From contig NZ_JACHJV010000001.1 in the NCBI RefSeq assembly GCF_014203855.1, forward strand, positions 1,922,001 through 1,986,000: 64,000 bases of DNA. The letters are read 5' to 3'. This stretch comes from Kitasatospora kifunensis (lineage in GTDB: Bacteria; Actinomycetota; Actinomycetes; Streptomycetales; Streptomycetaceae). The notes beneath the pieces are model-generated. The model was not told the DNA's origin. It ran no database searches and saw only the letters and a list, made by a program, of their open reading frames with translations. Each line of letters opens with the position of its first letter. Positions within the stretch are counted from its first letter, which is position 1. Positions 1 to 64,000 of the stretch are shown one piece after another. The position numbers were made by a program, and so were the translations under genes.

Positions 1-484
1 TGACGTGGACAAAGGGCGGCTTGGGGCGCGTATAGAGCAGTTGGCGTGTGGCCAGGAACTTGACGCGCTCATCGGCCTGATCCTGCGTGATCTCGCCGCG
101 CTGCACGCTGGCATTGGCGAGGACCGCCGCGTACTCAAGCGTCTGAAGCAGCCCCGGAATGAAGCCGGGCTCAAAGACTCGGATCTCTGCCGCCCGTGCC
201 TCATGCGCCGCGTGCTCGGGGAAGCCCGGCAGTGCCGACCGTCTCACCCCCCACCACATCAGCTCGAACGTCTTGCCCGTACCCAACGCAGCGTCAGCCG
301 ACTTTGCGAGCTTGAGCGTGGGAGGCTTGCGGGCGACTTCCACCGCTGAGATGTATGTGCCGGAGTACCCCATCAGCTCGCCCAGCTGATCTTGCGACAG
401 CCCTTTTGCCTCACGCGAGCTGCGAAGTTGCACGCCGAACGCTGCGGCGGGCGATGCGTGGGGATCAAGCTTCCTGCGGTTCAA
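1..484 (-). CDS. XRE-family regulator with DUF5753 domain (3' end cut by window edge)
   Basis: DNA-binding regulator of the helix-turn-helix plus DUF5753 type that is abundant in streptomycetes. The translation from a TTG start has an HTH near residues 15-60 (SREAKGLSQDQLGELMGYSG) followed by the DUF5753 signature region (FEPGFIPGLLQTLEYA). A GGAG ribosome binding site lies about 8 bases upstream of the TTG; the ATG a few bases further up runs straight into a stop. About 161 codons are visible; the family is usually about 270-290 residues, so the C-terminus lies beyond the left edge. It is divergent from the two small genes at 592 and 855, the usual arrangement for such regulators with small partner proteins. 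No specific function is known. Confidence 0.85.
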   Translation of the reverse strand, partial: MNRRKLDPHASPAAAFGVQLRSSREAKGLSQDQLGELMGYSGTYISAVEVARKPPTLKLAKSADAALGTGKTFELMWWGVRRSALPGFPEHAAHEARAAEIRVFEPGFIPGLLQTLEYAAVLANASVQRGEITQDQADERVKFLATRQLLYTRPKPPFVHV

Positions 485-561
485 GTGATCATCTCCGCCT
501 GTACTTTGACCCGCGACAGGTTGAACGATCCCTCGATCGTACGGGACAGCCCTCTCGCTTG

Positions 562-577
562 GTAGTGGTCTCACTAC
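562..577. promoter_or_regulatory. Inverted repeat next to the RBS of the small gene at 592
   Basis: GTAGTG-GTCT-CACTAC, a perfect 6-bp inverted repeat, ends two bases before the GGAGAGG ribosome binding site of the gene at 592, in the divergent region shared with the XRE regulator. It is a plausible operator for that regulator (inference). Confidence 0.4.
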
Positions 578-591
578 GGAGAGGAACAACC

Positions 592-858
592 ATGACCAGA
601 TCGACCACCACCCCCACAACGGTCTACCGTCCCCAAGTAGGCACCCCCGTCCACGACTTGGCGCACCCCGGCGCGCACGGCGTCTACATGGGCACCCTGG
701 GCGGCCGGGCCTACCTTCGCCCGTCCGGGGGAGGCATCGAATGGGAGACCGACCCGGACAAGCTCGAACCAGTCACCCCCGCTGGCGAGTTAGAGCCCGT
801 CATCCACCGCAGCCCGCCCCGCCGCGCCGAGCGCATCCAACTGCCGGACCTCACATGA
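592..858 (+). CDS. Small hypothetical protein of the XRE/DUF5753 cassette, contains a TTA codon
   Basis: 88-residue protein without a recognised catalytic motif. The central part (YRPQVGTPVHD, then VYMGTLGGRAYLRPSGGG and a WETDPDKLEPV stretch) resembles small streptomycete proteins found beside XRE/DUF5753 regulators. The ATG follows GGAGAGG at good spacing. Codon 67 (bases 790-792) is TTA, the rare leucine codon whose translation in Streptomyces depends on the bldA tRNA, so expression may be limited to late growth. The stop overlaps the start of the next gene (ATGA), suggesting translational coupling. Confidence 0.75.
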   Translation: MTRSTTTPTTVYRPQVGTPVHDLAHPGAHGVYMGTLGGRAYLRPSGGGIEWETDPDKLEPVTPAGELEPVIHRSPPRRAERIQLPDLT

Positions 859-1283
859 CCGCACCCACCCCCACCCCGGAAGAGGCCCGCAAGAGCCGCC
901 TGATCGCCGCCTACACGGACGGCGTCCCTCTGCGGAGCCTCGCGGCCGACGAAGGCGAGCCGGTCGGGGTGATCCGCGCCGACCTGGCGTCCTGGGGACT
1001 GCGGATCCGGGGACGCGAGGAGGCCCGGCTACTGGCCGTGCTCCGGGACCACCCACGATCACAAGGGAGACACGACAACATGGCAGACCCCACGGACTAC
1101 CAGCAGACCGACGAGCTGCCCGCCCCACCGTGCCCGCGCTGCGACGAGCTGGACACCCAGCAGCAGAACGCCCAAGCAGCGCACGACAAGAGCGCCCTGG
1201 TGGACGTCAACGTCCTACGTTCCCAGCACGCGCTCTTCGCACGCTGCACGCGGGCGGCCAGCACCCCGCGCGCCAAGACCTGA
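855..1283 (+). CDS. Hypothetical protein, possibly two small genes fused in frame
   Basis: 142-residue ORF starting at the ATGA overlap with the previous gene. Residues 1-75 look like a small DNA-binding-type domain (EARKSRLIAAYTDGVPLRSL, then a GLRIRGREEARLLAVL helix). From residue 76 (ATG at 1080) the sequence changes to a short acidic part with a CPRCDELD motif, typical of an independent small streptomycete protein. A strong GGGAG ribosome binding site sits just before that internal ATG, and only a CGA codon a few residues upstream keeps the frame open. It may therefore be one fused protein or two translation products. Function unknown. Confidence 0.6.
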   Translation: MTAPTPTPEEARKSRLIAAYTDGVPLRSLAADEGEPVGVIRADLASWGLRIRGREEARLLAVLRDHPRSQGRHDNMADPTDYQQTDELPAPPCPRCDELDTQQQNAQAAHDKSALVDVNVLRSQHALFARCTRAASTPRAKT

Positions 1284-1307
1284 CCAGCCTTAAGCGAGTC
1301 GTAACGC

Positions 1308-1327
1308 CACGTCAACTCCTTGACGTG
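1308..1327. promoter_or_regulatory. Inverted repeat overlapping the chitinase -35 region
   Basis: CACGTCAA-CTCC-TTGACGTG is a perfect 8-bp inverted repeat. Its right arm contains TTGACG (1320-1325), a good -35 match, so a protein bound here would affect the chitinase promoter. The cognate regulator is not known. Confidence 0.45.
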
Positions 1328-1330
1328 CGG

Positions 1331-1348
1331 AGTTGGTCTAGTCCATCT
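1331..1348. promoter_or_regulatory. DasR-type (dre) operator upstream of the chitinase
   Basis: AGTTGGTCTAGTCCATCT closely matches the Streptomyces dre consensus ACTGGTCTAGACCACT, keeping the TGGTCTAG core. DasR, the N-acetylglucosamine-responsive GntR regulator, controls chitinase genes through such sites. The position, about 90 bases before the chitinase start and just after the -35 hexamer, fits repression. Confidence 0.75.
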
Positions 1349-1435
1349 TGTGGCAGAACCACCTCGCAGCGACCCCGCCCGCGCACCCCCACCACCGCGC
1401 CGGGCGGCGGTCCGCCCTGTCCGAAAGGCTCCCCC

Positions 1436-2947
1436 ATGCCACTCGCGCTCCACCGCCCGGCCGCCTCACGCCGGGCCGGGACCTCCAAGCTCCTCTCGCT
1501 CGGTTGTGCGGCCCTGCTGGCCACCGGCGGCCTGACCGCCCTGGCGGCGGGCAGCTCCGCCGCCGATGCGGGCGGCAACCTGCTGGCCGACCCCGGTTTC
1601 GAGAGCGGCCTGGGACCGTGGAGCTGCTCCACCGGCACCGGCACCGTGGTCAGCAGCCCCACCCACTCCGGCAGCGGCGCGCTGCAGGGTGCGGCGAGCG
1701 CCACCGACACCGCGCAGTGCGGCCAGACGGTGGCCGTCCAGCCCAACACCAGCTACGCGCTGAGCGCCTGGGTGCAGGGCAACTACGTCTACCTCGGCGC
1801 CACCGGCGCGGGCGTGACCGACCCGGCGGTGTGGACGGCGAGCCCGTCCGGCTGGAGCCAGCTGAACGCGAACTTCACCACCGGGCCGAGCACCACCAGC
1901 GTGACCGTCTACCTGCACGGCTGGTACGGGCAGGGCTCCTACCTCGCGGACGACGTGCAGCTCACCGGCCCGGGCGGCGCCCCCACGCCCACCCCGACGC
2001 CGACACCGACCCCCACCCCCACGCCCACACCGACCCCGACGCCCACCCCCACCCCCGCGCCCAACGTGGCGATGCCGCTGGCCCCCTACGTCGACATGGG
2101 CGCCTGGCCGACCCCCTCGCTGACCGCCGACTCGGCCGGTAGCGGGATCAAGTCCTTCACCCTCGCCTTCGTCACCAGCGTGGGCTGCAAGGCCAGTTGG
2201 TTCAACGCCTACGACCCCCGCGCCGCCTGGGCCAAGGACCAGATCGACGCGATCCGGGCGGCCGGCGGTGACGTCAAGGTCTCCTTCGGCGGCGCCTCCG
2301 GCACCGAACTGGCCGCCGCCTGCCCCACCGTGGACGCGCTCTTCGCCGAGTACGACGCCGTGGTCAGCGCCTACAACCTGAAGTACGTCGACTTCGACAT
2401 CGAGGGCGCCGCGGTCTCCGACACCGCCTCCAACGACCGCCGCTCGGCCGCGCTGGCCAAGCTCCAGCAGGCCCACCCCGGTCTGAAGATCTCGCTCACC
2501 CTGCCGGTGCTGCCCGAGGGCCTGACCTCGGACGGCCTGGCCGTGGTCAAGTCCGCGATCAACGCGGGCGTCAACCTCGACCTGGTCAACGTGATGGCGA
2601 TGGACTACGGCCGCTCGGGCATCAACTACGGTGACGCCGCCGTCCAGGCCGCGCAGAGCACCCACGACCAGCTGGCGACGCTCTACCCGGCCAAGAGCGA
2701 CGCCCAGCTGTGGGCGAGCGTCGGGCTGACCCCGATGATCGGTGAGAACGACGACCACAACGTCTTCACCCTGGCCGCCGCCCAGCAGGTGGTCACCTTC
2801 GCCCAGCAGCACCACCTGGGCGAGCTGGCCTTCTGGGAGCTGAGCCGGGACGCCAACGCCTGCACCGGCGGCGCGCTCTACAAGTGCACCAACGTACCGC
2901 AGCAGCCGTACGACTTCTCGAAGATCTTCGCGAAGTACACCGGCTGA
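1436..2947 (+). CDS. Secreted GH18 chitinase with N-terminal carbohydrate-binding domain
   Basis: 503-residue extracellular chitin-degrading enzyme. Residues 1-43 form a Sec signal peptide ending near SSAADA. Residues about 45-180 form a carbohydrate-binding module (NLLADPGFESGLGPWSC start, jelly-roll CBM4/9-like pattern). A (PT)n linker of about 28 residues follows, then a GH18 catalytic barrel. The GH18 signature appears as YVDFDIEG, whose Glu is the catalytic acid, and the later MAMDYG motif is also typical. The start was chosen for GAAAGG upstream and the immediate signal peptide; the longer open frame reaching to 1130 lacks these. A DasR-like operator lies upstream and a perfect hairpin downstream. 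Confidence 0.93.
   Translation: MPLALHRPAASRRAGTSKLLSLGCAALLATGGLTALAAGSSAADAGGNLLADPGFESGLGPWSCSTGTGTVVSSPTHSGSGALQGAASATDTAQCGQTVAVQPNTSYALSAWVQGNYVYLGATGAGVTDPAVWTASPSGWSQLNANFTTGPSTTSVTVYLHGWYGQGSYLADDVQLTGPGGAPTPTPTPTPTPTPTPTPTPTPTPTPAPNVAMPLAPYVDMGAWPTPSLTADSAGSGIKSFTLAFVTSVGCKASWFNAYDPRAAWAKDQIDAIRAAGGDVKVSFGGASGTELAAACPTVDALFAEYDAVVSAYNLKYVDFDIEGAAVSDTASNDRRSAALAKLQQAHPGLKISLTLPVLPEGLTSDGLAVVKSAINAGVNLDLVNVMAMDYGRSGINYGDAAVQAAQSTHDQLATLYPAKSDAQLWASVGLTPMIGENDDHNVFTLAAAQQVVTFAQQHHLGELAFWELSRDANACTGGALYKCTNVPQQPYDFSKIFAKYTG
1979..2061 (+). repeat. Proline-threonine linker microsatellite
   Basis: About 80 bases of CCNAC(C/G)-type hexamer repeats encode alternating Pro-Thr between the binding module and the catalytic domain of the chitinase. 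It acts as a flexible linker; slippage could change its length without a frameshift. Confidence 0.8.
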
Positions 2948-2957
2948 GAAACCCGAG

Positions 2958-2989
2958 AGCGGGTGGGCGTCACGGGGCGCCCACCCGCT
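2958..2989. terminator. Perfect 12-bp hairpin between convergent chitinase and aidB
   Basis: AGCGGGTGGGCG (2958-2969) pairs with CGCCCACCCGCT (2978-2989) around an 8-base loop. It starts 10 bases after the chitinase stop and 13 bases beyond the end of aidB on the other strand, so it can terminate both. No U-tract, as usual in streptomycetes. Confidence 0.8.
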
Positions 2990-3001
2990 GCCGAGCGTCA
3001 G

Positions 3002-4639
3002 TCAGGAAGCCGGCACCATCCGCGCCCGGCTGATCAGCACCGCGGTGTCCACCCCGGTGGGCAGCGTGCCGAAGGCGCCGCCGTGGTCACCGCCCAGCCG
3101 GGAGGCGCAGAAGGCGTCCGCCACCGCAGGATCACCATGTCGCACCAGCAGCGCGCCCTGCAGCGCGAGCGCCATCGTCTCGACCAACCGGCGGGTGCGG
3201 TACTCGATCTCGCCCGGGTCGCTGAGCTCCTTGCGCAGCCCGGCCACCGCCGCGTCCAGGCGCCGGTCGGCACCCGCCACCGCGTCGAGTTCGGCGAAGT
3301 AGGCCTGCACCGACTGCGGGCTGCGGGCCATCGCGCGCAGCGCGTCCAGCGCGGCGACGTTGCCCGAGCCCTCCCAGATCGACACCAGCGGCGCCTCCCG
3401 GTAGAGCCGGGGCATCCCGGACTCCTCCACGTAGCCGTTGCCGCCCAGGCACTCCAGCGCCTCGGCCGCGTGCGCCGGACCGCGCTTGCAGACCCAGTAC
3501 TTGGTGACCGCCAGCGCCAGGCGCTTGAAGAGCGCCTCGCCCTCGTCACCGGCCGCCGCCTTGTCCGTGGCCTCGGCCAGCCGCAGCGCCACCGTGGTGG
3601 CCGCCTCCGACTCCAGCGCCAGATCCGCCAGCACGTTGCGCATCAGCGGCTGGTCGATCAGCTCGACGCCGAACGCCCGCCGGTAGGTGGCGTGCTGCAC
3701 CGCCCGCTGGACGCCCAGCCGCATCCCGGCGGCCGCGCCGAGCGTGCAGTCCAGCCGGGTCATGTTGACCATCTCGATGATGGTCCGCACCCCGCGGCCC
3801 TCCTCGCCGACCAGCCAGCCCACCGCCTCCTCGTACTCCAGCTCGGCGGAGGCGTTGGAGCGGTTGCCCAGTTTCTCCTTGAGCCGCTGGATCCGCAGCG
3901 CGTTGCGGGTGCCGTCCGGCAGTACCCGCGGCAGTACGAAGCAGCTCAGACCGCCGGGCGCCTGAGCGAGCGTCAGGAACAGGTCCGACATCGGCGCCGA
4001 GGTGAACCACTTGTGGCCGGTCAGGTGGTAGGTGCCGTCGCCGGCCGGCAGCGCGACGGTGGTGTTGGCCCGCACGTCCGAGCCGCCCTGCTTCTCGGTC
4101 ATCGACATGCCGGCGATCAGGCCGCGCTTGCTGCCCGGCTCGCGCAGCCCGAAGTCGTAGACGTTCGCGGCCAGCAGCGGCTCCAGCCAGTCGGCCAGCT
4201 CGGGCGTGGCGCGCAGGGCCGGGACGGACGCGTAGGTCATCGAGATCGGACAGCCGTGGCCGGCCTCGACCTGGCTCCACAGGTAGAACTTGGCGGCGCG
4301 GGCGGTGTGCGCGCCCGGACGCGGGTCGCGCCAGGGGGCGGCGTGCAGGCCGTGCTCGACGGCGACGTTCATCAGCTGGTGCCAGGCCGGGTGGAACTCG
4401 ACCTCGTCGATCCGGTGTCCGTACCGGTCGTGGGTGTGCAGCACCGGCTCGTTCTCGTTGGCCAGGCGTCCCCACTCGGCGGCCTGCTCGGTGCCGGCCA
4501 GCGTGCCCAGTTCGCGCAGCTCGGCCTCGGCCCAACCGGCGCCGGCCCGGTGCAGCGCGGCGAGCAGCGCGGGGTCCTCGGCGAGGTTGTGACCGTAGGG
4601 CGGCGGAACCTGGTTGGTGACCTCGTGGGTGTGCGGCAC
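3002..4639 (-). CDS. aidB: AidB-type acyl-CoA dehydrogenase family flavoprotein
   Basis: 545-residue flavoprotein of the acyl-CoA dehydrogenase superfamily, resembling Escherichia coli AidB (alkylation response) along its whole length. Shared blocks include LGRLAN-like, FHPAWH, QVEAGHGCPISMT, MTEKQGGSDV, GHKWFTSAPMSD, LGNRSNAS, ECLGGNGYVEESGMPRLYRE and SIWEGSGN. The length is also that of AidB (541), longer than ordinary acyl-CoA dehydrogenases. AidB binds DNA and FAD and is thought to protect against alkylating agents; whether this homologue does so is inferred. GTG start with AGGAGCAGG upstream. Divergent from a Nudix hydrolase; an inverted repeat lies between promoter and RBS. Confidence 0.88.
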   Translation of the reverse strand: MPHTHEVTNQVPPPYGHNLAEDPALLAALHRAGAGWAEAELRELGTLAGTEQAAEWGRLANENEPVLHTHDRYGHRIDEVEFHPAWHQLMNVAVEHGLHAAPWRDPRPGAHTARAAKFYLWSQVEAGHGCPISMTYASVPALRATPELADWLEPLLAANVYDFGLREPGSKRGLIAGMSMTEKQGGSDVRANTTVALPAGDGTYHLTGHKWFTSAPMSDLFLTLAQAPGGLSCFVLPRVLPDGTRNALRIQRLKEKLGNRSNASAELEYEEAVGWLVGEEGRGVRTIIEMVNMTRLDCTLGAAAGMRLGVQRAVQHATYRRAFGVELIDQPLMRNVLADLALESEAATTVALRLAEATDKAAAGDEGEALFKRLALAVTKYWVCKRGPAHAAEALECLGGNGYVEESGMPRLYREAPLVSIWEGSGNVAALDALRAMARSPQSVQAYFAELDAVAGADRRLDAAVAGLRKELSDPGEIEYRTRRLVETMALALQGALLVRHGDPAVADAFCASRLGGDHGGAFGTLPTGVDTAVLISRARMVPAS

Positions 4640-4649
4640 GGCCTGCTCC

Positions 4650-4662
4650 TACTCGTGAGTAA
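4650..4662. promoter_or_regulatory. TetR-like inverted repeat in front of aidB
   Basis: TACTCGTGAGTAA; arms TACTC and GAGTA around GT. It lies 11 bases upstream of the aidB start, immediately before its RBS, where a TetR-family repressor would be expected to bind. No TetR gene is adjacent, so the regulator would act from elsewhere (inference). Confidence 0.45.
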
Positions 4663-4737
4663 GTTGGACAGCACCAGAGTAGGCGCTCGGCCCTCGCACG
4701 TCGCCGGTCCGTCGGTGACGGCTACTACGATCACCGG

Positions 4738-5310
4738 ATGACACAGACCACCGATCTCACCAGCCCGCCCGAGGACCGCTTCCCCGCGCTGTTCGCGCCC
4801 CAGCGGTGGGAGTGGGGTGGCATCGACGCGCAGTTCGCCACGGAGCTGCCACCGGACGAGTTGACCACCAACATTCACCTGATCGGGTTCACCGGTGAGT
4901 TGGTGGTGCTCTGCCGGGAGATCCGGGGTCACTGGTTCCTGCCCGGCGGCACCCGGGAGGCGGCCGAGTCGGTCGACGCCTGCCTGGCCCGTGAGTTGCT
5001 CGAGGAGGCCGGCGCCCGGCTGCTCGGCGAGCCGGTCTGGGTGGGCGCGCACGAGGCCGTGACGGACCGTGCCAGGCCCTACCGCCCGTGGCAGCCGCAC
5101 CCGCGCAAGTTCTGGCTCTGGGGCTGGGCCGAGGTGACGGTGGACAGCGCGCCGACCAACCCGGCGGACGGCGAGGTGGTCGTGGAGGTGCGCGCGATGC
5201 CGGTGGCCGAGGCGATCACGCTGCTGGCCGGCGAGGGCGAGCCGTGGCGGGGCGAGCTGGTGGCGCTGGCGGCCGAACAGCGAGCCGCGCAGCAGGCCAC
5301 GCGGCACTGA
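4738..5310 (+). CDS. Nudix hydrolase
   Basis: 190-residue pyrophosphohydrolase. The Nudix box GX5EX7REUXEEXGU is complete: GTREAAE, then SVDACLA, then RELLEEAGA (around residues 69-91). A preceding HLIGFTGELVVLCRE strand and FLPGG turn are family-typical. Substrate cannot be told; nucleoside diphosphates or damaged nucleotides are possible. It is divergent from the AidB homologue, so a shared damage-response promoter region is possible but not shown. Confidence 0.88.
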   Translation: MTQTTDLTSPPEDRFPALFAPQRWEWGGIDAQFATELPPDELTTNIHLIGFTGELVVLCREIRGHWFLPGGTREAAESVDACLARELLEEAGARLLGEPVWVGAHEAVTDRARPYRPWQPHPRKFWLWGWAEVTVDSAPTNPADGEVVVEVRAMPVAEAITLLAGEGEPWRGELVALAAEQRAAQQATRH

Positions 5311-5316
5311 CGAGAA

Positions 5317-5355
5317 CGGGCGTGGGAAGTCGACACGGTCGACTTCCCACGCCCG
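5317..5355. terminator. Perfect 18-bp hairpin between convergent Nudix gene and tex
   Basis: CGGGCGTGGGAAGTCGAC (5317-5334) pairs with 5338-5355 around a 3-base loop. It begins 6 bases after the Nudix stop and ends 4 bases from the tex stop, a bidirectional terminator. Confidence 0.85.
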
Positions 5356-5359
5356 GCTC

Positions 5360-7819
5360 CTACTTGCCCAACCCCGCGCGCCGCAGCGCGTCCGCCATCG
5401 CGCTGTTCACCACGGGCGCGGCGCCACCACCGCCACCGCCGCGCTGCTCACCACCGCGCTCACCACCGCGCCGGTCCTGCCGCGGCGGCCGCGGGCCACG
5501 TTCACGCTGACCACCACCGCCGCGCTGGCCGTCACCGCGCTCACCGCCACGCTCGCCACCGCCGCGCTGCCCGCCGGCCGGGCGCGCCGCCTCGTCGTCC
5601 AGCCGCAGGGTCAGCCCGATCCGCTTGCGCTGGACGTCGACCGAGACGACCTTGCAGCGCACCACGTCGCCCGACTTGACCACCTCGCGCGGGTCCTTGA
5701 CGAACTTCGCGGAGAGCGCCGACACGTGGACCAGACCGTCCTGGTGCACGCCCACGTCGACGAAGGCGCCGAACGCGGCCACGTTGGTCACCACGCCCTC
5801 CAGCACCATGCCCACCTCCAGGTCGCCGATCTTGTCGACGCCCTCCCGGAAGGTGGCCGTGCGGAACGCGGGACGCGGGTCGCGCCCGGGCTTGTCCAGC
5901 TCGCCCAGGATGTCGGTGACGGTCGGGATGCCGAAGGTCTCGTCCGCGAAGTCACCGGGCCGCAGCGCTCGCAGCGCGCTGCCGTTGCCGACCAGCTCCC
6001 GCAGCGTGCCGCCGGTCGCCGCCAGGATCCGGCGCACCACCGGGTAGGCCTCCGGGTGCACGGCCGAGGCGTCCAACGGGTCGTCACCGTCGGGGATCCG
6101 CAGGAAGCCCGCGCACTGCTCGAAGGCCTTGGGGCCCAGCCGGGCCACGTCCTTGAGCGCCTTGCGGGTGCGGAAGGGGCCGTTGGCGTCGCGGTGCGCC
6201 ACGATGTTCTCGGCCAGTGTGCCGGTCACCCCGGAGACCCGGGTGAGCAGCGGCGCGGAGGCGGTGTTGACGTCCACGCCCACCGCGTTCACGCAGTCCT
6301 CGACCACCGCGTCCAGCGAGCGGGAGAGCTTCAACTCGCTCAGGTCGTGCTGGTACTGGCCGACCCCGATCGACTTCGGGTCGATCTTGACCAGCTCGGC
6401 CAGCGGGTCCTGCAGCCGGCGGGCGATCGAGACCGCGCCGCGGATCGAGACGTTGAGGTCCGGCAGTTCCTGCGAGGCGAAGGCCGAGGCGGAGTAGACC
6501 GAGGCGCCGGCCTCGGAGACCATCGCCTTGGTGAGCTTCAGCTCCGGGTGACGCGTGATCAGGTCCTCGGCCAGCTTGTCGGTCTCCCGCGAGGCGGTGC
6601 CGTTGCCGATCGCGATCAGGTCCACGTGGTGCTCGGCGGCGAGCCGGGCCAGGGTGGCGATCGAGGCGTCCCACTTGTTGGCGGGCTGGTGCGGGTAGAT
6701 CGTGTCGTGCGCGACCACCTTGCCGGTGTCGTCCACCACGGCGACCTTGACGCCGGTGCGGAAGCCCGGGTCCAGGCCCATGGTGGCCCGGGTGCCGGCC
6801 GGTGCGGCGAGCAGCAGGTCGCGCAGGTTGGCGGCGAAGACCTTGACCGCCTCGTCCTCGGCCTCCTGGCGCAGCCGGGTGCGCAGGTCCAGGCCGAGCC
6901 GCACCAGGATCCGGGTGCGCCAGGCCCAGCGGACCGTGTCGCCGAGCCACTTGTCGCCCGGACGGCCGTGGTCGGCCACGCCGAAGCGGGCGGCGATGCG
7001 CTGCTCGTAGTCGCTGGCGCCGGGCAGGTCGCCCTCCCCCTGGCCGTCGAAGGGCGACAGGTCGAGGTCGAGCACCTCCTCCTTCTCGCCGCGCAGCATC
7101 GCCAGGATCCGGTGCGAGGGCAGCTTGGTGAACGGCTCGGCGAAGTCGAAGTAGTCGGCGAACTTGGCGCCGTCCTGCTCCTTGCCCGCGCGCACGGTGG
7201 CCACCAGGCGACCGCGGCCCCACATCCGCTCGCGCAGCGAGCCGATCAGGTCGGCGTCCTCGGCGAAGCGCTCCACCAGGATCGAGCGGGCGCCCTCCAG
7301 CGCGGCGGGCGCATCGGCGACCTGCTCGTTCAGGAAGCCACTGGCGACGGTGGCCGGGTCGAGCGAGGGGTCGGCCAGCAGCTGCTCGGCCAGCGGTTCC
7401 AGGCCCGCCTCGCGGGCGATCTGCGCCTTGGTGCGCCGCTTGGGCTTGTACGGGAGGTAGATGTCCTCCAGGCGGGCCTTGGAATCGGCGGCCAGGATCT
7501 GCGCGCGCAGCGCGTCGTCCAGCTTGCCCTGCGCCTCGATCGACTCCAGGACGGCGCTGCGGCGCTCCTCCAGCTCACGCAGGTAGCGCAGCCGCTCCTC
7601 CAGCGTGCGCAGCTGGGTGTCGTCCAGTTCGCCGGTGACCTCCTTGCGGTAACGGGCGATGAACGGCACTGTCGAGCCGCCGTCGAGCAGCTCGACGGCC
7701 GCCCTCACCTGCCCCTCGCGGACCCCGAGTTCCTCGGCGATCCGCCGCCCGACGGCCTGTTCGGCTGCCGCTGCTGCCTGTGCTGACTGCTCGGCTGGCG
7801 TGGTCACGAAGCCGGTCAC
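5360..7819 (-). CDS. tex: Tex-family RNA-binding transcription accessory protein
   Basis: 819-residue Tex protein, a conserved nucleic-acid-binding factor linked to transcription and RNA metabolism. Visible parts: helical N-terminal region with VPFIARYRKEVTGELDD; YqgF-like core with GLDPGFRTGVKVAVVD; helix-hairpin-helix block with NTASAPLL and GPFRTRKALKDVARLGPKAFEQCAGFLRI; S1 RNA-binding domain at about 660-735 (GVVTNVAAFGAFVDVGVHQDGLVHVS). A glycine-arginine-rich tail of about 70 residues follows (GERGG/RGG repeats), more extended than in enteric Tex and probably extra RNA contact. GTG start; a second GTG lies 12 bases in. Convergent with the Nudix gene. Confidence 0.95.
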   Translation of the reverse strand: MTGFVTTPAEQSAQAAAAAEQAVGRRIAEELGVREGQVRAAVELLDGGSTVPFIARYRKEVTGELDDTQLRTLEERLRYLRELEERRSAVLESIEAQGKLDDALRAQILAADSKARLEDIYLPYKPKRRTKAQIAREAGLEPLAEQLLADPSLDPATVASGFLNEQVADAPAALEGARSILVERFAEDADLIGSLRERMWGRGRLVATVRAGKEQDGAKFADYFDFAEPFTKLPSHRILAMLRGEKEEVLDLDLSPFDGQGEGDLPGASDYEQRIAARFGVADHGRPGDKWLGDTVRWAWRTRILVRLGLDLRTRLRQEAEDEAVKVFAANLRDLLLAAPAGTRATMGLDPGFRTGVKVAVVDDTGKVVAHDTIYPHQPANKWDASIATLARLAAEHHVDLIAIGNGTASRETDKLAEDLITRHPELKLTKAMVSEAGASVYSASAFASQELPDLNVSIRGAVSIARRLQDPLAELVKIDPKSIGVGQYQHDLSELKLSRSLDAVVEDCVNAVGVDVNTASAPLLTRVSGVTGTLAENIVAHRDANGPFRTRKALKDVARLGPKAFEQCAGFLRIPDGDDPLDASAVHPEAYPVVRRILAATGGTLRELVGNGSALRALRPGDFADETFGIPTVTDILGELDKPGRDPRPAFRTATFREGVDKIGDLEVGMVLEGVVTNVAAFGAFVDVGVHQDGLVHVSALSAKFVKDPREVVKSGDVVRCKVVSVDVQRKRIGLTLRLDDEAARPAGGQRGGGERGGERGDGQRGGGGQRERGPRPPRQDRRGGERGGEQRGGGGGGAAPVVNSAMADALRRAGLGK

Positions 7820-7902
7820 CTTCTCATGAGTTGCCTTGCGGGTACGCCCCGCATTCTGTCAGTTGCGCGGTTCGGGCAGGAATGACGCGCTACGGTTCGG
7901 GC

Positions 7903-8289
7903 ATGGACGACGCGCTGTTGGAGCGGCTGGGCCGAGGCAAGTACCTGCTGGTCACCTCGTACAAGAAGGACGGCACGCCGGTGGCCACCCCGGTCTGGGT
8001 GGTGCGGGACGAGCAGGCGCTGGGCATCTGGACGGTCGCCGACTCGTGGAAGGTCAAGCGGATCCGCCGGCGCCCCGAGGTGCTGGTCGGCCCGTGCGAC
8101 GTGCGCGGGCGCCCCACCGGCGAGTCCGTCCCGGCGACCGCGCGGATCCTGACCGACGCCGAGGACGCCGTCCGCTACCGGCGGCTGCTGGGCCGCAAGT
8201 ACGGACTGATCGGCCGGCTCACCATGCTGGGCAGCCGGCTGCGCCGCGGCGCCGCGGGGACCGTCGCGATCCGCATCACGCTCACCTGA
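7903..8289 (+). CDS. PPOX-class F420/FMN-dependent oxidoreductase-like protein
   Basis: 128-residue split-barrel flavin-fold protein of the pyridoxamine 5'-phosphate-oxidase superfamily. The N-terminal pattern LLERLGRGKYLLVTSYKKDGTPVATPVWVV and the later VKRIRRRPEVLVGPCDVRGRP match actinobacterial F420-dependent members. The substrate is unknown. ATG at 7903 was preferred because it matches the family N-terminus; an in-frame ATG at 7882 with GGCAGG nearby is an alternative. Divergent from tex. Confidence 0.8.
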   Translation: MDDALLERLGRGKYLLVTSYKKDGTPVATPVWVVRDEQALGIWTVADSWKVKRIRRRPEVLVGPCDVRGRPTGESVPATARILTDAEDAVRYRRLLGRKYGLIGRLTMLGSRLRRGAAGTVAIRITLT

Positions 8290-8296
8290 CGCACCG

Positions 8297-10012
8297 TCAA
8301 CGTACGCTCGCGCGCAGCTCGGGGAACTGCTCCTCGCGCCACTCCCCGGGCAGCTCCCCATTGTTCTCCTCGCACGCCCGCTCTTCTCTGGCTCGCAGTT
8401 CGACCCGGCGAATCTTGCCGGAGATGGTCTTCGGCAGCTCGTAGAACTCCACCCGGCGCACCCGCAGGTAGGGCGCCAGGTGCTCGCGCGCGTAGCGCAG
8501 GATCGACAGCGCCGTCTCACGGTCCGCCGCCCAGCCGGGCGCCAGCGCCACGTAGGCCTTGGGCACCGCGAGCCGGGTGGCGTCGGGCGCCGGGACCACG
8601 GCAGCCTCGGCCACCGCCGGGTGCTCGATCAGCACGCTCTCCAGCTCGAACGGCGAGACCTTGTAGTCGGAGGCCTTGAAGACGTCGTCGGTACGGCCGA
8701 TGTAGCTGAGGTAGCCGTCCGCGTCCCGGCTCGCGACGTCGCCGGTGTGGTAGTAACCGCCCGCCGTCACCTCGGCGTTGCGCTGCGGGTCGGCCAGGTA
8801 GCCGGTCATCAGGTTGACCGGGCGCCGGGCCAGTTCCAGACAGATCTCGCCCTCCTCGGCCGGCTTGCCACTGACCGGGTCGACCAGCACCACCGGCACG
8901 CCCGGCAGCGGCCGGCCCATCGAGCCGGGCTTGACCGGCGCCCCGGGCGTGTTGCCGACCAGCAGGGTGGTCTCGGTCTGCCCGAAGCCGTCCCTGATGG
9001 TCAGCCCCCAGCGCCGCTCGATCTGCGCGATCACCTCGGGGTTGAGCGGCTCGCCCGCCGCGATCAGCTCGCGCAGCGCCGCCGGGCGCTCGGCCAGCTC
9101 GCTCTGGATCAGCATCCGCCAGACCGTCGGCGGGGCGCAGAAGGTGGTGACCTGGGCCTGGTGCAGTTGTTCGAGCAGGCGGGCGGGGTCGAACCGGGTG
9201 TAGTTGAAGACGAAGATGGTCGCTTCCGCGATCCACGGCGCGAAGAAGCAGCTCCAGGCGTGCTTGGCCCAGCCCGGCGAGCTGATGTTCAGGTGCACGT
9301 CGCCCGGACGCAGGCCGGCCCAGTGCATGGTGGTCAAGTGACCGACCGGGTAGGAGACCTGGGTGTGCTCGACCATCTTGGGCAGGCTGGTGGTACCGGA
9401 GGTGAAGTAGACCAGCAGCGGGTCCTCGGGCGCGGTGGCGGCGGTGAACGGCGCGGGGTCGGCGAGCCGGTAGGCGTCCTCGAAGGCGGTCCAGCCCTCG
9501 GCCGCGCCGCCGACCACGATCCGGGTCAACTCGGCGGGCAGCTCGGCGAACTTGGCGGTGTCGGCCAGGTTGGCCACCACATGCCGTGCGCCGCCGCGCC
9601 CGATCCGGTCGGCCAGGTCCGCCGCGCCCAGCGCGGTGGTGGTCGGCATGATCACCGCGCCGAGCTTCATCACCGCCAGCATCGCCTCCCACAGCTCGAC
9701 CTGGTTGCCGAGCATCAGCAACACCCGGTCCCCCGCTGCCACCCCGAGCCCGGCCAGGTGGTGGGCGACCTGGTCGGAGCGGTGCGCCAGCTCGGCGAAC
9801 GCGTACTTCGCCTGCGACCCGTCCTCCTGCACGATCCACAGCGCGGTGCGGTCGTTGCCGCGGGCGATCGCGTCGAACCAGTCGATCGCCCAGTTGAATC
9901 GGCCCTCGATCACGGGCCAGGCGAACTCCTCCTGACGCAGCAGCAGATCACGGGCGGCACGGTAGCTCTCGGTCGCGGTCACGGCAGCCGAGCATACCCA
10001 GGGGTGGATCAC
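8297..10012 (-). CDS. AMP-dependent acyl-CoA synthetase (medium-chain/benzoate-CoA ligase type)
   Basis: 571-residue adenylate-forming ligase that would activate a carboxylic acid to its CoA thioester via an acyl-AMP. Motifs: AMP-binding P-loop VYFTSGTTSLPK, A5-like DGFGQTETT, A7/A8 region YHTGDVASRDADGYLSYIGRTDDVFKASDYKVSPFELES, and C-terminal catalytic lysine in PKTISGKIRRVELR. The FNWAIDWFD N-terminus and SPGWAKHAW block are typical of medium-chain acyl-CoA synthetases. GTG at 10012 is called, but an internal GTG at 9982 (VTATESYRA) may be the real start because neither has a clear RBS. Divergent from the secreted protein at 10145. Confidence 0.88.
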   Translation of the reverse strand: MIHPWVCSAAVTATESYRAARDLLLRQEEFAWPVIEGRFNWAIDWFDAIARGNDRTALWIVQEDGSQAKYAFAELAHRSDQVAHHLAGLGVAAGDRVLLMLGNQVELWEAMLAVMKLGAVIMPTTTALGAADLADRIGRGGARHVVANLADTAKFAELPAELTRIVVGGAAEGWTAFEDAYRLADPAPFTAATAPEDPLLVYFTSGTTSLPKMVEHTQVSYPVGHLTTMHWAGLRPGDVHLNISSPGWAKHAWSCFFAPWIAEATIFVFNYTRFDPARLLEQLHQAQVTTFCAPPTVWRMLIQSELAERPAALRELIAAGEPLNPEVIAQIERRWGLTIRDGFGQTETTLLVGNTPGAPVKPGSMGRPLPGVPVVLVDPVSGKPAEEGEICLELARRPVNLMTGYLADPQRNAEVTAGGYYHTGDVASRDADGYLSYIGRTDDVFKASDYKVSPFELESVLIEHPAVAEAAVVPAPDATRLAVPKAYVALAPGWAADRETALSILRYAREHLAPYLRVRRVEFYELPKTISGKIRRVELRAREERACEENNGELPGEWREEQFPELRASVR

Positions 10013-10144
10013 TTCGTCCGGTTCCCGACTTGGCGCTTACCCGTCAAGTCACCCCACTACCGGCCACCGGGGCCGGGCGCCCACTATCGGCACCGAGTCG
10101 CCGCAGCACAACCCCCACTCTCCGTCCAGTGATTGCGAGCGCAC

Positions 10145-11026
10145 ATGGAACTCCTGAAAGCCCTCAGGCTCCCGAGATTCACTCAAGGACTCGCCGCCCT
10201 CGGCACCGTCCTGGCCATCGGCCTGCTGCCCGCCGCGTCCGGCGCCGCCGCCCAGAGCGCGGCCACCGGCGCACAGCACCTCGGCGCCCATCGCCGCGCC
10301 GACACCGGCCCGGTGCAGTACAACGGCGGTGCGGTGCAGCACAGTCCGGTGGTCTACCTGGACTTCTGGGGCAGCCAGTGGGACAGCGACACCAACGGCG
10401 TGCAGCAGTACATGGCCAACTTCTACCAGGGCCTGGGCACCAGCCAGGACACCTGGTCCACCATCACCACCCAGTACCCGGACTCCAGCGGCTCCGGGCC
10501 GGCCTTCACCGGCCCGGTGTACGGCGGCAGTTGGGTGGACGACGGCAGCCCGGCGCCGGCCTCCTCGCAGCAGAGCGACATCGCCGCCGAGGCCGACTCG
10601 GCCGCCGCCCACTTCGGGGTGGCCGGCAACCCGGACGCGCAGATCGTGGTGATGAGCCCGAGCGGGACCTCCCCGGACGGCTGGCCGGGCTCCGGCTTCT
10701 GCGCCTGGCACGACTACACCGGCAGCGTCTCGTACACCAACATGCCCTACCAGCTCGACGCCCCGGCCGGCAGCCGCTGCCCCAACAGTGCGCTGCGCGG
10801 CAAGCTGGACGCGTTCAGCATCGTGGCGGGCCACGAGTACGCCGAGTCGATCACCGACCCGCAGCCCGCGGGCGGCTGGCTCACCGCGGGCGGTTCGGAG
10901 ATCGGCGACCTGTGCGAGAGCAACTTCCAGGAGCTGACGCTGCCCACCGGCACCTTCGCGGTGCAGCCGCTGTGGAGCAACAGTGACAACGCCTGCGTGA
11001 TCAGGACCGGTTCCTCGGGCAGCTGA
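10145..11026 (+). CDS. Secreted HExxE-motif protein, phosphate-induced/EXORDIUM-like, putative metalloprotease
   Basis: 293-residue exported protein. Residues 1-37 form a signal peptide (GLAALGTVLAIGLLPAASGAAAQ). The mature part starts with SPVVYLDFWGSQWDSD and contains VAGHEYAESITDP followed by GGW. This HEYAESITDP block resembles the zinc-site-like motif of plant phosphate-induced (EXORDIUM) and related fungal/actinobacterial secreted proteins. A zinc-peptidase role is inferred from the motif only; the family's activity is not settled. Several Cys (FCAW, SRCPNS, LCESN, NACV) suggest disulfides. ATG 10145 was chosen; a TTG 12 bases upstream is in frame. Ends at a hairpin shared with the convergent HxlR gene. 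Confidence 0.72.
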   Translation: MELLKALRLPRFTQGLAALGTVLAIGLLPAASGAAAQSAATGAQHLGAHRRADTGPVQYNGGAVQHSPVVYLDFWGSQWDSDTNGVQQYMANFYQGLGTSQDTWSTITTQYPDSSGSGPAFTGPVYGGSWVDDGSPAPASSQQSDIAAEADSAAAHFGVAGNPDAQIVVMSPSGTSPDGWPGSGFCAWHDYTGSVSYTNMPYQLDAPAGSRCPNSALRGKLDAFSIVAGHEYAESITDPQPAGGWLTAGGSEIGDLCESNFQELTLPTGTFAVQPLWSNSDNACVIRTGSSGS

Positions 11027-11034
11027 CGAGCCGG

Positions 11035-11066
11035 GGGTGACCGTCTGATCCCTCAGGCGGTCACCC
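11035..11066. terminator. Hairpin between convergent genes at 11.05 kb
   Basis: GGGTGACCGTCTGA (11035-11048) pairs with TCAGGCGGTCACCC (11053-11066), with one G-T pair and a 4-base loop. It follows the secreted-protein stop by 8 bases, and its right arm overlaps the stop of the HxlR gene. Confidence 0.7.
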
Positions 11067-11415
11067 AGTGCCCGCGCACCGCGTCCGTCGGCCGCTGCTC
11101 GCCCAGGGCCGGCAGGCCCCAGGCGCCCAGCGCGTCGACCACCTGGCGCAGCCCCTGGCCCCGCTCGGTCAGCTCGTACACCGTCGCGTTGGCCGGCCGC
11201 TCCAGCTTGCGCCGCACCACCAGGCCCTCGCTCTCCAGCTGCTTGAGCCGGGCGGCCAGGATGTCCGTGCTGACCCCGGGCAGGTCGGCGTGCAGGTCGG
11301 TGTACCGGCGCGGACCGCCCAGGAGCTCACGGACGATCAGGAGGCTCCAGCGCTCCCCCACCGCGTCCAGGGCCCGGGCGACGGCGCAGTACTGGTCGTA
11401 GCTTCGGCGTGACAT
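11053..11415 (-). CDS. HxlR-family transcriptional regulator
   Basis: 120-residue winged-helix regulator. The HxlR pattern is clear: CAVARALDAVGERWSLLIVRELLGGPRRYTDLHADLPGVSTDILAARLKQLESEGLVVRRK, followed by TVYELTERG. HxlR proteins commonly sense electrophiles or redox stress and control a divergent gene. Here the divergent gene is the aminotransferase at 11513, and a perfect inverted repeat lies between them. The open frame runs further upstream, but the ATG at 11415 gives the normal family N-terminus (MSRRSYDQYCAVARALD). Confidence 0.88.
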   Translation of the reverse strand: MSRRSYDQYCAVARALDAVGERWSLLIVRELLGGPRRYTDLHADLPGVSTDILAARLKQLESEGLVVRRKLERPANATVYELTERGQGLRQVVDALGAWGLPALGEQRPTDAVRGHWVTA

Positions 11416-11445
11416 GGCATCAGCATAGCCAATAGGTTGGACTTT

Positions 11446-11461
11446 CCAAGTGCTTACTTGG
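11446..11461. promoter_or_regulatory. Inverted repeat, probable HxlR operator
   Basis: CCAAGT-GCTT-ACTTGG, perfect 6-bp arms, 30 bases upstream of the HxlR start and 52 bases upstream of the aminotransferase. Position and symmetry suit binding by the dimeric HxlR regulator (inference). Confidence 0.55.
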
Positions 11462-11512
11462 TAGAACAAAGCGTCCAGGTTGGCGGTGCTGGTGAACGCC
11501 GGGAGGCAGCAG

Positions 11513-15224
<3,712 letters not shown>

Positions 15225-15238
15225 CCGCACCACACCCG

Positions 15239-15278
15239 TGCCGCGGCCGCTGCCTTCCCCGAGGCAGCGGCCGCGGCA
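15239..15278 (+). terminator. Perfect 16-bp hairpin after geosmin synthase
   Basis: TGCCGCGGCCGCTGCC (15239-15254) pairs with 15263-15278 around TTCCCCGA, 14 bases after the geoA stop. Confidence 0.85.
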
Positions 15279-15319
15279 CCGCCGCATTCGCCCGCCCGGC
15301 AGCCCGTAGGCTGACCGGC

Positions 15320-15652
15320 ATGACCGTTCTGCGCTCCGCTGCCCTCTTCGTCCTGGCCGCCCTGGCCGAGATCGGGGGCTGCTGGCTGATCTGGCAGAGC
15401 GTGCGCGAGTCACGCCCCTGGTGGCTGGCCGGCCTCGGCGTGCTGGCGCTGAGCGGGTACGGCTTCGTCGCCGCCTTCCAGCCGGACAGTCACTTCGGCC
15501 GCGTCCTGGCCGCCTACGGCGGGGTGTTCGTGGCCGGCTCGCTGGCCTGGGGCGTAGTCGTGGACGGCTTCCGGCCGACCCGCTACGACGTGCTCGGCGC
15601 CGTGATCTGCCTGGTCGGCGTGGGCGTCATCATGTACGGCCCGCGCCGCTAG
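15320..15652 (+). CDS. YnfA/UPF0060 family small membrane protein
   Basis: 110-residue integral membrane protein with four predicted transmembrane helices. The family signature is plain: [46 protein letters not shown], and the end [22 protein letters not shown]. YnfA resembles small multidrug-resistance transporters, but its physiological substrate is not established. Lies between geoA and a convergent TetR gene. Confidence 0.92.
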
Positions 15653-15683
15653 CGCCCATCCGTCCGCCCGCCCTGCCGCCCTG

Positions 15684-16241
15684 TCAGGCCGCCAGCAGCT
15701 GTGACACCGCCTCCGCCAGGCTCGCCGCGACCGTCGCCGGATCGCCGAGCGCGGCGCCCACCATCGCGCCGTCCCGCAGCATGATCAGCACGTCCGTGCG
15801 CCGCTGCGGCTCGCTCAGCCCGGCCTCCTCCATCAGCTGCACGATCAGGCCGCGCAGCCAGGTGCGGTGCTCGGCGATCGCCCGCGAGACGGGATGCCCG
15901 GGGTCGGGGTACTCGGCGGCGGCGTTGATGAACGGGCAGCCGCGAAAGCCAGGACCGCACATCTCCTGTCCCAGCCGCTCCACCAGCAGCGCGAGCAGCT
16001 GAGCGGGCGTCAGATTACTGCCGCGCCCGGCCGCCACCTCGGCGCGGATCCCGGCGTCCCAGGACTGGATGTAGGCCCGGACCAGCTCCTCCTTGCTCGG
16101 GAAGTGCCGGTAGAAGGTGGCTCTGGTCACCTCGGCCTCGGTGACGATCCGGTCCACGCCGACCGTGTGGATCCCCTCGGCGTAGAACAGCCGGGCGGCG
16201 GTGTCGAGGACTCGCTGGCGGGCGACGGAAGGTGTACTCAC
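15684..16241 (-). CDS. TetR-family regulator divergent from a peroxiredoxin
   Basis: 185-residue repressor. HTH at about 10-55 (VLDTAARLFYAEGIHTVGVDRIVTEAEVTRATFYRHFPSKEEL), then a C-terminal ligand domain with a CGPGFRGCPFINAAAEYPDPGHP block typical of the group that controls oxidoreductase genes. The two cysteines in that block could sense redox or electrophiles, but this is inference. GTG start with AGGGGT upstream. Divergent from the peroxiredoxin gene with a TetR-like operator between them, so autoregulation and control of the peroxiredoxin are likely. Confidence 0.88.
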   Translation of the reverse strand: MSTPSVARQRVLDTAARLFYAEGIHTVGVDRIVTEAEVTRATFYRHFPSKEELVRAYIQSWDAGIRAEVAAGRGSNLTPAQLLALLVERLGQEMCGPGFRGCPFINAAAEYPDPGHPVSRAIAEHRTWLRGLIVQLMEEAGLSEPQRRTDVLIMLRDGAMVGAALGDPATVAASLAEAVSQLLAA

Positions 16242-16270
16242 ACCCCTGACCGTACTACTATCAACAAGGA

Positions 16271-16284
16271 AGAACGAACGTTCT
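16271..16284. promoter_or_regulatory. TetR-type operator in the peroxiredoxin promoter region
   Basis: AGAACGAACGTTCT; perfect arms AGAACG and CGTTCT around AA. It lies 31 bases upstream of the peroxiredoxin start and 29 bases from the TetR start, the expected place for a divergent-pair operator. Confidence 0.65.
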
Positions 16285-16315
16285 GTCCACCAGGCGCGAG
16301 CGCTAAGGACCCACC

Positions 16316-16846
16316 ATGGCCAAGTCCCCCGAGGTCGGCACCCACGTCCCCGACTTCACCCTGCCCGGCCTGCTGCTCACCAGCGGCGAGGCCACGAGCG
16401 GCAGCGCGAGCAACGGCACGAGCGGCAGCGCGAACAGCAGCACCGCCGAGCGCCGCGACTACCGCCTCGCCGAGGCCCAGGGCAGCCCACTGGTCCTGGT
16501 CTTCTACCCGGGCGACGACACCGCCGTCTGCACGAAGCAGCTCTGCTCGTACACCTCCGACCTGGACCGCTTCAAGGACCTGGGCGCCACCGTCTGGGGC
16601 ATCAGCCCGCAGGACCTGGACAGCCACGAGGCCTTCGCCCGCAAGCACCGCCTCGCCTTCCCGCTGCTCGCCGACACCGACCGCGCGGTGGCCAAGGCCT
16701 TCGGCATCGCGGTGCCGGGCCTCGGCCTGCGCCGCTCGGTCTTCATCCTGGACGCCGACGGCACGCTGCGCTGGAAGCACATCGCGCTGGCCGGCCTGAC
16801 CTTCCAGCACAGCGACACCCTCACCGAGCAGTTGGCCGCCCTGTAA
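16316..16846 (+). CDS. BCP/PrxQ-type peroxiredoxin with a serine-rich insertion
   Basis: 176-residue thiol peroxidase of the AhpC/TSA superfamily, cytoplasmic. The peroxidatic motif reads FYPGDDTAVCTKQLC, the BCP arrangement with the peroxidatic Cys in VCTKQLC and the possible resolving Cys five residues on. FPLLADTDRAVAKAFGI and the C-terminal strand pattern are typical. Unusual is residues about 22-46: a Ser/Gly/Ala-rich stretch (SGEATSGSASNGTSG and more) inserted between the first strand and the YRLAEAQG strand. It would be a surface loop and looks like a slippage expansion. Probably controlled by the divergent TetR. Confidence 0.9.
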   Translation: MAKSPEVGTHVPDFTLPGLLLTSGEATSGSASNGTSGSANSSTAERRDYRLAEAQGSPLVLVFYPGDDTAVCTKQLCSYTSDLDRFKDLGATVWGISPQDLDSHEAFARKHRLAFPLLADTDRAVAKAFGIAVPGLGLRRSVFILDADGTLRWKHIALAGLTFQHSDTLTEQLAAL

Positions 16847-16872
16847 GGGTGTCGCTCTGCATGGGCTAGCCG

Positions 16873-17517
16873 TCAGTGACCCCGGGTCACCCACTCCTCC
16901 AGGTGCGGAGCCTCCTCGCCGATCGTCGTGGTCGGCCCGTGGCCGGTGTACACCACGGTCTCCGGCGGCAGCACCAGCAGCCGCTCCCGGATGGAGCGGA
17001 TGATGGTCGGGAAGTCGGAGAACGAGCGCCCGGTCGCGCCGGGCCCGCCCTGGAAGAGCGTGTCCCCGGTGAACACCGCGTCCAGCGCGGGCACGTACAC
17101 GCTCACCCCGCCGGGGCTGTGCCCGGGCGTGTGCCGGATGTGCAGGTAGAGCCCGCCCACGGTGATCCGCTGACCGTCCCTCAGCTCCTCATCCGGGTGG
17201 TCGCCCGGGTGGGCCTGCTTCCACAGCGGCAGGTCGTCGGGGTGCAGGAAGATCGGCGCGCCGGTCAGCTCGGCCAGCTCGGGCGCGGCGTTCACGTGGT
17301 CGTTGTGCGCGTGGGTGCAGATGATCGCCAGCACCCGCCGGTCGCCGACCGCGGCCGCGATCGCCGGGGCGTCGTGCGCGGGGTCGATCACCACGGCCTC
17401 GCGGTCGTTGGCGATGATCCAGACGTTGTTCTCCACCTCCCAGCTGCCACCGTCCAGTTCGAAGGTGCCGGCGGTGACGAGGTGCTCGATCTCGGGCTCG
17501 GGGGGCATGACCTGCAT
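16873..17517 (-). CDS. MBL-fold metallohydrolase of the mycothiol formaldehyde pathway
   Basis: 214-residue metallo-beta-lactamase-fold hydrolase. Zinc motif THAHNDHVN (HxHxDH), later HTPGHSPGG, FTGDTLFQGGPG and YTGHG, the glyoxalase-II-like order. The gene follows mscR with a TGATG overlap, so the two are translationally coupled. The same pair (Rv2259-Rv2260) is found in mycobacteria. By this context it probably hydrolyses the S-formylmycothiol produced by MscR to formate and mycothiol; that activity is inferred. An alternative ATG lies 9 bases further in. Confidence 0.88.
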   Translation of the reverse strand: MQVMPPEPEIEHLVTAGTFELDGGSWEVENNVWIIANDREAVVIDPAHDAPAIAAAVGDRRVLAIICTHAHNDHVNAAPELAELTGAPIFLHPDDLPLWKQAHPGDHPDEELRDGQRITVGGLYLHIRHTPGHSPGGVSVYVPALDAVFTGDTLFQGGPGATGRSFSDFPTIIRSIRERLLVLPPETVVYTGHGPTTTIGEEAPHLEEWVTRGH

Positions 17518-18605
17518 CAGAACACCACCACCGAGCGGAGCACGTCGCCGTCGCGCATGGTGGCGAACGCCTGCTCGACCTCGTCCAGGGTGATCGTCTC
17601 GGTGACGAACGCGTCGAGGTCGAGCCGGCCCTGCAGGTAGAGGTCGATCAGCATCGGGAAGTCCCGCGAGGGCAGGCAGTCCCCGTACCAGGAGGACTTG
17701 AGCGCGCCGCCGCGCCCGAAGACGTCCAGCAGCGGCAGCTCCAGCGTCATCTCCGGCGTCGGGACGCCGACCAGCACCACCGTGCCCGCCAGGTCCCTGG
17801 CGTAGAAGGCCTGCCGGTAGGTCTCCGGGCGGCCCACCGCCTCGACCACCACGTCCGCGCCGTGACCGTCGGTCAGCGCGCGCACCGCCTCCACCACGTC
17901 GGTGCCGCCCGAGGCGTTGACCGTGTGGGTGGCGCCCAGGCCCTTGGCGCGTTCCAGCTTGCGCGGGTCCAGGTCCACCGCGATGATCTTCGCGGCGCCG
18001 GCCAGCTTGGCCCCCAGCACGGCGGCGTTGCCGACCCCGCCGCAGCCGATCACCGCGACGCTGTCGCCGCGGGTCACCCCGCCGGTGTTGATCGCCGCAC
18101 CCAGCCCGGCCATCACGCCGCAGCCGAGCAGTCCGGCCGCAGCGGGCGAGGCCGCCGGGTCGACCTTGGTGCACTGACCGGCCGCCACCAGCGTCTTCTC
18201 GGCGAAGGCGCCGATCCCCAGCGCGGGGCTCAGCTCGGTGCCGTCCAGCAGCGTCATCTTCTGCTTGGCGTTGTGGGTGGCGAAGCAGTACTGCGGGCGG
18301 CCGCGCCGACAGGCCCGGCACTGGCCGCAGACGGCCCGCCAGTTGAGGATCACGAAGTCGCCCGGCGCCACCTCGGTGACCCCGGCGCCGACGCTCTCCA
18401 CCACGCCGGCCGCCTCGTGCCCGAGCAGGAACGGGAACTCGTCGTTGATCCCGCCCTCCCGGTAGTGCAGGTCGGTGTGGCAGACGCCGCACGCCTGCAC
18501 CTTGACCACCGCCTCGCCAGGTCCGGGGTCGGGCACGACGATCGTCGTCACCTCCACCGCTTCGCCCTTGTTCCGGGCGATGACGCCCCTGACCTGCTGT
18601 GACAT
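17517..18605 (-). CDS. mscR: S-(hydroxymethyl)mycothiol dehydrogenase
   Basis: 362-residue zinc-dependent medium-chain dehydrogenase that oxidises S-hydroxymethylmycothiol, the spontaneous adduct of formaldehyde and mycothiol, with NAD. Catalytic zinc region [13 protein letters not shown] and GHEAAGVV; structural zinc cysteines [15 protein letters not shown]; Rossmann motif [18 protein letters not shown]; tail with [25 protein letters not shown] is characteristic of this enzyme. ATG preceded by AAAGGGGCAGG. First gene of a two-gene operon with the MBL hydrolase. Confidence 0.93.
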
Positions 18606-18644
18606 CCGGCCTGCCCCTTTCGTTGCTTCCCCGAGAAAGCCGAA

Positions 18645-18680
18645 CGGCCCCTCGGGAGAGCATTCTCTCCCGAGGGGCCG
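18645..18680 (-). terminator. Perfect 16-bp hairpin downstream of the purple acid phosphatase
   Basis: CGGCCCCTCGGGAGAG (18645-18660) pairs with CTCTCCCGAGGGGCCG (18665-18680) around CATT. It lies 86 bases beyond the phosphatase stop and just upstream of mscR, insulating the two minus-strand units. Confidence 0.85.
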
Positions 18681-18766
18681 CCCGCGACGCCCGTTCCGTC
18701 AGTCGGCGTCGCGCGGAAGCCGGTGCCTCGGCATCCCGCGTGGGCAGTGGCTCCCAGTCCGGTGGC

Positions 18767-20455
18767 TCAGCGGTCGCCCGCGCTCCAGCCCCAGCCGCCG
18801 CCCTGGCCGTCGTCGTCCGAATCGCTCTCCCAGCCCTCGCCGACGGTGCGCAGGATCGTGTAGTGGTCGATCTGCTGGCCGGTCTCGGTGAGCGCGGTGA
18901 CCTTCATCGAGGACTTCTGCCCCAGGTGCGCCGGGGTCACCTCGACCTTGATGAAGGAGTAGCCGAGGTAGCGCACCCGGGACCACTCGACGGTCTCGGT
19001 GACCTTCTGCTGGCCCTTGGCGTTGTAGAAGGTCTTGACCTCGTCGACCCGCGTCTCGTGGCCCTCGTAGGTCTGCGGCGCGCCGAAGCTGTAGAGGCTG
19101 CGCCCTGCGGCACCGGCGGTCACGTAGACCACGCCGTCCTTCTCCGGCTCCACGGTGGCGCCGCTCGGGATCGCCTTGGAGACCTTGTTGCCGAGGATCG
19201 CGTCGGTGCGCTCGTACACGTGGTTGTGACCGTTGATCACCAGGTCGACCCGGTACTTCTCGAACAGCGGCACCCAGGCCTCGCGGACCCCGCCCTCGGA
19301 GGCGTGCGAGGTGGTGGTGGAGAAGGCGCAGTGGTGGAAGAAGACCACGACGAAGTCGATCGTCTCGTCGTTGCGGAAGTCCTGGAGCTGGCGCTCCAGC
19401 CACCGGGTCTGCCGGCCCGCGGTCAGGCCCAGGTTGGCCGGGATCTCGTAGCTGACGTCGTTGGCGTCCAGCGAGATGACACCGACGTTGCTGTACCGGA
19501 AGGCGTAGACGCCGGGGGCCTTGCGCGGGTCCGGGCCGTTGTCCGGCAGGAACCAGCGGGCGTCCTCGCCGCCGTAGCCGTTGTGCGAGTACCAGGCCTC
19601 CATGTCGTGGTTGCCGTAGGCGACCATCCACGGGATCTTGGCGGCCACGGCCTCGGTCTGCACCAGGAAGGCGTCCCAGGTCTTGGCGTTGAAGTCGGCC
19701 TTGTCGGCGTCCAGGCCCTGACCGTCCGGGTCGGCGTAGCAGATGTCGCCGGCGTGCAGGTGGAACTTGGGGTTCTGCGCCAGGATCACGTTGTCGTTGT
19801 TGACGGCGTGGGCGCTGACCCCCTGGTCGCCGAAGGCGGTGAAGGTGAACGGCTCGTAGACCTTGCCCCAGCGGTCCTCGCGCGAGGCGGCGGTGTGGAA
19901 GGTGCCGAGCGAGGAGATCGACTGCTGGCTCGCCGGGTCGAAGCCCTTGTGGCCGACCGCGTAGTAGTACGTGGTGTCGGGCTCCAGGTCCTCCAGCGCC
20001 GCGTGCACGTAGTACTGGTCCAGCGGGCTCTGGCCGGGGACCAGCGCCGGGGTGTGCAGCGAGCGGATCTCCGCCTCGATCTTCTCGCTCAGCTCCCACG
20101 GGGTCCGCCCGTAGCGCACGAACGGCTTCTTGACCGGGAGCGGGACCTGCCAGGAGATCCGGAACTGGGTGTCGGGCTCGGCGCCGAACTGCAGGTGCCG
20201 GCCGACCGGGATCACCTTCGAGCCGTCCACGGCCGAGGCGGCGTCACCGACCAGGGTCGGCGTGGCCTTCGGCGCGGCGTAGGCGCTGCCGGTACCCAGC
20301 ACGCCGGCCACGGCCAGCGCCCCGACGGTCACCGCGCTGGTGCGCAGCACCCGGCGCCGGGAGAGCTTGCCTCGCAGGTACTCGTGCTGCTCGGCCATGC
20401 TCATACGGGCGGCGAGCTGCTGCGGCACACCCATGTTCGGGATATCCATCTCCAT
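18767..20455 (-). CDS. Tat-exported purple acid phosphatase / metallophosphoesterase
   Basis: 562-residue exported phosphoesterase that would release phosphate from organic esters outside the cell. N-terminus: twin-arginine signal KLSRRRVLRTSAVTVGALAVAGVLG at about residues 30-55. A purple-acid-phosphatase fibronectin-like domain follows (TYYYAVGHKG), then the metallophosphatase domain with GDQG, HAGDICYADPDGQG, YGNHDME, VFFHHCAFS and NGHNHVYERTD, the complete five-block dimetal set. A Gly/Trp-rich acidic tail ends the protein. Start at 20455 gives MEMDIPNMGVPQQLAARMSMAEQHEYL; other in-frame ATGs follow closely. Confidence 0.92.
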   Translation of the reverse strand: MEMDIPNMGVPQQLAARMSMAEQHEYLRGKLSRRRVLRTSAVTVGALAVAGVLGTGSAYAAPKATPTLVGDAASAVDGSKVIPVGRHLQFGAEPDTQFRISWQVPLPVKKPFVRYGRTPWELSEKIEAEIRSLHTPALVPGQSPLDQYYVHAALEDLEPDTTYYYAVGHKGFDPASQQSISSLGTFHTAASREDRWGKVYEPFTFTAFGDQGVSAHAVNNDNVILAQNPKFHLHAGDICYADPDGQGLDADKADFNAKTWDAFLVQTEAVAAKIPWMVAYGNHDMEAWYSHNGYGGEDARWFLPDNGPDPRKAPGVYAFRYSNVGVISLDANDVSYEIPANLGLTAGRQTRWLERQLQDFRNDETIDFVVVFFHHCAFSTTTSHASEGGVREAWVPLFEKYRVDLVINGHNHVYERTDAILGNKVSKAIPSGATVEPEKDGVVYVTAGAAGRSLYSFGAPQTYEGHETRVDEVKTFYNAKGQQKVTETVEWSRVRYLGYSFIKVEVTPAHLGQKSSMKVTALTETGQQIDHYTILRTVGEGWESDSDDDGQGGGWGWSAGDR

Positions 20456-20549
20456 GCGGGGGACTTTGCCAGCCCTTGACGCACGCCGCCCGGATGTTTC
20501 GATGAACAGGTGACGACGAGTCGGTGGCCCGCCGACCACTGACAGGTGG

Positions 20550-22220
20550 TCACGCCGTCGCCGCTGCCGCCGCCCGCCCCGCCGTGCGGCCGCTGAACAG
20601 GCAGCCGCCGAGGAAGGTCCCCTCCAGCGAGCGGTAGCCGTGCAGCCCGCCACCGCCGAAGCCGGCCACCTCGCCGGCCGCGTAGACGCCGTCAAGCACC
20701 GAGCCGTCGGCCCGCAGCACCCGGGCGGACAGGTCGGTCTCCAGGCCGCCGAGCGACTTGCGGGTCAGGACGTGCAGCCGCACCGCGATCAGCGGGCCCG
20801 CCTTGGGGTCGAGCAGCCGGTGCGGGGCGGCGGTGCGCACCAGCTTGTCGCCGAGGTAGCGGCGGGCGCCGTGGATCGCGCTCACCTGGAGGTCCTTGCC
20901 GAACGGGTTGGTGATCTCGCGGTCGCGCGCCTCGATCTCCCGGCGCAGCGCGGCCTCCTCGATCAGCTCCTCGCCCGCCCCCGAGGAGTCGACCAGCCTG
21001 TTCATCGCACGCACCAGGTCGCCGAGCCGCTCGGCGACCACGAAGTCCGCCCCGTACTCCTTGAACGCCTCCACCGGACCGGGCGCGCCCGGCAGCGCGC
21101 GGCCGAGCACCTTGCGCAGGCTACGGCCGGTCAGGTCCGGGTTCTGCTCTGAGCCGGAGAGTGCGAACTCCTTCTCGATGATCTTCTGAGTGAGCACGAA
21201 CCAGGTGTGGTCGTACCCGGTGCCCCTGATGTGCTCCAGGGTGCCGAGCGTGTCGAAGCCGGGGAAGAGCGGCACCGGCAGCCGGTTGCCGCGGGCGTCC
21301 AGCCAGAGCGAGGAGGGCCCGGGCAGGATCCGTATGCCGTGCTTGGCCCAGATCGGGTTCCAGTTCTCGATGCCCTCGGTGTAGTGCCACATCCGGTCGC
21401 CGTTGATCAGGTGCCCGCCGGCCGCACCGGCCACCTGCTGCATCAGCCCGTCGACGTGCGCCGGCACACCGCTGAGCATCCGCGCGGGCGGCGTGCCGAG
21501 CCGGGCCGGCCAGGCCTTGCGGACCAGTTCGTGGTTGCCGCCGATGCCGCCGGAGGCGATCAGCACCGCCTGCGCGCGCAGTTCGAACGCCCCGGCCACC
21601 GCGCGTGAACTGGCCACCCCGCGTGCCACACCGCTGGGCACCAGCACCTCGCCGCGCACCGTGTCGGTGACACCGGCGGTGGCCGCCAGCTCGGTGACCC
21701 GGTGCCGGAAGAGCGTGCGCACCAGCCCCTTGGCCACCGCCGCCCGCACCCGGCGGGCGAACGGCTCGACCAGCCCGGGGCCTGTCCCCCAGGTGATGTG
21801 GAAGCGCGGCACCGAGTTGCCCGGGCCGCTGGCCAGCAGCCCGCCACGCTCGGCCCAGCCGACCACGGGGAAGAACCGCACCCCCTGCGCGTGCAGCCAG
21901 GCGCGCTTCTCGCCGGCGGCGAAGTCCAGGTAGGCCTTGGCCCACTGACGCGGCCAGTTGTCCTCGGGCCGGTCGAAGCCGGCCGTGCCGAGCCAGTCCT
22001 GCCAGGCCAGTTCGTAGGAGTCACGGATCCGCATCCGGCGCTGCTCGGGCGAGTCGACCAGGAACAGGCCGCCGAAGGACCAGTGCGCCTGCCCACCGAG
22101 CGAGGCGGCCGGCTCCTGGTCGAGCAGGATCACCGTGCGTCCCGCGTCGGCGAGTTCGGCGGTGGCGGCCAGGCCCGCCAGGCCGGCTCCGATCACGATG
22201 ACGTCGGCGTCCAGTGCCAT
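20550..22220 (-). CDS. FAD-binding dehydrogenase (fumarate reductase/succinate dehydrogenase flavoprotein family)
   Basis: 556-residue flavoprotein. N-terminal FAD motif VIVIGAGLAGLAATAELADAGRTVILLDQE; GGQAHWSFGGLFLVDSPEQRRMRIRDS; AVLIASGGIGGNHELVRKAWP; C-terminal FAD block VYAAGEVAGFGGGGLHGYRSLEGTFLGGCLFSGRTAG. This pattern belongs to the group annotated FAD-binding dehydrogenase, related to 3-ketosteroid dehydrogenases, with no agreed substrate. ATG follows GAAGGAGA. Divergent from the CocE/NonD-type gene. Confidence 0.87.
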   Translation of the reverse strand: MALDADVIVIGAGLAGLAATAELADAGRTVILLDQEPAASLGGQAHWSFGGLFLVDSPEQRRMRIRDSYELAWQDWLGTAGFDRPEDNWPRQWAKAYLDFAAGEKRAWLHAQGVRFFPVVGWAERGGLLASGPGNSVPRFHITWGTGPGLVEPFARRVRAAVAKGLVRTLFRHRVTELAATAGVTDTVRGEVLVPSGVARGVASSRAVAGAFELRAQAVLIASGGIGGNHELVRKAWPARLGTPPARMLSGVPAHVDGLMQQVAGAAGGHLINGDRMWHYTEGIENWNPIWAKHGIRILPGPSSLWLDARGNRLPVPLFPGFDTLGTLEHIRGTGYDHTWFVLTQKIIEKEFALSGSEQNPDLTGRSLRKVLGRALPGAPGPVEAFKEYGADFVVAERLGDLVRAMNRLVDSSGAGEELIEEAALRREIEARDREITNPFGKDLQVSAIHGARRYLGDKLVRTAAPHRLLDPKAGPLIAVRLHVLTRKSLGGLETDLSARVLRADGSVLDGVYAAGEVAGFGGGGLHGYRSLEGTFLGGCLFSGRTAGRAAAAATA

Positions 22221-22402
22221 GGGGGAATCTCCTTCGCGCGGCCGGTCCTCGATCCTCGTACCCGCGCTTCGCCTTCGTCAACGGCCACGGCGACAGCCAC
22301 TCTGACGGTCCCTCGACCGCCGACGGACCGCGGAATGGACCGATATGTCCGCTACTGTCGGTCTTCGGCACCGCGACCAGCCACCGCCCCCGGGAGGACC
22401 GC

Positions 22403-24433
22403 ATGCGACACCCCGACGCGTACCCGTACCGGATCACCCGCGAGGACCTGCGGATCCCGGTCGCCGACGGCCTCGAGCTGTACGCGCGAAGCTGGCGCCC
22501 GGTCACCGACGAGCCGGTGCCCGCGCTGCTGGAGTACCTGCCCTGCCGGCTGACCGACTGGACCGCCCCGCGCGACGCCGAGCGCCACCCCTGGTACGCC
22601 GGTCACGGCTACGCCAGCGTCCGGGTGGACATCCGCGGGCACGGCAACTCCGATGGCCTGCCCGGCGAGGAGTACGACGCCCGGGAGCTGGCCGACGGCC
22701 TCGCGGTGATCGAGTGGCTGGCCGCGCGGCCCTGGTGCAACGGCCGGGTCGGCATGTTCGGGATCGGCTGGGGCGGCACCAGCGCACTGCAACTGGCCGC
22801 GCTGGCCCCCGAACCGCTGCGCGCCGTGGTCGCCGTCTGCGCCACCGACGACCGCTACGACAACGACGCGCGCTACCTCGGCGGTTCGGTGCTCGGCGAG
22901 GACCTGCACGCCTGGTCGGCCGCACTGCTCGCGCTCGCCGCCCGCCCGCCGGACCCCAAGTACGTCGGCGACGCCTGGCGGCGGCGCTGGCTGGCCCGGC
23001 TGGCCTCGCTGGAGCCGTACAGCCACCCGTGGCTGGCCCACCAGAGTCGCGACCCCTACTGGCGCCGTGGCAGCGTCGGCGAGGACTACGGCGCGATCAA
23101 GGCCGCCGTGCTGGCGGTGGGCGGGTGGGCCGACCCGCACCGGGACACCGTGCTGCGCCTGGTCGAGCACCTGACGGCGCCGGTGCGCGGGCTGATCGGC
23201 CCCTGGTCGCACCAGTACCCCGACCGCGGCCTGCCGCCGGGCCCGGCGATCGGCTTCCTCCAGGAGACGCTGCGCTGGTGGGACCAGTGGCTCAGGGACC
23301 AGGACACCGGGATCATGGCCGAGCCCAAGCTGCGCAGCTGGATGAACGAGTCGGTGCCACCCGCCACTTGCTACACCGAGCGGCCCGGGCGCTGGATCGG
23401 CGAGGACCAGTGGCCCTCCGACGACGTGCGGGAGATCCACTACGGCCTGGCCGACACACTGCGCACCGCGGGCACCCCCGAGGGCGAGCGCTTCGTGCCG
23501 GTCCGCTCACCGCAGCACACCGGGATCGACGCCGGGCGCTACCGTCCCTTCGGCAACGCCGCCGACCTGCCGCCCGACCAGCGCGCCGAGGACGGCCGCT
23601 CGGTCTGCTTCGACACCGCGCCGCTGGCCGAACGGCTGGAGATCCTGGGCCGCCCGTCGGTGCGACTGCGGCTGCGCTGCCCGGGGACCCGCGGGCAGGT
23701 GGCGGCCCGGCTCTGCGACGTGGCCCCGGACGGCGCCGCCACCCTGGTCACCCACGGGGTGCTCAACCTCACCGCCCGGCACGGGCGCGAGCGGGTGGTG
23801 CCCTGGGAGCCGGGCTCGGTCGAGGAGGTGGTGGTCGAACTGTCCGGCATCGCGCACGCCTTCCCGCCCGGACACCGGATCCGCCTCGCGCTCTCCTCCG
23901 CGTACTGGCCGCGGGTCTGGCCGCAGCCCGAGGCGGCCGGCTTCGAGGTCGACCCGGGGCCGAGCACCCTGATGCTGCCGGTGCGCCACCTGGCCGCCGA
24001 CGTGGGCCGGGCACCGATCACCTTCGCCGAGCCGGAGCAGGCCACCGCGCTCCAGGTGCACCGCACCAGCGAGCCGGAGCCGCGGCCCGAGCGGCTGGTG
24101 GTGCTGGACGTGGCGGCCGGTGAGTGGCGCCTGGAGGTCGATCCGAACTACGGCGGCTCGCGCAGCTACCCCGACGGCCTGGTCTGCACCGAGCAGGCGC
24201 TGCAGACCTACCGGATCCGCGAGGACGACCCGCTCAGCGCGGCCACCCGGGCCGCCTGGACGATCCGCCTGGAGCGGCCCGACGACGGCTGGGACGTCAC
24301 CGTGCAGACCCGCTCGGAGATCGGCTGCGACGCCGAGGCGTTCACGGCGCGCAGCCACCTGACCGCCTGGGAGGGCGGTTCGGTGATCTTCGAGCGGGAC
24401 TGGGAGCACCGGATCCCGCGCACGGCGGGATGA
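22403..24433 (+). CDS. CocE/NonD-family hydrolase lacking the nucleophile serine
   Basis: 676-residue protein with the full layout of the CocE/NonD X-Pro-dipeptidyl-peptidase family. Residues about 1-330 are an alpha/beta hydrolase domain with cap (VDIRGHGNSDG, VCATDDRYDND, VGGWADPHRDT, GPWSHQYPDRG). The rest is a jelly-roll domain (ERLEILGRPSVRLRL, FPPGHRIRLALSSAYWPRVWP). The nucleophile elbow, which in relatives reads GISWGG, is here GIGWGG: residue 122 is Gly (codon GGC, 22766-22768). The Asp and His of the triad remain. Either the enzyme is inactive or uses another nucleophile. GGGAGG precedes the ATG. Divergent from the FAD dehydrogenase. Confidence 0.87.
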   Translation: MRHPDAYPYRITREDLRIPVADGLELYARSWRPVTDEPVPALLEYLPCRLTDWTAPRDAERHPWYAGHGYASVRVDIRGHGNSDGLPGEEYDARELADGLAVIEWLAARPWCNGRVGMFGIGWGGTSALQLAALAPEPLRAVVAVCATDDRYDNDARYLGGSVLGEDLHAWSAALLALAARPPDPKYVGDAWRRRWLARLASLEPYSHPWLAHQSRDPYWRRGSVGEDYGAIKAAVLAVGGWADPHRDTVLRLVEHLTAPVRGLIGPWSHQYPDRGLPPGPAIGFLQETLRWWDQWLRDQDTGIMAEPKLRSWMNESVPPATCYTERPGRWIGEDQWPSDDVREIHYGLADTLRTAGTPEGERFVPVRSPQHTGIDAGRYRPFGNAADLPPDQRAEDGRSVCFDTAPLAERLEILGRPSVRLRLRCPGTRGQVAARLCDVAPDGAATLVTHGVLNLTARHGRERVVPWEPGSVEEVVVELSGIAHAFPPGHRIRLALSSAYWPRVWPQPEAAGFEVDPGPSTLMLPVRHLAADVGRAPITFAEPEQATALQVHRTSEPEPRPERLVVLDVAAGEWRLEVDPNYGGSRSYPDGLVCTEQALQTYRIREDDPLSAATRAAWTIRLERPDDGWDVTVQTRSEIGCDAEAFTARSHLTAWEGGSVIFERDWEHRIPRTAG

Positions 24434-24450
24434 GCGGGATGAGCGGGATG
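24425..24450 (+). repeat. 9-bp tandem repeat at a convergent gene junction
   Basis: Three near-perfect copies of GCGGGATGA. The first copy contains the TGA stop of the CocE-like gene, and the array ends at the stop of the convergent lipoprotein gene. Confidence 0.8.
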
Positions 24451-24451
24451 C

Positions 24452-25444
24452 CTACGGCACCGGGTAGGAGCCGGAGGGCACCGTGGAGGTGCTGGCGTTG
24501 CCGCCGACCACCGGCTGCAGGGTGATCTTGACCGTCGAGTACGTGGTGCTGGTGGTGGTGAAGTCGGTGCTGTCGTCGAACTTGGTGTAGGCGCAGCTCT
24601 CGGTGAACTTCTTGCTGCTGCTGTCCCAGTCGAAGCCGCCGGCGAAGTACATGTCGTACGTGCCGTCCTCGATACCGGTCAGCTTCGCGCTCTGGCCCTT
24701 GACCACGTAGAAGGAGTAGGCGGACTGGCCGCCCTTGACCAGGGTCAGCACGGCGTCCACCGTGCCGCCGCTGTTGTCCACGGTCAGCTCGCCGCTGCCG
24801 TCGTTCGCCCCCTGACGCACCAACGAACCGTTGTCCAGGGCGCGTTGCTGCTGCTGCGGGGTCTGCGGCACGTTGAAGGTGGTGGTGTAGCCGCCCGTCG
24901 CCAGCGACTGCAGCGCGGTGGGCACGTCCTTGAGGCCCTGCGCCGCGCCGGTCTCGGCCAGCGCGGAGGAGGTGGCGCAGACCTTGCTGTTGCTGATGTC
25001 GGTCTGCACCGCACCGAGGTTGGTGGCCAGCGTGTCGAGCGCCACCGAGAGCTGGCGGTTGGCGTCCGAGACGCTGGAGGGCGGGTTGGCGCTCTGTAGG
25101 GACTGCGAGCCGCTGGTGGCGGCCTGCTGGGCGGTGGCCAGGTCGGTGTTCAGGTCGTCCACGCTGCCGGCCGAGGTCAGCTTGGCGAGCGCGTCGTTGA
25201 CCGGGCCGATCGCGGCGTTCAGCGTGATCCCGTACGGGACGGTGTAGGGGGTGGGACTGCTCGCCGTCATGGTGCCGATCGAGTCCGTCCCACCGGTGCC
25301 GCCGTTCGTGCCACCGTTCGAGCTGTGCGTCGAACTGCAGGCACTGACCAGCAGCAACGCGCCGGCGAGGACCGCCGCGTGGCGCAGCGGCCGACGGACC
25401 CCGGTCCGCTCGGCCGTGCTGGTGGTGCGAGGTGAACCGTGCAA
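24452..25444 (-). CDS. Secreted lipoprotein of unknown function
   Basis: 330-residue probable lipoprotein. Positive N-terminus, hydrophobic HAAVLAGALLLVSAC ending in a lipobox (LVSAC), then a Ser/Gly/Thr-rich spacer. Residues about 75-175 look helical and coiled (NDALAKLTSAGSVDDLNTDLATAQQAATSGSQSLQSA). The C-terminal half is beta-rich (VLTLVKGGQSAYSFYVVKGQSAKLTGIEDGTYDMYFAGGFDWDSSSKKF), resembling a small surface beta-sandwich. Start: TTG at 25444 is preferred because GGGGGG lies 7 bases upstream; a TTG 15 bases further out is in frame. Convergent with the CocE-like gene. Function not recognised. Confidence 0.78.
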   Translation of the reverse strand: MHGSPRTTSTAERTGVRRPLRHAAVLAGALLLVSACSSTHSSNGGTNGGTGGTDSIGTMTASSPTPYTVPYGITLNAAIGPVNDALAKLTSAGSVDDLNTDLATAQQAATSGSQSLQSANPPSSVSDANRQLSVALDTLATNLGAVQTDISNSKVCATSSALAETGAAQGLKDVPTALQSLATGGYTTTFNVPQTPQQQQRALDNGSLVRQGANDGSGELTVDNSGGTVDAVLTLVKGGQSAYSFYVVKGQSAKLTGIEDGTYDMYFAGGFDWDSSSKKFTESCAYTKFDDSTDFTTTSTTYSTVKITLQPVVGGNASTSTVPSGSYPVP

Positions 25445-25607
25445 GGTGAAGCCCCCCAAATGGCCCTGGCGTGCGGGTGCGCGGATCAGCGTCTCAAAAC
25501 CGGACTGAGCCGGTCAATGTCGCTGGTGGCAGAGGTGCGCGCGGCTGCGCGAAGGCGCCTGACGGGCCCGGCTGAGGGTGTCGCGGATCGTCCCATAGGA
25601 TCGCCAG

Positions 25608-26750
25608 ATGCTCGCGCTGACCGGACTCCCCCTGCAGATCATCGCCTCGCTGCTGGCCGTGGCAGCCTTCGCCGCCACCATGTGGCTCTGGCCCAAGCTC
25701 GGCGGCAAGGGCGTCAAGGCCGTGCTCGGGCGTTTCGCCGCCTTCCTCGGCACCCAGCTGATGGTGCTGGTGGCGATGGCGCTGGTGGCCAACTCCTACT
25801 TCGGCTTCTACACCACCTGGACCGACCTGCTCGGCACCGCCGGCGGTCCCGGCACGGTGGTGGACCACAAGCCGAGCAACGGACTCTCGGTGACCGGCGA
25901 GCAGAAGTTCTACTCCTCGCAGGGCTCGGCCGAGGACCGCTCCGGGGTGATCCAGAACGTCGTGCTGACCGGCGCCCGCTCGGGGCTGACCAACCAGGCC
26001 TACGTCTACCTGCCGCCGCAGTACTTCCAGTCGGCCTACGCCGACAAGCAGTTCCCGATGGCGCTGGTGCTCTCCGGCTACCCCGGTTCGGCCGAGAAGC
26101 TGATCTCGCTGATGCAGTACCCGGCCAGCACGCTGAAGGCGATCAACGCCAAGGAGATGCCGCCGACCGTGCTGGTGATGATGCGCCCCTCCCCGATCGC
26201 CAACCGGGACACCGAATGCATGGACGTCCCGAACGGCCCGCAGGTGGAGACCTTCTTCACCGAGGACCTGCCCAAGGCGCTGGCCACCGGCTACCGGATC
26301 GCCCCGCAGGCCAGCGCGCACGCCGCGATGGGCGACTCCACCGGCGGCTACTGCGCGCTGAAGTTCGCGCTGCGCAAGCCGGACGCCTACGGCGCGGCGA
26401 TCTCGCTCTCCTCCGACTACAGCGTCAGCAACGACCCGACCACCGGTGACCTGTTCGGCGGCAGCGCGCAGCTCAAGCAGGAGAACGACCTGCTCTGGCG
26501 GCTGAAGAACGCCCCGGCGGTGCCGGTCGCGCTGCTGCTGGCCACCAGCCCGAACGAGGACAACTACCAGGCCACCCAGCAGATGGTGGCCGCCTTCAAG
26601 GCGCCGACCAAGCTCTCCACCATCACGCTGGACAGCGGCGGCCACAACTTCCACACCTGGGGCCGCGAGATCCCGCCGGCGCTGACCTGGCTCGGCAAGC
26701 AGTGGTCGCAGCTGCCGACCGCCGCCACCGGTAGCCAGGCCATCGCCTGA
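25608..26750 (+). CDS. Membrane-anchored alpha/beta-hydrolase esterase (antigen-85-like family)
   Basis: 380-residue protein. Two transmembrane segments (about 5-28 and 40-65: LLAVAAFAATMWLWP, LMVLVAMALVANSYFGFY) are followed by an extracytoplasmic esterase domain. The nucleophile motif is MGDSTGGY with Ser244; the base is in DSGGHNFHTW; LVLSGYPGS and VYLPPQYF are typical of the esterase/antigen-85 group. Likely acts on acyl esters at the cell surface; substrate unknown. Ends tail-to-tail with the peptidase at 26758, only 7 bases apart. Confidence 0.85.
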   Translation: MLALTGLPLQIIASLLAVAAFAATMWLWPKLGGKGVKAVLGRFAAFLGTQLMVLVAMALVANSYFGFYTTWTDLLGTAGGPGTVVDHKPSNGLSVTGEQKFYSSQGSAEDRSGVIQNVVLTGARSGLTNQAYVYLPPQYFQSAYADKQFPMALVLSGYPGSAEKLISLMQYPASTLKAINAKEMPPTVLVMMRPSPIANRDTECMDVPNGPQVETFFTEDLPKALATGYRIAPQASAHAAMGDSTGGYCALKFALRKPDAYGAAISLSSDYSVSNDPTTGDLFGGSAQLKQENDLLWRLKNAPAVPVALLLATSPNEDNYQATQQMVAAFKAPTKLSTITLDSGGHNFHTWGREIPPALTWLGKQWSQLPTAATGSQAIA

Positions 26751-26757
26751 CGAATCG

Positions 26758-28413
26758 TCAACTACCGCTGCTCGCCGCCGTGGTCGGGCAGTGGGTACCT
26801 GCCGCCGGCATGGTGCCGTCGATCAGGAAGGCGTCCACCGCCGTCTTGATGCAGCTGCTCTTGTCGTAGCCGGTGTGCCCGTCGCCGTCGCGGGTGAGCA
26901 GTGTGGCGTTGGCCAGGCTGCCGGCCAGGTGCTGGGCCCAGGCGTAAGGGGTGGCGTCGTCGCCGGTGGAGCCGACCACCAGGATCGGGGCGCTGCCGGT
27001 GGCCTTGAGCACCTGCGGCGGCGTGGACCCGTGCACCGGCCAGTCGGCGCAGTCCATCGCCGCCCGAACGTCGTCGAGCGTCATGTGGTTGGTCAGGTAC
27101 GGCGCCTTGGCGTGCAACTGCTGAAGGGCCTGCTGGAGCTGGTCGTCGGTGGGCGGCGTGGAGCCGTCGTCCGCGCAGTTGATCGCCTGGTTGGCGTCGG
27201 CCTGATTGCTGAAGTGCCCCTGCTGGTCGCGGCCGTTGTAGTCGTCGGCGAACGCCAGCAGCAGATCCGGCTGGTGCTTCTGCATGGCCTGGGTCAGCCC
27301 GATCCGCAGGTACTCCCAGGATTTGGCGTCGCCGTAGAGCATGTCCATGGCCCCGGTCCAGCCCAGCGCCTGGGTGAGCTTGCGGCCGCTGGTGGGGGAG
27401 GTCAGCGGGTGCGCCTGAAGGCCGTCCAGGAAGTCCGCGGCCTTCTTGGCGGCGGCGCCGGCGTCGCTGCCGAGCGGGCACTGTGACTGGTTCACGCAGT
27501 CGGCGGCGAAGCGCTCGTAGACGCCCTCGAAGCCGACCATCTGGGCGACGTCACCGTCCAGGGGGCTGACGCTCGGGTCCATCGCGCCGTCCAGCACCAG
27601 GCGCCCGGTGCGGTCGGGGAACTGGTTGGCGTAGAAGGTACCGAGGTAGGTGCCGTAGGAGAAGCCCAGGTAGTTGAGCTTCTGGTCGCCCACCGCCCCG
27701 CGCAGCACGTCCAGGTCGCGGGCCGCGTTGACCGTCCCGACGAACGGCAGCAGCTTGCCGGACTTGGCCTCGCAGGCGGCCCCGAAGTCCTTGACGCTGG
27801 TCGGCCCGGCGTGGTCCTGGGCGTCGAGCTGATCGCGCGCGGAGTCGTCCAGGCAGTGCACGGCGGTGGACTTGCCGACGCCGCGCGGGTCGAAGCCGAT
27901 CAGGTCGTAGCGGTTGTTCAGGTTGCCGAAGGAGCTGGTGGCCGCGTTGGTCAGCAGGTCGAGCCCGGAGCCACCGGGCCCGCCCGGGTTGAGGAAGAGC
28001 GAGCCGAGCCGCTGGTCCTGGTGCACCGCCTGCTTGCGCATCAGCGCCAGGTCGACGGTGTCGCCGCCCGGGTTGCCGTAGTCCAGCGGGACGTGCGCGG
28101 TGCCGCACTGGAAGTCCGACATGTCGACGTCCTTCTTCGCCGGGTCGGCCGGACAGCTGCTCCAGGCGATCTGCTGCCCGTAGAACGGCTTGAGCGCCGG
28201 GTCGGCGTCACCGCTCGGCGTGACCGTGGGTGTGGGGCTGGGCGACGGCGACGGCGACGACGAGGTGGCGGGGGCCGACGGGGCCGGGAGCGCCGACGAC
28301 GGCGTCCCCTTCGCGGCCGGGGCGCCCCCGGACCCACCGCAGCCGGCTATCACGGTGATCCCCAGCACGGCAGGCAGGATGCGGCGCGACAGGTGCGCCA
28401 GAGTGGTGTTCAC
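26758..28413 (-). CDS. TAP-like lipoprotein peptidase (tripeptidyl aminopeptidase, Slp family)
   Basis: 551-residue exported serine hydrolase that probably removes peptides from protein N-termini. Lipobox ITVIAGC at about residue 25, then a Ser/Pro-rich linker, then an alpha/beta hydrolase domain with FLNPGGPGGSG oxyanion region, GFDPRGVGKS, nucleophile GFSYGT (Ser252), and C-terminal TAP-like region GSTGDDATPYAWAQHLA and GDGHTGY carrying the catalytic Asp and His. Closely resembles Streptomyces mycelium-associated proteinases SlpD/SlpE. GTG start. Confidence 0.88.
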   Translation of the reverse strand: MNTTLAHLSRRILPAVLGITVIAGCGGSGGAPAAKGTPSSALPAPSAPATSSSPSPSPSPTPTVTPSGDADPALKPFYGQQIAWSSCPADPAKKDVDMSDFQCGTAHVPLDYGNPGGDTVDLALMRKQAVHQDQRLGSLFLNPGGPGGSGLDLLTNAATSSFGNLNNRYDLIGFDPRGVGKSTAVHCLDDSARDQLDAQDHAGPTSVKDFGAACEAKSGKLLPFVGTVNAARDLDVLRGAVGDQKLNYLGFSYGTYLGTFYANQFPDRTGRLVLDGAMDPSVSPLDGDVAQMVGFEGVYERFAADCVNQSQCPLGSDAGAAAKKAADFLDGLQAHPLTSPTSGRKLTQALGWTGAMDMLYGDAKSWEYLRIGLTQAMQKHQPDLLLAFADDYNGRDQQGHFSNQADANQAINCADDGSTPPTDDQLQQALQQLHAKAPYLTNHMTLDDVRAAMDCADWPVHGSTPPQVLKATGSAPILVVGSTGDDATPYAWAQHLAGSLANATLLTRDGDGHTGYDKSSCIKTAVDAFLIDGTMPAAGTHCPTTAASSGS

Positions 28414-28465
28414 CGCAGAGGAATATCATCTTCTCTTCACTCACCGCATCCGCCATACCCGCAGC

Positions 28466-29479
28466 TCAGCCGCCGATCGCCGACATCGGCCGCTCGGGCC
28501 TGCGGAAGTCGGCGGAGTTGATCTCGTGCCCGGGCCCCTTGCGCGCGATGGTGCGCCGCCAGGCCCCCTCGATCTCGTCGTCCCCGGCCCCGCCGCGCAG
28601 TAGCGCGCGCAGGTCGGACTCCTCGGTCGCGAACAGGCAGTTGCGCAGCTGGCCGTCGGCGGTCAGCCGGACCCGGTCGCAGGTGCCGCAGAACGGCCGG
28701 GTGACCGAGGCGATCACGCCGACCACGGTGTCCGTCCCGGCGATCCGCCACTCCTCGGCGGGCGGGGTGCCGCGCCCGGCGGCCGGCCGATCGCGCACCA
28801 CCGGGACCAGCTCCCAGCGGGTGCCGAGCACCGCCAGCAGCTCGTCCGCGGTGATCATCGCCGACCGGTCCCAGGCGCCCTGGGCGTCCAGCGGCATCGA
28901 CTCGATGAACCGGATCCGATAGTCGTGCCCGGCGGCGAACTCGACCAGGTCGAGCAGCTCGTCGTCGTTGACCCCGCGCACCGGGACGACGTTGATCTTG
29001 ACCGGCGCAAGGCCGGCCTCCCGCGCGGCGGCCAGCCCCGCGAGGACGTCCGCGATCCGGTCGCGCCGGGTGATCTCCTGGTAGCGGTCGCGCCGCAGGG
29101 TGTCCAGGCTGACGTTGACCCGGTGCAGCCCGGCCGCCCGCAACTGCCCGGCCATCCTGGCCAGCCCGATCCCGTTGGTGGTCAGCGACAGCTCGACGCC
29201 CAGCGCGGTCAGCCGCGCCACCAGCCCGGGCAGGCCGCGCCGCAGCAGCGGCTCGCCGCCGGTCAGCCGCACCGAGCCGATCCCGAGCCGCTCGACCGCC
29301 ACCCGCACCAGGCGCACGATCTCCTCGTCCGTCAACACCTCGGCCCTGGGCAGCCAGGCCAGGCCCTCGGCGGGCATGCAGTAGGTGCAGCGCAGGTTGC
29401 AGCGATCGGTCAGGGAGACCCGCAGATCGGTGTGGACCCGGCCGAAGCGGTCGACCAGCGGGGCAGGTGCGGTGTGCAT
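28466..29479 (-). CDS. moaA: GTP 3',8-cyclase MoaA
   Basis: 337-residue radical-SAM enzyme of the first step of molybdenum-cofactor synthesis, turning GTP into 3',8-cyclo-GTP. N-terminal cluster CNLRCTYC (Cys27, 31, 34); SAM-binding RLTGGEPLLRRGL; C-terminal cluster CGTCDRVRLTADGQLRNC; the essential C-terminal double glycine is present (SAIGG end). Divergent from a MocA-like nucleotidyltransferase, consistent with a cofactor theme, though no other moa/moe genes are in the window. Confidence 0.96.
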   Translation of the reverse strand: MHTAPAPLVDRFGRVHTDLRVSLTDRCNLRCTYCMPAEGLAWLPRAEVLTDEEIVRLVRVAVERLGIGSVRLTGGEPLLRRGLPGLVARLTALGVELSLTTNGIGLARMAGQLRAAGLHRVNVSLDTLRRDRYQEITRRDRIADVLAGLAAAREAGLAPVKINVVPVRGVNDDELLDLVEFAAGHDYRIRFIESMPLDAQGAWDRSAMITADELLAVLGTRWELVPVVRDRPAAGRGTPPAEEWRIAGTDTVVGVIASVTRPFCGTCDRVRLTADGQLRNCLFATEESDLRALLRGGAGDDEIEGAWRRTIARKGPGHEINSADFRRPERPMSAIGG

Positions 29480-29609
29480 AACGGCCAGTAGAAGCGGACG
29501 GGCCGCAGAGATCCAGCGGCGTATTGCCCGGCTTCACCCCAAGGTCAGCAGCCCCGGCTTGTGCATTCACACAGGGCCGCGGATGCCCGCCGACCGCCAT
29601 CCTGGTGGC

Positions 29610-30245
29610 ATGACTCCTCCCTGGGCCGCCGTCGATCCCCTGGCCGCTGCCGAGCCGGCGCCCGTCGCCGCGCTGGTGCTGGCCGCCGGCGGCGGGCGCC
29701 GGCTCGGCGGGCGTCCCAAGGCGCTGCTGCCCTTCCACGGCCGCCCGCTGGTCGAGCACGCCGTGCGGGTGGTGCGCCAGGGCGGCTGCGAGCCCGTCCT
29801 GGTGGTACTCGGCGCCGCCCGCGCGCAGGCGCTGGCCGAGGCCGAGCTGACCGGCTGCACCGTGGTGGCCAACCCCGACTGGGCCCAGGGCATGGGCACC
29901 TCACTGCGCGCGGGCCTGGCCGCCCTGCCGCCCGGCTGCTCGGGCGTGCTGGTCTCGCTGGTCGACACCCCCGGCGTCTCCCCGGCCGCCGTCGCCCGCC
30001 TGCTGGCCGCCCACCGCTCGGGTGCGGCCCTGGCCGCCGCCGCCTACGCCGGCCGACGCGGCCACCCGGTGCTGATCGGCGCCGAACACTTCGCCGAGGC
30101 CGCCGCCGGTGCCCAGGGCGACGCCGGCGCCCGCGCGCTGCTGACCAGCCATCAGGCCGAGTTGCTCCTGGTCGAGTGCGGCGACGTCGCCGTCCCGGAC
30201 GATCTGGACACCCCCGCCGATCTGGCCCGCTGGTCGGTCCAATAA
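29610..30245 (+). CDS. MocA/MobA-like nucleotidyltransferase
   Basis: 211-residue nucleotide transferase. N-terminal nucleotide-binding motif LVLAAGGGRRLGGRPKALLPFHGRPLVEHAV; VVANPDWAQGMGTSLRAGLAAL and VSLVDTPGVSPAAVARLL fit the molybdenum-cofactor cytidylyl/guanylyltransferase (MocA/MobA) branch. Placement opposite moaA supports a Moco role. Whether it transfers CMP or GMP cannot be read from the sequence. ATG 29610 is used; ATG 29583 is in frame. Confidence 0.82.
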   Translation: MTPPWAAVDPLAAAEPAPVAALVLAAGGGRRLGGRPKALLPFHGRPLVEHAVRVVRQGGCEPVLVVLGAARAQALAEAELTGCTVVANPDWAQGMGTSLRAGLAALPPGCSGVLVSLVDTPGVSPAAVARLLAAHRSGAALAAAAYAGRRGHPVLIGAEHFAEAAAGAQGDAGARALLTSHQAELLLVECGDVAVPDDLDTPADLARWSVQ

Positions 30246-30400
30246 CGCCGAAACGGCCCAGGGCCTGGCAGGTTGATCCGCGTTCACCCTGAAATATCCC
30301 TGATCATTACGGGCAATCGCTGCCGCCGGGAGGCCGGATCGGGGAGCATGGGGCCCGGGGAGCACGGGAAGCGCCCCCGCTCACTCGACCCGAACGGACG

Positions 30401-31441
30401 GTGCGTGCCTTGTCCGGACTTCCGCTGCCCGACGACTTCACCGGCCGCGATCCGCGGGAGGGCGGTGGACCGCACGGCGGCCACGCTCCGTACCCGGGTG
30501 GCGAACCGTACGCCGCCGCCGAGTTTCCCGAGGCGGCCACCACGCCGCCCACCGCACGGGCGATCCGCTGCCCGGCCTGCCGCCGCGAGCACGTCTACGA
30601 GCCGCCCACCCTGCCCTGCCCGTGCGGGGCCGCGTTGAAGGTGCCGCTGCTGCGCGGCGGGGCGCCGGTGCAGGTGCGCTTCCGCTCCTGGGAGGACTCC
30701 TGGCTGAGCATGCGCTGCCCGAGCTGCGGGCGCAGTGACCAGTGGCCGCAACCGGAGTTCACCTGCAACTGCGGGGCCACCGTGCGGCTGCCGGTGGACC
30801 GCGCGCCACGGGCCGGGGCCGGTGGTCCGCAGGGTTCGCGCCCGCTCGGGGTGCGCCCGCAGTACCCCGCGCCCGGGGCGTTCCACGGTGACGACACCAA
30901 CGGCGCGCTCTACGCGGACAACCCCGGCCACCCGGGAGCACCGGGCGGCGCGCGCCGGGCACCGCACCCCGGCCCGCCGTCAACTCCCCACCCCGGGCCC
31001 GGCGCCCCGGCCATCCCGCCGCCGGTGCCGCAGGGCGGCCGTTGGCAGAACCGACCGCCGTTTCGCCCGCAGCCCATCCGCACCGGGCAGGACGCGGTGC
31101 TCACCGCCGCGCGCTACCTCGAATGGCTCGGCTTCGGCGAGTTGGAGCTGACCGAGGGTCAGGAGCGCGAGGCGGTCACCCTGCTCGGCGACCGGCTGGT
31201 GGCCCAGGTGGACACCTGGCCTGAGCAGGCCGACATGCGCTCGGTTGAGTGCCTGTGGCTGCAGACCCTGCACGCCGAGGAGATGGCCGCCGCGATGTTC
31301 ACCACGGCCGGCTACTCGCACCAGGCCACCGTGCGCGGCGAGCAGTTGCTGGTGGCGCTCTTCACCTTGGACGACGGTGGTGTCCCGCAGCCGGTGAACG
31401 GCGCTGCCGAGGCGCTGCTGGAGACCGGCTGGACCTCCTGA
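30401..31441 (+). CDS. Zinc-ribbon protein with a degenerate Mrr-like nuclease-fold C-terminus
   Basis: 346-residue conserved streptomycete-type protein. Residues 50-130 contain two pairs of CxxC-type motifs (CPACRREHV/CPCGAAL and CPSCGRSDQ/CNCGAT), a double zinc ribbon. Residues 135-225 are Gly/Pro-rich and disordered. The C-terminal 110 residues (AARYLEWLGFGELELTEGQEREA, VAQVDTWPEQAD, MFTTAGYSHQATVRGEQLLVALFTLDDGG) follow the strand order of Mrr-type restriction-endonuclease domains, but the catalytic Asp and Glu-x-Lys are not evident. Possibly nucleic-acid binding. GTG start. Function not known. Confidence 0.75.
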   Translation: MRALSGLPLPDDFTGRDPREGGGPHGGHAPYPGGEPYAAAEFPEAATTPPTARAIRCPACRREHVYEPPTLPCPCGAALKVPLLRGGAPVQVRFRSWEDSWLSMRCPSCGRSDQWPQPEFTCNCGATVRLPVDRAPRAGAGGPQGSRPLGVRPQYPAPGAFHGDDTNGALYADNPGHPGAPGGARRAPHPGPPSTPHPGPGAPAIPPPVPQGGRWQNRPPFRPQPIRTGQDAVLTAARYLEWLGFGELELTEGQEREAVTLLGDRLVAQVDTWPEQADMRSVECLWLQTLHAEEMAAAMFTTAGYSHQATVRGEQLLVALFTLDDGGVPQPVNGAAEALLETGWTS

Positions 31442-31612
31442 CCCACCGTCACCACCTGCCCCGCAGGCCTGGCAGGGCTGGCGGACGAACCGAAATACGC
31501 CACGCTCGTGATCTGGTGCACAAGCTCCCTCGCGTGTTGAATTGCGATGCTCCACGGCCGTGGCCGCTGGGGCACCGCATGGCCGTGGGGCACCGCACAC
31601 AAGGAGGTGGCG
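31442..31612. other. 171-bp intergenic region
   Basis: Separates the zinc-ribbon gene from the TPR-like gene. It contains a TTGAATTGCGATG stretch at about 31538-31550 as the only AT-richer part, possibly promoter, but no convincing -35/-10 pair. Nothing else recognised. Confidence 0.4.
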
Positions 31613-32653
31613 TTGTCGGAGCACGGAACGGCCCCGCTGAGCGGGGGGACGCGTGGCCGGCCGGCGGATGCCGACCAGAGTGGCGGGCCACCACGACTGG
31701 CCGCTCCACCGGGGGTGCCACCGCACGGCGGCGGACTCCACCCGGGTACGGACGGCCATCTCGACGAGATCACCAGCGGCACCGTCTGGCGGCTGCGTTC
31801 ACGAGCCTGCTGGCAGGAGGCCGCCGAACTGCTCGGCCAAGGCGCCGAACGGGACCCGCGGACCGCCCTGGTCCGCGCCGAACTCCTCATCGAACAGTGC
31901 CTGTTCACCGCCGACCACTGGGAGGAGGCGGAGTCCGCGCTTCGGCTGGCCGAGGCCGGGGTGACCAGCACCGAGCAGCGCGCGGCGGCCGCCTGCGCCC
32001 GGGGGTTCCTCGCCTACCTGGGCAGCGTGCTCGGGCCGCGTGACCGCCTGGACGAGGCCCAGGCCGCGCTCGGCCGCACCTCCGCGCTGCTGCCCTCGGG
32101 CGCCCCTGGCCGACCACTGCTGGACTTCCGGCGCGGGCTGGTCGCCGAGAACCTGCTGCGCGACCGGACGGCCGCCTGGATCGCCTACCGCCGGGCCCAC
32201 GACGGGGCGTTGGCCAGTGGAGACACCCTGCTGGCCTCCTCCACCTGGCGTCACCTGGCCGCGCTCGCGCTGGCCGGCGGCGACCGGGTCAGGGCCCGTG
32301 AGGGGTTCGCCGCCTCGCTCCGGCTGCGCGAGGAGTTGGGCTTCATGGTGGGGGTGGCCCCGGCGCTGGCCGCGCTGGCCGAAGTCGCGGAGCCGGCCGA
32401 GGCGCAGCAACTGCGCGCCGAGGCCGGGCGTTTGGTGCAGTCACTGGGGGGCGTGCCGGTCTGGCTGGTCGGCCGGCTCGGCGAGGAGGCCGCCGCGCTC
32501 ACGCCCGGCGGCCCACCCGGTGCGCCGCGCGGCGCACCACCGAGCGCGCGCCCGGGCGTGCCGGGCAGCCGCGGGGCGGGGATTCCCCCAGCTCCACCGG
32601 CCGATCCCCCGGACGGACGCGGCGGGCGGGACAGTCGACGCCCCGTCAGCTAA
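31613..32653 (+). CDS. TPR-like repeat protein of unknown function
   Basis: 346-residue protein, probably cytoplasmic. After a disordered N-terminus (residues 1-50) there are alpha-helical repeats of TPR type (ACWQEAAELLGQGAERDPRTALVRAELLIEQCLFTADHWEEAESALRLAEAG; CARGFLAYLGSVLGPRDRLDEAQAALG; SSTWRHLAALALAGGDRVRAREGFAASLRLREELGF). The last 70 residues are Pro/Gly/Arg-rich. TTG start chosen for the perfect AAGGAGG 5 bases upstream. Its stop codon lies inside an iron box. No function can be assigned; a scaffold role is typical for such repeats. Confidence 0.78.
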   Translation: MSEHGTAPLSGGTRGRPADADQSGGPPRLAAPPGVPPHGGGLHPGTDGHLDEITSGTVWRLRSRACWQEAAELLGQGAERDPRTALVRAELLIEQCLFTADHWEEAESALRLAEAGVTSTEQRAAAACARGFLAYLGSVLGPRDRLDEAQAALGRTSALLPSGAPGRPLLDFRRGLVAENLLRDRTAAWIAYRRAHDGALASGDTLLASSTWRHLAALALAGGDRVRAREGFAASLRLREELGFMVGVAPALAALAEVAEPAEAQQLRAEAGRLVQSLGGVPVWLVGRLGEEAAALTPGGPPGAPRGAPPSARPGVPGSRGAGIPPAPPADPPDGRGGRDSRRPVS

Positions 32654-32669
32654 GGTGAGCCTAACCTGA
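32651..32669. promoter_or_regulatory. Iron box (DmdR1/IdeR-type operator)
   Basis: TAAGGTGAGCCTAACCTGA fits the DmdR1/IdeR palindrome TTAGGTTAGGCTCACCTAA read on the other strand. Such sites repress iron-uptake genes when iron is sufficient. It overlaps the stop codon of the TPR-like gene and lies upstream of the FhuF-like reductase. Confidence 0.82.
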
Positions 32670-32674
32670 TGGGC

Positions 32675-32707
32675 GAGGTGCGCGCGGAGCCCGTCCGCGC
32701 GCACCTC
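32675..32707 (+). terminator. Perfect 14-bp hairpin between iron box and FhuF-like gene
   Basis: GAGGTGCGCGCGGA (32675-32688) pairs with TCCGCGCGCACCTC (32694-32707), loop GCCCG. It is either the terminator of the TPR-like gene or a structure in the leader of the iron-regulated transcript, since it starts only 6 bases after the iron box. Confidence 0.7.
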
Positions 32708-32774
32708 ACGCCGTCCGGGTCCAGCCCGCCCGGGGCCGCGCACGCTCCCCCGGCCGACCCGATGGGGCCGCGCC

Positions 32775-33662
32775 TTGACCGAGTGCACCGACTTCAGCGC
32801 CGACCGCCACCCGTCGCCCCCGTTCGCCGGTGCCTACACCGCCTTCGCCCAGGTCTTCCCCGAACTGCGGATCCACCACCACACCGAGGCCCGCGCGCAC
32901 GACGGCTGGGTCACCACCCGTGCGCTGCTCGCCGACCCGGCGCTGCGCGCCCGGCTGGTCGCCGCCGAGGCCCGGCACGGCCAGGCCCGCTACGGCACGC
33001 CGCCGCGGGCGGACGTCGCCGCCGGCTTCTGGCTGCACCGCTACACCTGGCCACTCTGCCTGCTCTTCACGCTGCCCTGGCTGCTGGAACAGCGCGTGCC
33101 GCTGCTGCCCGTCGAGCAGTTGGCCAGCCGCCGCCCGCCCAGTGGTTGGGGCCCGGCCGAGCTGGCGCTGCTGCCGAGCGCCGCACCGCTCGCCTTCGCC
33201 TGCCTGCCCGGCGACCCGGCGTCGGCGCTGCCCGGCGCCCGGGTGGTGGCCGACCAGGCGGCACTGCACGCCACCCTGCGCGCCACCGTCGCCGAGCAGT
33301 TGAGCCCGCTGCTGGCCGCCTTCCGTCCGCTGCTGCGGCGCGGGACGCGCACGCTGTGGGGGCTGGCCACCGACGAGTTGGTGGAAGGGCTCTGGTACGC
33401 CGCGGGTCTGCTCGGCGAGGAGGCGCGGGCGGTTGCCGCGCTGACGGCGCTGCTGCCCGAGAACCCTGATGCGGCCATCGGCCCCGAGGACTCCGACGGT
33501 AGGGACAGCGCGCCGTTCACCGGCGCCGCCGCCTTCCGGATCGCCGCTCCGCAGCACCCGGGGGCCGCGCCGGCGCCCACCCGCACCAGGGTCAGCTGCT
33601 GCCTCTACTACACCGTGCGCCCCGAGGACCTCTGCGCCGGCTGCCCGCGCGGGCGCACCTGA
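32775..33662 (+). CDS. FhuF-like (2Fe-2S) ferric-siderophore reductase
   Basis: 295-residue iron-release protein. The C-terminus carries the FhuF signature CC-x10-C-x2-C in RVSCCLYYTVRPEDLCAGCPRG, which binds a 2Fe-2S cluster. Earlier parts (FWLHRYTWPLCLLFTLPWLL, SPLLAAFRPLLRRGTRTLWGLATDELVEGLWYAAGLLGEE) match the family. It reduces Fe(III)-siderophores in the cytoplasm. TTG start with GGGG upstream. An iron box about 105 bases upstream predicts repression by DmdR1 under iron sufficiency. No siderophore genes are adjacent. Confidence 0.9.
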   Translation: MTECTDFSADRHPSPPFAGAYTAFAQVFPELRIHHHTEARAHDGWVTTRALLADPALRARLVAAEARHGQARYGTPPRADVAAGFWLHRYTWPLCLLFTLPWLLEQRVPLLPVEQLASRRPPSGWGPAELALLPSAAPLAFACLPGDPASALPGARVVADQAALHATLRATVAEQLSPLLAAFRPLLRRGTRTLWGLATDELVEGLWYAAGLLGEEARAVAALTALLPENPDAAIGPEDSDGRDSAPFTGAAAFRIAAPQHPGAAPAPTRTRVSCCLYYTVRPEDLCAGCPRGRT

Positions 33663-33863
33663 GAGCGTCCGCCGGATCCGACTGCGCCCCCATCGCCCGC
33701 GCGTCGGTCATACCATCTTCATGACGAAACGTCAGTTCACGCTCTCTCCAGTGTATTTGCGTCCAAACCACCCGTACGGCCGTCGAGCATCCGCCATGAT
33801 GGTCGTCCCCTCGGGTGGCGCTACGCCACCCGACTGTCGAGAGAGCGAGGCTGGTTCAGCAGC
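33663..33863. other. Intergenic region with leader hairpin upstream of DUF2637 gene
   Basis: 201 bases with a locally AT-richer stretch (about 33715-33765). A perfect 10-bp stem-loop TCGGGTGGCG-CTA-CGCCACCCGA occupies 33821-33843, 20 bases before the next start; it may terminate the FhuF-like transcript late or sit in the DUF2637 leader. Confidence 0.5.
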
Positions 33864-34892
33864 ATGAAACTGTCGGACATACCACTGGGCTGGGCCGTTG
33901 CCGCCGTCGCCGTCCTGCTGCCGGGGGCGATCCTGGTGGCTGTCCTGCGCAGCCGGGGAGCCGCGGCCGCGCGCGGCGCGGACTCCTGGGAGCGCACGGA
34001 GGAGCGGCGGCGGCGCAAGGAGTCGCTCTACGGGGCCGCCTCCTACACCCTGCTCTTCTGCTGCGCGGCCGTGGCCGCCGCGCTCTCCTTCCACGGCCTG
34101 GTCGGCTTCGGCACCCAGAACCTGGGCCTGTCGGGCGGCTGGGAGTACCTGGTCCCGTTCGGCCTGGACGGCGCCGCGATGTTCTGCTCGGTGCTCGCCG
34201 TCCGGGAGGCCAGCCACGGTGACGCGGCGCTCGGCTCACGCCTGCTGGTCTGGCTCTTCGCCGGCGCCTCCGCCTGGTTCAACTGGGTGCACGCGCCACG
34301 CGGGTTCGGCCACGCGGGCGCCCCGCAGTTCTTCGCCGGGATGTCGCTGTCCGCGGCCGTGCTCTTCGACCGGGCACTGAAACAGACCAGGCGGGCCGCC
34401 CTGCGCGAGCAGGGCCTGGTCCCAAGGCCGCTGCCGCAGATCCGGATAGTGCGTTGGCTGCGGGCCCCCTTCGAGACGTACGCGGCCTGGTCCCTGATGC
34501 TGCTCGAAGGGGTGCGCAGCCTGGACGAGGCGGTCGAGGAGGTGCGCGACACCAAGCGCGAGGCCGTGGTCAACCGGGAGCGCCAGCGGCTGGCCAGTCG
34601 GCGCGAACGGGCCGAGATCCGGGCGATCAACCGCTCGCACGGCGGCTGGGGCCGAGCCAGGGGCGGCCCCGGGGCCCACCAGCTGGAGCCCGGCAGCGGC
34701 GCGGAGCCCGCGATAGCGGCGGGCCCCGCGGAGCCCCCCGCCGTCGCGGCCGGCCCGCTCCCGCCCGGCGGCCTGCCGGCCAGGCCCGGGCGACGGACCT
34801 TCGACCTGACCCCCGACGACGAGACCATGACGCTGCCCCGGCTCGACTCGCTGGAGCAGAAGCTCAAGGACCTGGAGCGGCAGTTCGGCTGA
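33864..34892 (+). CDS. DUF2637 membrane protein
   Basis: 342-residue streptomycete protein with four transmembrane segments in residues 5-175 (WAVAAVAVLLPGAILVAVL; AASYTLLFCCAAVAAALSF; EYLVPFGLDGAAMFCSVLAV; LLVWLFAGASAWFNWVHAP). The FGLDGAAMFCSVLA and ASAWFNWVHA blocks are the DUF2637 signature. A cytoplasmic charged region with coiled-coil character follows (DEAVEEVRDTKREAVVNRERQRLASRRERAEIRAINR), then a Pro/Gly linker and a short C-terminal heptad helix (LDSLEQKLKDLERQ). Related domains occur in conjugative-plasmid spread proteins, but here it is chromosomal and of unknown function. Confidence 0.85.
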   Translation: MKLSDIPLGWAVAAVAVLLPGAILVAVLRSRGAAAARGADSWERTEERRRRKESLYGAASYTLLFCCAAVAAALSFHGLVGFGTQNLGLSGGWEYLVPFGLDGAAMFCSVLAVREASHGDAALGSRLLVWLFAGASAWFNWVHAPRGFGHAGAPQFFAGMSLSAAVLFDRALKQTRRAALREQGLVPRPLPQIRIVRWLRAPFETYAAWSLMLLEGVRSLDEAVEEVRDTKREAVVNRERQRLASRRERAEIRAINRSHGGWGRARGGPGAHQLEPGSGAEPAIAAGPAEPPAVAAGPLPPGGLPARPGRRTFDLTPDDETMTLPRLDSLEQKLKDLERQFG

Positions 34893-34900
34893 ACCGCCGT

Positions 34901-34943
34901 GCGGGCGAGGTGGCCTGACGCTACGTCAGGCCACCTCGCCCGC
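34901..34943. terminator. Perfect 20-bp hairpin overlapping a gene end
   Basis: Bases 34901-34920 pair perfectly with 34924-34943 around CTA. It starts 8 bases after the DUF2637 stop; the right arm encodes the last six codons and stop of the convergent SpoIIE-type gene, so the terminator is built into coding sequence. Confidence 0.85.
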
Positions 34944-37187
34944 CGACAGCTCGAACCACATCCGCTTGCCCGAGCCACGCGGCTCCACGCCCCAGGCATC
35001 GGCCAGCGCCTCGACCAGCATCAGGCCGCGCCCCGAGGATGCCTGCTCGCCGGGGGTGCGGCGCTTGGGCCACAGATCCGACTCGTCCTCCACCTCGATC
35101 CGCAGCCGCGGCTCGCGACCGTCCTCACGGTAGAGCCGGGCGGTGAACATCGCGTCCCGGTCGGTGTGCCGGATCGCGTTGGTGACCAGCTCGGAGGCGA
35201 GCAGCTCGGCGGTGTCGATCAACTCGGGCACACCCCAGCGGCGCAGCGCGTCACGCAGCTCGCCGCGCAGTTCGGAGACCCTGGCCAGGTCCGCCTGACC
35301 GATCCGACGGCGCAGCTGCTGGGCGGCCAGCCCGCCCTCCGGGCCGTCCCAGCGCAGCAGGAGCAGCGCTATGTCGTCCTCCCGCTCGGCGGAGTCCGCG
35401 GCCCGGGCGGCGATCCGGTCGGCGAGCTCCTCGATCGGGTCCGTGCCGTCCTGTCCCCGCGTCGGCAGCTCGCCGGCCACCGACTCGCAGAGCCTGGCCA
35501 TGCCGGTGTCCAGGTCCATCTCGCGCGACTCGACCAGACCGTCCGTGCAGAGCACCACCGTCTCGCCCGGGTCCAGGCTGAACCGGGTGACCTGGTACTC
35601 CTGCGCCGTCCCGATCCCCAGCGGCAGGCCGCCGACCACGCTCTGCACGGTGCTGCGGCCGTCGGCGCGGCGGACCACCGGGTCCAGGTGGCCTGCCCGC
35701 ACCGCGTAGACCACGCCGTAGTCGACGTTCACCTCGGCGTAGGTGCAGGTGGCGAAGTGGTCGGTGTCCAGGTCGGCCAGGAAGCGTGAGGCGCGGGCCA
35801 TCACGGCGGCCGGCGGGTGTCCCTCGGCCGCGTACGCGCGCAGCGCGATCCGCAACTGCCCCATGATTCCGGCCGCGTGCACGTCGTGGCCCTGCACGTC
35901 ACCGATCACCAGACCGACGTGCCCACCCGGCAGCGGCACCACGTCGTACCAGTCGCCGCCGATCTGCAGGCCCGAGCCGGCCGGCAGATAGCGCACCGCG
36001 GTGGTCACCCCGGGCACCGCCGGTACGGTGCGCGGCAGCATCACCCGCTGCAGCCCGGCCGCCAGTTCGTGCTCGGCGTCGTGCAGCCGGGCCCGGGCCA
36101 GCGACTGGGCGACCAGGCCGCCCAGGGTGGAGAGCAGGGTGCGCTCGTCGGCGTCGAGTTCGCGCGCGTCGTCGAAGCTGACCACGCACAGGCCGATCGC
36201 CCGGCCGCTGGCCACCAGCGGCAGGAAGGCCCAGGCGCTGCGCCCGGTGTCCTTGGCGCGCGGCCAGGCCTCGGGGAACCGCTCCTGGTACTCCTCCCGG
36301 CTGGCCACGAAGACCGGCTGGCGGCGGCGGATCGCCTCGGCGGCGGGCTGGAACGGCTCCAGCGGCATCCGGTCGTAGGGCGCCACCGCCTCGCGGCGAT
36401 AGCCGCTGGCGCCCAGGATCTGCAGCCGCCCGGCCTCCAACGCGGCCAGCACCAGGCCGTCCGGCGGCAGCCCCGGCAGCGGCAGCTCGGTGAAGACCCG
36501 GGCCACGTCGCGCACGGTGACGGCTTCCGACAGCGCCCGCGCCGCCTCCTTGATGAAGCGCGAGCGGTCCTCGCGCAGCGCGGCCCGCCGCCCCGCGTCC
36601 GCGCGCTTGTGCAGCTCGGCGGTGGCGTCCCAGACGAAGCCGACCATCCGCGACGGGCGCCCGAAGGCGTCGGCCAGCACCCGGCCGCGGAACCGCACGG
36701 CGTGCAGTTCGCCACCGGGGAACAGGGTGCGGTAGTAGGCGCCGCACTGGCCCAGCTCGGCCACCGCGCGCTCGACCCGACGGCGCACCACGGGCGCGTC
36801 CTCGGGGTGCAGCAGCGCGAGGAAGGCCTCGGAGTTGAGCTCGAAGGTGGTGCCGGTGATGCCGGTGATGGCGCAGGCCCGGTGGTCGGCCTCGATCAGG
36901 TCCCGGCGGATGTCCCAGTCGAAGGAGCCGATGCCGTTGGCGGCCATCGCCGGCTCCAGCCAGTCCGGGGTGGAGTCCCCGGTGCGGCTGGGCAGGCTCT
37001 GCACACCCTGCACGCCCTGTCCGCCGCCTTGCACACTCTGCATGCTCTGCACGCCTGGCACCGCGGCGGTCGCGGCCAGCCGCCCGGCCGCCACACCGGC
37101 GCTCCGCGCTCCGGCGCGCCGACCGCCCTGGGCCTGCGGCCCGAGCGGAAGACGCGCGGGCCCCTGTGGCTCGGGCTCAGTCGCCAT
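34926..37187 (-). CDS. PAS-GAF-SpoIIE (PP2C) phosphatase with C-terminal HATPase domain
   Basis: 753-residue multidomain signalling protein. A Gly/Gln-rich N-terminus with imperfect VQ-G repeats (VQSMQSVQGGGQGVQGVQSL) is followed by PAS (about 80-190, GIGSFDWDIRRDLIEADHRACAITGI), GAF (about 215-370), SpoIIE/PP2C (about 395-600: GGDWYDVVPLPGGHVGLVIGDVQGHDVHAAGIMGQLR, LCTDGLVESR, REDDIALLLLR, all Asp residues present) and HATPase_c (about 625-750: ELLASELVTNAIRHT, SSGRGLMLVEALADAWG). It probably dephosphorylates an anti-anti-sigma factor and acts as an anti-sigma kinase, with PAS/GAF sensing. AGGAG precedes the ATG. The neighbouring gene is a paralogous HATPase. Confidence 0.92.
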   Translation of the reverse strand: MATEPEPQGPARLPLGPQAQGGRRAGARSAGVAAGRLAATAAVPGVQSMQSVQGGGQGVQGVQSLPSRTGDSTPDWLEPAMAANGIGSFDWDIRRDLIEADHRACAITGITGTTFELNSEAFLALLHPEDAPVVRRRVERAVAELGQCGAYYRTLFPGGELHAVRFRGRVLADAFGRPSRMVGFVWDATAELHKRADAGRRAALREDRSRFIKEAARALSEAVTVRDVARVFTELPLPGLPPDGLVLAALEAGRLQILGASGYRREAVAPYDRMPLEPFQPAAEAIRRRQPVFVASREEYQERFPEAWPRAKDTGRSAWAFLPLVASGRAIGLCVVSFDDARELDADERTLLSTLGGLVAQSLARARLHDAEHELAAGLQRVMLPRTVPAVPGVTTAVRYLPAGSGLQIGGDWYDVVPLPGGHVGLVIGDVQGHDVHAAGIMGQLRIALRAYAAEGHPPAAVMARASRFLADLDTDHFATCTYAEVNVDYGVVYAVRAGHLDPVVRRADGRSTVQSVVGGLPLGIGTAQEYQVTRFSLDPGETVVLCTDGLVESREMDLDTGMARLCESVAGELPTRGQDGTDPIEELADRIAARAADSAEREDDIALLLLRWDGPEGGLAAQQLRRRIGQADLARVSELRGELRDALRRWGVPELIDTAELLASELVTNAIRHTDRDAMFTARLYREDGREPRLRIEVEDESDLWPKRRTPGEQASSGRGLMLVEALADAWGVEPRGSGKRMWFELSAGEVA

Positions 37188-37399
37188 GGTTCTCCTGCCC
37201 CTGCCGGGTCCGTCGATTCGGTGGGTGTGCTCCTGGGACGCCGCCCCGGGTGCGGGGCTCCTGGTCCGGACACACATTCTCACTATCCTGTCGAATGTTC
37301 GACCACGCGGCAATAACGCTCGGCCGTGGTGCGCGGACTCGGCCCTGGCATACCGGGGGTGCAGCAGGTCAGCCGCGCCGCGTGGCCGGGAGTGGCGCG

Positions 37400-37921
37400 T
37401 CATGGGTGTGGCGCGGCCAGCTCGAACCAGGTGATCTTGCCGTCGGCGTGTCGCCGCACGCCCCAGTCGTCCGCCAGCACCTCCACCAGCAGCAGCCCGC
37501 GCCCGCTGGTGGCCGTCTCGGTCACCGGGCGCGGCCTGGGCAACCGGGTGCCACCGTCCCCGACCTCGACCCGCAGACGCAGGTCGGTGCCGAGCCGGGC
37601 GTCCAGCACCGCGCCCGCGCCGGTGTGCTGGAGCGCGTTGGCGAGCAGTTCGGAGGCGAGCAACTCGGCGGTGTCGGCCAGTTCGGGCACGCCCCAGCGG
37701 ATGAGCGCGGCGCGCAGGGCGGCGCGCAGCGGGGCGATGGCCGCGAGCTCGGCGGGGGCGAACGCGGCATGCAGGCTGCGCTCGGGGTCGTGGTCCGGTG
37801 CGTGGTCGTGGTCCGGCGCGTGGTCGCGGTCGAGATCAGGTGCGTGGTCGCGGTCGAGATCGGACTTGCGGTTGTGGTCGGGCAGGCCGGTTCCGGCCCC
37901 GAACCTTCGCTGACTCTCCAT
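37400..37921 (-). CDS. HATPase_c (anti-sigma-kinase-like) ATP-binding protein with Asp/His repeats
   Basis: 173-residue protein. The C-terminal about 110 residues form a GHKL ATPase domain (WGVPELADTAELLASELLANALQHTG; TATSGRGLLLVEVLADDWGVR) very like the last domain of the SpoIIE-type protein next door. Such small proteins act as RsbW-type anti-sigma kinases. The N-terminal region carries a tandem Asp/His/Ala/Pro repeat (DRDHAPDLDRDHAPDHDHAPDHD), possibly metal-binding or just slippage. ATG at 37921 is preferred; ATG at 37954 is in frame but lacks an RBS. Confidence 0.8.
   Translation of the reverse strand: MESQRRFGAGTGLPDHNRKSDLDRDHAPDLDRDHAPDHDHAPDHDPERSLHAAFAPAELAAIAPLRAALRAALIRWGVPELADTAELLASELLANALQHTGAGAVLDARLGTDLRLRVEVGDGGTRLPRPRPVTETATSGRGLLLVEVLADDWGVRRHADGKITWFELAAPHP
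37785..37861 (-). repeat. In-frame tandem repeat encoding Asp/His/Ala/Pro units
   Basis: Imperfect copies built from GCGTGGTCG(C/T)GGTC and GAGATC units encode DHAPD and DLDRDHAPD blocks. All copies stay in frame, so copy-number change would alter protein length only. Confidence 0.75.
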
Positions 37922-38269
37922 CAGATCCGTCCCCCCGGCTGTACTCAGCTCCATCGTGAGTGCCGCGCACCCGCGGTCGCAACGGTGCACGAAACGTCGA
38001 CCGAGGTGCACGGGGGGCTCACGGAGCGCGAGTTGCTGACACCCTGTCAACATCCGCCGCTTCCCGCTCCCTCGCCTTTCCCCGCTCCTCCCGCCGTTTC
38101 GCCGTTGCGCCCGGAGGTCGAGCCGCCCGCGCTCGGTCACCCCGACGCGCAGCACAACGCGCAGAACCCCGCAAGTCAGGCAAGGCTGGACAGTGCGACC
38201 CGATCGGGGTTCAATGGCCAGCACACATTTGAACGCCGTTCTAACTCCGGCTACCGCGAGCGAGGCACC
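37922..38269. other. 348-bp divergent intergenic region upstream of the urease-like operon
   Basis: Between the HATPase gene (minus) and ureAB (plus). Contains GTTGCTGACACCCTGTCAAC (38032-38051), whose GTTG and CAAC ends are inverted, and an AT-richer GCACACATTTGAACGCC stretch near 38221-38237 that may belong to the urease promoter. No gene or clear regulator consensus was identified. Confidence 0.4.
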
Positions 38270-38980
38270 GTGCGACTCACCCCCACCGAACGGGACCGGC
38301 TACTGATCTTCACAGCCGCCGAACTGGCCCGCGCCCGGCGCGCCCGCGGCTGCCGGCTCAACGTGCCCGAGGCCACCGCACTGATCGCGGACGCCGTCTG
38401 CGAGGCCGCCCGCGACGGCAGGCGGCTGGCCGAGGCGATCGAGGCCGGCCGCAGCGTGCTGAGCGCCGACGACGTGCTGCCCGGGGTGCCGGACGTGGTC
38501 ACGGTGGTCCAGGTGGAGGCCGTGTTCGACGACGGCACCCGGCTCGCCGTGGTCAACGACCCCTTCCAGGGGGCCGGTTCACTCGGCGAGGACGCCCCGG
38601 GCGCGGCCCTGCCCGGCACCGGCGAGGGCTACGACCCGATCGAGGAGACCGTGGTCCTCGCCGTCCACAACACCTCCGCGGTCCCGATCTCGGTCACCTC
38701 GCACTACCACTTCTTCGAGGTCAACCCGCGCCTGGCCTTCGACCGCGCGGCCGCCTACGGCACCCGGCTCGCCGTCCCGGCCGGCTCCTCGGTCCGCTTC
38801 GACCCGGGCGCCGTGGTCGAGGTCGGTCTGGTGCCGATCGCGGGCGAGCGGGTGGCGATCGGCTTCGCCGGCCTGGTCGACGGTCCGCTGGACGCCCCCG
38901 GCGCCCGCGAGGCCGCGCTGGCCAAGGCCCGCGCCACCGGCTACCTGATCAACTTCGACGACCAGGAGGTCGAGTCGTGA
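38270..38980 (+). CDS. Fused urease gamma-beta subunit (urease-like locus)
   Basis: 236-residue protein joining the two small urease subunits. Residues 1-100 are the gamma part (VRLTPTERDRLLIFTAAELARARRARGCRLNVPEATALIADAVCEAARDGR). Residues about 125-225 are the beta part (ETVVLAVHNTSAVPISVTSHYHFFEVNPRLAFDRAAAYGTRLAVPAGSSVRFDPG, then GLVDG). They frame the UreC active site. GTG start with GAGG nearby; the frame is open far upstream, but this start gives the family N-terminus. Overlaps ureC by 4 bases (GTGA at 38977), so the subunits are translated together. No ureD/E/F/G is present within the window. Confidence 0.92.
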   Translation: MRLTPTERDRLLIFTAAELARARRARGCRLNVPEATALIADAVCEAARDGRRLAEAIEAGRSVLSADDVLPGVPDVVTVVQVEAVFDDGTRLAVVNDPFQGAGSLGEDAPGAALPGTGEGYDPIEETVVLAVHNTSAVPISVTSHYHFFEVNPRLAFDRAAAYGTRLAVPAGSSVRFDPGAVVEVGLVPIAGERVAIGFAGLVDGPLDAPGAREAALAKARATGYLINFDDQEVES

Positions 38981-40704
38981 CGTCCATCCCCCCGCACGAC
39001 TACATCTCCGTGCACGGCCCGCGCGCCGGTGACCGGATCCGGCTCGGCGACTCCGGCCTGATCGTCCGCGTCGAATCCGACTCCCAGGCGCCGGGCGAGG
39101 AGTTCCTGGCCGGCTTCGGCAAGACCGCGCGCGACGGCCTGCACCTGAAGGCCGCCACCGTCCGCTCCACCTGCGACGTGGTGATCAGCAACGTGCTGGT
39201 GATCGACGCGATCCAGGGCATCGTCAAGACCTCGATCGGCCTGGTCGGCGGCCGGATCGCCGCCATCGGCCGGGCCGGCAACCCCGACACCATGGACGGC
39301 GTCGAGGTGGTGGTCGGCACCGGCACCACCATCGTCTCCGGCGAAGGCATGATCGCCACCGCCGGCGCCATCGACACCCACGTCCACCTGCTGTCACCGC
39401 GCATCATGGAAGCCTCGCTGGCCTCCGGTGTGACCACCATTATCGGCCAGGAGTTCGGCCCGGTCTGGGGGGTCGGCGTCAACTCGCCGTGGGCACTGCG
39501 GCACGCGTTCAACGCCTTCGACGCCTGGCCGGTCAACATCGGCTTCCTCGGCCGGGGTTCGTCCTCCGACGCCGGTCCGCTGGTGGAGGCGCTCGCCGAG
39601 GGCGGGGCCAGCGGCTTCAAGGTGCACGAGGACATGGGCGCCCACACCCGTGCGCTGGACACCGCGCTGCGCGTCGCCGAGGAGTACGACGTCCAAGTCG
39701 CCCTGCACACCGACGGCTTGAACGAATGCCTGTCCGTCGAGGACACCCTCGCCGTCCTCGAGGGCCGCACCATCCACGCCTTCCACATCGAAGGCTGCGG
39801 CGGCGGGCACGTCCCCAACGTGCTCAAGATGGCCGGCGTCGCCAACGTCATCGGCTCCTCGACCAACCCCACCCTCCCGTTCGGCCGCGACGCCCTCGCC
39901 GAGGCCTCCGGCATGATCGTCTCCGCCCACGACCTCAAACTCGACCTCCCCGGCGACGCCGCCATGGCCCGCGACCGGATCCGGGCCGGCACCATGGGCG
40001 CCGAAGGCATCCTGCACGACCTCGGCATGATCGGCATCACCTCCTCCGACGCCCAGGGCATGGGCCGGGCCGGCGAAACCGTGCGCCGCACCTTCGCCAT
40101 GGCCGGCAAGATGAAGGCCGAACGCGGCCCACTGGACGGCCCGGACGGCGGCTACGGCACCCGCGAGAGCGGCGACGACAACGAACGCGTCCTGCGCTAC
40201 ATCGCCAAGCTCACCATCAACCCCGCCATCGCCCACGGCCTCTCGCACGAGGTCGGTTCCATCGAGGTCGGCAAGCTCGGCGACATCGTGCTGTGGCGCC
40301 CCGACCACTTCGGCGCCAAACCACAGCTGGTCCTCAAGGCAGGCTTCCCCGCCTACGGCGTGGTGGGCGACCCCAACGCCTCCACGGACCGCTGCGAACC
40401 CCTGGTCCTTGGACCGCAGTTCGGCGCCCACGGCGCCACCGCCGCCGACATCTCCGTCGCCTTCGTCGCCCAAGCCGCCGCCGACGGCGCCTATCTGGAC
40501 CAGGTGGGCGACCAACTTCCCACCCGGCGACGGCGGGTGGGAGTACGCGGCACCCGCGGCATCGGCCCGCGCGACCTGGTGCGCAACGCCCGCACCGGCC
40601 AGGTCAGCGTGGACGCCGGCACCGGCCTCGTCTCGCTGAACGGCGACCCGCTGCGCTCCGAGGCCTCCGAGAGCGTCTCGCTCAGCCGCCTCTACTTCCT
40701 GTAA
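38977..40704 (+). CDS. ureC: Divergent urease alpha subunit (UreC-like amidohydrolase)
   Basis: 575-residue nickel-amidohydrolase homologue. Metal ligands match Klebsiella UreC: His135, His137 (THVH), carbamylated-lysine candidate Lys215 in FKVHED, His244, His270, Asp358. The flap base His318 and Arg334 are also kept. Pocket residues differ: the flap Cys is Ala317 (SAHD instead of VCHH), HEDW is HEDM, the Ala before the conserved Met after Asp358 is Gly361, and the loop between GPxxG and PW (about 161-172) is around four residues shorter. Start GTG overlaps ureAB. Agmatine deiminase follows 29 bases downstream. It may hydrolyse urea or, by context, a substituted urea such as N-carbamoylputrescine (inference). 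Confidence 0.9.
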   Translation: MTSIPPHDYISVHGPRAGDRIRLGDSGLIVRVESDSQAPGEEFLAGFGKTARDGLHLKAATVRSTCDVVISNVLVIDAIQGIVKTSIGLVGGRIAAIGRAGNPDTMDGVEVVVGTGTTIVSGEGMIATAGAIDTHVHLLSPRIMEASLASGVTTIIGQEFGPVWGVGVNSPWALRHAFNAFDAWPVNIGFLGRGSSSDAGPLVEALAEGGASGFKVHEDMGAHTRALDTALRVAEEYDVQVALHTDGLNECLSVEDTLAVLEGRTIHAFHIEGCGGGHVPNVLKMAGVANVIGSSTNPTLPFGRDALAEASGMIVSAHDLKLDLPGDAAMARDRIRAGTMGAEGILHDLGMIGITSSDAQGMGRAGETVRRTFAMAGKMKAERGPLDGPDGGYGTRESGDDNERVLRYIAKLTINPAIAHGLSHEVGSIEVGKLGDIVLWRPDHFGAKPQLVLKAGFPAYGVVGDPNASTDRCEPLVLGPQFGAHGATAADISVAFVAQAAADGAYLDQVGDQLPTRRRRVGVRGTRGIGPRDLVRNARTGQVSVDAGTGLVSLNGDPLRSEASESVSLSRLYFL

Positions 40705-40733
40705 CCCTCCTGAAACCCCGAGGACTTGCCGCC

Positions 40734-41786
40734 ATGACCACCCCCGCCTCGCTCGGCTACTCGATGCCCGCCGAATGGCACCCGCACGAGCGCACCTGGA
40801 TGGCCTTCCCCACCGACAACCAGACCTTCGACACCCCCGAGGCCCTGCACGCCGCCCGGCTCGCCTGGGCGAAGGTGGCCAACACCATCGTCCGCTACGA
40901 GCCGGTCACCCTGGTCGTCAACCTCGGCGAGAGCACCGCCGCCCGCGAGTACCTCACCGAGCAGGTCGAGATCGTCGAACGCCCGCTGGACGACGCGTGG
41001 ATGCGTGACATCGGCCCCACCTTCCTGACCAACGGCCAGGGTTCACTGGCCACCGCCGACTGGATCTTCAACGGCTGGGGCGCCCAGTCCTGGGCCAGCT
41101 GGGAGCACGACCAGCACATCGCCGAGCACGTCAGCGAACTGACGAAGGCTCAGCGTTTCGCCTCCCGCCTGATCAACGAGGGCGGCGGCATCCACGTGGA
41201 CGGCGAAGGCACCGTACTGGTCACCGAGACCGTCCAACTCGGCGAGGGCCGCAACGCCGACTGGACGAAGGAGGAGGTGGAGGCCGAACTGCACGCCCAC
41301 CTCGGCACCACCAAGGCGATCTGGCTGCCGCGTGGACTGACCCGCGACTACGACGAGTTCGGCACCCGCGGCCACATCGACATCGTCGCCTCCTTCGCGC
41401 GCCCCGGCGTGGTTCTGGCCCACGTGCAGCCCGACCCCGCCCACCCGGACCACGCCGTCTGCCAGGAACTCCTCGCCATCCTGCGCGCCGCCACCGACGC
41501 CCGGGGCCGCCGTCTGGAGGTCATCGAACTGCCCGCCCCCACCGTGCTGCACGACGAGGACGGCGAGCCGGTCGACTACTCCTACATCAACCACTACGTG
41601 GCCAACGGCGCCGTCATCCTGTGCGCCTTCGACGACCCCCGCGACCAGGAGGCGGCCGAGATCCTCGCCGAGGCCTTCCCCGGCCGCACGGTCGAACTGG
41701 TCGACGCCCGCGAGATCTTCGCCAACGGGGGCGGCATCCACTGCATCACCCAGCAACAGCCGAAGGCCGACACGGCCGCACACTGA
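40734..41786 (+). CDS. aguA: Agmatine deiminase
   Basis: 350-residue guanidine-group hydrolase converting agmatine to N-carbamoylputrescine and ammonia. Family blocks: MPAEWHPHERTWMAFPTDNQTF, LDDAWMRDIGPTF (about residues 85-97), INEGGGIHVDGEGTVLVTE, RGHIDIVASF, and the catalytic cysteine Cys337 in FANGGGIHCITQQQP. Length fits AguA (about 350-370). It follows the urease-like ureC by 29 bases with no terminator, so they are probably one transcript. The usual partner, the nitrilase-type N-carbamoylputrescine amidase AguB, is not in the window. Confidence 0.9.
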   Translation: MTTPASLGYSMPAEWHPHERTWMAFPTDNQTFDTPEALHAARLAWAKVANTIVRYEPVTLVVNLGESTAAREYLTEQVEIVERPLDDAWMRDIGPTFLTNGQGSLATADWIFNGWGAQSWASWEHDQHIAEHVSELTKAQRFASRLINEGGGIHVDGEGTVLVTETVQLGEGRNADWTKEEVEAELHAHLGTTKAIWLPRGLTRDYDEFGTRGHIDIVASFARPGVVLAHVQPDPAHPDHAVCQELLAILRAATDARGRRLEVIELPAPTVLHDEDGEPVDYSYINHYVANGAVILCAFDDPRDQEAAEILAEAFPGRTVELVDAREIFANGGGIHCITQQQPKADTAAH

Positions 41787-41806
41787 CGGCGGCGCGTGCT
41801 CGCCGA

Positions 41807-42487
41807 CTACTCCTGCTCCGGCGGTGGTTGCCGGTTGCCGGTCGGTGGTGGCTCGGGTGGCTGCGGCGGCCGACTGCCCCGCCCAGGGCCTCGGCTGCCG
41901 CGGCGACCGCCGGGCCAGGAGGGGCCCGAGGCCCCCGGCGGCGGGGTGTGACCGGCGGGCGCGCCGGCGGCGCGAGCGGGCCGCGGTGCGCCGGCGCGCA
42001 CCCAAGCGTAGAGCGGATCACCCGGGCAGGCGGTGGGATAGCCGTCCCGGTGCCCCTTGACCTCGGGGCCCGCGCCGCCCTCGCGCCGTAGCCACTCGAT
42101 GGCGTCGCACAAGCCGTTCAGCAGCGCGTCGTTCGGCTCGGTGAGCCCGGAGTCGCCGAGCATGGCGCAGACCGCGTAATGGGCGAGGTTGAGCGGCTGG
42201 TTGCCGTTGGCGCCCGTCTCGTGGTGCGGGCCACGGCCCTCGAAGACGTAGGAGTGCGGGCAGACCACGGCGTTGTAGGCGATGTCGATCCAGCCTTCGG
42301 TGGGGTTGGCCAGGTGCGCCGCCTGAATGGCGCGCACCCGTCCCGCGCACCACTCGTGATGGTCCGGCAGGTCGGCGGGGACCGGCTCGCCCTCGTAGTG
42401 GACCTTCACGCCACGCGTACTCGCCACCTGGGTCCAGGCGCTCTTGGGTGGTTGGGCGCCCCACTGGGCGCGGGTGACCAGGTGCAT
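41807..42487 (-). CDS. PGRP-family N-acetylmuramoyl-L-alanine amidase without signal peptide
   Basis: 226-residue peptidoglycan amidase of the amidase_2/PGRP fold. Zinc ligands are visible: His30 (VKVHYEG), His146 (KGHRDGY) and Cys154 (PTACPG); WIDIAYNAVV carries the catalytic Tyr71. The C-terminal 60 residues are Pro/Gly/Arg-rich and disordered. No signal peptide or transmembrane helix is seen, so release would need lysis, another export route, or a phage-derived origin. Converges with aguA, 20 bases between stops. Confidence 0.85.
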   Translation of the reverse strand: MHLVTRAQWGAQPPKSAWTQVASTRGVKVHYEGEPVPADLPDHHEWCAGRVRAIQAAHLANPTEGWIDIAYNAVVCPHSYVFEGRGPHHETGANGNQPLNLAHYAVCAMLGDSGLTEPNDALLNGLCDAIEWLRREGGAGPEVKGHRDGYPTACPGDPLYAWVRAGAPRPARAAGAPAGHTPPPGASGPSWPGGRRGSRGPGRGSRPPQPPEPPPTGNRQPPPEQE

Positions 42488-42660
42488 CGGCCGTCCTCCT
42501 CGCTGCGGCTACTGCGACATCAGACTGGTGGGGCTCCAGACGGCAGGTAACCGTCCGTGGCAGATCGACTCTGACGTGTTGTCAAAAGTATGGACACGAC
42601 ACTGTTCTGCCCTCTAGTGTCCGGGCTCCCGGCACTACGGCCCAAGAAGGCGCCTCGCAG
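42488..42660. promoter_or_regulatory. Divergent intergenic region, PGRP amidase and DUF4328 gene
   Basis: 173 bases. Around 42576-42602 the sequence GTGTTGTCAAAAGTATGGACACGACAC forms an imperfect inverted repeat (GTGTTGT against ACGACAC) and includes TTGTCA, a possible -35 for the plus-strand gene. Regulator unknown. Confidence 0.4.
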
Positions 42661-43251
42661 ATGAACGAGAAGTCCGCAGCAGCACCCGCCGATCCGCGCG
42701 AGGTGACCGAGGCCGTCCTCTGGCTCTCCGGCATCGAGTTCGGCGCCCTGACGATCTACCAGCTCGGCACCGTCTACGCACCGCACACCTCGCTCACCAC
42801 CTTCGGCCTGGGGTACGGCGGGCTGTTCCTCCTGCTGGTCGCGATCGTGCTGCCCAACTGGACCATGCGCTACCGGACCAACGCCGAGTACCTGGCCCCC
42901 GGCAGCCAGCGCAACTCCCGCCGGGCGGCGGGCTGGTGCTGGTTCGTCCCGCTCGCCTGGTTCTGGTGGCCACGGCGTGTGGTACGGGACATCTGGCGCG
43001 CGAGCGCACCGCAGGGGACGAGCGCGGGGCTGGTCGAGCTGTGGTGGTTCGCCCGGCTCGGCGGCATCGCGCTGCTCGTCGCCGGCGACAAGTCCCACCC
43101 CGCCGCGCTCGTCCTGGCCGCGCTGGCGCTGCGCGCCGTGTCGCTCGGCGCGTTCGTGCGCTTCGCCCGGCAGCTGCTGTGCTGGCAGAGCGAGGCCCTC
43201 GTGATCGCCCCGGCCCCCGAGTTCGGCGCGCCGAGCGTTCAGCGCGGCTGA
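42661..43251 (+). CDS. DUF4328 membrane protein
   Basis: 196-residue membrane protein. Transmembrane segments at about 20-40, 48-68, 95-110 and 125-165. The DUF4328 signature is present: TNAEYLAPGSQRNSRRAAGWCWFVPLAWFWWPRRVVRDIWRAS. The family is widespread in actinomycetes without an assigned function. ATG start. Followed immediately by the MITE-like inverted repeat element. Confidence 0.85.
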   Translation: MNEKSAAAPADPREVTEAVLWLSGIEFGALTIYQLGTVYAPHTSLTTFGLGYGGLFLLLVAIVLPNWTMRYRTNAEYLAPGSQRNSRRAAGWCWFVPLAWFWWPRRVVRDIWRASAPQGTSAGLVELWWFARLGGIALLVAGDKSHPAALVLAALALRAVSLGAFVRFARQLLCWQSEALVIAPAPEFGAPSVQRG

Positions 43252-43263
43252 CCTCGCCCCTTA

Positions 43264-43422
43264 GACCGATCGGCACATGGTGGGCGGCGTCGCGACGCCC
43301 GGACTCTCCCCTGGACGGCTTCTCCTTAAGGAGCCAATGCTCCGCAGTGGCTCCCTCGTCGGCACCGCCCAGACTCGGCCCGGACGCCGCTCCTTCCTCC
43401 ACCCACCATGTGCCGATCGGTC
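43264..43422. mobile_element. MITE-like element with 21-bp perfect terminal inverted repeats
   Basis: 159 bases. Left end 43264-43284 (GACCGATCGGCACATGG...) is the exact reverse complement of 43402-43422. The bases flanking both ends are TTA (43261-43263 and 43423-43425), a likely 3-bp target duplication of the TNA kind made by some IS5-group elements. There is no ORF for a transposase; the interior has a CTCCTTAAGGAG palindrome (43322-43333). It occupies nearly the whole gap between the DUF4328 and TetR genes and could also act as a terminator. Confidence 0.7.
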
Positions 43423-43469
43423 TTAGGCTGAGGGGCACCCCCGCCCCCACGTCCCAAGGAGCCCGCAGC

Positions 43470-44087
43470 ATGGCAGAGCCTCGTCCCCGGCGGCCCGCCC
43501 GGCCTCGGGAGGAGGTGCTGGCGGTGGCGATGGCCGCGATCGCGGAGCACGGGTTGGCGAGGCTGACCATGGCGGGGCTGGGCAAGCAGCTGGGGATGAG
43601 CGCCGGGCACCTGCTCTACTACTTCGGCAGCAAGGACCAGTTGCTGCTGGAGACGCTGCGCTGGAGCGAGGAGCAGCTGGGCGAGCGCCGGCGGGCGGTG
43701 CTGGAGCAGCCGGGACTGAGCGCCTGGCAGCGGTTCGAGGCGTATGCGGAGCTGTATCTGGCGGACGGGCCTGGGGATCCGCGGTGGATCCTGTGGGTCG
43801 AGGTGTGGGGGCGCTCCCCGGCCAGTGCGGAGATCCGGCAGGGACAGCTGGCGATCGAGGCGCCGTGGCAGGCGGACCTGGCGGCGTTGATCGAGGACGG
43901 GGTGGAGCGGCGCGAGTTCGGGCCCGGCTCGGCCGAGGAGCGGGCCGCCCAGCTGCGGGCCGTACTGGACGGGTTCTCGGTCCCGCTGGCGATCGGGCTG
44001 CCAGGGGTGGCGCGGGAGAGTTCGGCGGCCCAGGTGCGGGCGGTGGCGGCGGCCGTACTGAAGCCCTCGGCCGCCGACCGGAGATGA
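43470..44087 (+). CDS. TetR-family regulator
   Basis: 205-residue repressor. N-terminal HTH (REEVLAVAMAAIAEHGLARLTMAGLGKQLGMSAGHLLYYFGSKDQLLLETL) and a C-terminal BetI/TetR_C_6-like domain (YAELYLADGPGDPRWILWVEVWGRSPASAEIRQ). AAGGAG lies upstream of the ATG. A MITE-like element ends 44 bases before its start and may carry or disrupt its promoter. Target genes are not evident; it stands alone and converges with the PP2C-like gene. Confidence 0.87.
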   Translation: MAEPRPRRPARPREEVLAVAMAAIAEHGLARLTMAGLGKQLGMSAGHLLYYFGSKDQLLLETLRWSEEQLGERRRAVLEQPGLSAWQRFEAYAELYLADGPGDPRWILWVEVWGRSPASAEIRQGQLAIEAPWQADLAALIEDGVERREFGPGSAEERAAQLRAVLDGFSVPLAIGLPGVARESSAAQVRAVAAAVLKPSAADRR

Positions 44088-44105
44088 CGGTGCGTCAGCC
44101 AGACC

Positions 44106-44154
44106 GTCAGTCGACCGACCCGTCAGTCGACCGACCCGTCAGTCGACCGACCCG

Positions 44155-44165
<11 letters not shown>
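44106..44165. repeat. 16-bp tandem repeat, 3.75 copies, between convergent genes
   Basis: GTCAGTCGACCGACCC repeated exactly three times (44106-44153) plus a partial fourth (44154-44165) that contains the stop codon of the PP2C-like gene. Each unit has internal TCGA palindromes and GTCNGTCGAC symmetry. Confidence 0.9.
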
Positions 44166-45453
<1,288 letters not shown>

Positions 45454-45673
45454 CTTCCGGCTCCTCGTCGCTTGGCAAGCGTGCGTGCGGGTCAGCTGCG
45501 GGGGTGGGCCACCTGGTCATTCTCCCCACGGCGTTGGCCGCTGTCCGGGGTTTCCCCACGAAGGCGACGATCACGCGTCCGCCGGGGAAAGAGCCGTTCC
45601 CGCGCGAGTTTCGCCAAAAGAAGCGACCCATAAGGGGGACCACCTCACCCATCTGGCTGATTAATATGTGCGC
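45454..45673. other. 220-bp divergent intergenic region
   Basis: Between the PP2C-like and secreted-protein genes. Contains an AT-richer TGATTAATATG run just before 45668 that may be a -10 region. Short open frames here are not convincing genes. Confidence 0.4.
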
Positions 45674-46213
45674 ATGACCGCGCCAGGACCTGTCAGACCG
45701 AAGCCGGGGAGCGCCGCGTTCGTCGGCCGCCCGGGCGGCGTGTCGTTGGTCCTCTCGCTGATCGGCTTCCTGGTGGCGCTGCTGGTCGCGCTGCCCTGCG
45801 CGGGCTCGGCCCGCGCCGCGACGCCCGTCCCCGCGTCCGCTGCGGCCCCGACCGCATCGGGCTCGGCCGCATCGGGCTCGGCCGCCGCGGCCGAAGCGGC
45901 TCACCCGGCCAAGGCCCACAGCGCGAAGGCCCGCAGCGGTCACGCCGCCGAGGCCAACGTTGAGCCGCAGGAGCCCGTCCAGCCCTTCCTGTGCACGGTC
46001 AGCGGCTCCGACCGCAGGCCCGGCGACGGCTGCTCCAACCACCCGTTCAGCGGCCAGGAGTCCCAGCTGCCGAACGCGCCGCCGCAGCCGGGCAAGGCCG
46101 AGCCGCCGCTGCTGGTGACGGCCGGACCGGCACCGGCCCTCCGCCCCGCGGACACCGACCGGTGGCCGGCGACCACCCCTGATCTCCACCTGCTTCAGGT
46201 CAATCGGACCTAG
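45674..46213 (+). CDS. Secreted small protein of unknown function
   Basis: 179-residue probable exported protein. Positive N-terminus then LVLSLIGFLVALLVALPCAGSARAA, a signal peptide with cleavage near ARAA. The mature part is Ala/Ser-rich, then has one conserved-looking block with two cysteines (FLCTVSGSDRRPGDGCSNHPFSG), a possible disulfide. ATG 45674 used; GTG 45668 is in frame. No RBS is obvious. Family not recognised; it precedes the DUF3105-DUF305 pair, which also acts outside the membrane. Confidence 0.65.
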   Translation: MTAPGPVRPKPGSAAFVGRPGGVSLVLSLIGFLVALLVALPCAGSARAATPVPASAAAPTASGSAASGSAAAAEAAHPAKAHSAKARSGHAAEANVEPQEPVQPFLCTVSGSDRRPGDGCSNHPFSGQESQLPNAPPQPGKAEPPLLVTAGPAPALRPADTDRWPATTPDLHLLQVNRT

Positions 46214-46246
46214 GCGGAACCCCCCGCCGGTCCGGCCTTTGGCGTG

Positions 46247-46281
46247 CCTCGACGCTCGACGCTCGACGCTCGACGCTCGAT
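46247..46281 (+). repeat. 7-bp tandem repeat upstream of the DUF3105 gene
   Basis: Five copies of (G/C)CTCGAC, the last ending in T, in the 167-bp gap between the secreted-protein gene and the DUF3105 gene. Confidence 0.85.
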
Positions 46282-46380
46282 GGTCTCCGCCCCTGGCTCG
46301 ACCTGCGGTCTCCACCTCCCCTCCCTGTTACACCTCATTCCGCCGTGCGCACGCCGCCGGCGGGGACAAGGAAGATCTCC

Positions 46381-47112
46381 GTGGGTTCCGCCTCCAAGCA
46401 GACCAACAACGGCCAGGGCGCCAAGGGCACCGGCGCCGACAAGTCGGACGAGCCGCTGGTCACCAACCGCTCGGCGAAGGCCAAGGGCGGCAAGCAGGCC
46501 GACCGCCGCGAGCGGATCGCCCAGCTGCGGGCCGAGGAGCAGCGCCGCGAGAAGCGGATGAAGGCCATCGCGTTCTCGGTGGCCGGTGTGCTGATCGCGG
46601 GCACCGTCGGGGTCGGCGGCTACATCGTCATCGACGCCAACAAGAAGCACGACAAGGAGGTCGCGGCCGCGAAGTCGCCGATCCCGGGCGTGCAGACCTG
46701 GAGCGGGCTGTCGCGCAACCACGTGCAGGGGACGGTCAACTACCCGCAGACCCCGCCGGTCGGCGGCGACCACAACCCGGTCTGGCTGACCTGCATGGGC
46801 AACGTCTACGACAAGCCGGTGCAGAACGAGAACGCGGTGCACTCGCTGGAGCACGGCGCGGTCTGGGTCACCTACAACGACAAGGCCACCCCGGACGACC
46901 TCAAGACGCTGTCGGACAAGGTCAAGGTCACCCCGTACTCGATGATGAGCCCCTACCCGACGGAGAAGGGCACCATCACGCTCTCCGCATGGGGCACCCA
47001 GCTGGTGGTGGACAGCGCCAAGGACCCGCGGGTCAACGAGTTCTTCACCAAGTACGTCCAGGGCCCGCAGACCCAGGAGCCCGGCGCGTCCTGCAGCGAC
47101 GGGGCGATGTAG
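46381..47112 (+). CDS. DUF3105 membrane-anchored protein
   Basis: 243-residue protein. A charged, Lys/Arg-rich cytoplasmic N-terminus with a short helix (DRRERIAQLRAEEQRREKRMKA) precedes one transmembrane helix (IAFSVAGVLIAGTVGVGGYIVI). The external DUF3105 domain has VNYPQTPPVGGDHNPVWLTCMGNVYDKPVQNENAVHSLEHGAVWVTYN, with conserved His and Cys that could bind metal. GTG start with AAGGAA. The stop TAG shares a base with the GTG start of the DUF305 gene, so the two are coupled. Confidence 0.88.
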   Translation: MGSASKQTNNGQGAKGTGADKSDEPLVTNRSAKAKGGKQADRRERIAQLRAEEQRREKRMKAIAFSVAGVLIAGTVGVGGYIVIDANKKHDKEVAAAKSPIPGVQTWSGLSRNHVQGTVNYPQTPPVGGDHNPVWLTCMGNVYDKPVQNENAVHSLEHGAVWVTYNDKATPDDLKTLSDKVKVTPYSMMSPYPTEKGTITLSAWGTQLVVDSAKDPRVNEFFTKYVQGPQTQEPGASCSDGAM

Positions 47113-47876
47113 TGGCCGCCGCACAGGGTGGCGCCCAACCGCCCATGGACGACGCGGCCGATGCGAACGACGCGGCCGCCCTGGACGACGTAGCCGACCT
47201 GGACGACGTAGACCCGATCACCGCGCACGCCCCGGCCCCCGGGCGGCGGCGCACGCTCTGGTGGCCGGCCGCGCTGGCGGCGGCGGTGGCGCTCTGCCTG
47301 GGCGTCCCGGCGCTGGTGGCCAGCGGCTCCTCGGCCTCCGGTACGGTGGCGGCCGCGCCGTCCACCAACTCGCCCGAGGCCGGGTTCGCGCGCGACATGG
47401 CGACGCACCATCAACAGGCGATCGACATGTCGTTCATCATCCGGGACCGGACCGACAACGCCGAGGTTCGCGGGCTGGCCTTCGACATCATCAACACCCA
47501 GGCGAACCAGCGGGGCATGATGATGGGCTGGCTCGACCAGTGGGGCCTGACCCAGAACTCGTCGGCCGCGCCGATGGCCTGGATGAAGATGGCGCCCTAC
47601 CCGGCGCACGACGGCTCGCTGATGCCCGGGATGGCCACCAACACGCAACTGGACCAGCTGCGGCAACTCAGCGGCACGGCGGCGGAGATCTTCTACCTGC
47701 AACTGATGCTCAACCACCACAAGGGCGGCATCGAGATGGCGCAGGGCTACGCCGATGTGGCGCAGAACGCGGCGGAGAAGCGGCTGGCGGACTCGATGGT
47801 GGCTTCGCAGACCTCGGAGATCCAGCTGATGACGAACATGCTCGCCGAGCGCGGCGCCAAGCCGCTGCCGTCCTAG
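47112..47876 (+). CDS. DUF305 membrane-anchored protein
   Basis: 254-residue protein. Acidic N-terminus, one transmembrane helix (WWPAALAAAVALCLGVPALVA), then a DUF305 domain with two histidine-rich motifs, RDMATHHQQAIDMS and LMLNHHKGGIEMA, and many methionines (RGMMMGW, MAWMKM). DUF305 includes the cyanobacterial copper-binding protein CopM, so copper handling at the cell surface is plausible (inference). Starts at TAGTG overlap with DUF3105; a strong hairpin follows. Confidence 0.88.
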   Translation: MAAAQGGAQPPMDDAADANDAAALDDVADLDDVDPITAHAPAPGRRRTLWWPAALAAAVALCLGVPALVASGSSASGTVAAAPSTNSPEAGFARDMATHHQQAIDMSFIIRDRTDNAEVRGLAFDIINTQANQRGMMMGWLDQWGLTQNSSAAPMAWMKMAPYPAHDGSLMPGMATNTQLDQLRQLSGTAAEIFYLQLMLNHHKGGIEMAQGYADVAQNAAEKRLADSMVASQTSEIQLMTNMLAERGAKPLPS

Positions 47877-47903
47877 GCCCTGTCCGGCCGAGGCGGTAGG
47901 GCT

Positions 47904-47961
47904 GCTGCGCCCGCCGGTCTGGGAGGTCTGCGCTGAGACCTCCCGGGCCGGCGGGCGCAGC
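47904..47961 (+). terminator. 26-bp hairpin after the DUF305 gene
   Basis: 47904-47929 pairs with 47936-47961 with two G-T pairs and a 6-base loop, 27 bases after the stop. Confidence 0.85.
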
Positions 47962-48041
47962 CTTGTCCGGACGGGTGCGCCAGGCACGGGCGAGCTGGTC
48001 GGACCGGGAACCGGCTGCTACGAACCGCTACGCTGTCGCCC

Positions 48042-48608
48042 ATGTCCGCCGCGCCCCGCCCCTTGCCGCCGACCGATCCGGCCGATCCGGCCAGCCCCGC
48101 CGGTCTCGGCCCGGAGAGCGCCGAAGAGCTCGGCAGCGCGCTCGAGGAGGCGCGGGCCATCGAGCGCGCGCAGCAGCTGACGGACGTCGTCACCCGACTG
48201 CGGCGCGCGCTGCGCAGCAGCATCAGGACCGACTACCCGTGGGAGTCGCTGCCCATGGCACAGGTCGAGCTGCTCCAGACGCTGGCGGCCGCGCCGCTGC
48301 GGGTGGGCGAGTTGGCGGCCCGGCAGAAGCTGGCGCCGAACACCGTCAGCGGTCTGGTCGGCAAGTTGCTGGATGCCGGGTTCGTGGACCGCCAGGCCGA
48401 CCCCGGCGACCGCCGCACCGCCCGGATCGCGCTCACGCAGGCGGGCCACCAGCAACTCGCGGACTGGCAGCGCGCGCACGAGCGCCGGATCGCCACCGCC
48501 CTGGCCACCCTCTCGCCCGCGGAGCACGATGCGGTGATGGCGGCACTGTCGGGCCTGGACCACCTGGCCAGGGCGTTGGCCGGCGGCACCCCGCCGACCG
48601 AAGCCTGA
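48042..48608 (+). CDS. MarR-family transcriptional regulator
   Basis: 188-residue winged-helix protein. After a 35-residue Pro/Ala tail, the MarR core is clear: LLQTLAAAPLRVGELAARQKLAPNTVSGLVGKLLDAGFVDRQADPGDRRTARIALTQAGHQQLADW. Targets are unknown; no divergent partner with an obvious operator. Converges with the Ada-AlkA gene across a tandem repeat. Confidence 0.88.
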   Translation: MSAAPRPLPPTDPADPASPAGLGPESAEELGSALEEARAIERAQQLTDVVTRLRRALRSSIRTDYPWESLPMAQVELLQTLAAAPLRVGELAARQKLAPNTVSGLVGKLLDAGFVDRQADPGDRRTARIALTQAGHQQLADWQRAHERRIATALATLSPAEHDAVMAALSGLDHLARALAGGTPPTEA

Positions 48609-48619
48609 TCCCTGTACCA

Positions 48620-48682
48620 CCTACTCCCCCAGCTAACTCCCCCACCTAACTCCCCCAGCTAACTCCCCCACCTACTCCCCCG
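48620..48682. repeat. 12/13-bp tandem repeat at a convergent junction
   Basis: Five units alternating ACCTA(A)CTCCCCC and AGCTAACTCCCCC. The array starts 11 bases after the MarR stop, and the last unit contains the stop codon of the Ada-AlkA gene. Confidence 0.9.
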
Positions 48683-50174
48683 CCGACAAGGACGCCCACA
48701 GCTGGTGCACCGCGTACGACCGCCACGGCGACCAGGCCAGTGCCGCCACTGCGGCCGCCTTGGGGTCACCGGGGCGGCCGAGCCGGGTCAGGCCGTGCCG
48801 CACCCCGACGTCGCCGGGCAGGAAGACGTCCGGGTCGCCCAGCGCCCGCATCCGCAGGTAGCCGACCGTCCACGGGCCGATGCCGCGCAGCGCCAGCAGC
48901 TGCTCGGCGGCCTGCTCGCGGTCCACACCGGGATCCAGGCGCACGGCGCCCTCGGCGAGCGCGGCGCACAGGCCGCGCAGCGCGTCCTGCCGGGAGGCCG
49001 GCATCGCGAGGTCGGCCGAATCGGCCTCGGCCAACGCGCCCGCCTCGGGGAAGAGCACGGTGAGGCCACCGCTCCTTTCGCGCAGCGGGGTGCCGTAACG
49101 GGTGGCCAACCGGCCGGCCAGGGTACGGGCGGCGGCGACCGTGATCTGCTGGCCGAGCACGGCGCGCACCGCGAGTTCGTGCGGGTCGACGTGGCCCGGC
49201 GAGCGCAGGCCGGGACGGCGGGCGACCAGCGGGCCGAGCACGGGGTCGGCGCCGAGTTGCTCGGCGACCGCCTGCGGGTCGGCGTCCAGGTCGAAGAGCG
49301 CGCGCATCCGGTGCACGGCGGTGGTCAGGTCGCGCAGGTCGGCCAGCCGCAGGCGGCAGTCCAGCCAGCCCCGGTCGGCGCGCACCGGGCTGCCGAGCGA
49401 GTCGACCTCGGCGACCGCCTGCCCGTGCGGTAGCCGAAGCGTGCGGCGGTAGGTACGCACGCCCCGGGGGCCGGCGATGACCTCCTCCACACCGGGGACG
49501 GCGCGCAGCGCGAGGAAATCCATCAGGTGCTCGGTGTCGATCGGCCCCCGGTAGGCGAGCCGCAGGCTGAGCGCACCGCCCACCGCCGGGTCCGCGTCGG
49601 CCGTGGCCCCCGCGCCGCGCGCCTCGGCCCGCAGACCGCTCGGCGTGCGGTCGTACACCTCGCGCACGGTGTCGTTGAACTGCCGCACCGAGGCGAACCC
49701 CGCCGCGAAGGCGACCTCGGTGACCGGCAGCCGGGTGGTCTGCAGCAGCAGCCGGGCCGCCTGCGCGCGCTGGGCGCGGGCCAGCGCGATCGGTCCGGCA
49801 CCGAGCTCGGCGGTCAGCTGGCGCTGCACCTGCCGGGCGCTGTAGCCGAGCCGGTCGGCCAGGCCGGCCACGCCCTCGCGGTCCACCACGCCGTCGCCGA
49901 TCAGCCGCATCGCGCGGCCGACCAGGTCGGCGCGGTGGTTCCACTCCGGCGAGCCCGGCACGGAGTCCGGGCGACAGCGCCGACAGGCCCGGAAGCCGGC
50001 GCCCTGCGCGGCGGCGGCGGTGGGGTAGAAGGTGCAGTTGACCCGCTTGGGGGTGACCGCCGGGCAGCTCGGCCGACAGTAGATCCCGGTGCTCGTCACC
50101 GCCGTGAAGAACACCCCGTCGAAGCGGGCATCACGACTGTCCACCGCTCGGTACCGCGTCTCGTCATCGATCAC
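48672..50174 (-). CDS. Ada-AlkA fusion: methyl-phosphotriester sensor and 3-methyladenine DNA glycosylase
   Basis: 500-residue alkylation-repair protein. N-terminal Ada zinc domain with the methyl-accepting and zinc cysteines (GIYCRPSCPAVTP, RACRRCRPDS); AraC-type HTH (VAGLADRLGYSARQVQRQLTAELGAGPIALARAQRAQAARLLL); AlkA N-terminal domain (LSLRLAYRGPIDTEHLMDFLALRAVPG); HhH glycosylase (VRAVLGQQITVAAARTLAGRL; LLALRGIGPWTVGYLRMRALGDPDVFLPGDVGV, whose Asp is catalytic). It would sense and excise alkylated bases and activate its own gene. GTG 50174 used; ATGs at 50225 and 50231 are in frame. Same strand as rsgA upstream. Confidence 0.92.
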   Translation of the reverse strand: MIDDETRYRAVDSRDARFDGVFFTAVTSTGIYCRPSCPAVTPKRVNCTFYPTAAAAQGAGFRACRRCRPDSVPGSPEWNHRADLVGRAMRLIGDGVVDREGVAGLADRLGYSARQVQRQLTAELGAGPIALARAQRAQAARLLLQTTRLPVTEVAFAAGFASVRQFNDTVREVYDRTPSGLRAEARGAGATADADPAVGGALSLRLAYRGPIDTEHLMDFLALRAVPGVEEVIAGPRGVRTYRRTLRLPHGQAVAEVDSLGSPVRADRGWLDCRLRLADLRDLTTAVHRMRALFDLDADPQAVAEQLGADPVLGPLVARRPGLRSPGHVDPHELAVRAVLGQQITVAAARTLAGRLATRYGTPLRERSGGLTVLFPEAGALAEADSADLAMPASRQDALRGLCAALAEGAVRLDPGVDREQAAEQLLALRGIGPWTVGYLRMRALGDPDVFLPGDVGVRHGLTRLGRPGDPKAAAVAALAWSPWRSYAVHQLWASLSAGE

Positions 50175-50256
50175 GCCGTCCAGTGTGCGCCGCGGCAGAG
50201 GGCTCGACTGGCGGGAATCGGACATGACCATCAGCAGGCCCCGGTGGCCGGGGCCA

Positions 50257-51387
50257 TCACGGGCGGATGCGGTCCCGAGCCCCCTTGGTGCGCATCTTCC
50301 AGAGCCGTGCCCGGTCCGCCGCCAGCCGCGCGTCCGTCCGCGAGGCGATCCACTCGTTCTCGCGCTGCAGCTTGAGGTAGCTGTCCATCCGGCGCTCGGG
50401 CAGCGTGCCGTCGGCGAGTGCGCTCTGGACGGCGCAGCCGGGCTCCGAGCGGTGCGAGCAGTCGTCGAAGCGGCACTGCTCGGCGAGCTCCGCGATCTCG
50501 GCGAACGCCTGGTCCAGGCCCTCACCACCGTAGAGGCCGACCCCGCGCAGGCCGGGGGTGTCGATCAGCACACCGCCGCCCGGCAGTGGGAACAGCTCGC
50601 GCGTGGTGGTGGTGTGTCGGCCCTTCTGGTCGACGTCGCGGGTCTGCTGGACGACCATCACCTCGGCGCCCGCGAGCGCGTTGGTCAGCGTGGACTTGCC
50701 GGCGCCGGACTGGCCGATCAGCGCCGTCGTGCTGCCGATGCAGGCCCGCAGCACGTCCAGGCCGTCGCCCGTCTCGGCGCTGACCACCAGGACGGTGACG
50801 CCGGGCGCGGCCCGCTCGACGTCCTCGCGGATGAACTCCGCGTCGTCCACCAGATCGGCCTTGGTGAGCGCGATCAGCGGCTGCGCGCCGCTCTCCCAGG
50901 CCAGCGCGACGAAGCGCTCGACCCGGCCGAGATCGGGGTCGCTGGCCAGCGAGACGGCGATCAGCACGGTGTCGACGTTGGCGGCCAGCACCTGGCCCTC
51001 GGAGGCCTTGCCGGCGCTCTTGCGGATGATCGCGGTGGCGCGTGGCAGCAGGGCGCTAACGGTGGCAAGGGGCTCGGTTGCGAGGTCGAGCGCCACCCAG
51101 TCCCCGGTGCACGGGTTTTCGATGGTCTCGGCGCTGCCAACCGGCCGGGTGTCGGCGCGCACGGTGCGGGGCTCGCCGGTCTCGGGGTCGGCGATGACCA
51201 CATCGGCCCGCCCGCGGTCGACCCGGGCAAGGCGGCCCGGGATCAGCCCGGCCTCGGCGAGGGGGGCGAAGAGCTCGTCGAGCTCGGCCGTCCAGCCGTA
51301 GTCGGCCAGCGGGAGTGACGGAACGTCAGCTGAGAAGGAGGAAAGGGAGGAAAGAGAGGAAACGGAGAACGCGTGAGCGTCGAACAA
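50257..51387 (-). CDS. rsgA: Ribosome small subunit-dependent GTPase A
   Basis: 376-residue circularly permuted GTPase that helps mature the 30S subunit. OB-like N-terminal region (ALLPRATAIIRKSAGKASEGQVLAANVDTVLIAVSL); G4 ALTKADLVDD comes before G1 IGQSGAGKSTLTNAL and G3 DTPGLRG, the permuted order; zinc domain with C-x7-HxxEPGC (CRFDDCSHRSEPGCAV). The TTG start is followed by a Ser/Leu repeat (FSVSSLSSLSSFS); the true start may lie further in. Confidence 0.92.
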   Translation of the reverse strand: MFDAHAFSVSSLSSLSSFSADVPSLPLADYGWTAELDELFAPLAEAGLIPGRLARVDRGRADVVIADPETGEPRTVRADTRPVGSAETIENPCTGDWVALDLATEPLATVSALLPRATAIIRKSAGKASEGQVLAANVDTVLIAVSLASDPDLGRVERFVALAWESGAQPLIALTKADLVDDAEFIREDVERAAPGVTVLVVSAETGDGLDVLRACIGSTTALIGQSGAGKSTLTNALAGAEVMVVQQTRDVDQKGRHTTTTRELFPLPGGGVLIDTPGLRGVGLYGGEGLDQAFAEIAELAEQCRFDDCSHRSEPGCAVQSALADGTLPERRMDSYLKLQRENEWIASRTDARLAADRARLWKMRTKGARDRIRP

Positions 51388-51645
51388 CGCGGTGAAGCCC
51401 TTCGGGAGGAAAGCCTGATCCCGGGGGCTGAACGATCGTCAGCCGGCGGCCGGGAGGGAGAGCGGGGTACGAGTGCTGCTCAGGGCAGCCGTGAGCACGG
51501 CGACAGTCATCGAGGCCCACCTCCTGCTTCTGCATCCCGGGCCGGTACGCGGCCTGACGATCACGTGGACGACCACGTGCGGTGGCAGCCTAGAACACGC
51601 CGCCACTCGCACGCACCTGATTTATCGCAACCCTCGCAACCGGCT

Positions 51646-53040
51646 TCAGGACCCGTCCCACGGCGGTCGCGGCGGGCGGCTCGGCAGCGCCGAGTCCACC
51701 GGGCCCAGCTCCCCCGGGAACCGTCCGTCCGCCGTCCACGGCTCCGCGGGCCGCTCGGCCGACGCCCCCGGCGGCGGTTCGGCGGGCCGGTGCGGCGCAC
51801 CACGCCGCTCCGCGGGCCGGTCGCTGTCCGGTGGCGGCGGCTGGGTGCGCTTGCCCCGCCGCCGCGAGCCGGCCAGCCGCCCGCGCACGTTCTCCGGCGC
51901 CAGGAAGTCGGCCCACCGCTCGGGGTACTCCGAGGGCGCCTCGTCGCCGCCCTCGCCGTTCTCGTCCTCGTCCTCGACGCCTTCGGCCAGCCCGAACGCC
52001 CGCGCCCGCTGCGCCCGTTCGGCGGCCCGGCGGGCGCTGATCTCGCGCACCACCGCGGCGGCGTGCTGCTCGCTGGCCCGCTCGTTCTCGGCCCGCGCGT
52101 CGGCTGTCTCCACGCTGGGCCAGCGGCGGTCTATCGCCGCGTTCATCGCCGCGCCGATCAGCACCGCGAGGGCCAGCACGAAGATCCACAGCAGCACCGC
52201 GATCGGCGCGGCCAGCGAACCGTAGATGGTCTGGCCGCCCTCGACCGAGTGCACCAGGTACAGGCGCAGCAGCAGGCTGCAGATCACCAGCATGCCGAGC
52301 GCGACCAGCGCGCCGGGGATGTCCTCGCGCCACGGCGTGCTGGCCGGCACGGCCAGGTGGTAGAGCGTGGTCAGGAAGACGATCAGCAGCAGGATCGCCA
52401 CCGGCCAGTAGAGCGCGTTGACCAGTCCGGAGATGCTCGGCACCGCCGACATCACCAGCCCGGGCCCGGCCACCAGCAGCGGCAGCACCAGGGAGCCGAT
52501 CACCAGCGCGCCGAGGTACAGACCCAGCGACAGGGCGCGAGTCTTGACGATCCCGCGCTTGCCGTCCAGCCCGTACATCACGGTGATCGTGTCGATGAAG
52601 ATGTAGAGCGCCCGGGAGCCGGACCAGAGCGAGAAGAGAAAGCCGATCGAGATCAGGTCGGGGCGGCCGCTGGCGAAGACCTTCTCCAGCAGCGGTTTGA
52701 CGGTCTGGTCGATCGAGGAGGAGGAGAGCACCGTGCCGGCCCCCGACAGGATGTCCTGCTGGAGCTTCTGGATGGTGCCGGCGCCGAGCAGGTCGTCCAG
52801 GTAGCCGAGGGTGCCTGCCAGGCAGAGCAGCAGCGGCGGGATCGACAGCAGGGTGAAGAAGGCCGCCTCGGCGGCCAGCCCGGTGACCCGGTACTCGACG
52901 CAGGTGTTGGTGGTGTCCTTGATCAGCGCCCAGACCGTGCCACGCCAGGCCGATCGCCGGGCCGCCCGTCGGGCGCCCTTGCCCCGTCGCCGGGAGGGTC
53001 GCTCGACCCCCGCTCTGCTGCTCTCACCTGGTGCTTGCAC
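51646..53040 (-). CDS. YihY/BrkB-family membrane protein with long cytoplasmic tail
   Basis: 464-residue membrane protein. After a basic N-terminus there are six or so transmembrane segments in residues 30-300 (AAFFTLLSIPPLLLCLAGTLGYL; ISIGFLFSLWSGSRALYIFIDTITVMYG; LGLYLGALVIGSLVLPLLVAGPGLVM; YWPVAILLLIVFLTTLYHLAVP; GALVALGMLVICSLLLRLYLV; LAAPIAVLLWIFVLALAVLIGAAMNA), the YihY/BrkB pattern. The last 150 residues are acidic then Pro/Arg-rich and probably cytoplasmic. The family's role is unclear; it is not RNase BN. GTG 53040 is a tentative start without RBS. Divergent from the sulfur operon. Confidence 0.83.
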   Translation of the reverse strand: MQAPGESSRAGVERPSRRRGKGARRAARRSAWRGTVWALIKDTTNTCVEYRVTGLAAEAAFFTLLSIPPLLLCLAGTLGYLDDLLGAGTIQKLQQDILSGAGTVLSSSSIDQTVKPLLEKVFASGRPDLISIGFLFSLWSGSRALYIFIDTITVMYGLDGKRGIVKTRALSLGLYLGALVIGSLVLPLLVAGPGLVMSAVPSISGLVNALYWPVAILLLIVFLTTLYHLAVPASTPWREDIPGALVALGMLVICSLLLRLYLVHSVEGGQTIYGSLAAPIAVLLWIFVLALAVLIGAAMNAAIDRRWPSVETADARAENERASEQHAAAVVREISARRAAERAQRARAFGLAEGVEDEDENGEGGDEAPSEYPERWADFLAPENVRGRLAGSRRRGKRTQPPPPDSDRPAERRGAPHRPAEPPPGASAERPAEPWTADGRFPGELGPVDSALPSRPPRPPWDGS

Positions 53041-53226
53041 ACCGCATACGGTATCGGGCGGCCCACACACCCCGGTCCCCATCGGTCCGAACCGGCTCTT
53101 TGTGGCTCGCACGGCCGCACCCGCGCAGCCATGCCACTCGCGCTCTCATCTCGCGATATGGAACAAACTCGTCCAGATTCTGGACGACAGTGGACCGCGC
53201 CTCGCTCGCCGTGCGAATCTCTTGCC
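53041..53226. promoter_or_regulatory. Upstream region of the sulfur operon with inverted repeat
   Basis: Divergent region between the BrkB-like gene and the cysteine leader peptide. TCGTCCAG-ATT-CTGGACGA at 53169-53187 is a perfect 8-bp inverted repeat 40 bases upstream of the leader start, a candidate operator for a sulfur-responsive regulator. Just before it, CGATATGG (53154-53161) is the most AT-rich segment and may hold the -10. Confidence 0.5.
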
Positions 53227-53310
53227 ATGTCTAGCGCCGGAACCACCTTGGTTGGTCGACTCCACGTCGATCTCCTTCGCGTGTCCAGCGCCATCTGTCC
53301 GGTGATCTGA
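53227..53310 (+). CDS. Cysteine-type leader peptide of the sulfur operon
   Basis: 27-residue ORF ending VGRLHVDLLRVSSAICPVI. It matches the RLHVDLCRLASAIC-type putative leader peptides annotated before actinobacterial sulfite reductase and sulfur genes. The single Cys codon (TGT) lies near the end, as expected if ribosome pausing at Cys controls downstream expression. It lies 201 bases upstream of sir. It is 3 residues longer at the C-end than the common form, and the usual mid-peptide Cys (HVDLC) is Leu. Confidence 0.82.
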   Translation: MSSAGTTLVGRLHVDLLRVSSAICPVI

Positions 53311-53511
53311 GCTCCACCCCAGCCGCCGCCACCGCACCCGGCGCCACCCTGCCGCTCCTCTTGCCGCCCCGCCCGCGCGAGCGCACCTCAGCCACGATCA
53401 CCACCTCCCACCACCTGCTGCAAACTCGCAGGTCAACGTGGGTCAGTGCAGGTCAAGGGGCTGAGCCTGAGCGCGGCCTCGTCAGTACCACCTGCCCGAA
53501 GGACGTCTGTT

Positions 53512-55236
53512 ATGGCCACCTCTCCCGACCCGGTCGAGCCCCAGCCCGCCGGCGCCGTCGCGCCGCGCGCCGGCGCTGCCCGCAAGGTGACCCGCCACCG
53601 CGGCGAGGGCCAGTGGGGCATGGGGCACCACACCCCGTTGAACGCCAACGAGCAGTTCAAGAAGGACGACGACGGTCTCAATGTGCGGACACGTATTGAG
53701 ACGATCTACGCCCACCGGGGCTTCGACTCGATCGACCCGTCCGACCTGCGCGGCCGGATGCGCTGGTGGGGCCTCTACACCCAGCGCAAGGAAGGGATCG
53801 ACGGCGGCAAGACCGCGATCCTGGATCCGCACGAGCTGGACGCCGAGTACTTCATGCTGCGGGTTCGGATCGACGGCGGCCGCCTGACGGTGGCCCAGCT
53901 CAAGGCGATCTCCGAGGTCTCCCAGCAGTACGCGCGCGGCACCGCCGACCTGACCGACCGGCAGAACATCCAGTTCCACTGGATCCGGATCGAGGACGTG
54001 CCCGCGATCTGGCAGAAGCTGGAGGCGGTGGGCCTGTCCACCACCGAGGCCTGCGGCGACACCCCGCGCGTCATCCTCGGCTCGCCGGTGGCCGGTGTCG
54101 CCGAGGACGAGATCATCGACGGCACGCCGGCGATCGAGGAGATCCACCGCCGCTTCATCGGCAACCCCGACTACTCCAACCTCCCGCGCAAGTTCAAGTC
54201 GGCGATCTCCGGCTCGCCGCTGCTGGACGTGGCGCACGAGATCAACGACGTCGCCTTCGTCGGCGTGGTCCACCCCGAGCACGGGCCCGGCTTCGACCTG
54301 TGGGTCGGCGGTGGCCTGTCCACCAACCCCAAGCTGGGCGTGCGCCTGGGCGCCTGGGTCCCGCTGCACGAGGTCGCCGACGTCTTCGGCGGCGTGATCG
54401 GCATCTTCCGCGACTACGGCTACCGCCGGCTGCGCAACCGCGCCCGGTTGAAGTTCCTGGTCGCCGACTGGGGCGTGGCCAAGTTCCGCCAGGTGCTGGA
54501 GGACGAGTACCTCAAGTACCAGCTGATCGACGGCCCCGCGCCCACCGAGCCGAGCGGCACCTGGCGCGACCACGTCGGCGTGCACCGGCAGAAGGACGGC
54601 CGCTACTACGTCGGCTTCGCACCGCGGGTGGGCCGGGTGGACGGCACGCTGCTCGGCAAGGTCGCCGAACTCGCAGCCGAGCACGGCTCCAACCGGCTGC
54701 GCACCACCGCCGAGCAGAAGATGCTGGTGCTGGACATCGCCGAGGAGCGGGTCGACTCGCTGGTGGCGGGCCTGGAGGCGCTGGACCTGCGGGTCACCCC
54801 GTCCCCGTTCCGGCGCGGCACCATGGCCTGCACCGGCATCGAGTACTGCAAGCTCGCCATCGTCGAGACCAAGGAGCGCGGGCGCACCCTGATCGACGAA
54901 CTGGAGCAGCGGCTACCCGAGTTCGCCGAGCCGCTCACCATCAACATCAACGGCTGCCCGAACGCCTGCGCCCGTATCCAGGTGGCGGACATCGGTCTCA
55001 AGGGGCAGTTGGTGACCGACGCGGACGGCAAGCAGGTGGAGGGCTACCAGGTCCACCTGGGCGGCGCGCTCGGCCTCGAGGCCGGCTTCGGCCGCAAGGT
55101 ACGCGGTCTGAAGGTCACCAGCGAGGAGCTTCCCGCCTACGTGGAGCGGCTGTTGACCCGCTTCCAGGCCGAGCGCCACGAGGGCGAGCGGTTCGCCCAG
55201 TGGACCGCCCGGGCCGGCGAGGAGCAGCTGTCGTGA
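53512..55236 (+). CDS. sir: Assimilatory sulfite reductase (ferredoxin, siroheme/4Fe-4S)
   Basis: 574-residue enzyme reducing sulfite to sulfide with six electrons. Two nitrite/sulfite-reductase half repeats are visible; cluster/siroheme cysteines are Cys440-x5-Cys446 (CTGIEYC) and Cys482-x3-Cys486 (CPNAC). Substrate-side residues RTRIETIYAHRG and TDRQNIQFHWIRIEDVP fit the SirA/NirA family; operon context with cysH/D/N points to sulfite rather than nitrite. ATG follows GAAGGA. First enzyme gene of the operon, preceded by the leader peptide; stop overlaps the next gene (GTGA). Confidence 0.94.
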   Translation: MATSPDPVEPQPAGAVAPRAGAARKVTRHRGEGQWGMGHHTPLNANEQFKKDDDGLNVRTRIETIYAHRGFDSIDPSDLRGRMRWWGLYTQRKEGIDGGKTAILDPHELDAEYFMLRVRIDGGRLTVAQLKAISEVSQQYARGTADLTDRQNIQFHWIRIEDVPAIWQKLEAVGLSTTEACGDTPRVILGSPVAGVAEDEIIDGTPAIEEIHRRFIGNPDYSNLPRKFKSAISGSPLLDVAHEINDVAFVGVVHPEHGPGFDLWVGGGLSTNPKLGVRLGAWVPLHEVADVFGGVIGIFRDYGYRRLRNRARLKFLVADWGVAKFRQVLEDEYLKYQLIDGPAPTEPSGTWRDHVGVHRQKDGRYYVGFAPRVGRVDGTLLGKVAELAAEHGSNRLRTTAEQKMLVLDIAEERVDSLVAGLEALDLRVTPSPFRRGTMACTGIEYCKLAIVETKERGRTLIDELEQRLPEFAEPLTININGCPNACARIQVADIGLKGQLVTDADGKQVEGYQVHLGGALGLEAGFGRKVRGLKVTSEELPAYVERLLTRFQAERHEGERFAQWTARAGEEQLS

Positions 55237-55412
55237 GCGAGCGAGCGGCACCTTTCTACTGCCCCTACTGCGGTGACGAGGACCTGCGCCCGTCGGAGAC
55301 CGGTGGTCACGGCGCCTGGGAATGCGCCTCCTGCCGCCGCGCTTTCCAAGTGAAGTTCCTCGGCCTGCTGTCAGCTACGAACGGGGTATCCGTCGATGAG
55401 CACCAACCCTGA
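55233..55412 (+). CDS. Small zinc-ribbon protein between sir and cysH
   Basis: 59-residue protein with two CxxC pairs (YCPYCGDEDL and CASCRRAF), a rubredoxin-like/zinc-ribbon knuckle, conserved at this place in streptomycete sulfur operons. GTG start overlaps the sir stop by 4 bases, and its end overlaps cysH by 17 bases, so translation of the three is tightly coupled. It might donate electrons or assist cluster assembly; no activity is established. Confidence 0.82.
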   Translation: MSERAAPFYCPYCGDEDLRPSETGGHGAWECASCRRAFQVKFLGLLSATNGVSVDEHQP

Positions 55413-56115
55413 GACAACCGCCGCCGCCGGCGACTTGCAGGCGCTGGCCACCGCGGCGGGGCGCGACCTGGAGGAGGCCACGCCGCAGGAGATCCTGCGT
55501 TGGGCCGCCGACACCTTCGGGCACCGGCTCTGCATCACCTCCTCGATGGAGGACGCGGTGGTGGCCCACCTCGCCTCCACCGCGCTGCCCGGCATCGACG
55601 TGCTCTTCCTGGACACCGGCTACCACTTCCCCGAGACCATCGGCACCCGGGACGCGGTCGCCGCCACCATGGCGCTCAACGTGATCACCCTGACGCCGCG
55701 TCAGAGCGTGGCCGAGCAGGACGCCGAGTACGGGCCGAACCTGCACGACCGCGACCCGGACCTGTGCTGCTCGCTGCGCAAGGTCGAGCCGCTGCAGCGG
55801 GGTCTGGCGGGCTACGACGCCTGGGCCACCGGGCTGCGCCGCGACGAGTCGCCGAGCCGGGCGAACACCCCGGTGGTGGCCTGGGACGCCAAGCGCCGCA
55901 AGGTGAAGATCGCCCCGATCGCCCGCTGGACCCAGACCGACGTGGACGCCTACGTGCAGGCCAACGGGGTGCTGCTCAACCCGCTGCTCTGGGAGGGCTA
56001 CACCTCGGTGGGCTGCTCGCCGCTCTCCTGCACCCGCAAACCCGGCGAGGGCGAGGACGCCAGGGCCGGCCGCTGGGCGGGCTCCGGCAAGGTCGAGTGC
56101 GGCATCCACCTCTGA
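55396..56115 (+). CDS. cysH: Phosphoadenylyl/adenylyl-sulfate reductase CysH with altered cluster motif
   Basis: 239-residue thioredoxin-dependent reductase converting activated sulfate to sulfite. PP-loop-like start (CITSSMEDAVVAHLA), LFLDTGYHFPET, DLCCSLRKVEPL with Cys124-Cys125, and C-terminal catalytic ECGIHL with Cys235. In the APS-reductase type, a 4Fe-4S cluster is held by the CC pair and a later CXXC. Here the second motif reads GCSPLSCT, Cys207-x4-Cys212, as if two residues were inserted. The enzyme is probably still of the cluster type, but geometry must differ. Overlaps the zinc-ribbon gene by 17 bases. Confidence 0.92.
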   Translation: MSTNPETTAAAGDLQALATAAGRDLEEATPQEILRWAADTFGHRLCITSSMEDAVVAHLASTALPGIDVLFLDTGYHFPETIGTRDAVAATMALNVITLTPRQSVAEQDAEYGPNLHDRDPDLCCSLRKVEPLQRGLAGYDAWATGLRRDESPSRANTPVVAWDAKRRKVKIAPIARWTQTDVDAYVQANGVLLNPLLWEGYTSVGCSPLSCTRKPGEGEDARAGRWAGSGKVECGIHL

Positions 56116-56176
56116 GCGCCCTGACGGACCGACGTACTTTTTTTTGACCGCACGTTACTTAATTTTGGAGCGAAAC
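56116..56176 (+). promoter_or_regulatory. AT-rich gap with T8 tract between cysH and cysC
   Basis: 61 bases. GTACTTTTTTTTGACC includes eight consecutive T (56138-56145) ending in TTGACC, then TTACTTAATTTTGGAG up to the cysC RBS. So AT-rich a segment is exceptional in this genome and could be an internal promoter or termination/processing site. Confidence 0.45.
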
Positions 56177-56776
56177 GTGACCACAGCCGACACCTTGGCT
56201 GCCGGGGAAGCCGCAGAGGCGGCCTCCCCGGCCGCCCCCTGTGAGCGCGGCGCCACGGTGTGGCTGACCGGGCTGCCCAGCGCCGGCAAGACCACCCTGG
56301 CCTTCGCGCTGGCCGAGCGGCTGCGGGCCGAGGGCCACCGGGTCGAGGTCCTGGACGGCGACGAGATCCGCGAGTTCCTCTCCAAGGGCCTCGGCTTCTC
56401 CCGCGAGGACCGCCACACCAATGTCACCCGGATCGGCTTCGTCGCCGAGAAGCTCGCCGCCAACGGCGTCAAGGTGCTCGCCCCGGTGATCGCCCCCTAC
56501 GCCGACTCGCGCGCCGCCGTGCGCGAGCGCCACGCGGCCCGGGGCACCGCCTTCCTGGAGGTGCACGTCGCCACCCCGGTGGACGTCTGCTCCGAGCGGG
56601 ACGTCAAGGGCCTGTACGCACAGCAGGCGGCCGGCACGCTCACCGGCCTGACCGGCGTCGACGACCCGTACGAGGCGCCCACCGCGCCGGAGTTGCGGCT
56701 GCAGACCGAGGACCGCACAGTCACCGAGTCCGCCGCCGAACTGCACACCTTCCTGACGAAGAGGGGCCTGGCATGA
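56177..56776 (+). CDS. cysC: Adenylyl-sulfate kinase
   Basis: 199-residue kinase phosphorylating APS to PAPS. Walker A GLPSAGKTT, LDGDEIREFLSKGLGFSREDRHTNVTRIGFVAEKLAANGV, VIAPYADSRAAVRERH and the VDVCSERDVKGLYAQQAAG block are diagnostic. GTG start with GGAG. ATGA overlap with cysD downstream. Its presence with a cluster-type CysH means the operon can make PAPS as well as use APS. Confidence 0.95.
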   Translation: MTTADTLAAGEAAEAASPAAPCERGATVWLTGLPSAGKTTLAFALAERLRAEGHRVEVLDGDEIREFLSKGLGFSREDRHTNVTRIGFVAEKLAANGVKVLAPVIAPYADSRAAVRERHAARGTAFLEVHVATPVDVCSERDVKGLYAQQAAGTLTGLTGVDDPYEAPTAPELRLQTEDRTVTESAAELHTFLTKRGLA

Positions 56777-57711
56777 CGACCGCGACCCAGAGTCTGCTCG
56801 ACACCGCGAAGAACCCCTTCGCGCTCTCCCACCTGGATGTGCTCGAAGCCGAGGCGGTGCACATCTTCCGTGAGGTGGCGGGGGAGTTCGAGCGGCCGGT
56901 GATCCTCTTCTCCGGTGGCAAGGACTCGATCGTCATGCTGCACCTGGCGCTGAAGGCCTTCGCCCCGGCGCCGATCCCCTTCGCGCTGCTGCACGTGGAC
57001 ACCGGGCACAACTTCCCCGAGGTGATCGCCTACCGCGACCGCGTGGTGGCCGAGCACGGCCTTCGCCTGCACGTGGCCTCGGTACAGGAGTTCATCGACG
57101 ACGGCCGGCTGCGCGAGCGCCCCGACGGCACCCGCAACCCACTGCAGACCGTCCCGCTGCTGGACGCCATCGAAGGCAACAAGTTCGACGCCGTCTTCGG
57201 CGGTGGCCGCCGCGACGAGGAGAAGGCCCGCGCCAAGGAGCGCGTCTTCTCGCTGCGCGACGAGTTCGGCGCCTGGGACCCGCGCCGCCAGCGCCCCGAG
57301 CTGTGGTCGCTCTACAACGGCCGCCACGCGGTGGGCGAGCACGTGCGCGTCTTCCCGCTCTCCAACTGGACCGAGCTGGACGTCTGGCAGTACATCGAGC
57401 GCGAGTCCATCGACCTGCCGCAGATCTACTACGCCCACGAGCGCGAGGTCTTCGCCCGCGACGGCATGTGGCTGACCGCCGGCGACTGGGGCGGCCCCAA
57501 GGAGGGCGAGACCGTGCAGAAGCGGCTGGTCCGCTACCGCACGGTGGGCGACATGTCCTGCACCGGCGCCGTCGACTCGGATGCCGCCACCATCGAGCAG
57601 GTGATCGCCGAGATCGCCGCCAGCCGCCTGACCGAGCGCGGCGCCACCCGGGCCGACGACAAGCTCTCCGAGGCCGCGATGGAAGACCGCAAGCGCGAGG
57701 GGTACTTCTAA
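56773..57711 (+). CDS. cysD: Sulfate adenylyltransferase subunit 2
   Basis: 312-residue catalytic subunit of ATP sulfurylase, forming APS from sulfate and ATP with CysN. PP-loop LFSGGKDSIVMLHLALKAF; FGGGRRDEEKARAKERVFSLRDEFGAWDPRRQRPELW; C-terminal SDAATIEQVIAEIAASRLTERG. Overlaps cysC (ATGA) and is 2 bases from cysN. Confidence 0.96.
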   Translation: MTTATQSLLDTAKNPFALSHLDVLEAEAVHIFREVAGEFERPVILFSGGKDSIVMLHLALKAFAPAPIPFALLHVDTGHNFPEVIAYRDRVVAEHGLRLHVASVQEFIDDGRLRERPDGTRNPLQTVPLLDAIEGNKFDAVFGGGRRDEEKARAKERVFSLRDEFGAWDPRRQRPELWSLYNGRHAVGEHVRVFPLSNWTELDVWQYIERESIDLPQIYYAHEREVFARDGMWLTAGDWGGPKEGETVQKRLVRYRTVGDMSCTGAVDSDAATIEQVIAEIAASRLTERGATRADDKLSEAAMEDRKREGYF

Positions 57712-57713
57712 CC

Positions 57714-59054
57714 ATGACCAGCACCATCGAAGAACTGACCGCCACCTCGCTGCTGCGCTTCGCCACCGCCGGCTCCGTCGACGACGGCAAGTCCACCCTG
57801 GTCGGCCGCCTGCTGCACGACTCCAAGTCGGTGCTGGCCGACCAGCTGGAGGCCGTCGAGCACGCCTCACGCAAACGCGGCCAGCAGGCACCCGACCTGG
57901 CACTGCTCACCGACGGCCTGCGCGCCGAACGCGAGCAGGGCATCACCATCGACGTCGCCTACCGCTACTTCGCCACCCCCAAGCGGCGGTTCATCCTGGC
58001 CGACACCCCCGGGCACGTGCAGTACACCCGCAACATGGTCACCGGCGCCTCCACCGCCGAACTGGCCGTCGTCCTGGTCGACGCCCGCAACGGCGTGGTC
58101 GAGCAGACCCGCCGCCACGCCGCCGTCGCCGCCCTGCTGCGCGTGCCGCACGTGGTCCTGGCCGTCAACAAGATGGACCTGGTCGACTACGCCGAACCCG
58201 TCTTCGCCGCCATCGCCGCCGAGTTCACCGCCTACGCCGCCTCCCTCGGCCTCGGCGACATCGTGGCGATCCCGATCTCGGCCCTGGCCGGCGACAACGT
58301 CGTCGAGCCCTCCGCGCACATGGACTGGTACGGCGGACCCACCCTGCTGGAGCACCTGGAGACCGTGCAGGTCACCAGCGACCCCAGTGCCGAACCAGCC
58401 CGCTTCCCCGTCCAGTACGTGATCCGGCCGCAGTCGGAGGAACACCACGACTACCGCGGCTACGCGGGCCAGTTGGCCTCCGGCGTGCTGCGCACCGGCG
58501 ACCCGGTGACCGTGCTGCCCTCCGGGCACACCACCACCGTCGCGGGCATCGACGTCCTCGGCGAGCAGCGCGAACTCGCCTGGGCACCGCAGTCGATCAC
58601 CGTGCGCCTGACCGAGGACATCGACGTCTCGCGCGGCGACCTGATCGCGGCGGGCCCGGCCCCGGTGCCCACCAAGGACGTCGAGGCCACCGTCTGCCAC
58701 CTGCACGAGCGCCCGCTGCGCGCCGGCGACAAGGTGCTGCTCAAGCACACCACCCGCACGGTGCGCGCGCTGGTCAAGGAGATCAGCTACCGGATCGACA
58801 TCGACAGCCTCGAACAGCTCGGTGACGCCCAGGAGTTGAACGTCAACGACATCGGCCACGTGCTGCTGCGCACCGCCGAACCGCTCGCCCTGGACGACTA
58901 CGCCGACAACCGCCTGACCGGCTCCTTCCTGCTGATCGACCCGGCCGACGGCAGCACCCTGACCGCCGGCATGGCGGGCGAGGCCTTCGCGAGCTCCACA
59001 GCGGCGACCGCACTGGCCCCGGCGGCCTCGGCGGCCGAGGAGGAGTGGGTCTGA
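57714..59054 (+). CDS. cysN: Sulfate adenylyltransferase subunit 1 (GTPase)
   Basis: 446-residue GTPase subunit that drives APS formation. G1 GSVDDGKSTLVGRLLHD; effector region REQGITIDVAYRYF; G3 DTPGHVQY; G4 NKMDL; then EF-Tu-like barrels. There is no C-terminal CysC fusion, consistent with the separate cysC. Stop overlaps an ATG in another frame (TGATG), which opens a 37-codon ORF. Confidence 0.96.
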   Translation: MTSTIEELTATSLLRFATAGSVDDGKSTLVGRLLHDSKSVLADQLEAVEHASRKRGQQAPDLALLTDGLRAEREQGITIDVAYRYFATPKRRFILADTPGHVQYTRNMVTGASTAELAVVLVDARNGVVEQTRRHAAVAALLRVPHVVLAVNKMDLVDYAEPVFAAIAAEFTAYAASLGLGDIVAIPISALAGDNVVEPSAHMDWYGGPTLLEHLETVQVTSDPSAEPARFPVQYVIRPQSEEHHDYRGYAGQLASGVLRTGDPVTVLPSGHTTTVAGIDVLGEQRELAWAPQSITVRLTEDIDVSRGDLIAAGPAPVPTKDVEATVCHLHERPLRAGDKVLLKHTTRTVRALVKEISYRIDIDSLEQLGDAQELNVNDIGHVLLRTAEPLALDDYADNRLTGSFLLIDPADGSTLTAGMAGEAFASSTAATALAPAASAAEEEWV

Positions 59055-59167
59055 TGGCCAGCGAGGCGTTCTCGAGGATGGACAAGGAGGGCGGCCGCAT
59101 CGGCAGCGGCCTGCGCGGCAGCGGCCAGGGCGGCATGACGCGATGTGCGTGCGGACGGGGCGTCTGA
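59054..59167 (+). CDS. Possible small ORF coupled to cysN
   Basis: 37-codon ORF beginning at the TGATG overlap with the cysN stop. It is Gly/Arg-rich and ends in CACGRGV, with two Cys codons close to the stop. Coupling and the late Cys codons recall a leader peptide for the downstream importer, but there is no homology that I recognise and it could be chance. Confidence 0.3.
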   Translation: MASEAFSRMDKEGGRIGSGLRGSGQGGMTRCACGRGV

Positions 59168-59284
59168 CGACGGCCCCCGTCACCGGGAGCAACAGCGGCC
59201 GTTCGCGCACTTCACCGCGGCGGACCGCACCCGGCGTGCCAACGCACCATCCTCCCTTGACCGTTCCAGCAAGAGGACGCTTCG

Positions 59285-60454
59285 ATGACCTCCCCGGCTA
59301 CCCCTACCTCCGCGCAGGCGGTTGACCATAGCCTTCCCCGCCCGAACGCCCATCGCGCCAGACGGGTCGCGGCCCTGGCGGTGGCCGCTCTGACCGCCGT
59401 GAGCCTGCTGAGCGCCTGCAGCTACGGCTCCAAGGCCGAGAAGAGCAACGCGGCTCCGGCGCCAGCCAGTTCGGGCGGCCCCAAGCTCTCGGCCGGCACG
59501 GTGAAGATCGGCTACTTCGCCAACCTGACCCACGGAACTCCGCTGGTCGGCCTCCAGGAAGGCCTGTTCCAGAAGGAGTTGGGCCAGACTCAGGTCAAGA
59601 CCCAGGTCTTCAACGCCGGCCCGGCCGAGATCGAGGCGCTGAACGCCGGCTCGATCGACATCGGCTGGATCGGCCCCTCCCCCGCGATCAACGGCTACGT
59701 GCAGTCCAAGAGCCAGTCGCTGAAGATCATCGGCGGTTCGGCCTCCGGCGGCGTCGAACTCGTGGTCAACCCGAACAAGATCAAGACCCTGGACGACCTC
59801 AAGGGCAAGAAGATCGCCACCCCGCAGCTGGGCAACACCCAGGACGTGGCGCTGCTCAACTACCTGGCGAGCAAGGGCTACAAGGAGGACCCGCAGTCCG
59901 GCGCCGGCGACGTCTCGGTGGTGCGCACGGACAACAAGGTCACCCCGGACGCCTACGCCTCCGGCTCCATCGACGGCGCCTGGGTGCCCGAACCCACCGC
60001 CTCCACCCTGGTGGCCAAGGGCGCGAAGGTCCTGCTGGACGAGAAGTCGCTCTGGCCGAACGGGCAGTTCGTGATCACCAACATCATCGTCTCGCAGAAG
60101 TTCCTCAAGGAGCACCCGGACGTGGTGGAGGCCGTACTGCGCGGCTCGGTGAACACCAACGCCTTCATCAAGGCCAACCCGACCAAGGCCGAGCAGGACG
60201 CCAACGAGGCGATCAAGGCGGCCGGCGGCAACTCGCTGCCCGCCAACATCCTCGATCCGGCCTGGAAGAGCATCGACTTCCTGGACGATCCGCTGGCGAG
60301 CACCCTGCAGGCGGAGGCGGACCACGCGGTGACCGCGGGCCTGCTCAAGAAGCCGGACATCAGCGGGATCTACGATCTCACCCCGCTCAACAAGGTGCTC
60401 ACGGCAGCCGGTCGACCCGCGGTCGCCGACGCCGGCCTCGGCAGCGGATCCTGA
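59285..60454 (+). CDS. ssuA: ABC transporter substrate-binding lipoprotein (SsuA-type, sulfonate)
   Basis: 389-residue solute-binding protein. Basic N-terminus, hydrophobic helix and lipobox SLLSAC near residue 45. Mature domain of the SsuA/TauA/NMT1 kind: VKIGYFANLTHGTPLVGLQEGLFQ, FNAGPAEIEALNAGSIDIGWIGPSPAINGYV, GVELVVNPNKIKTLDDLKGKKIATPQLGNTQDVALLNYL. It captures sulfonates, or another sulfur source, for SsuBC. AAGAGGA precedes the ATG. Placement after cysN supports a sulfur role. Confidence 0.9.
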   Translation: MTSPATPTSAQAVDHSLPRPNAHRARRVAALAVAALTAVSLLSACSYGSKAEKSNAAPAPASSGGPKLSAGTVKIGYFANLTHGTPLVGLQEGLFQKELGQTQVKTQVFNAGPAEIEALNAGSIDIGWIGPSPAINGYVQSKSQSLKIIGGSASGGVELVVNPNKIKTLDDLKGKKIATPQLGNTQDVALLNYLASKGYKEDPQSGAGDVSVVRTDNKVTPDAYASGSIDGAWVPEPTASTLVAKGAKVLLDEKSLWPNGQFVITNIIVSQKFLKEHPDVVEAVLRGSVNTNAFIKANPTKAEQDANEAIKAAGGNSLPANILDPAWKSIDFLDDPLASTLQAEADHAVTAGLLKKPDISGIYDLTPLNKVLTAAGRPAVADAGLGSGS

Positions 60455-60589
60455 CGATCCGTCAACTTCACCGGTAGCAGCTCCCCCAGACTCCGGGTTC
60501 CGCCCCCGGCCCCGCCCAGTCGATGCCCAATCACCGGACAGGGCCGGGGCGGACCCCGGCCCCCTCATCTTCTCCGCTTGCCCCGCCCC

Positions 60590-60616
60590 ACTCATGCCAC
60601 TCATGCCACTCATGCC
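60590..60616 (+). repeat. 9-bp tandem repeat just before the ssuB RBS
   Basis: Three exact copies of ACTCATGCC end directly before AGGAGGTG. In the frame of ssuB they read His-Ser-Cys three times. Confidence 0.85.
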
Positions 60617-60630
60617 AGGAGGTGCCCGCA

Positions 60631-61434
60631 GTGAGCCAGGCACTGACCACACCGGATGACACCCGCGCCGGCGCGAACCCGAACGGCGCTCCCGCCGTGC
60701 GGATCGCCGGCGTGCACAAGTCCTTCGGTCGTCCCGGCGCCGCCACCGCGGTGCTGGACGACATCACCCTCGACGTCGCCCCGGGCGAGTTCCTCTGCCT
60801 GCTCGGCGCCTCCGGCTGCGGCAAGTCCACCCTGCTCAACCTGATCGCCGACCTCGACCAGCCCACCGCGGGCCAAATCGAGGTGCCAGGCCGCCGGGCC
60901 GCGCTGATGTTCCAGGAACACGCGCTCTTCCCCTGGCTGACCGCCGGCAAGAACATCGAACTCGCCCTGCGCCTCAACGGCATACCGCGTGCCGAACGCA
61001 AGCCGGAGGCCGAGCGGCTGCTCGAGCTGGTCCGCCTGGCCGGCTCGTACGGCAAGCGGGTGCACGAGCTGTCCGGCGGCATGCGCCAGCGCGTCGCACT
61101 CGCCCGCGCCCTGGCCCAGGGCAGCAGCGTGCTGCTGATGGACGAACCGTTCGCCGCACTGGACGCGATCACCCGCGACGTCCTGCACGAGGAGATCACC
61201 CGCATCTGGCAGGAGCGACAGCTCACCATCCTGTTCGTCACCCACAACGTGCGCGAGGCGGTGCGCCTGGCCCAGCGGGTGGTACTGCTCTCCTCGCGTC
61301 CTGGCCGGGTGGCCCGCGAGTGGCGGATCGACCTGCCGCAGCCGCGCCGCATCGAGTCCGCCGCGGTCGCGGACCTGTCCGTCGAGATCACCGAGCACCT
61401 GCGTGGGGAGATCCGCCGCCATGGCCAGCACTGA
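60631..61434 (+). CDS. ssuB: ABC transporter ATP-binding protein (SsuB-type)
   Basis: 267-residue ATPase. Walker A LGASGCGKST; Q-loop FQEHALFPWLTAGKN; signature LSGGMRQRVALARAL; Walker B LLMDEPFAALDAITR; H-loop VTHNVREA. This is the nitrate/sulfonate importer subgroup. GTG chosen because AGGAGGTG lies 6 bases upstream; the frame is open to an ATG at 60523 that would add His-Ser-Cys repeats. Overlaps ssuC by 14 bases. Confidence 0.93.
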   Translation: MSQALTTPDDTRAGANPNGAPAVRIAGVHKSFGRPGAATAVLDDITLDVAPGEFLCLLGASGCGKSTLLNLIADLDQPTAGQIEVPGRRAALMFQEHALFPWLTAGKNIELALRLNGIPRAERKPEAERLLELVRLAGSYGKRVHELSGGMRQRVALARALAQGSSVLLMDEPFAALDAITRDVLHEEITRIWQERQLTILFVTHNVREAVRLAQRVVLLSSRPGRVAREWRIDLPQPRRIESAAVADLSVEITEHLRGEIRRHGQH

Positions 61435-62344
61435 GACCACCACGCCCCCCGCCGAGCCGGCGCCCCCGGCCCAGACCCGGACCCACGAGGACCTGGCCGG
61501 CGTCGAGGCGGGCCTGGACGCACTCGACGCCGTCCACATCCACCGCCCCGCACTGGGCCAGGTGCTGCGCGAGAAGCTGCTGCCGCCGGTGCTCGGCGTG
61601 CTCCTGGTCCTCGGCGCCTGGCAGTTGACCTACGACCTGCACGTCACCGCCTCCTACAACCTGCCCAGCCCACTGGACGTCTGGCACAGCCTGACCGACC
61701 TCTGGTACCAGGGCACGCTCTTCTCGATCATCTGGACCAGCGTCTGGCGAGGCATCTCCGGCTTCGCGATGGCCGTGGTGATCGGAACGCCGATCGGGCT
61801 GGCGGTGGCGCAGGTCAAGTTCCTGCGGGCCGCCGTGGGCCCGATCCTCTCCGGGCTGCAGTCGCTGCCCTCGGTGGCCTGGGTACCGGCCGCGGTGATC
61901 TGGCTGGGCATCAACGACCAGGCGATGTACGCCGTCATCCTGCTGGGCGCCGTCCCCTCCATCGCCAACGGCCTGATCTCCGGCATCGACCAGGTGCCGC
62001 CGCTCTTCCTGCGGGCCGGGCGCACCCTGGGTGCACGCGGGCTGCGCGGCGCCCGACACGTCCTGCTGCCCGCCGCACTGCCCGGCTACCTGGCCGGCCT
62101 CAAGCAGGGCTGGGCCTTCTCCTGGCGCTCGCTGATGGCGGCCGAACTGATCGCCAGCTCCCCGGACCTGGGCCTGGGCCTGGGCCGCTACCTGGAGAAC
62201 CAGCGCGACGCCTCCAGCATGTCCGGGGTGATGCTCGGCATCATCCTGATCCTGGTGGTCGGCGTCGCGATCGATCTGCTGATCTTCACCCCGCTGGAGC
62301 GCCGGGTGCTGCGTACCCGCGGCCTGCTGCAACACGTCCGCTGA
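61421..62344 (+). CDS. ssuC: ABC transporter permease (SsuC-type)
   Basis: 307-residue inner-membrane permease with about six helices. Its EAA loop reads LGARGLRGARHVLLPAALPGYLAGLKQGWAFSWRSLMAAELI, typical of SsuC/TauC. The first 50 residues are a cytoplasmic Pro/Ala-rich extension. GGGGAG upstream of ATG; overlaps ssuB. Completes the importer. Confidence 0.93.
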   Translation: MASTETTTPPAEPAPPAQTRTHEDLAGVEAGLDALDAVHIHRPALGQVLREKLLPPVLGVLLVLGAWQLTYDLHVTASYNLPSPLDVWHSLTDLWYQGTLFSIIWTSVWRGISGFAMAVVIGTPIGLAVAQVKFLRAAVGPILSGLQSLPSVAWVPAAVIWLGINDQAMYAVILLGAVPSIANGLISGIDQVPPLFLRAGRTLGARGLRGARHVLLPAALPGYLAGLKQGWAFSWRSLMAAELIASSPDLGLGLGRYLENQRDASSMSGVMLGIILILVVGVAIDLLIFTPLERRVLRTRGLLQHVR

Positions 62345-62369
62345 CACTCCCCTACTGAAAGACCATCAG

Positions 62370-63110
62370 ATGCCCGCCTCTCCAGCCCTGTTGCTGATCG
62401 CCCACGGCAGCCGCGACCCGCGGCACGCCGCGACGGTCGACGCGCTGGTGCACGAGGTGCGCGCCCAGCGGCCCGGCCTGAGCATCGCCACCGCCTACCT
62501 GGACCACTGCGCGCCGCGGCTGCCGCAGCTGGTCCAGCGGCTGGCGGGGGCGCCGACGGTGGCGGTGCCGCTGCTGCTCAACCGGGCCTTCCACGCCAAG
62601 CACGACATCCCGGCCGCACTGCGGGCCGCCCGGGCGAGCGGCCCGCTGGCCGAGGTGCTCGGCCCCGACCCGCTGCTGCTGGCCGCACTGGAGCGCCGCC
62701 TGGCCGAGGCCGGCCTGGACATCGCCTCCGCCGCCGCCCGGGCCCGCACCGGCCTGGTGCTGGCCGCCGCCGGCTCCTCGGACCCGGCCGCCGACGCCAC
62801 CACCCGCGCACTTGCCGCCCGCTGGCAGCGCGAGCGCGGCTGGGGCGCGGTCACCGTCGCGTACGCCTCGGCAGGCGGGCCACGGGTGCCGCAGGCGCTG
62901 GCCGCGCTGCGCGCCCAGGGCCTGCGCCGCACCGCGGTGGCACCCTACCTGCTGGCTCCCGGCCTGCTGCCGGACCGGATCGCGGCCGCCGCCGAGCAGG
63001 CGGCGGCCGATGTGCTCGCCCCGGTGCTGGGCGCCGCACCCGAGGTGGCCCGGCTGCTGCTGCAGCGCTACACCGAGGCCCGCGCCGACCTGCGGGCCGT
63101 CGCCGCCTGA
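62370..63110 (+). CDS. Sirohydrochlorin ferrochelatase (CbiX/SirB-type)
   Basis: 246-residue chelatase with two CbiX half-domains. N-terminal LLLIAHGSRDPRHAATVDALV with metal-binding His; VAVPLLLNRAFHAKHDIPAAL with the second His; repeated fold in the C-half (VLAAAGSSDPAAD, VAPYLLAPGLLPDRIAAAAEQA). It inserts iron into sirohydrochlorin to give siroheme, the prosthetic group of the sulfite reductase at the other end of the cluster. Starts 25 bases after ssuC. Confidence 0.9.
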   Translation: MPASPALLLIAHGSRDPRHAATVDALVHEVRAQRPGLSIATAYLDHCAPRLPQLVQRLAGAPTVAVPLLLNRAFHAKHDIPAALRAARASGPLAEVLGPDPLLLAALERRLAEAGLDIASAAARARTGLVLAAAGSSDPAADATTRALAARWQRERGWGAVTVAYASAGGPRVPQALAALRAQGLRRTAVAPYLLAPGLLPDRIAAAAEQAAADVLAPVLGAAPEVARLLLQRYTEARADLRAVAA

Positions 63111-63125
63111 CCGGCCGGCCGCAGC

Positions 63126-64000
63126 TCAGACCTCCACCAGCGGCTCCTCCGATCCGCGCAGCGGCACCTCGCGGATCAGCCAGGAGAGCAGGAACGCCGC
63201 CGCCGACAGCACCGCGCCACCGACGAACACCCCGTACAGCCCGTGCGTCACCCCCTGCTCGAACGCCGTCCTGGCCGGCCCCGGCAGCCCCTTGAGCGCG
63301 CTCGGCGGCAGGTGCGCCGAGATCAGCGCGTGCCCCTGCGCCCCGAGCCGCCCGGTGAGTTGGTGGTCCAGCCCGCGGGTGTAGAGCGAGCCGAGCAGCG
63401 CGATGCCCAGTGAGCCGCCGATCGTGCGGAACAGCGTCACCGAGCCGCTCGCCGCCCCCATGTCCCGCAGCGCCACGCTGTTCTGGGTGATCAGCATGGT
63501 GTTCTGCATCAGGAAGCCGAGCCCGAGCCCGACCACCACGGTGAGCAGCGAGCTGACCAGCAGGCTGGTGTCCACCCGGAGCAGCAGCAGGATCAGCATG
63601 CCGGCGGTGAGCACCACCCCTCCGATGATCACGAACGCCCGGTACCTACCCGTCCTGGTGGTGATCTGGGCGACCGTCAGCATCACCACGAGCATGCCGA
63701 ACATCAGCGGCAGCAACAGCAGACCACTGGCGGTCGGCGACGCTCCCTGGACGTACTGCATGTACTGCGGAAGGAAGTTGACCGCGCCGAACATCGCCGC
63801 GCCGACCAGGAAGCTGAGCACCTGGGCGACGGTGAAGTTGCGGTCCCGGAACATCCGCGGCGGCAGGATCGGCTCGGCGACGCGGTGCTGCGAGACGACG
63901 AACGCCGCCAGCGCCACCGCCGAGAGCCCGGTCAGCCCGAGGATCTGCGTCGAACCCCAGGGGTACTGGCCGCCGCCCCAGCTCGCCACCAGGGTGATCG
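63126..64000 (-). CDS. MFS drug exporter, DHA2 (EmrB/QacA) family, N-terminus beyond the window
   Basis: C-terminal about 290 residues of a 14-helix proton-driven exporter. Visible: helices with LGLTGLSAVALAAFVVSQHR, PRMFRDRNFTVAQVLSFLVGAAMFGAVNFLPQYMQYVQGASPTASGLLLLPLMFGM, GRYRAFVIIGGVVLTAGMLILLLL, LTVVVGLGLGFLMQNTMLITQNSV, RTIGGSLGIALLGSLYT. The open frame continues to the right edge. Converges with the chelatase. Confidence 0.92.
   Translation of the reverse strand, partial: ITLVASWGGGQYPWGSTQILGLTGLSAVALAAFVVSQHRVAEPILPPRMFRDRNFTVAQVLSFLVGAAMFGAVNFLPQYMQYVQGASPTASGLLLLPLMFGMLVVMLTVAQITTRTGRYRAFVIIGGVVLTAGMLILLLLRVDTSLLVSSLLTVVVGLGLGFLMQNTMLITQNSVALRDMGAASGSVTLFRTIGGSLGIALLGSLYTRGLDHQLTGRLGAQGHALISAHLPPSALKGLPGPARTAFEQGVTHGLYGVFVGGAVLSAAAFLLSWLIREVPLRGSEEPLVEV

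Follow-up and report, generated by a model that had tools for sequence, protein, structure and literature searches.

Three genes follow one another on the forward strand between positions 38,270 and 41,786 of the window, the 64,000-nucleotide stretch of Kitasatospora kifunensis DNA analysed here. The first, ureAB* (38270..38980; start GTG at 38270, stop TGA at 38978–38980), encodes a fused urease gamma-beta subunit of 236 aa, in which Pfam Urease_gamma (122.9 bits) and Urease_beta (106.5 bits) both scored above cut-off, and which reached 315.6 bits with NCBIfam NF009671 (cut-off 243). The second, ureC* (38977..40704; start GTG at 38977, stop TAA at 40702–40704), encodes a 575 aa urease alpha homologue with a remodelled pocket, above cut-off for both Pfam Urease_alpha and Amidohydro_1. 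The two frames share the 4 bases GTGA. After a gap of 29 bases lies the gene of an aguA-like deiminase of 350 aa (40734..41786; start ATG at 40734, stop at 41784–41786), with a Pfam PAD_porph (PF04371) score of 378.4 bits, above cut-off. The start and stop positions and the Pfam matches bear out a sequence-only reading of this DNA, which had described a fused UreAB, UreC and deiminase with this overlap and this gap. It had also noted that ureD/E/F/G and AguB were missing from the window, and tblastn with single UreG, UreF and UreD queries and a pair of AguB-like ones matched nothing in the window at E 0.001. Further along the same strand, a TetR/BetI-type regulator of uncertain start codon was located at 43287..44087 (Pfam TetR_N and TetR_C_6; tblastn match 43515–44015); it is 55% alike to the regulator found directly after aguA in Streptomyces-type loci.

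UreC* keeps the metal-site residues H135, H137, K215, H244, H270 and D358, plus H318 and R334 of the flap; the metal ligands, H217, D219, H318 and R334 were invariant in 31/31 aligned rows. The catalytic residues for urea remain in place, a counterpoint to reading the protein as an enzyme for substituted ureas. The pocket of the window protein shows A317 at the flap Cys, an HEDM motif, G361 at the Ala363 position and a loop (161–172) four residues shorter than in Klebsiella. All these residue assignments had been made beforehand from the single sequence, and the alignment agreed with each of them. Throughout the clade the flap Cys was replaced by Val or Ala (24/24 rows), the loop was shortened (24/24) and its stretch matching K. 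aerogenes Ala167 was deleted or replaced (24/24), and Ala363 had become Gly in 20/24. The Cys-His-His sequence of the flap was not encountered in the clade: the first His was kept, and the second was D, G, R, V or E in 23/24 rows, only L052 retaining it. Two canonical rows also showed a loop shortened by 3 and Gly at Ala363. The loss of the flap Cys was rejected as proof of a new substrate because the C319A Klebsiella urease is a known variant, with a solved structure. The C319A enzyme is active.

Against the urease equivalog TIGR01792, UreC* scored 611.4 bits, below the cut-off of 680, and it passed the broader subfamily model NF009686. Its AlphaFold model (pTM 0.91) resembled K. aerogenes urease (1krc) with a TM of 0.92. 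The closest fold matches were ureases, with Z up to 53.7 and 49.1 for the Helicobacter mustelae enzyme (3qga), followed by hydantoinases and dihydroorotases. In the UreC tree, a check put forward with the sequence-only reading, the UreC* clade was distinct from the ureases linked to accessory genes. The dN/dS values of 0.08–0.11 in three pairs indicated purifying selection.

In a Streptomycetaceae sample of 297 genomes, UreC* was present in about 208 (209 with genome G421) and the deiminase in 222, both totals being obtained by subtraction from lists of genomes. Among the matches listed (139 UreC* and 150 deiminase genomes, second UreC* copies dropped), the two genes were adjacent and on one strand in 103 of the 106 family genomes with coordinates for both, at a median gap of 46 bp. 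One of the three others has another, adjacent copy (G623), and two carry the two genes on different contigs (G454 and G509). In the phylum sample, the deiminase lay directly downstream in 15/15 fetched orthologous loci, own window included. Adjacency of ureC and aguA in relatives had been set beforehand as a point on which the proposal could fall, and it was conserved. The deiminase neighbour was also seen in Thermoactinospora and Thermocatellispora, and members at about 45–50% identity kept it in a changed order, downstream (L046), upstream (L047) or divergent (L059). Extra UreC* copies had between one and five genes of the deiminase family next to them (L014, L055, L112–L117). Among the best 80 of 335 relatives, a non-random sample ranked by an L034-type query and including some loci with short flanks, two motif patterns were distinguished, with 3 loci fitting neither. 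The 43 HxDGLNE loci had ureG/F/D in 0/43 within the fetched flanks and the deiminase in 37/43, and the 34 canonical CHH-type loci had ureG in 31/34 and the deiminase in 0/34. Since the signature and the deiminase neighbour recur across the clade, the locus is more than a chance assembly.

Other neighbours were less constant. Streptomyces-type loci carry an NCS1-family permease (PF02133) divergent from ureAB*; no NCS1-type permease was found in the window, and the loci examined in Kitasatospora, in Streptacidiphilus and in more distant groups had none within 6 kb. That the Streptomyces-type core locus has this permease, not a polyamine carrier, is a counterpoint to a putrescine route. Spermidine/putrescine-type ABC genes lay near three distant groups, with PotA above the subfamily cut-off in L048 and L183 and below it in L052. 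In other members, NRPS genes or the gene of an Amidohydro_3 enzyme take the place of the deiminase as neighbours. In three annotated plasmid records, UreC* was labelled urease subunit alpha.

Genomes with UreC* often hold a canonical urease as well. The genome studied here has four ureC genes: two near accessory genes (C1:521-526k and C1:6977-6984k), the ureC* of the window and, on contig C2, a paralogue at 83%. Its UreD is found at the two canonical loci only, and activation of UreABC* in trans is possible. UreC* can occur in genomes without UreG over the cut-off and mostly without UreD, an observation that goes beyond the sequence-only reading. Among genomes in which every ureC-type gene detected was of the UreC* kind, UreG exceeded the cut-off in 0/19 and UreD was present in 1/19 (G484, partial), against 3/3 in the controls. 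Two of them gave weak UreG matches (G523 and G573; 31–33 bits), similar to the second weak match in a control (G323, 30 bits). Eight distant genomes entered this UreG/UreD survey, six placed in the UreC tree and two (G103 and G070) represented by fragments with the UreC* signature.

The neighbouring protein is a pentein deiminase with catalytic Cys, His and Asp, aligned to 1vkp, 6nib, 2ewo and 2jer; by alignment the catalytic residues are Cys337, His214, Asp216 and Asp92. Against the agmatine-deiminase equivalog TIGR03380 it scored 330.2 bits, below the cut-off of 381.8, so that a guanidino compound other than agmatine is a possible substrate. It has a three-residue insertion and GT(R/L/N)GH where plant enzymes show D-T-N-G-H; in the plant enzyme MtAIH, Asp220 is described as the acidic residue binding the terminal amine of agmatine (PMC6447857). 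The specificity stretch differs from that of agmatine deiminases, a counterpoint to agmatine. No OKR-type arginine decarboxylase was found in the own genome.

A genome search for AguB had also been suggested beforehand, and nothing in the own genome exceeded the cut-off of the AguB model TIGR03381 (best 258 bits, cut-off 410); this cut-off was exceeded in 0/41 genomes surveyed and in 2/14 control genomes. A type-1 nitrilase occurred in 32/33 family genomes (not G399), including 11/11 chosen for having neither deiminase nor UreC*; its neighbours in the own genome are an aminotransferase and a dihydropyrimidinase. From this spread and this context it looks like a beta-ureidopropionase. It was rejected as the missing AguB on the same two grounds, although a side activity is conceivable, and although it outscores the type-2 amidase described next (AguB model about 253–266 bits; plant CPA 200 vs. 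157 bits).

One clade has lost the permease-UreAB-UreC block and kept the deiminase, and most of its members carry an AguB-like amidase (type 2; 218 bits with the AguB model, cut-off 410). In a first draw, type 2 was found in 8/11 deiminase-only genomes, 0/11 with both genes and 0/11 with neither. In the larger set, at 82% or more, it was present in 7/9 confirmed deiminase-only genomes (8/10 with G104, whose locus ends at a contig edge) compared with 3 of about 209 with UreC*; five genomes (G436, G442, G447, G448 and G507) were left without firm class, since the deiminase sits at the end of a contig or close to it, or the matches are weak. The deiminase-only G598 and G399 are without type 2, G421, G424 and G561 have type 2 and UreC* together, and G611, with UreC*, has a 63% relative of type 2. 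The six deiminase-only genomes with type 2 that were placed in the deiminase tree form one clade there, so the pattern is essentially one evolutionary event and its p-value is no independent evidence. As a strong statistical association it is weakened by this single clade and by G421, where the UreC* is a fragment at a contig edge.

We propose that UreAB*-UreC* is a urease-fold metallohydrolase for the mono-substituted urea made by the adjacent deiminase, with a probability of roughly 0.58. On the sequence side, this reading draws on a conserved order of the genes, a metal site without losses, a changed pocket and the UreC*-only genomes lacking UreG over the cut-off. The sequence-only reading, in which the remodelled urease would act on N-carbamoylputrescine in place of AguB, is partly supported: the distinct UreC clade, the conserved deiminase neighbour, the lack of an AguB above the cut-off in the own genome and the AguB-like amidase in most of the clade without UreABC* speak for it, while the deiminase score and specificity stretch, the missing OKR-type arginine decarboxylase and the members with other neighbours make this substrate less secure. 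In this model, the deiminase would convert a guanidino compound, R-NH-C(=NH)-NH2, to R-NH-CO-NH2; two metals and carbamylated Lys215 would hold a hydroxide that attacks the ureido carbon, flap His318 would protonate the leaving nitrogen, and the carbamate would decay spontaneously. The pair would overall turn a guanidine into an amine, ammonia and CO2. Metal loading in the clade would be independent of UreD/UreG, with Ni, Fe, Mn or Zn as possible metals. The target is probably a substituted urea supplied by the neighbour rather than urea. N-carbamoylputrescine, on the way from agmatine to putrescine, is the leading candidate, at clearly less than even odds; otherwise another ureido compound would take its place. 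The broadest form of the proposal is tentative and falls somewhat short of an even chance: urease-fold ureido hydrolases without UreD/UreG loading, widespread in Streptomycetaceae and scattered in Actinomycetota, would complete a new guanidine-to-amine route, from agmatine or a related compound to putrescine or a related one, replacing AguB, and one branch would have been drawn into an NRPS pathway, there editing a ureido or guanidino group.

The most serious alternative, though an unlikely one, is that UreABC* is an accessory-free urease for urea, like H. mustelae UreA2B2, and that the deiminase is a neighbour through a shared nitrogen-scavenging regulon. A urease that needs neither nickel nor accessory proteins has been described (PMC2846917), the H. 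mustelae structure matches the model, the catalytic residues are invariant, and the Gly and the shorter loop recur in two canonical rows. However, the Ala167 stretch and the flap Cys are changed in every clade row and Ala363 in most, a canonical urease is often present in the same genomes, the deiminase stands beside the UreC* type only among the best 80 of 335 relatives, and some members lie inside NRPS clusters. Distinctly less probable is that UreABC* acts before or beside the deiminase, opening or trimming an imported heterocycle or amide (the substrate of the NCS1 permease) whose product is then deiminated. The divergent permease, its joint loss with UreABC* in the deiminase-only clade, and the hydantoinase and dihydroorotase folds would suit it, but no such permease was found in the window or within 6 kb at the loci outside the Streptomyces type, and a deiminase that persists without UreABC* fits better upstream in the pathway. 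A non-catalytic or unlinked UreC*, a decaying paralogue kept by linkage, is very improbable; its clean loss in one clade does mark it as dispensable, but the dN/dS values, the invariant active site, the adjacency across families and the deiminase neighbours of extra copies all speak against decay.

In teaching, urease is often presented as acting on a single substrate and needing dedicated nickel chaperones. On genomic evidence, the UreC* clade, which about 70% of the family genomes sampled carry (208/297), departs from both expectations. If it hydrolyses substituted ureas, an old scaffold would have gained a new enzymatic activity, one that fills a missing step in the guanidine and polyamine nitrogen use of major antibiotic-producing bacteria. 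It would also offer a natural system for the study of urease-fold metallation without UreDEFG, and call for caution before bacteria are termed ureolytic from ureC alone.

Several known systems may be compared with this locus. The canonical nickel urease UreABC (K. aerogenes, S. pasteurii; PF00449, TIGR01792) shares subunit make-up, fold, metal ligands and the flap His and Arg, whereas UreABC* falls below the equivalog cut-off, has lost the flap Cys, has a shortened loop and lies beside a deiminase instead of accessory genes. The iron urease UreA2B2 of H. mustelae has the same fold as the UreC* model (3qga), but UreC* is no closer to it in sequence than to canonical ureases, and we know of no coupling of UreA2B2 to a deiminase. 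A literature search, with most subscription journals outside its scope, returned no paper that links a urease of this type with a deiminase. Passages in PMC2492869 describe ure(AB)C-only clusters, fused ureAB plus ureC, in S. coelicolor (SCO5526) and S. avermitilis; by this description they are probably the same genes as UreABC*, and these passages give no deiminase link, signature or function. In Enterococcus, agmatine deiminase is described together with putrescine transcarbamylase, a non-nitrilase use of N-carbamoylputrescine (PMC9397018, PMC6022934); that reaction is a phosphorolysis, whereas a hydrolysis is proposed here. The AguA-AguB pathway of P. aeruginosa and plants is described as a deiminase step followed by hydrolysis of the ureido compound (PMC9397018, PMC6447857). 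Its deiminase is of the same family as the one found here, and its second enzyme has a nitrilase fold where this locus has a urease fold.

The fused UreAB gene (38270–38980), the ureC gene (38977–40704) and the deiminase gene (40734–41786) all lie on the + strand of the window, with an overlap of 4 bases between the first two and a gap of 29 bases before the third, as the sequence-only reading had described them. UreAB and UreC were assigned by Pfam and NCBIfam, as was the family of the deiminase. Single-query tblastn searches of the window detected no UreG, UreF, UreD or AguB-like gene, in agreement with the absence claimed for these. Judged from sequence, the remodelled UreC and its fused partner would act on a substituted urea released by the neighbouring deiminase, a reading to which we give a probability of about 0.58.

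Among 396 genomes of the phylum, UreC orthologues of at least 82% identity were confined to Streptomycetaceae, the next best match reaching at most 52%. Each of the 15 orthologous loci fetched, that of the window among them, had the deiminase directly downstream. In the family survey (297 genomes), remodelled UreC was found in about 208 and the deiminase in 222, and the two were adjacent on the same strand in 103 of the 106 genomes with coordinates of both genes among those listed (median gap 46 bp). The ureC-aguA adjacency, on whose conservation in relatives the sequence-only reading had staked its proposal, is kept. Named holders of the remodelled type include many Streptomyces, Kitasatospora and Streptacidiphilus and, in Streptosporangiaceae, Thermoactinospora rubra and Thermocatellispora tengchongensis. 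At about 45–50% identity the link persisted in altered order, with the deiminase downstream (locus L046), upstream (L047) or divergent (L059). In this last locus (L059:1465-5848) the divergent deiminase is followed by a large DAO + GCV_T gene, sarcosine or dimethylglycine dehydrogenase-like, a set which would suit creatine-like substrates. Seven further genomes carry extra copies (L055, L112–L117) amid one to five deiminase-family genes. Among 80 named loci, which were the best-scoring and no random sample, the 43 with the HxDGLNE motif had a deiminase in 37 cases and UreG/F/D in none; the 34 with a CHH-type flap had UreG in 31 and a deiminase in none; three fell in neither class.

A tree of 44 UreC rows separated 24 of the remodelled type from 20 canonical ones with a support of 100/100, the root being placed by midpoint only, so that the separate clade expected by the sequence-only reading was recovered. 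Its residue claims also agreed with the clade alignment: every metal ligand, H318 and R334 were invariant in 31 aligned rows, and the flap Cys was replaced by Val or Ala in 24/24 tree rows. H217 and D219 were likewise invariant in the 31 rows. The second flap His was lost in 23 of the 24 tree rows, and HTDTLNE became HTDGLNE or HSDGLNE in 19. The loop after strand 2 had lost 4 residues in 20 rows and 11 in the other four, so that the stretch with Ala167 (Klebsiella numbering) is missing or replaced. The carbonyls of Ala167, Ala363 and Gly277 of Klebsiella urease are those which we take to contact urea. The Ala363 position held Gly in 20/24 rows and Ala in the four rows of the NRPS branch; two canonical rows (L031, L040) also had Gly there and a loop shorter by 3, which counts against exclusivity. 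The predicted structure (mean pLDDT 85.4, pTM 0.91) superposed on urease with a TM of 0.92 and a Z of 53.7 over 554 residues.

More telling than the flanks of the 80 loci were 19 genomes in which all detected ureC-type genes were of the remodelled type. Of these, 11 belong to the family, including three assembled as a single contig, and the other 8 are distant. None of the 19 had UreG over the cut-off (two weak matches, 31–33 bits) and one had UreD (G484, partial); the three controls with canonical urease scored for both. The clade thus appears to dispense with nickel chaperones. UreG was also undetectable in the fetched flanks of ureC loci L202, L208, L212 (Bacillus sonorensis), L175 (Thermalbibacter longus) and L201 (an Acidimicrobiaceae MAG), the last two with flap variants outside both motif classes. 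The genome of K. kifunensis itself (9.57 Mb, 4 contigs) has four ureC genes, two of them at canonical loci that also carry accessory genes (L012, L013), the only places where UreD was found; activation in trans by these chaperones is possible. A paralogue of the window UreC (83%) lies on contig C2 (L014) with four deiminase-family genes around. This cluster (L014:6999-15675) contains several deiminase-family paralogues, two of which appear to have an N-terminal signal or lipoprotein region, as well as TetR-like regulators and an oligopeptide-type ABC permease; together with L112–L117 it possibly represents an extracellular guanidine deimination system.

The genome search found no AguB above the curated cut-off, as the top score was 258 versus 410 bits. 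This match adjoins an aminotransferase and a dihydropyrimidinase, which suggests a beta-ureidopropionase. No arginine decarboxylase of the OKR type was found in this genome; should agmatine be the substrate, its source may therefore lie outside or in a decarboxylase of another class.

In genus g2 (Streptomyces by inference), genomes with remodelled UreC show the order LeuB-IlvE-NCS1 permease-UreAB-UreC-AguA-TetR-LeuA (L061, L063; permease-to-LeuA portion in L111). Six genomes (L104–L109) show LeuB-IlvE-AguA-TetR-LeuA instead, so that the permease and urease genes have gone as one block, and in two more (L216, L219) AguA directly follows IlvE. An AguB-like amidase, here type 2, has AguB as its sole NCBIfam match at E 1e-30 (218 of 410 bits) and an N-carbamoylputrescine amidohydrolase as best solved relative. 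At an identity of at least 82% it occurs in 7/9 confirmed deiminase-only genomes, or in 8/10 if G104, whose locus runs up to a contig end, is counted. Of the roughly 209 genomes with remodelled UreC, 3 have it. The first-drawn contrast (8/11 deiminase-only, 0/11 with both, 0/11 with neither) predates the finding of a UreC fragment in G421. Since the six deiminase-only genomes of the type-2 kind included in the deiminase tree form a single clade, the pattern amounts to essentially one replacement event, consistent with displacement but no proof of it. Against displacement, type 2 is missing from G598 and G399, coexists with remodelled UreC in G421, G424 and G561, has a 63% relative in G611, which carries remodelled UreC, and is outscored for AguB by the ubiquitous type-1 nitrilase.

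The proposed route through N-carbamoylputrescine keeps the conserved deiminase link and the lack of AguB over the cut-off in its favour. For polyamines, PotA/D/B-type transporter genes come right after UreC in L048, where PotA (382.8 bits) exceeds the subfamily cut-off of 355.6 and the others stay under theirs. Such genes also occur close to UreC in L052, all of them under cut-off, and in L183/L186 of freshwater actinobacteria, with PotA at 371.8 bits. Against strict agmatine, the window deiminase falls under the cut-off of its equivalog model TIGR03380. In Medicago AIH, an Asp binds the amine of agmatine (PMC6447857); here the stretch around this Asp is altered by an insertion and GT(R/L/N)GH. 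Also against it, the permease of the Streptomyces-type locus is of the NCS1 family and oligopeptide-type transporter genes adjoin the extra copies. Other members have as partner an Amidohydro_3 enzyme or an NRPS cluster. Because of this mixed evidence and these partners, N-carbamoylputrescine itself is a tentative candidate, less probable than the wider class of substituted ureas.

The Amidohydro_3 gene directly adjoins UreAB-UreC in freshwater and other actinobacteria (L183:2795-11829, L186:3625-13625, L135:5956-10683, L176:3098-7084), followed in L183/L186 by genes for an AAT-type protein and a DAO oxidoreductase and by ABC genes of the spermidine/putrescine type. The NRPS-linked pair (L066–L072), 64% identical, lies inside a conserved cluster on plasmids (NZ_CP108786.1, NZ_CP109408.1, NZ_CP109047.1, NZ_CP109401.1) of Embleya, Kitasatospora and Streptomyces; the three annotated records list an FkbM-NRPS, two NRPS, a condensation protein, a phosphotransferase and a 528-aa-class protein, which in L068 has no Pfam match. 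The dN/dS of one such pair was 0.38, above the deiminase-linked form. In L052, a distant, long-branched member, an amidase-signature enzyme is immediately upstream of UreAB (L052:9404-10894).

A literature search of partial coverage returned no report of the deiminase coupling, signature or function of this urease type; a 2008 paper had noted clusters in two Streptomyces that consist of ure(AB)C only (PMC2492869). The iron urease UreA2B2 of Helicobacter mustelae is a precedent for a urease independent of nickel and accessory proteins (PMC2846917), but the window UreC is no nearer to it than to other ureases. Compared with urease, the remodelled UreC is a homologue that fails two tested features, the equivalog score and the flap; its clade appears to dispense with the chaperones, and its activity is putative.
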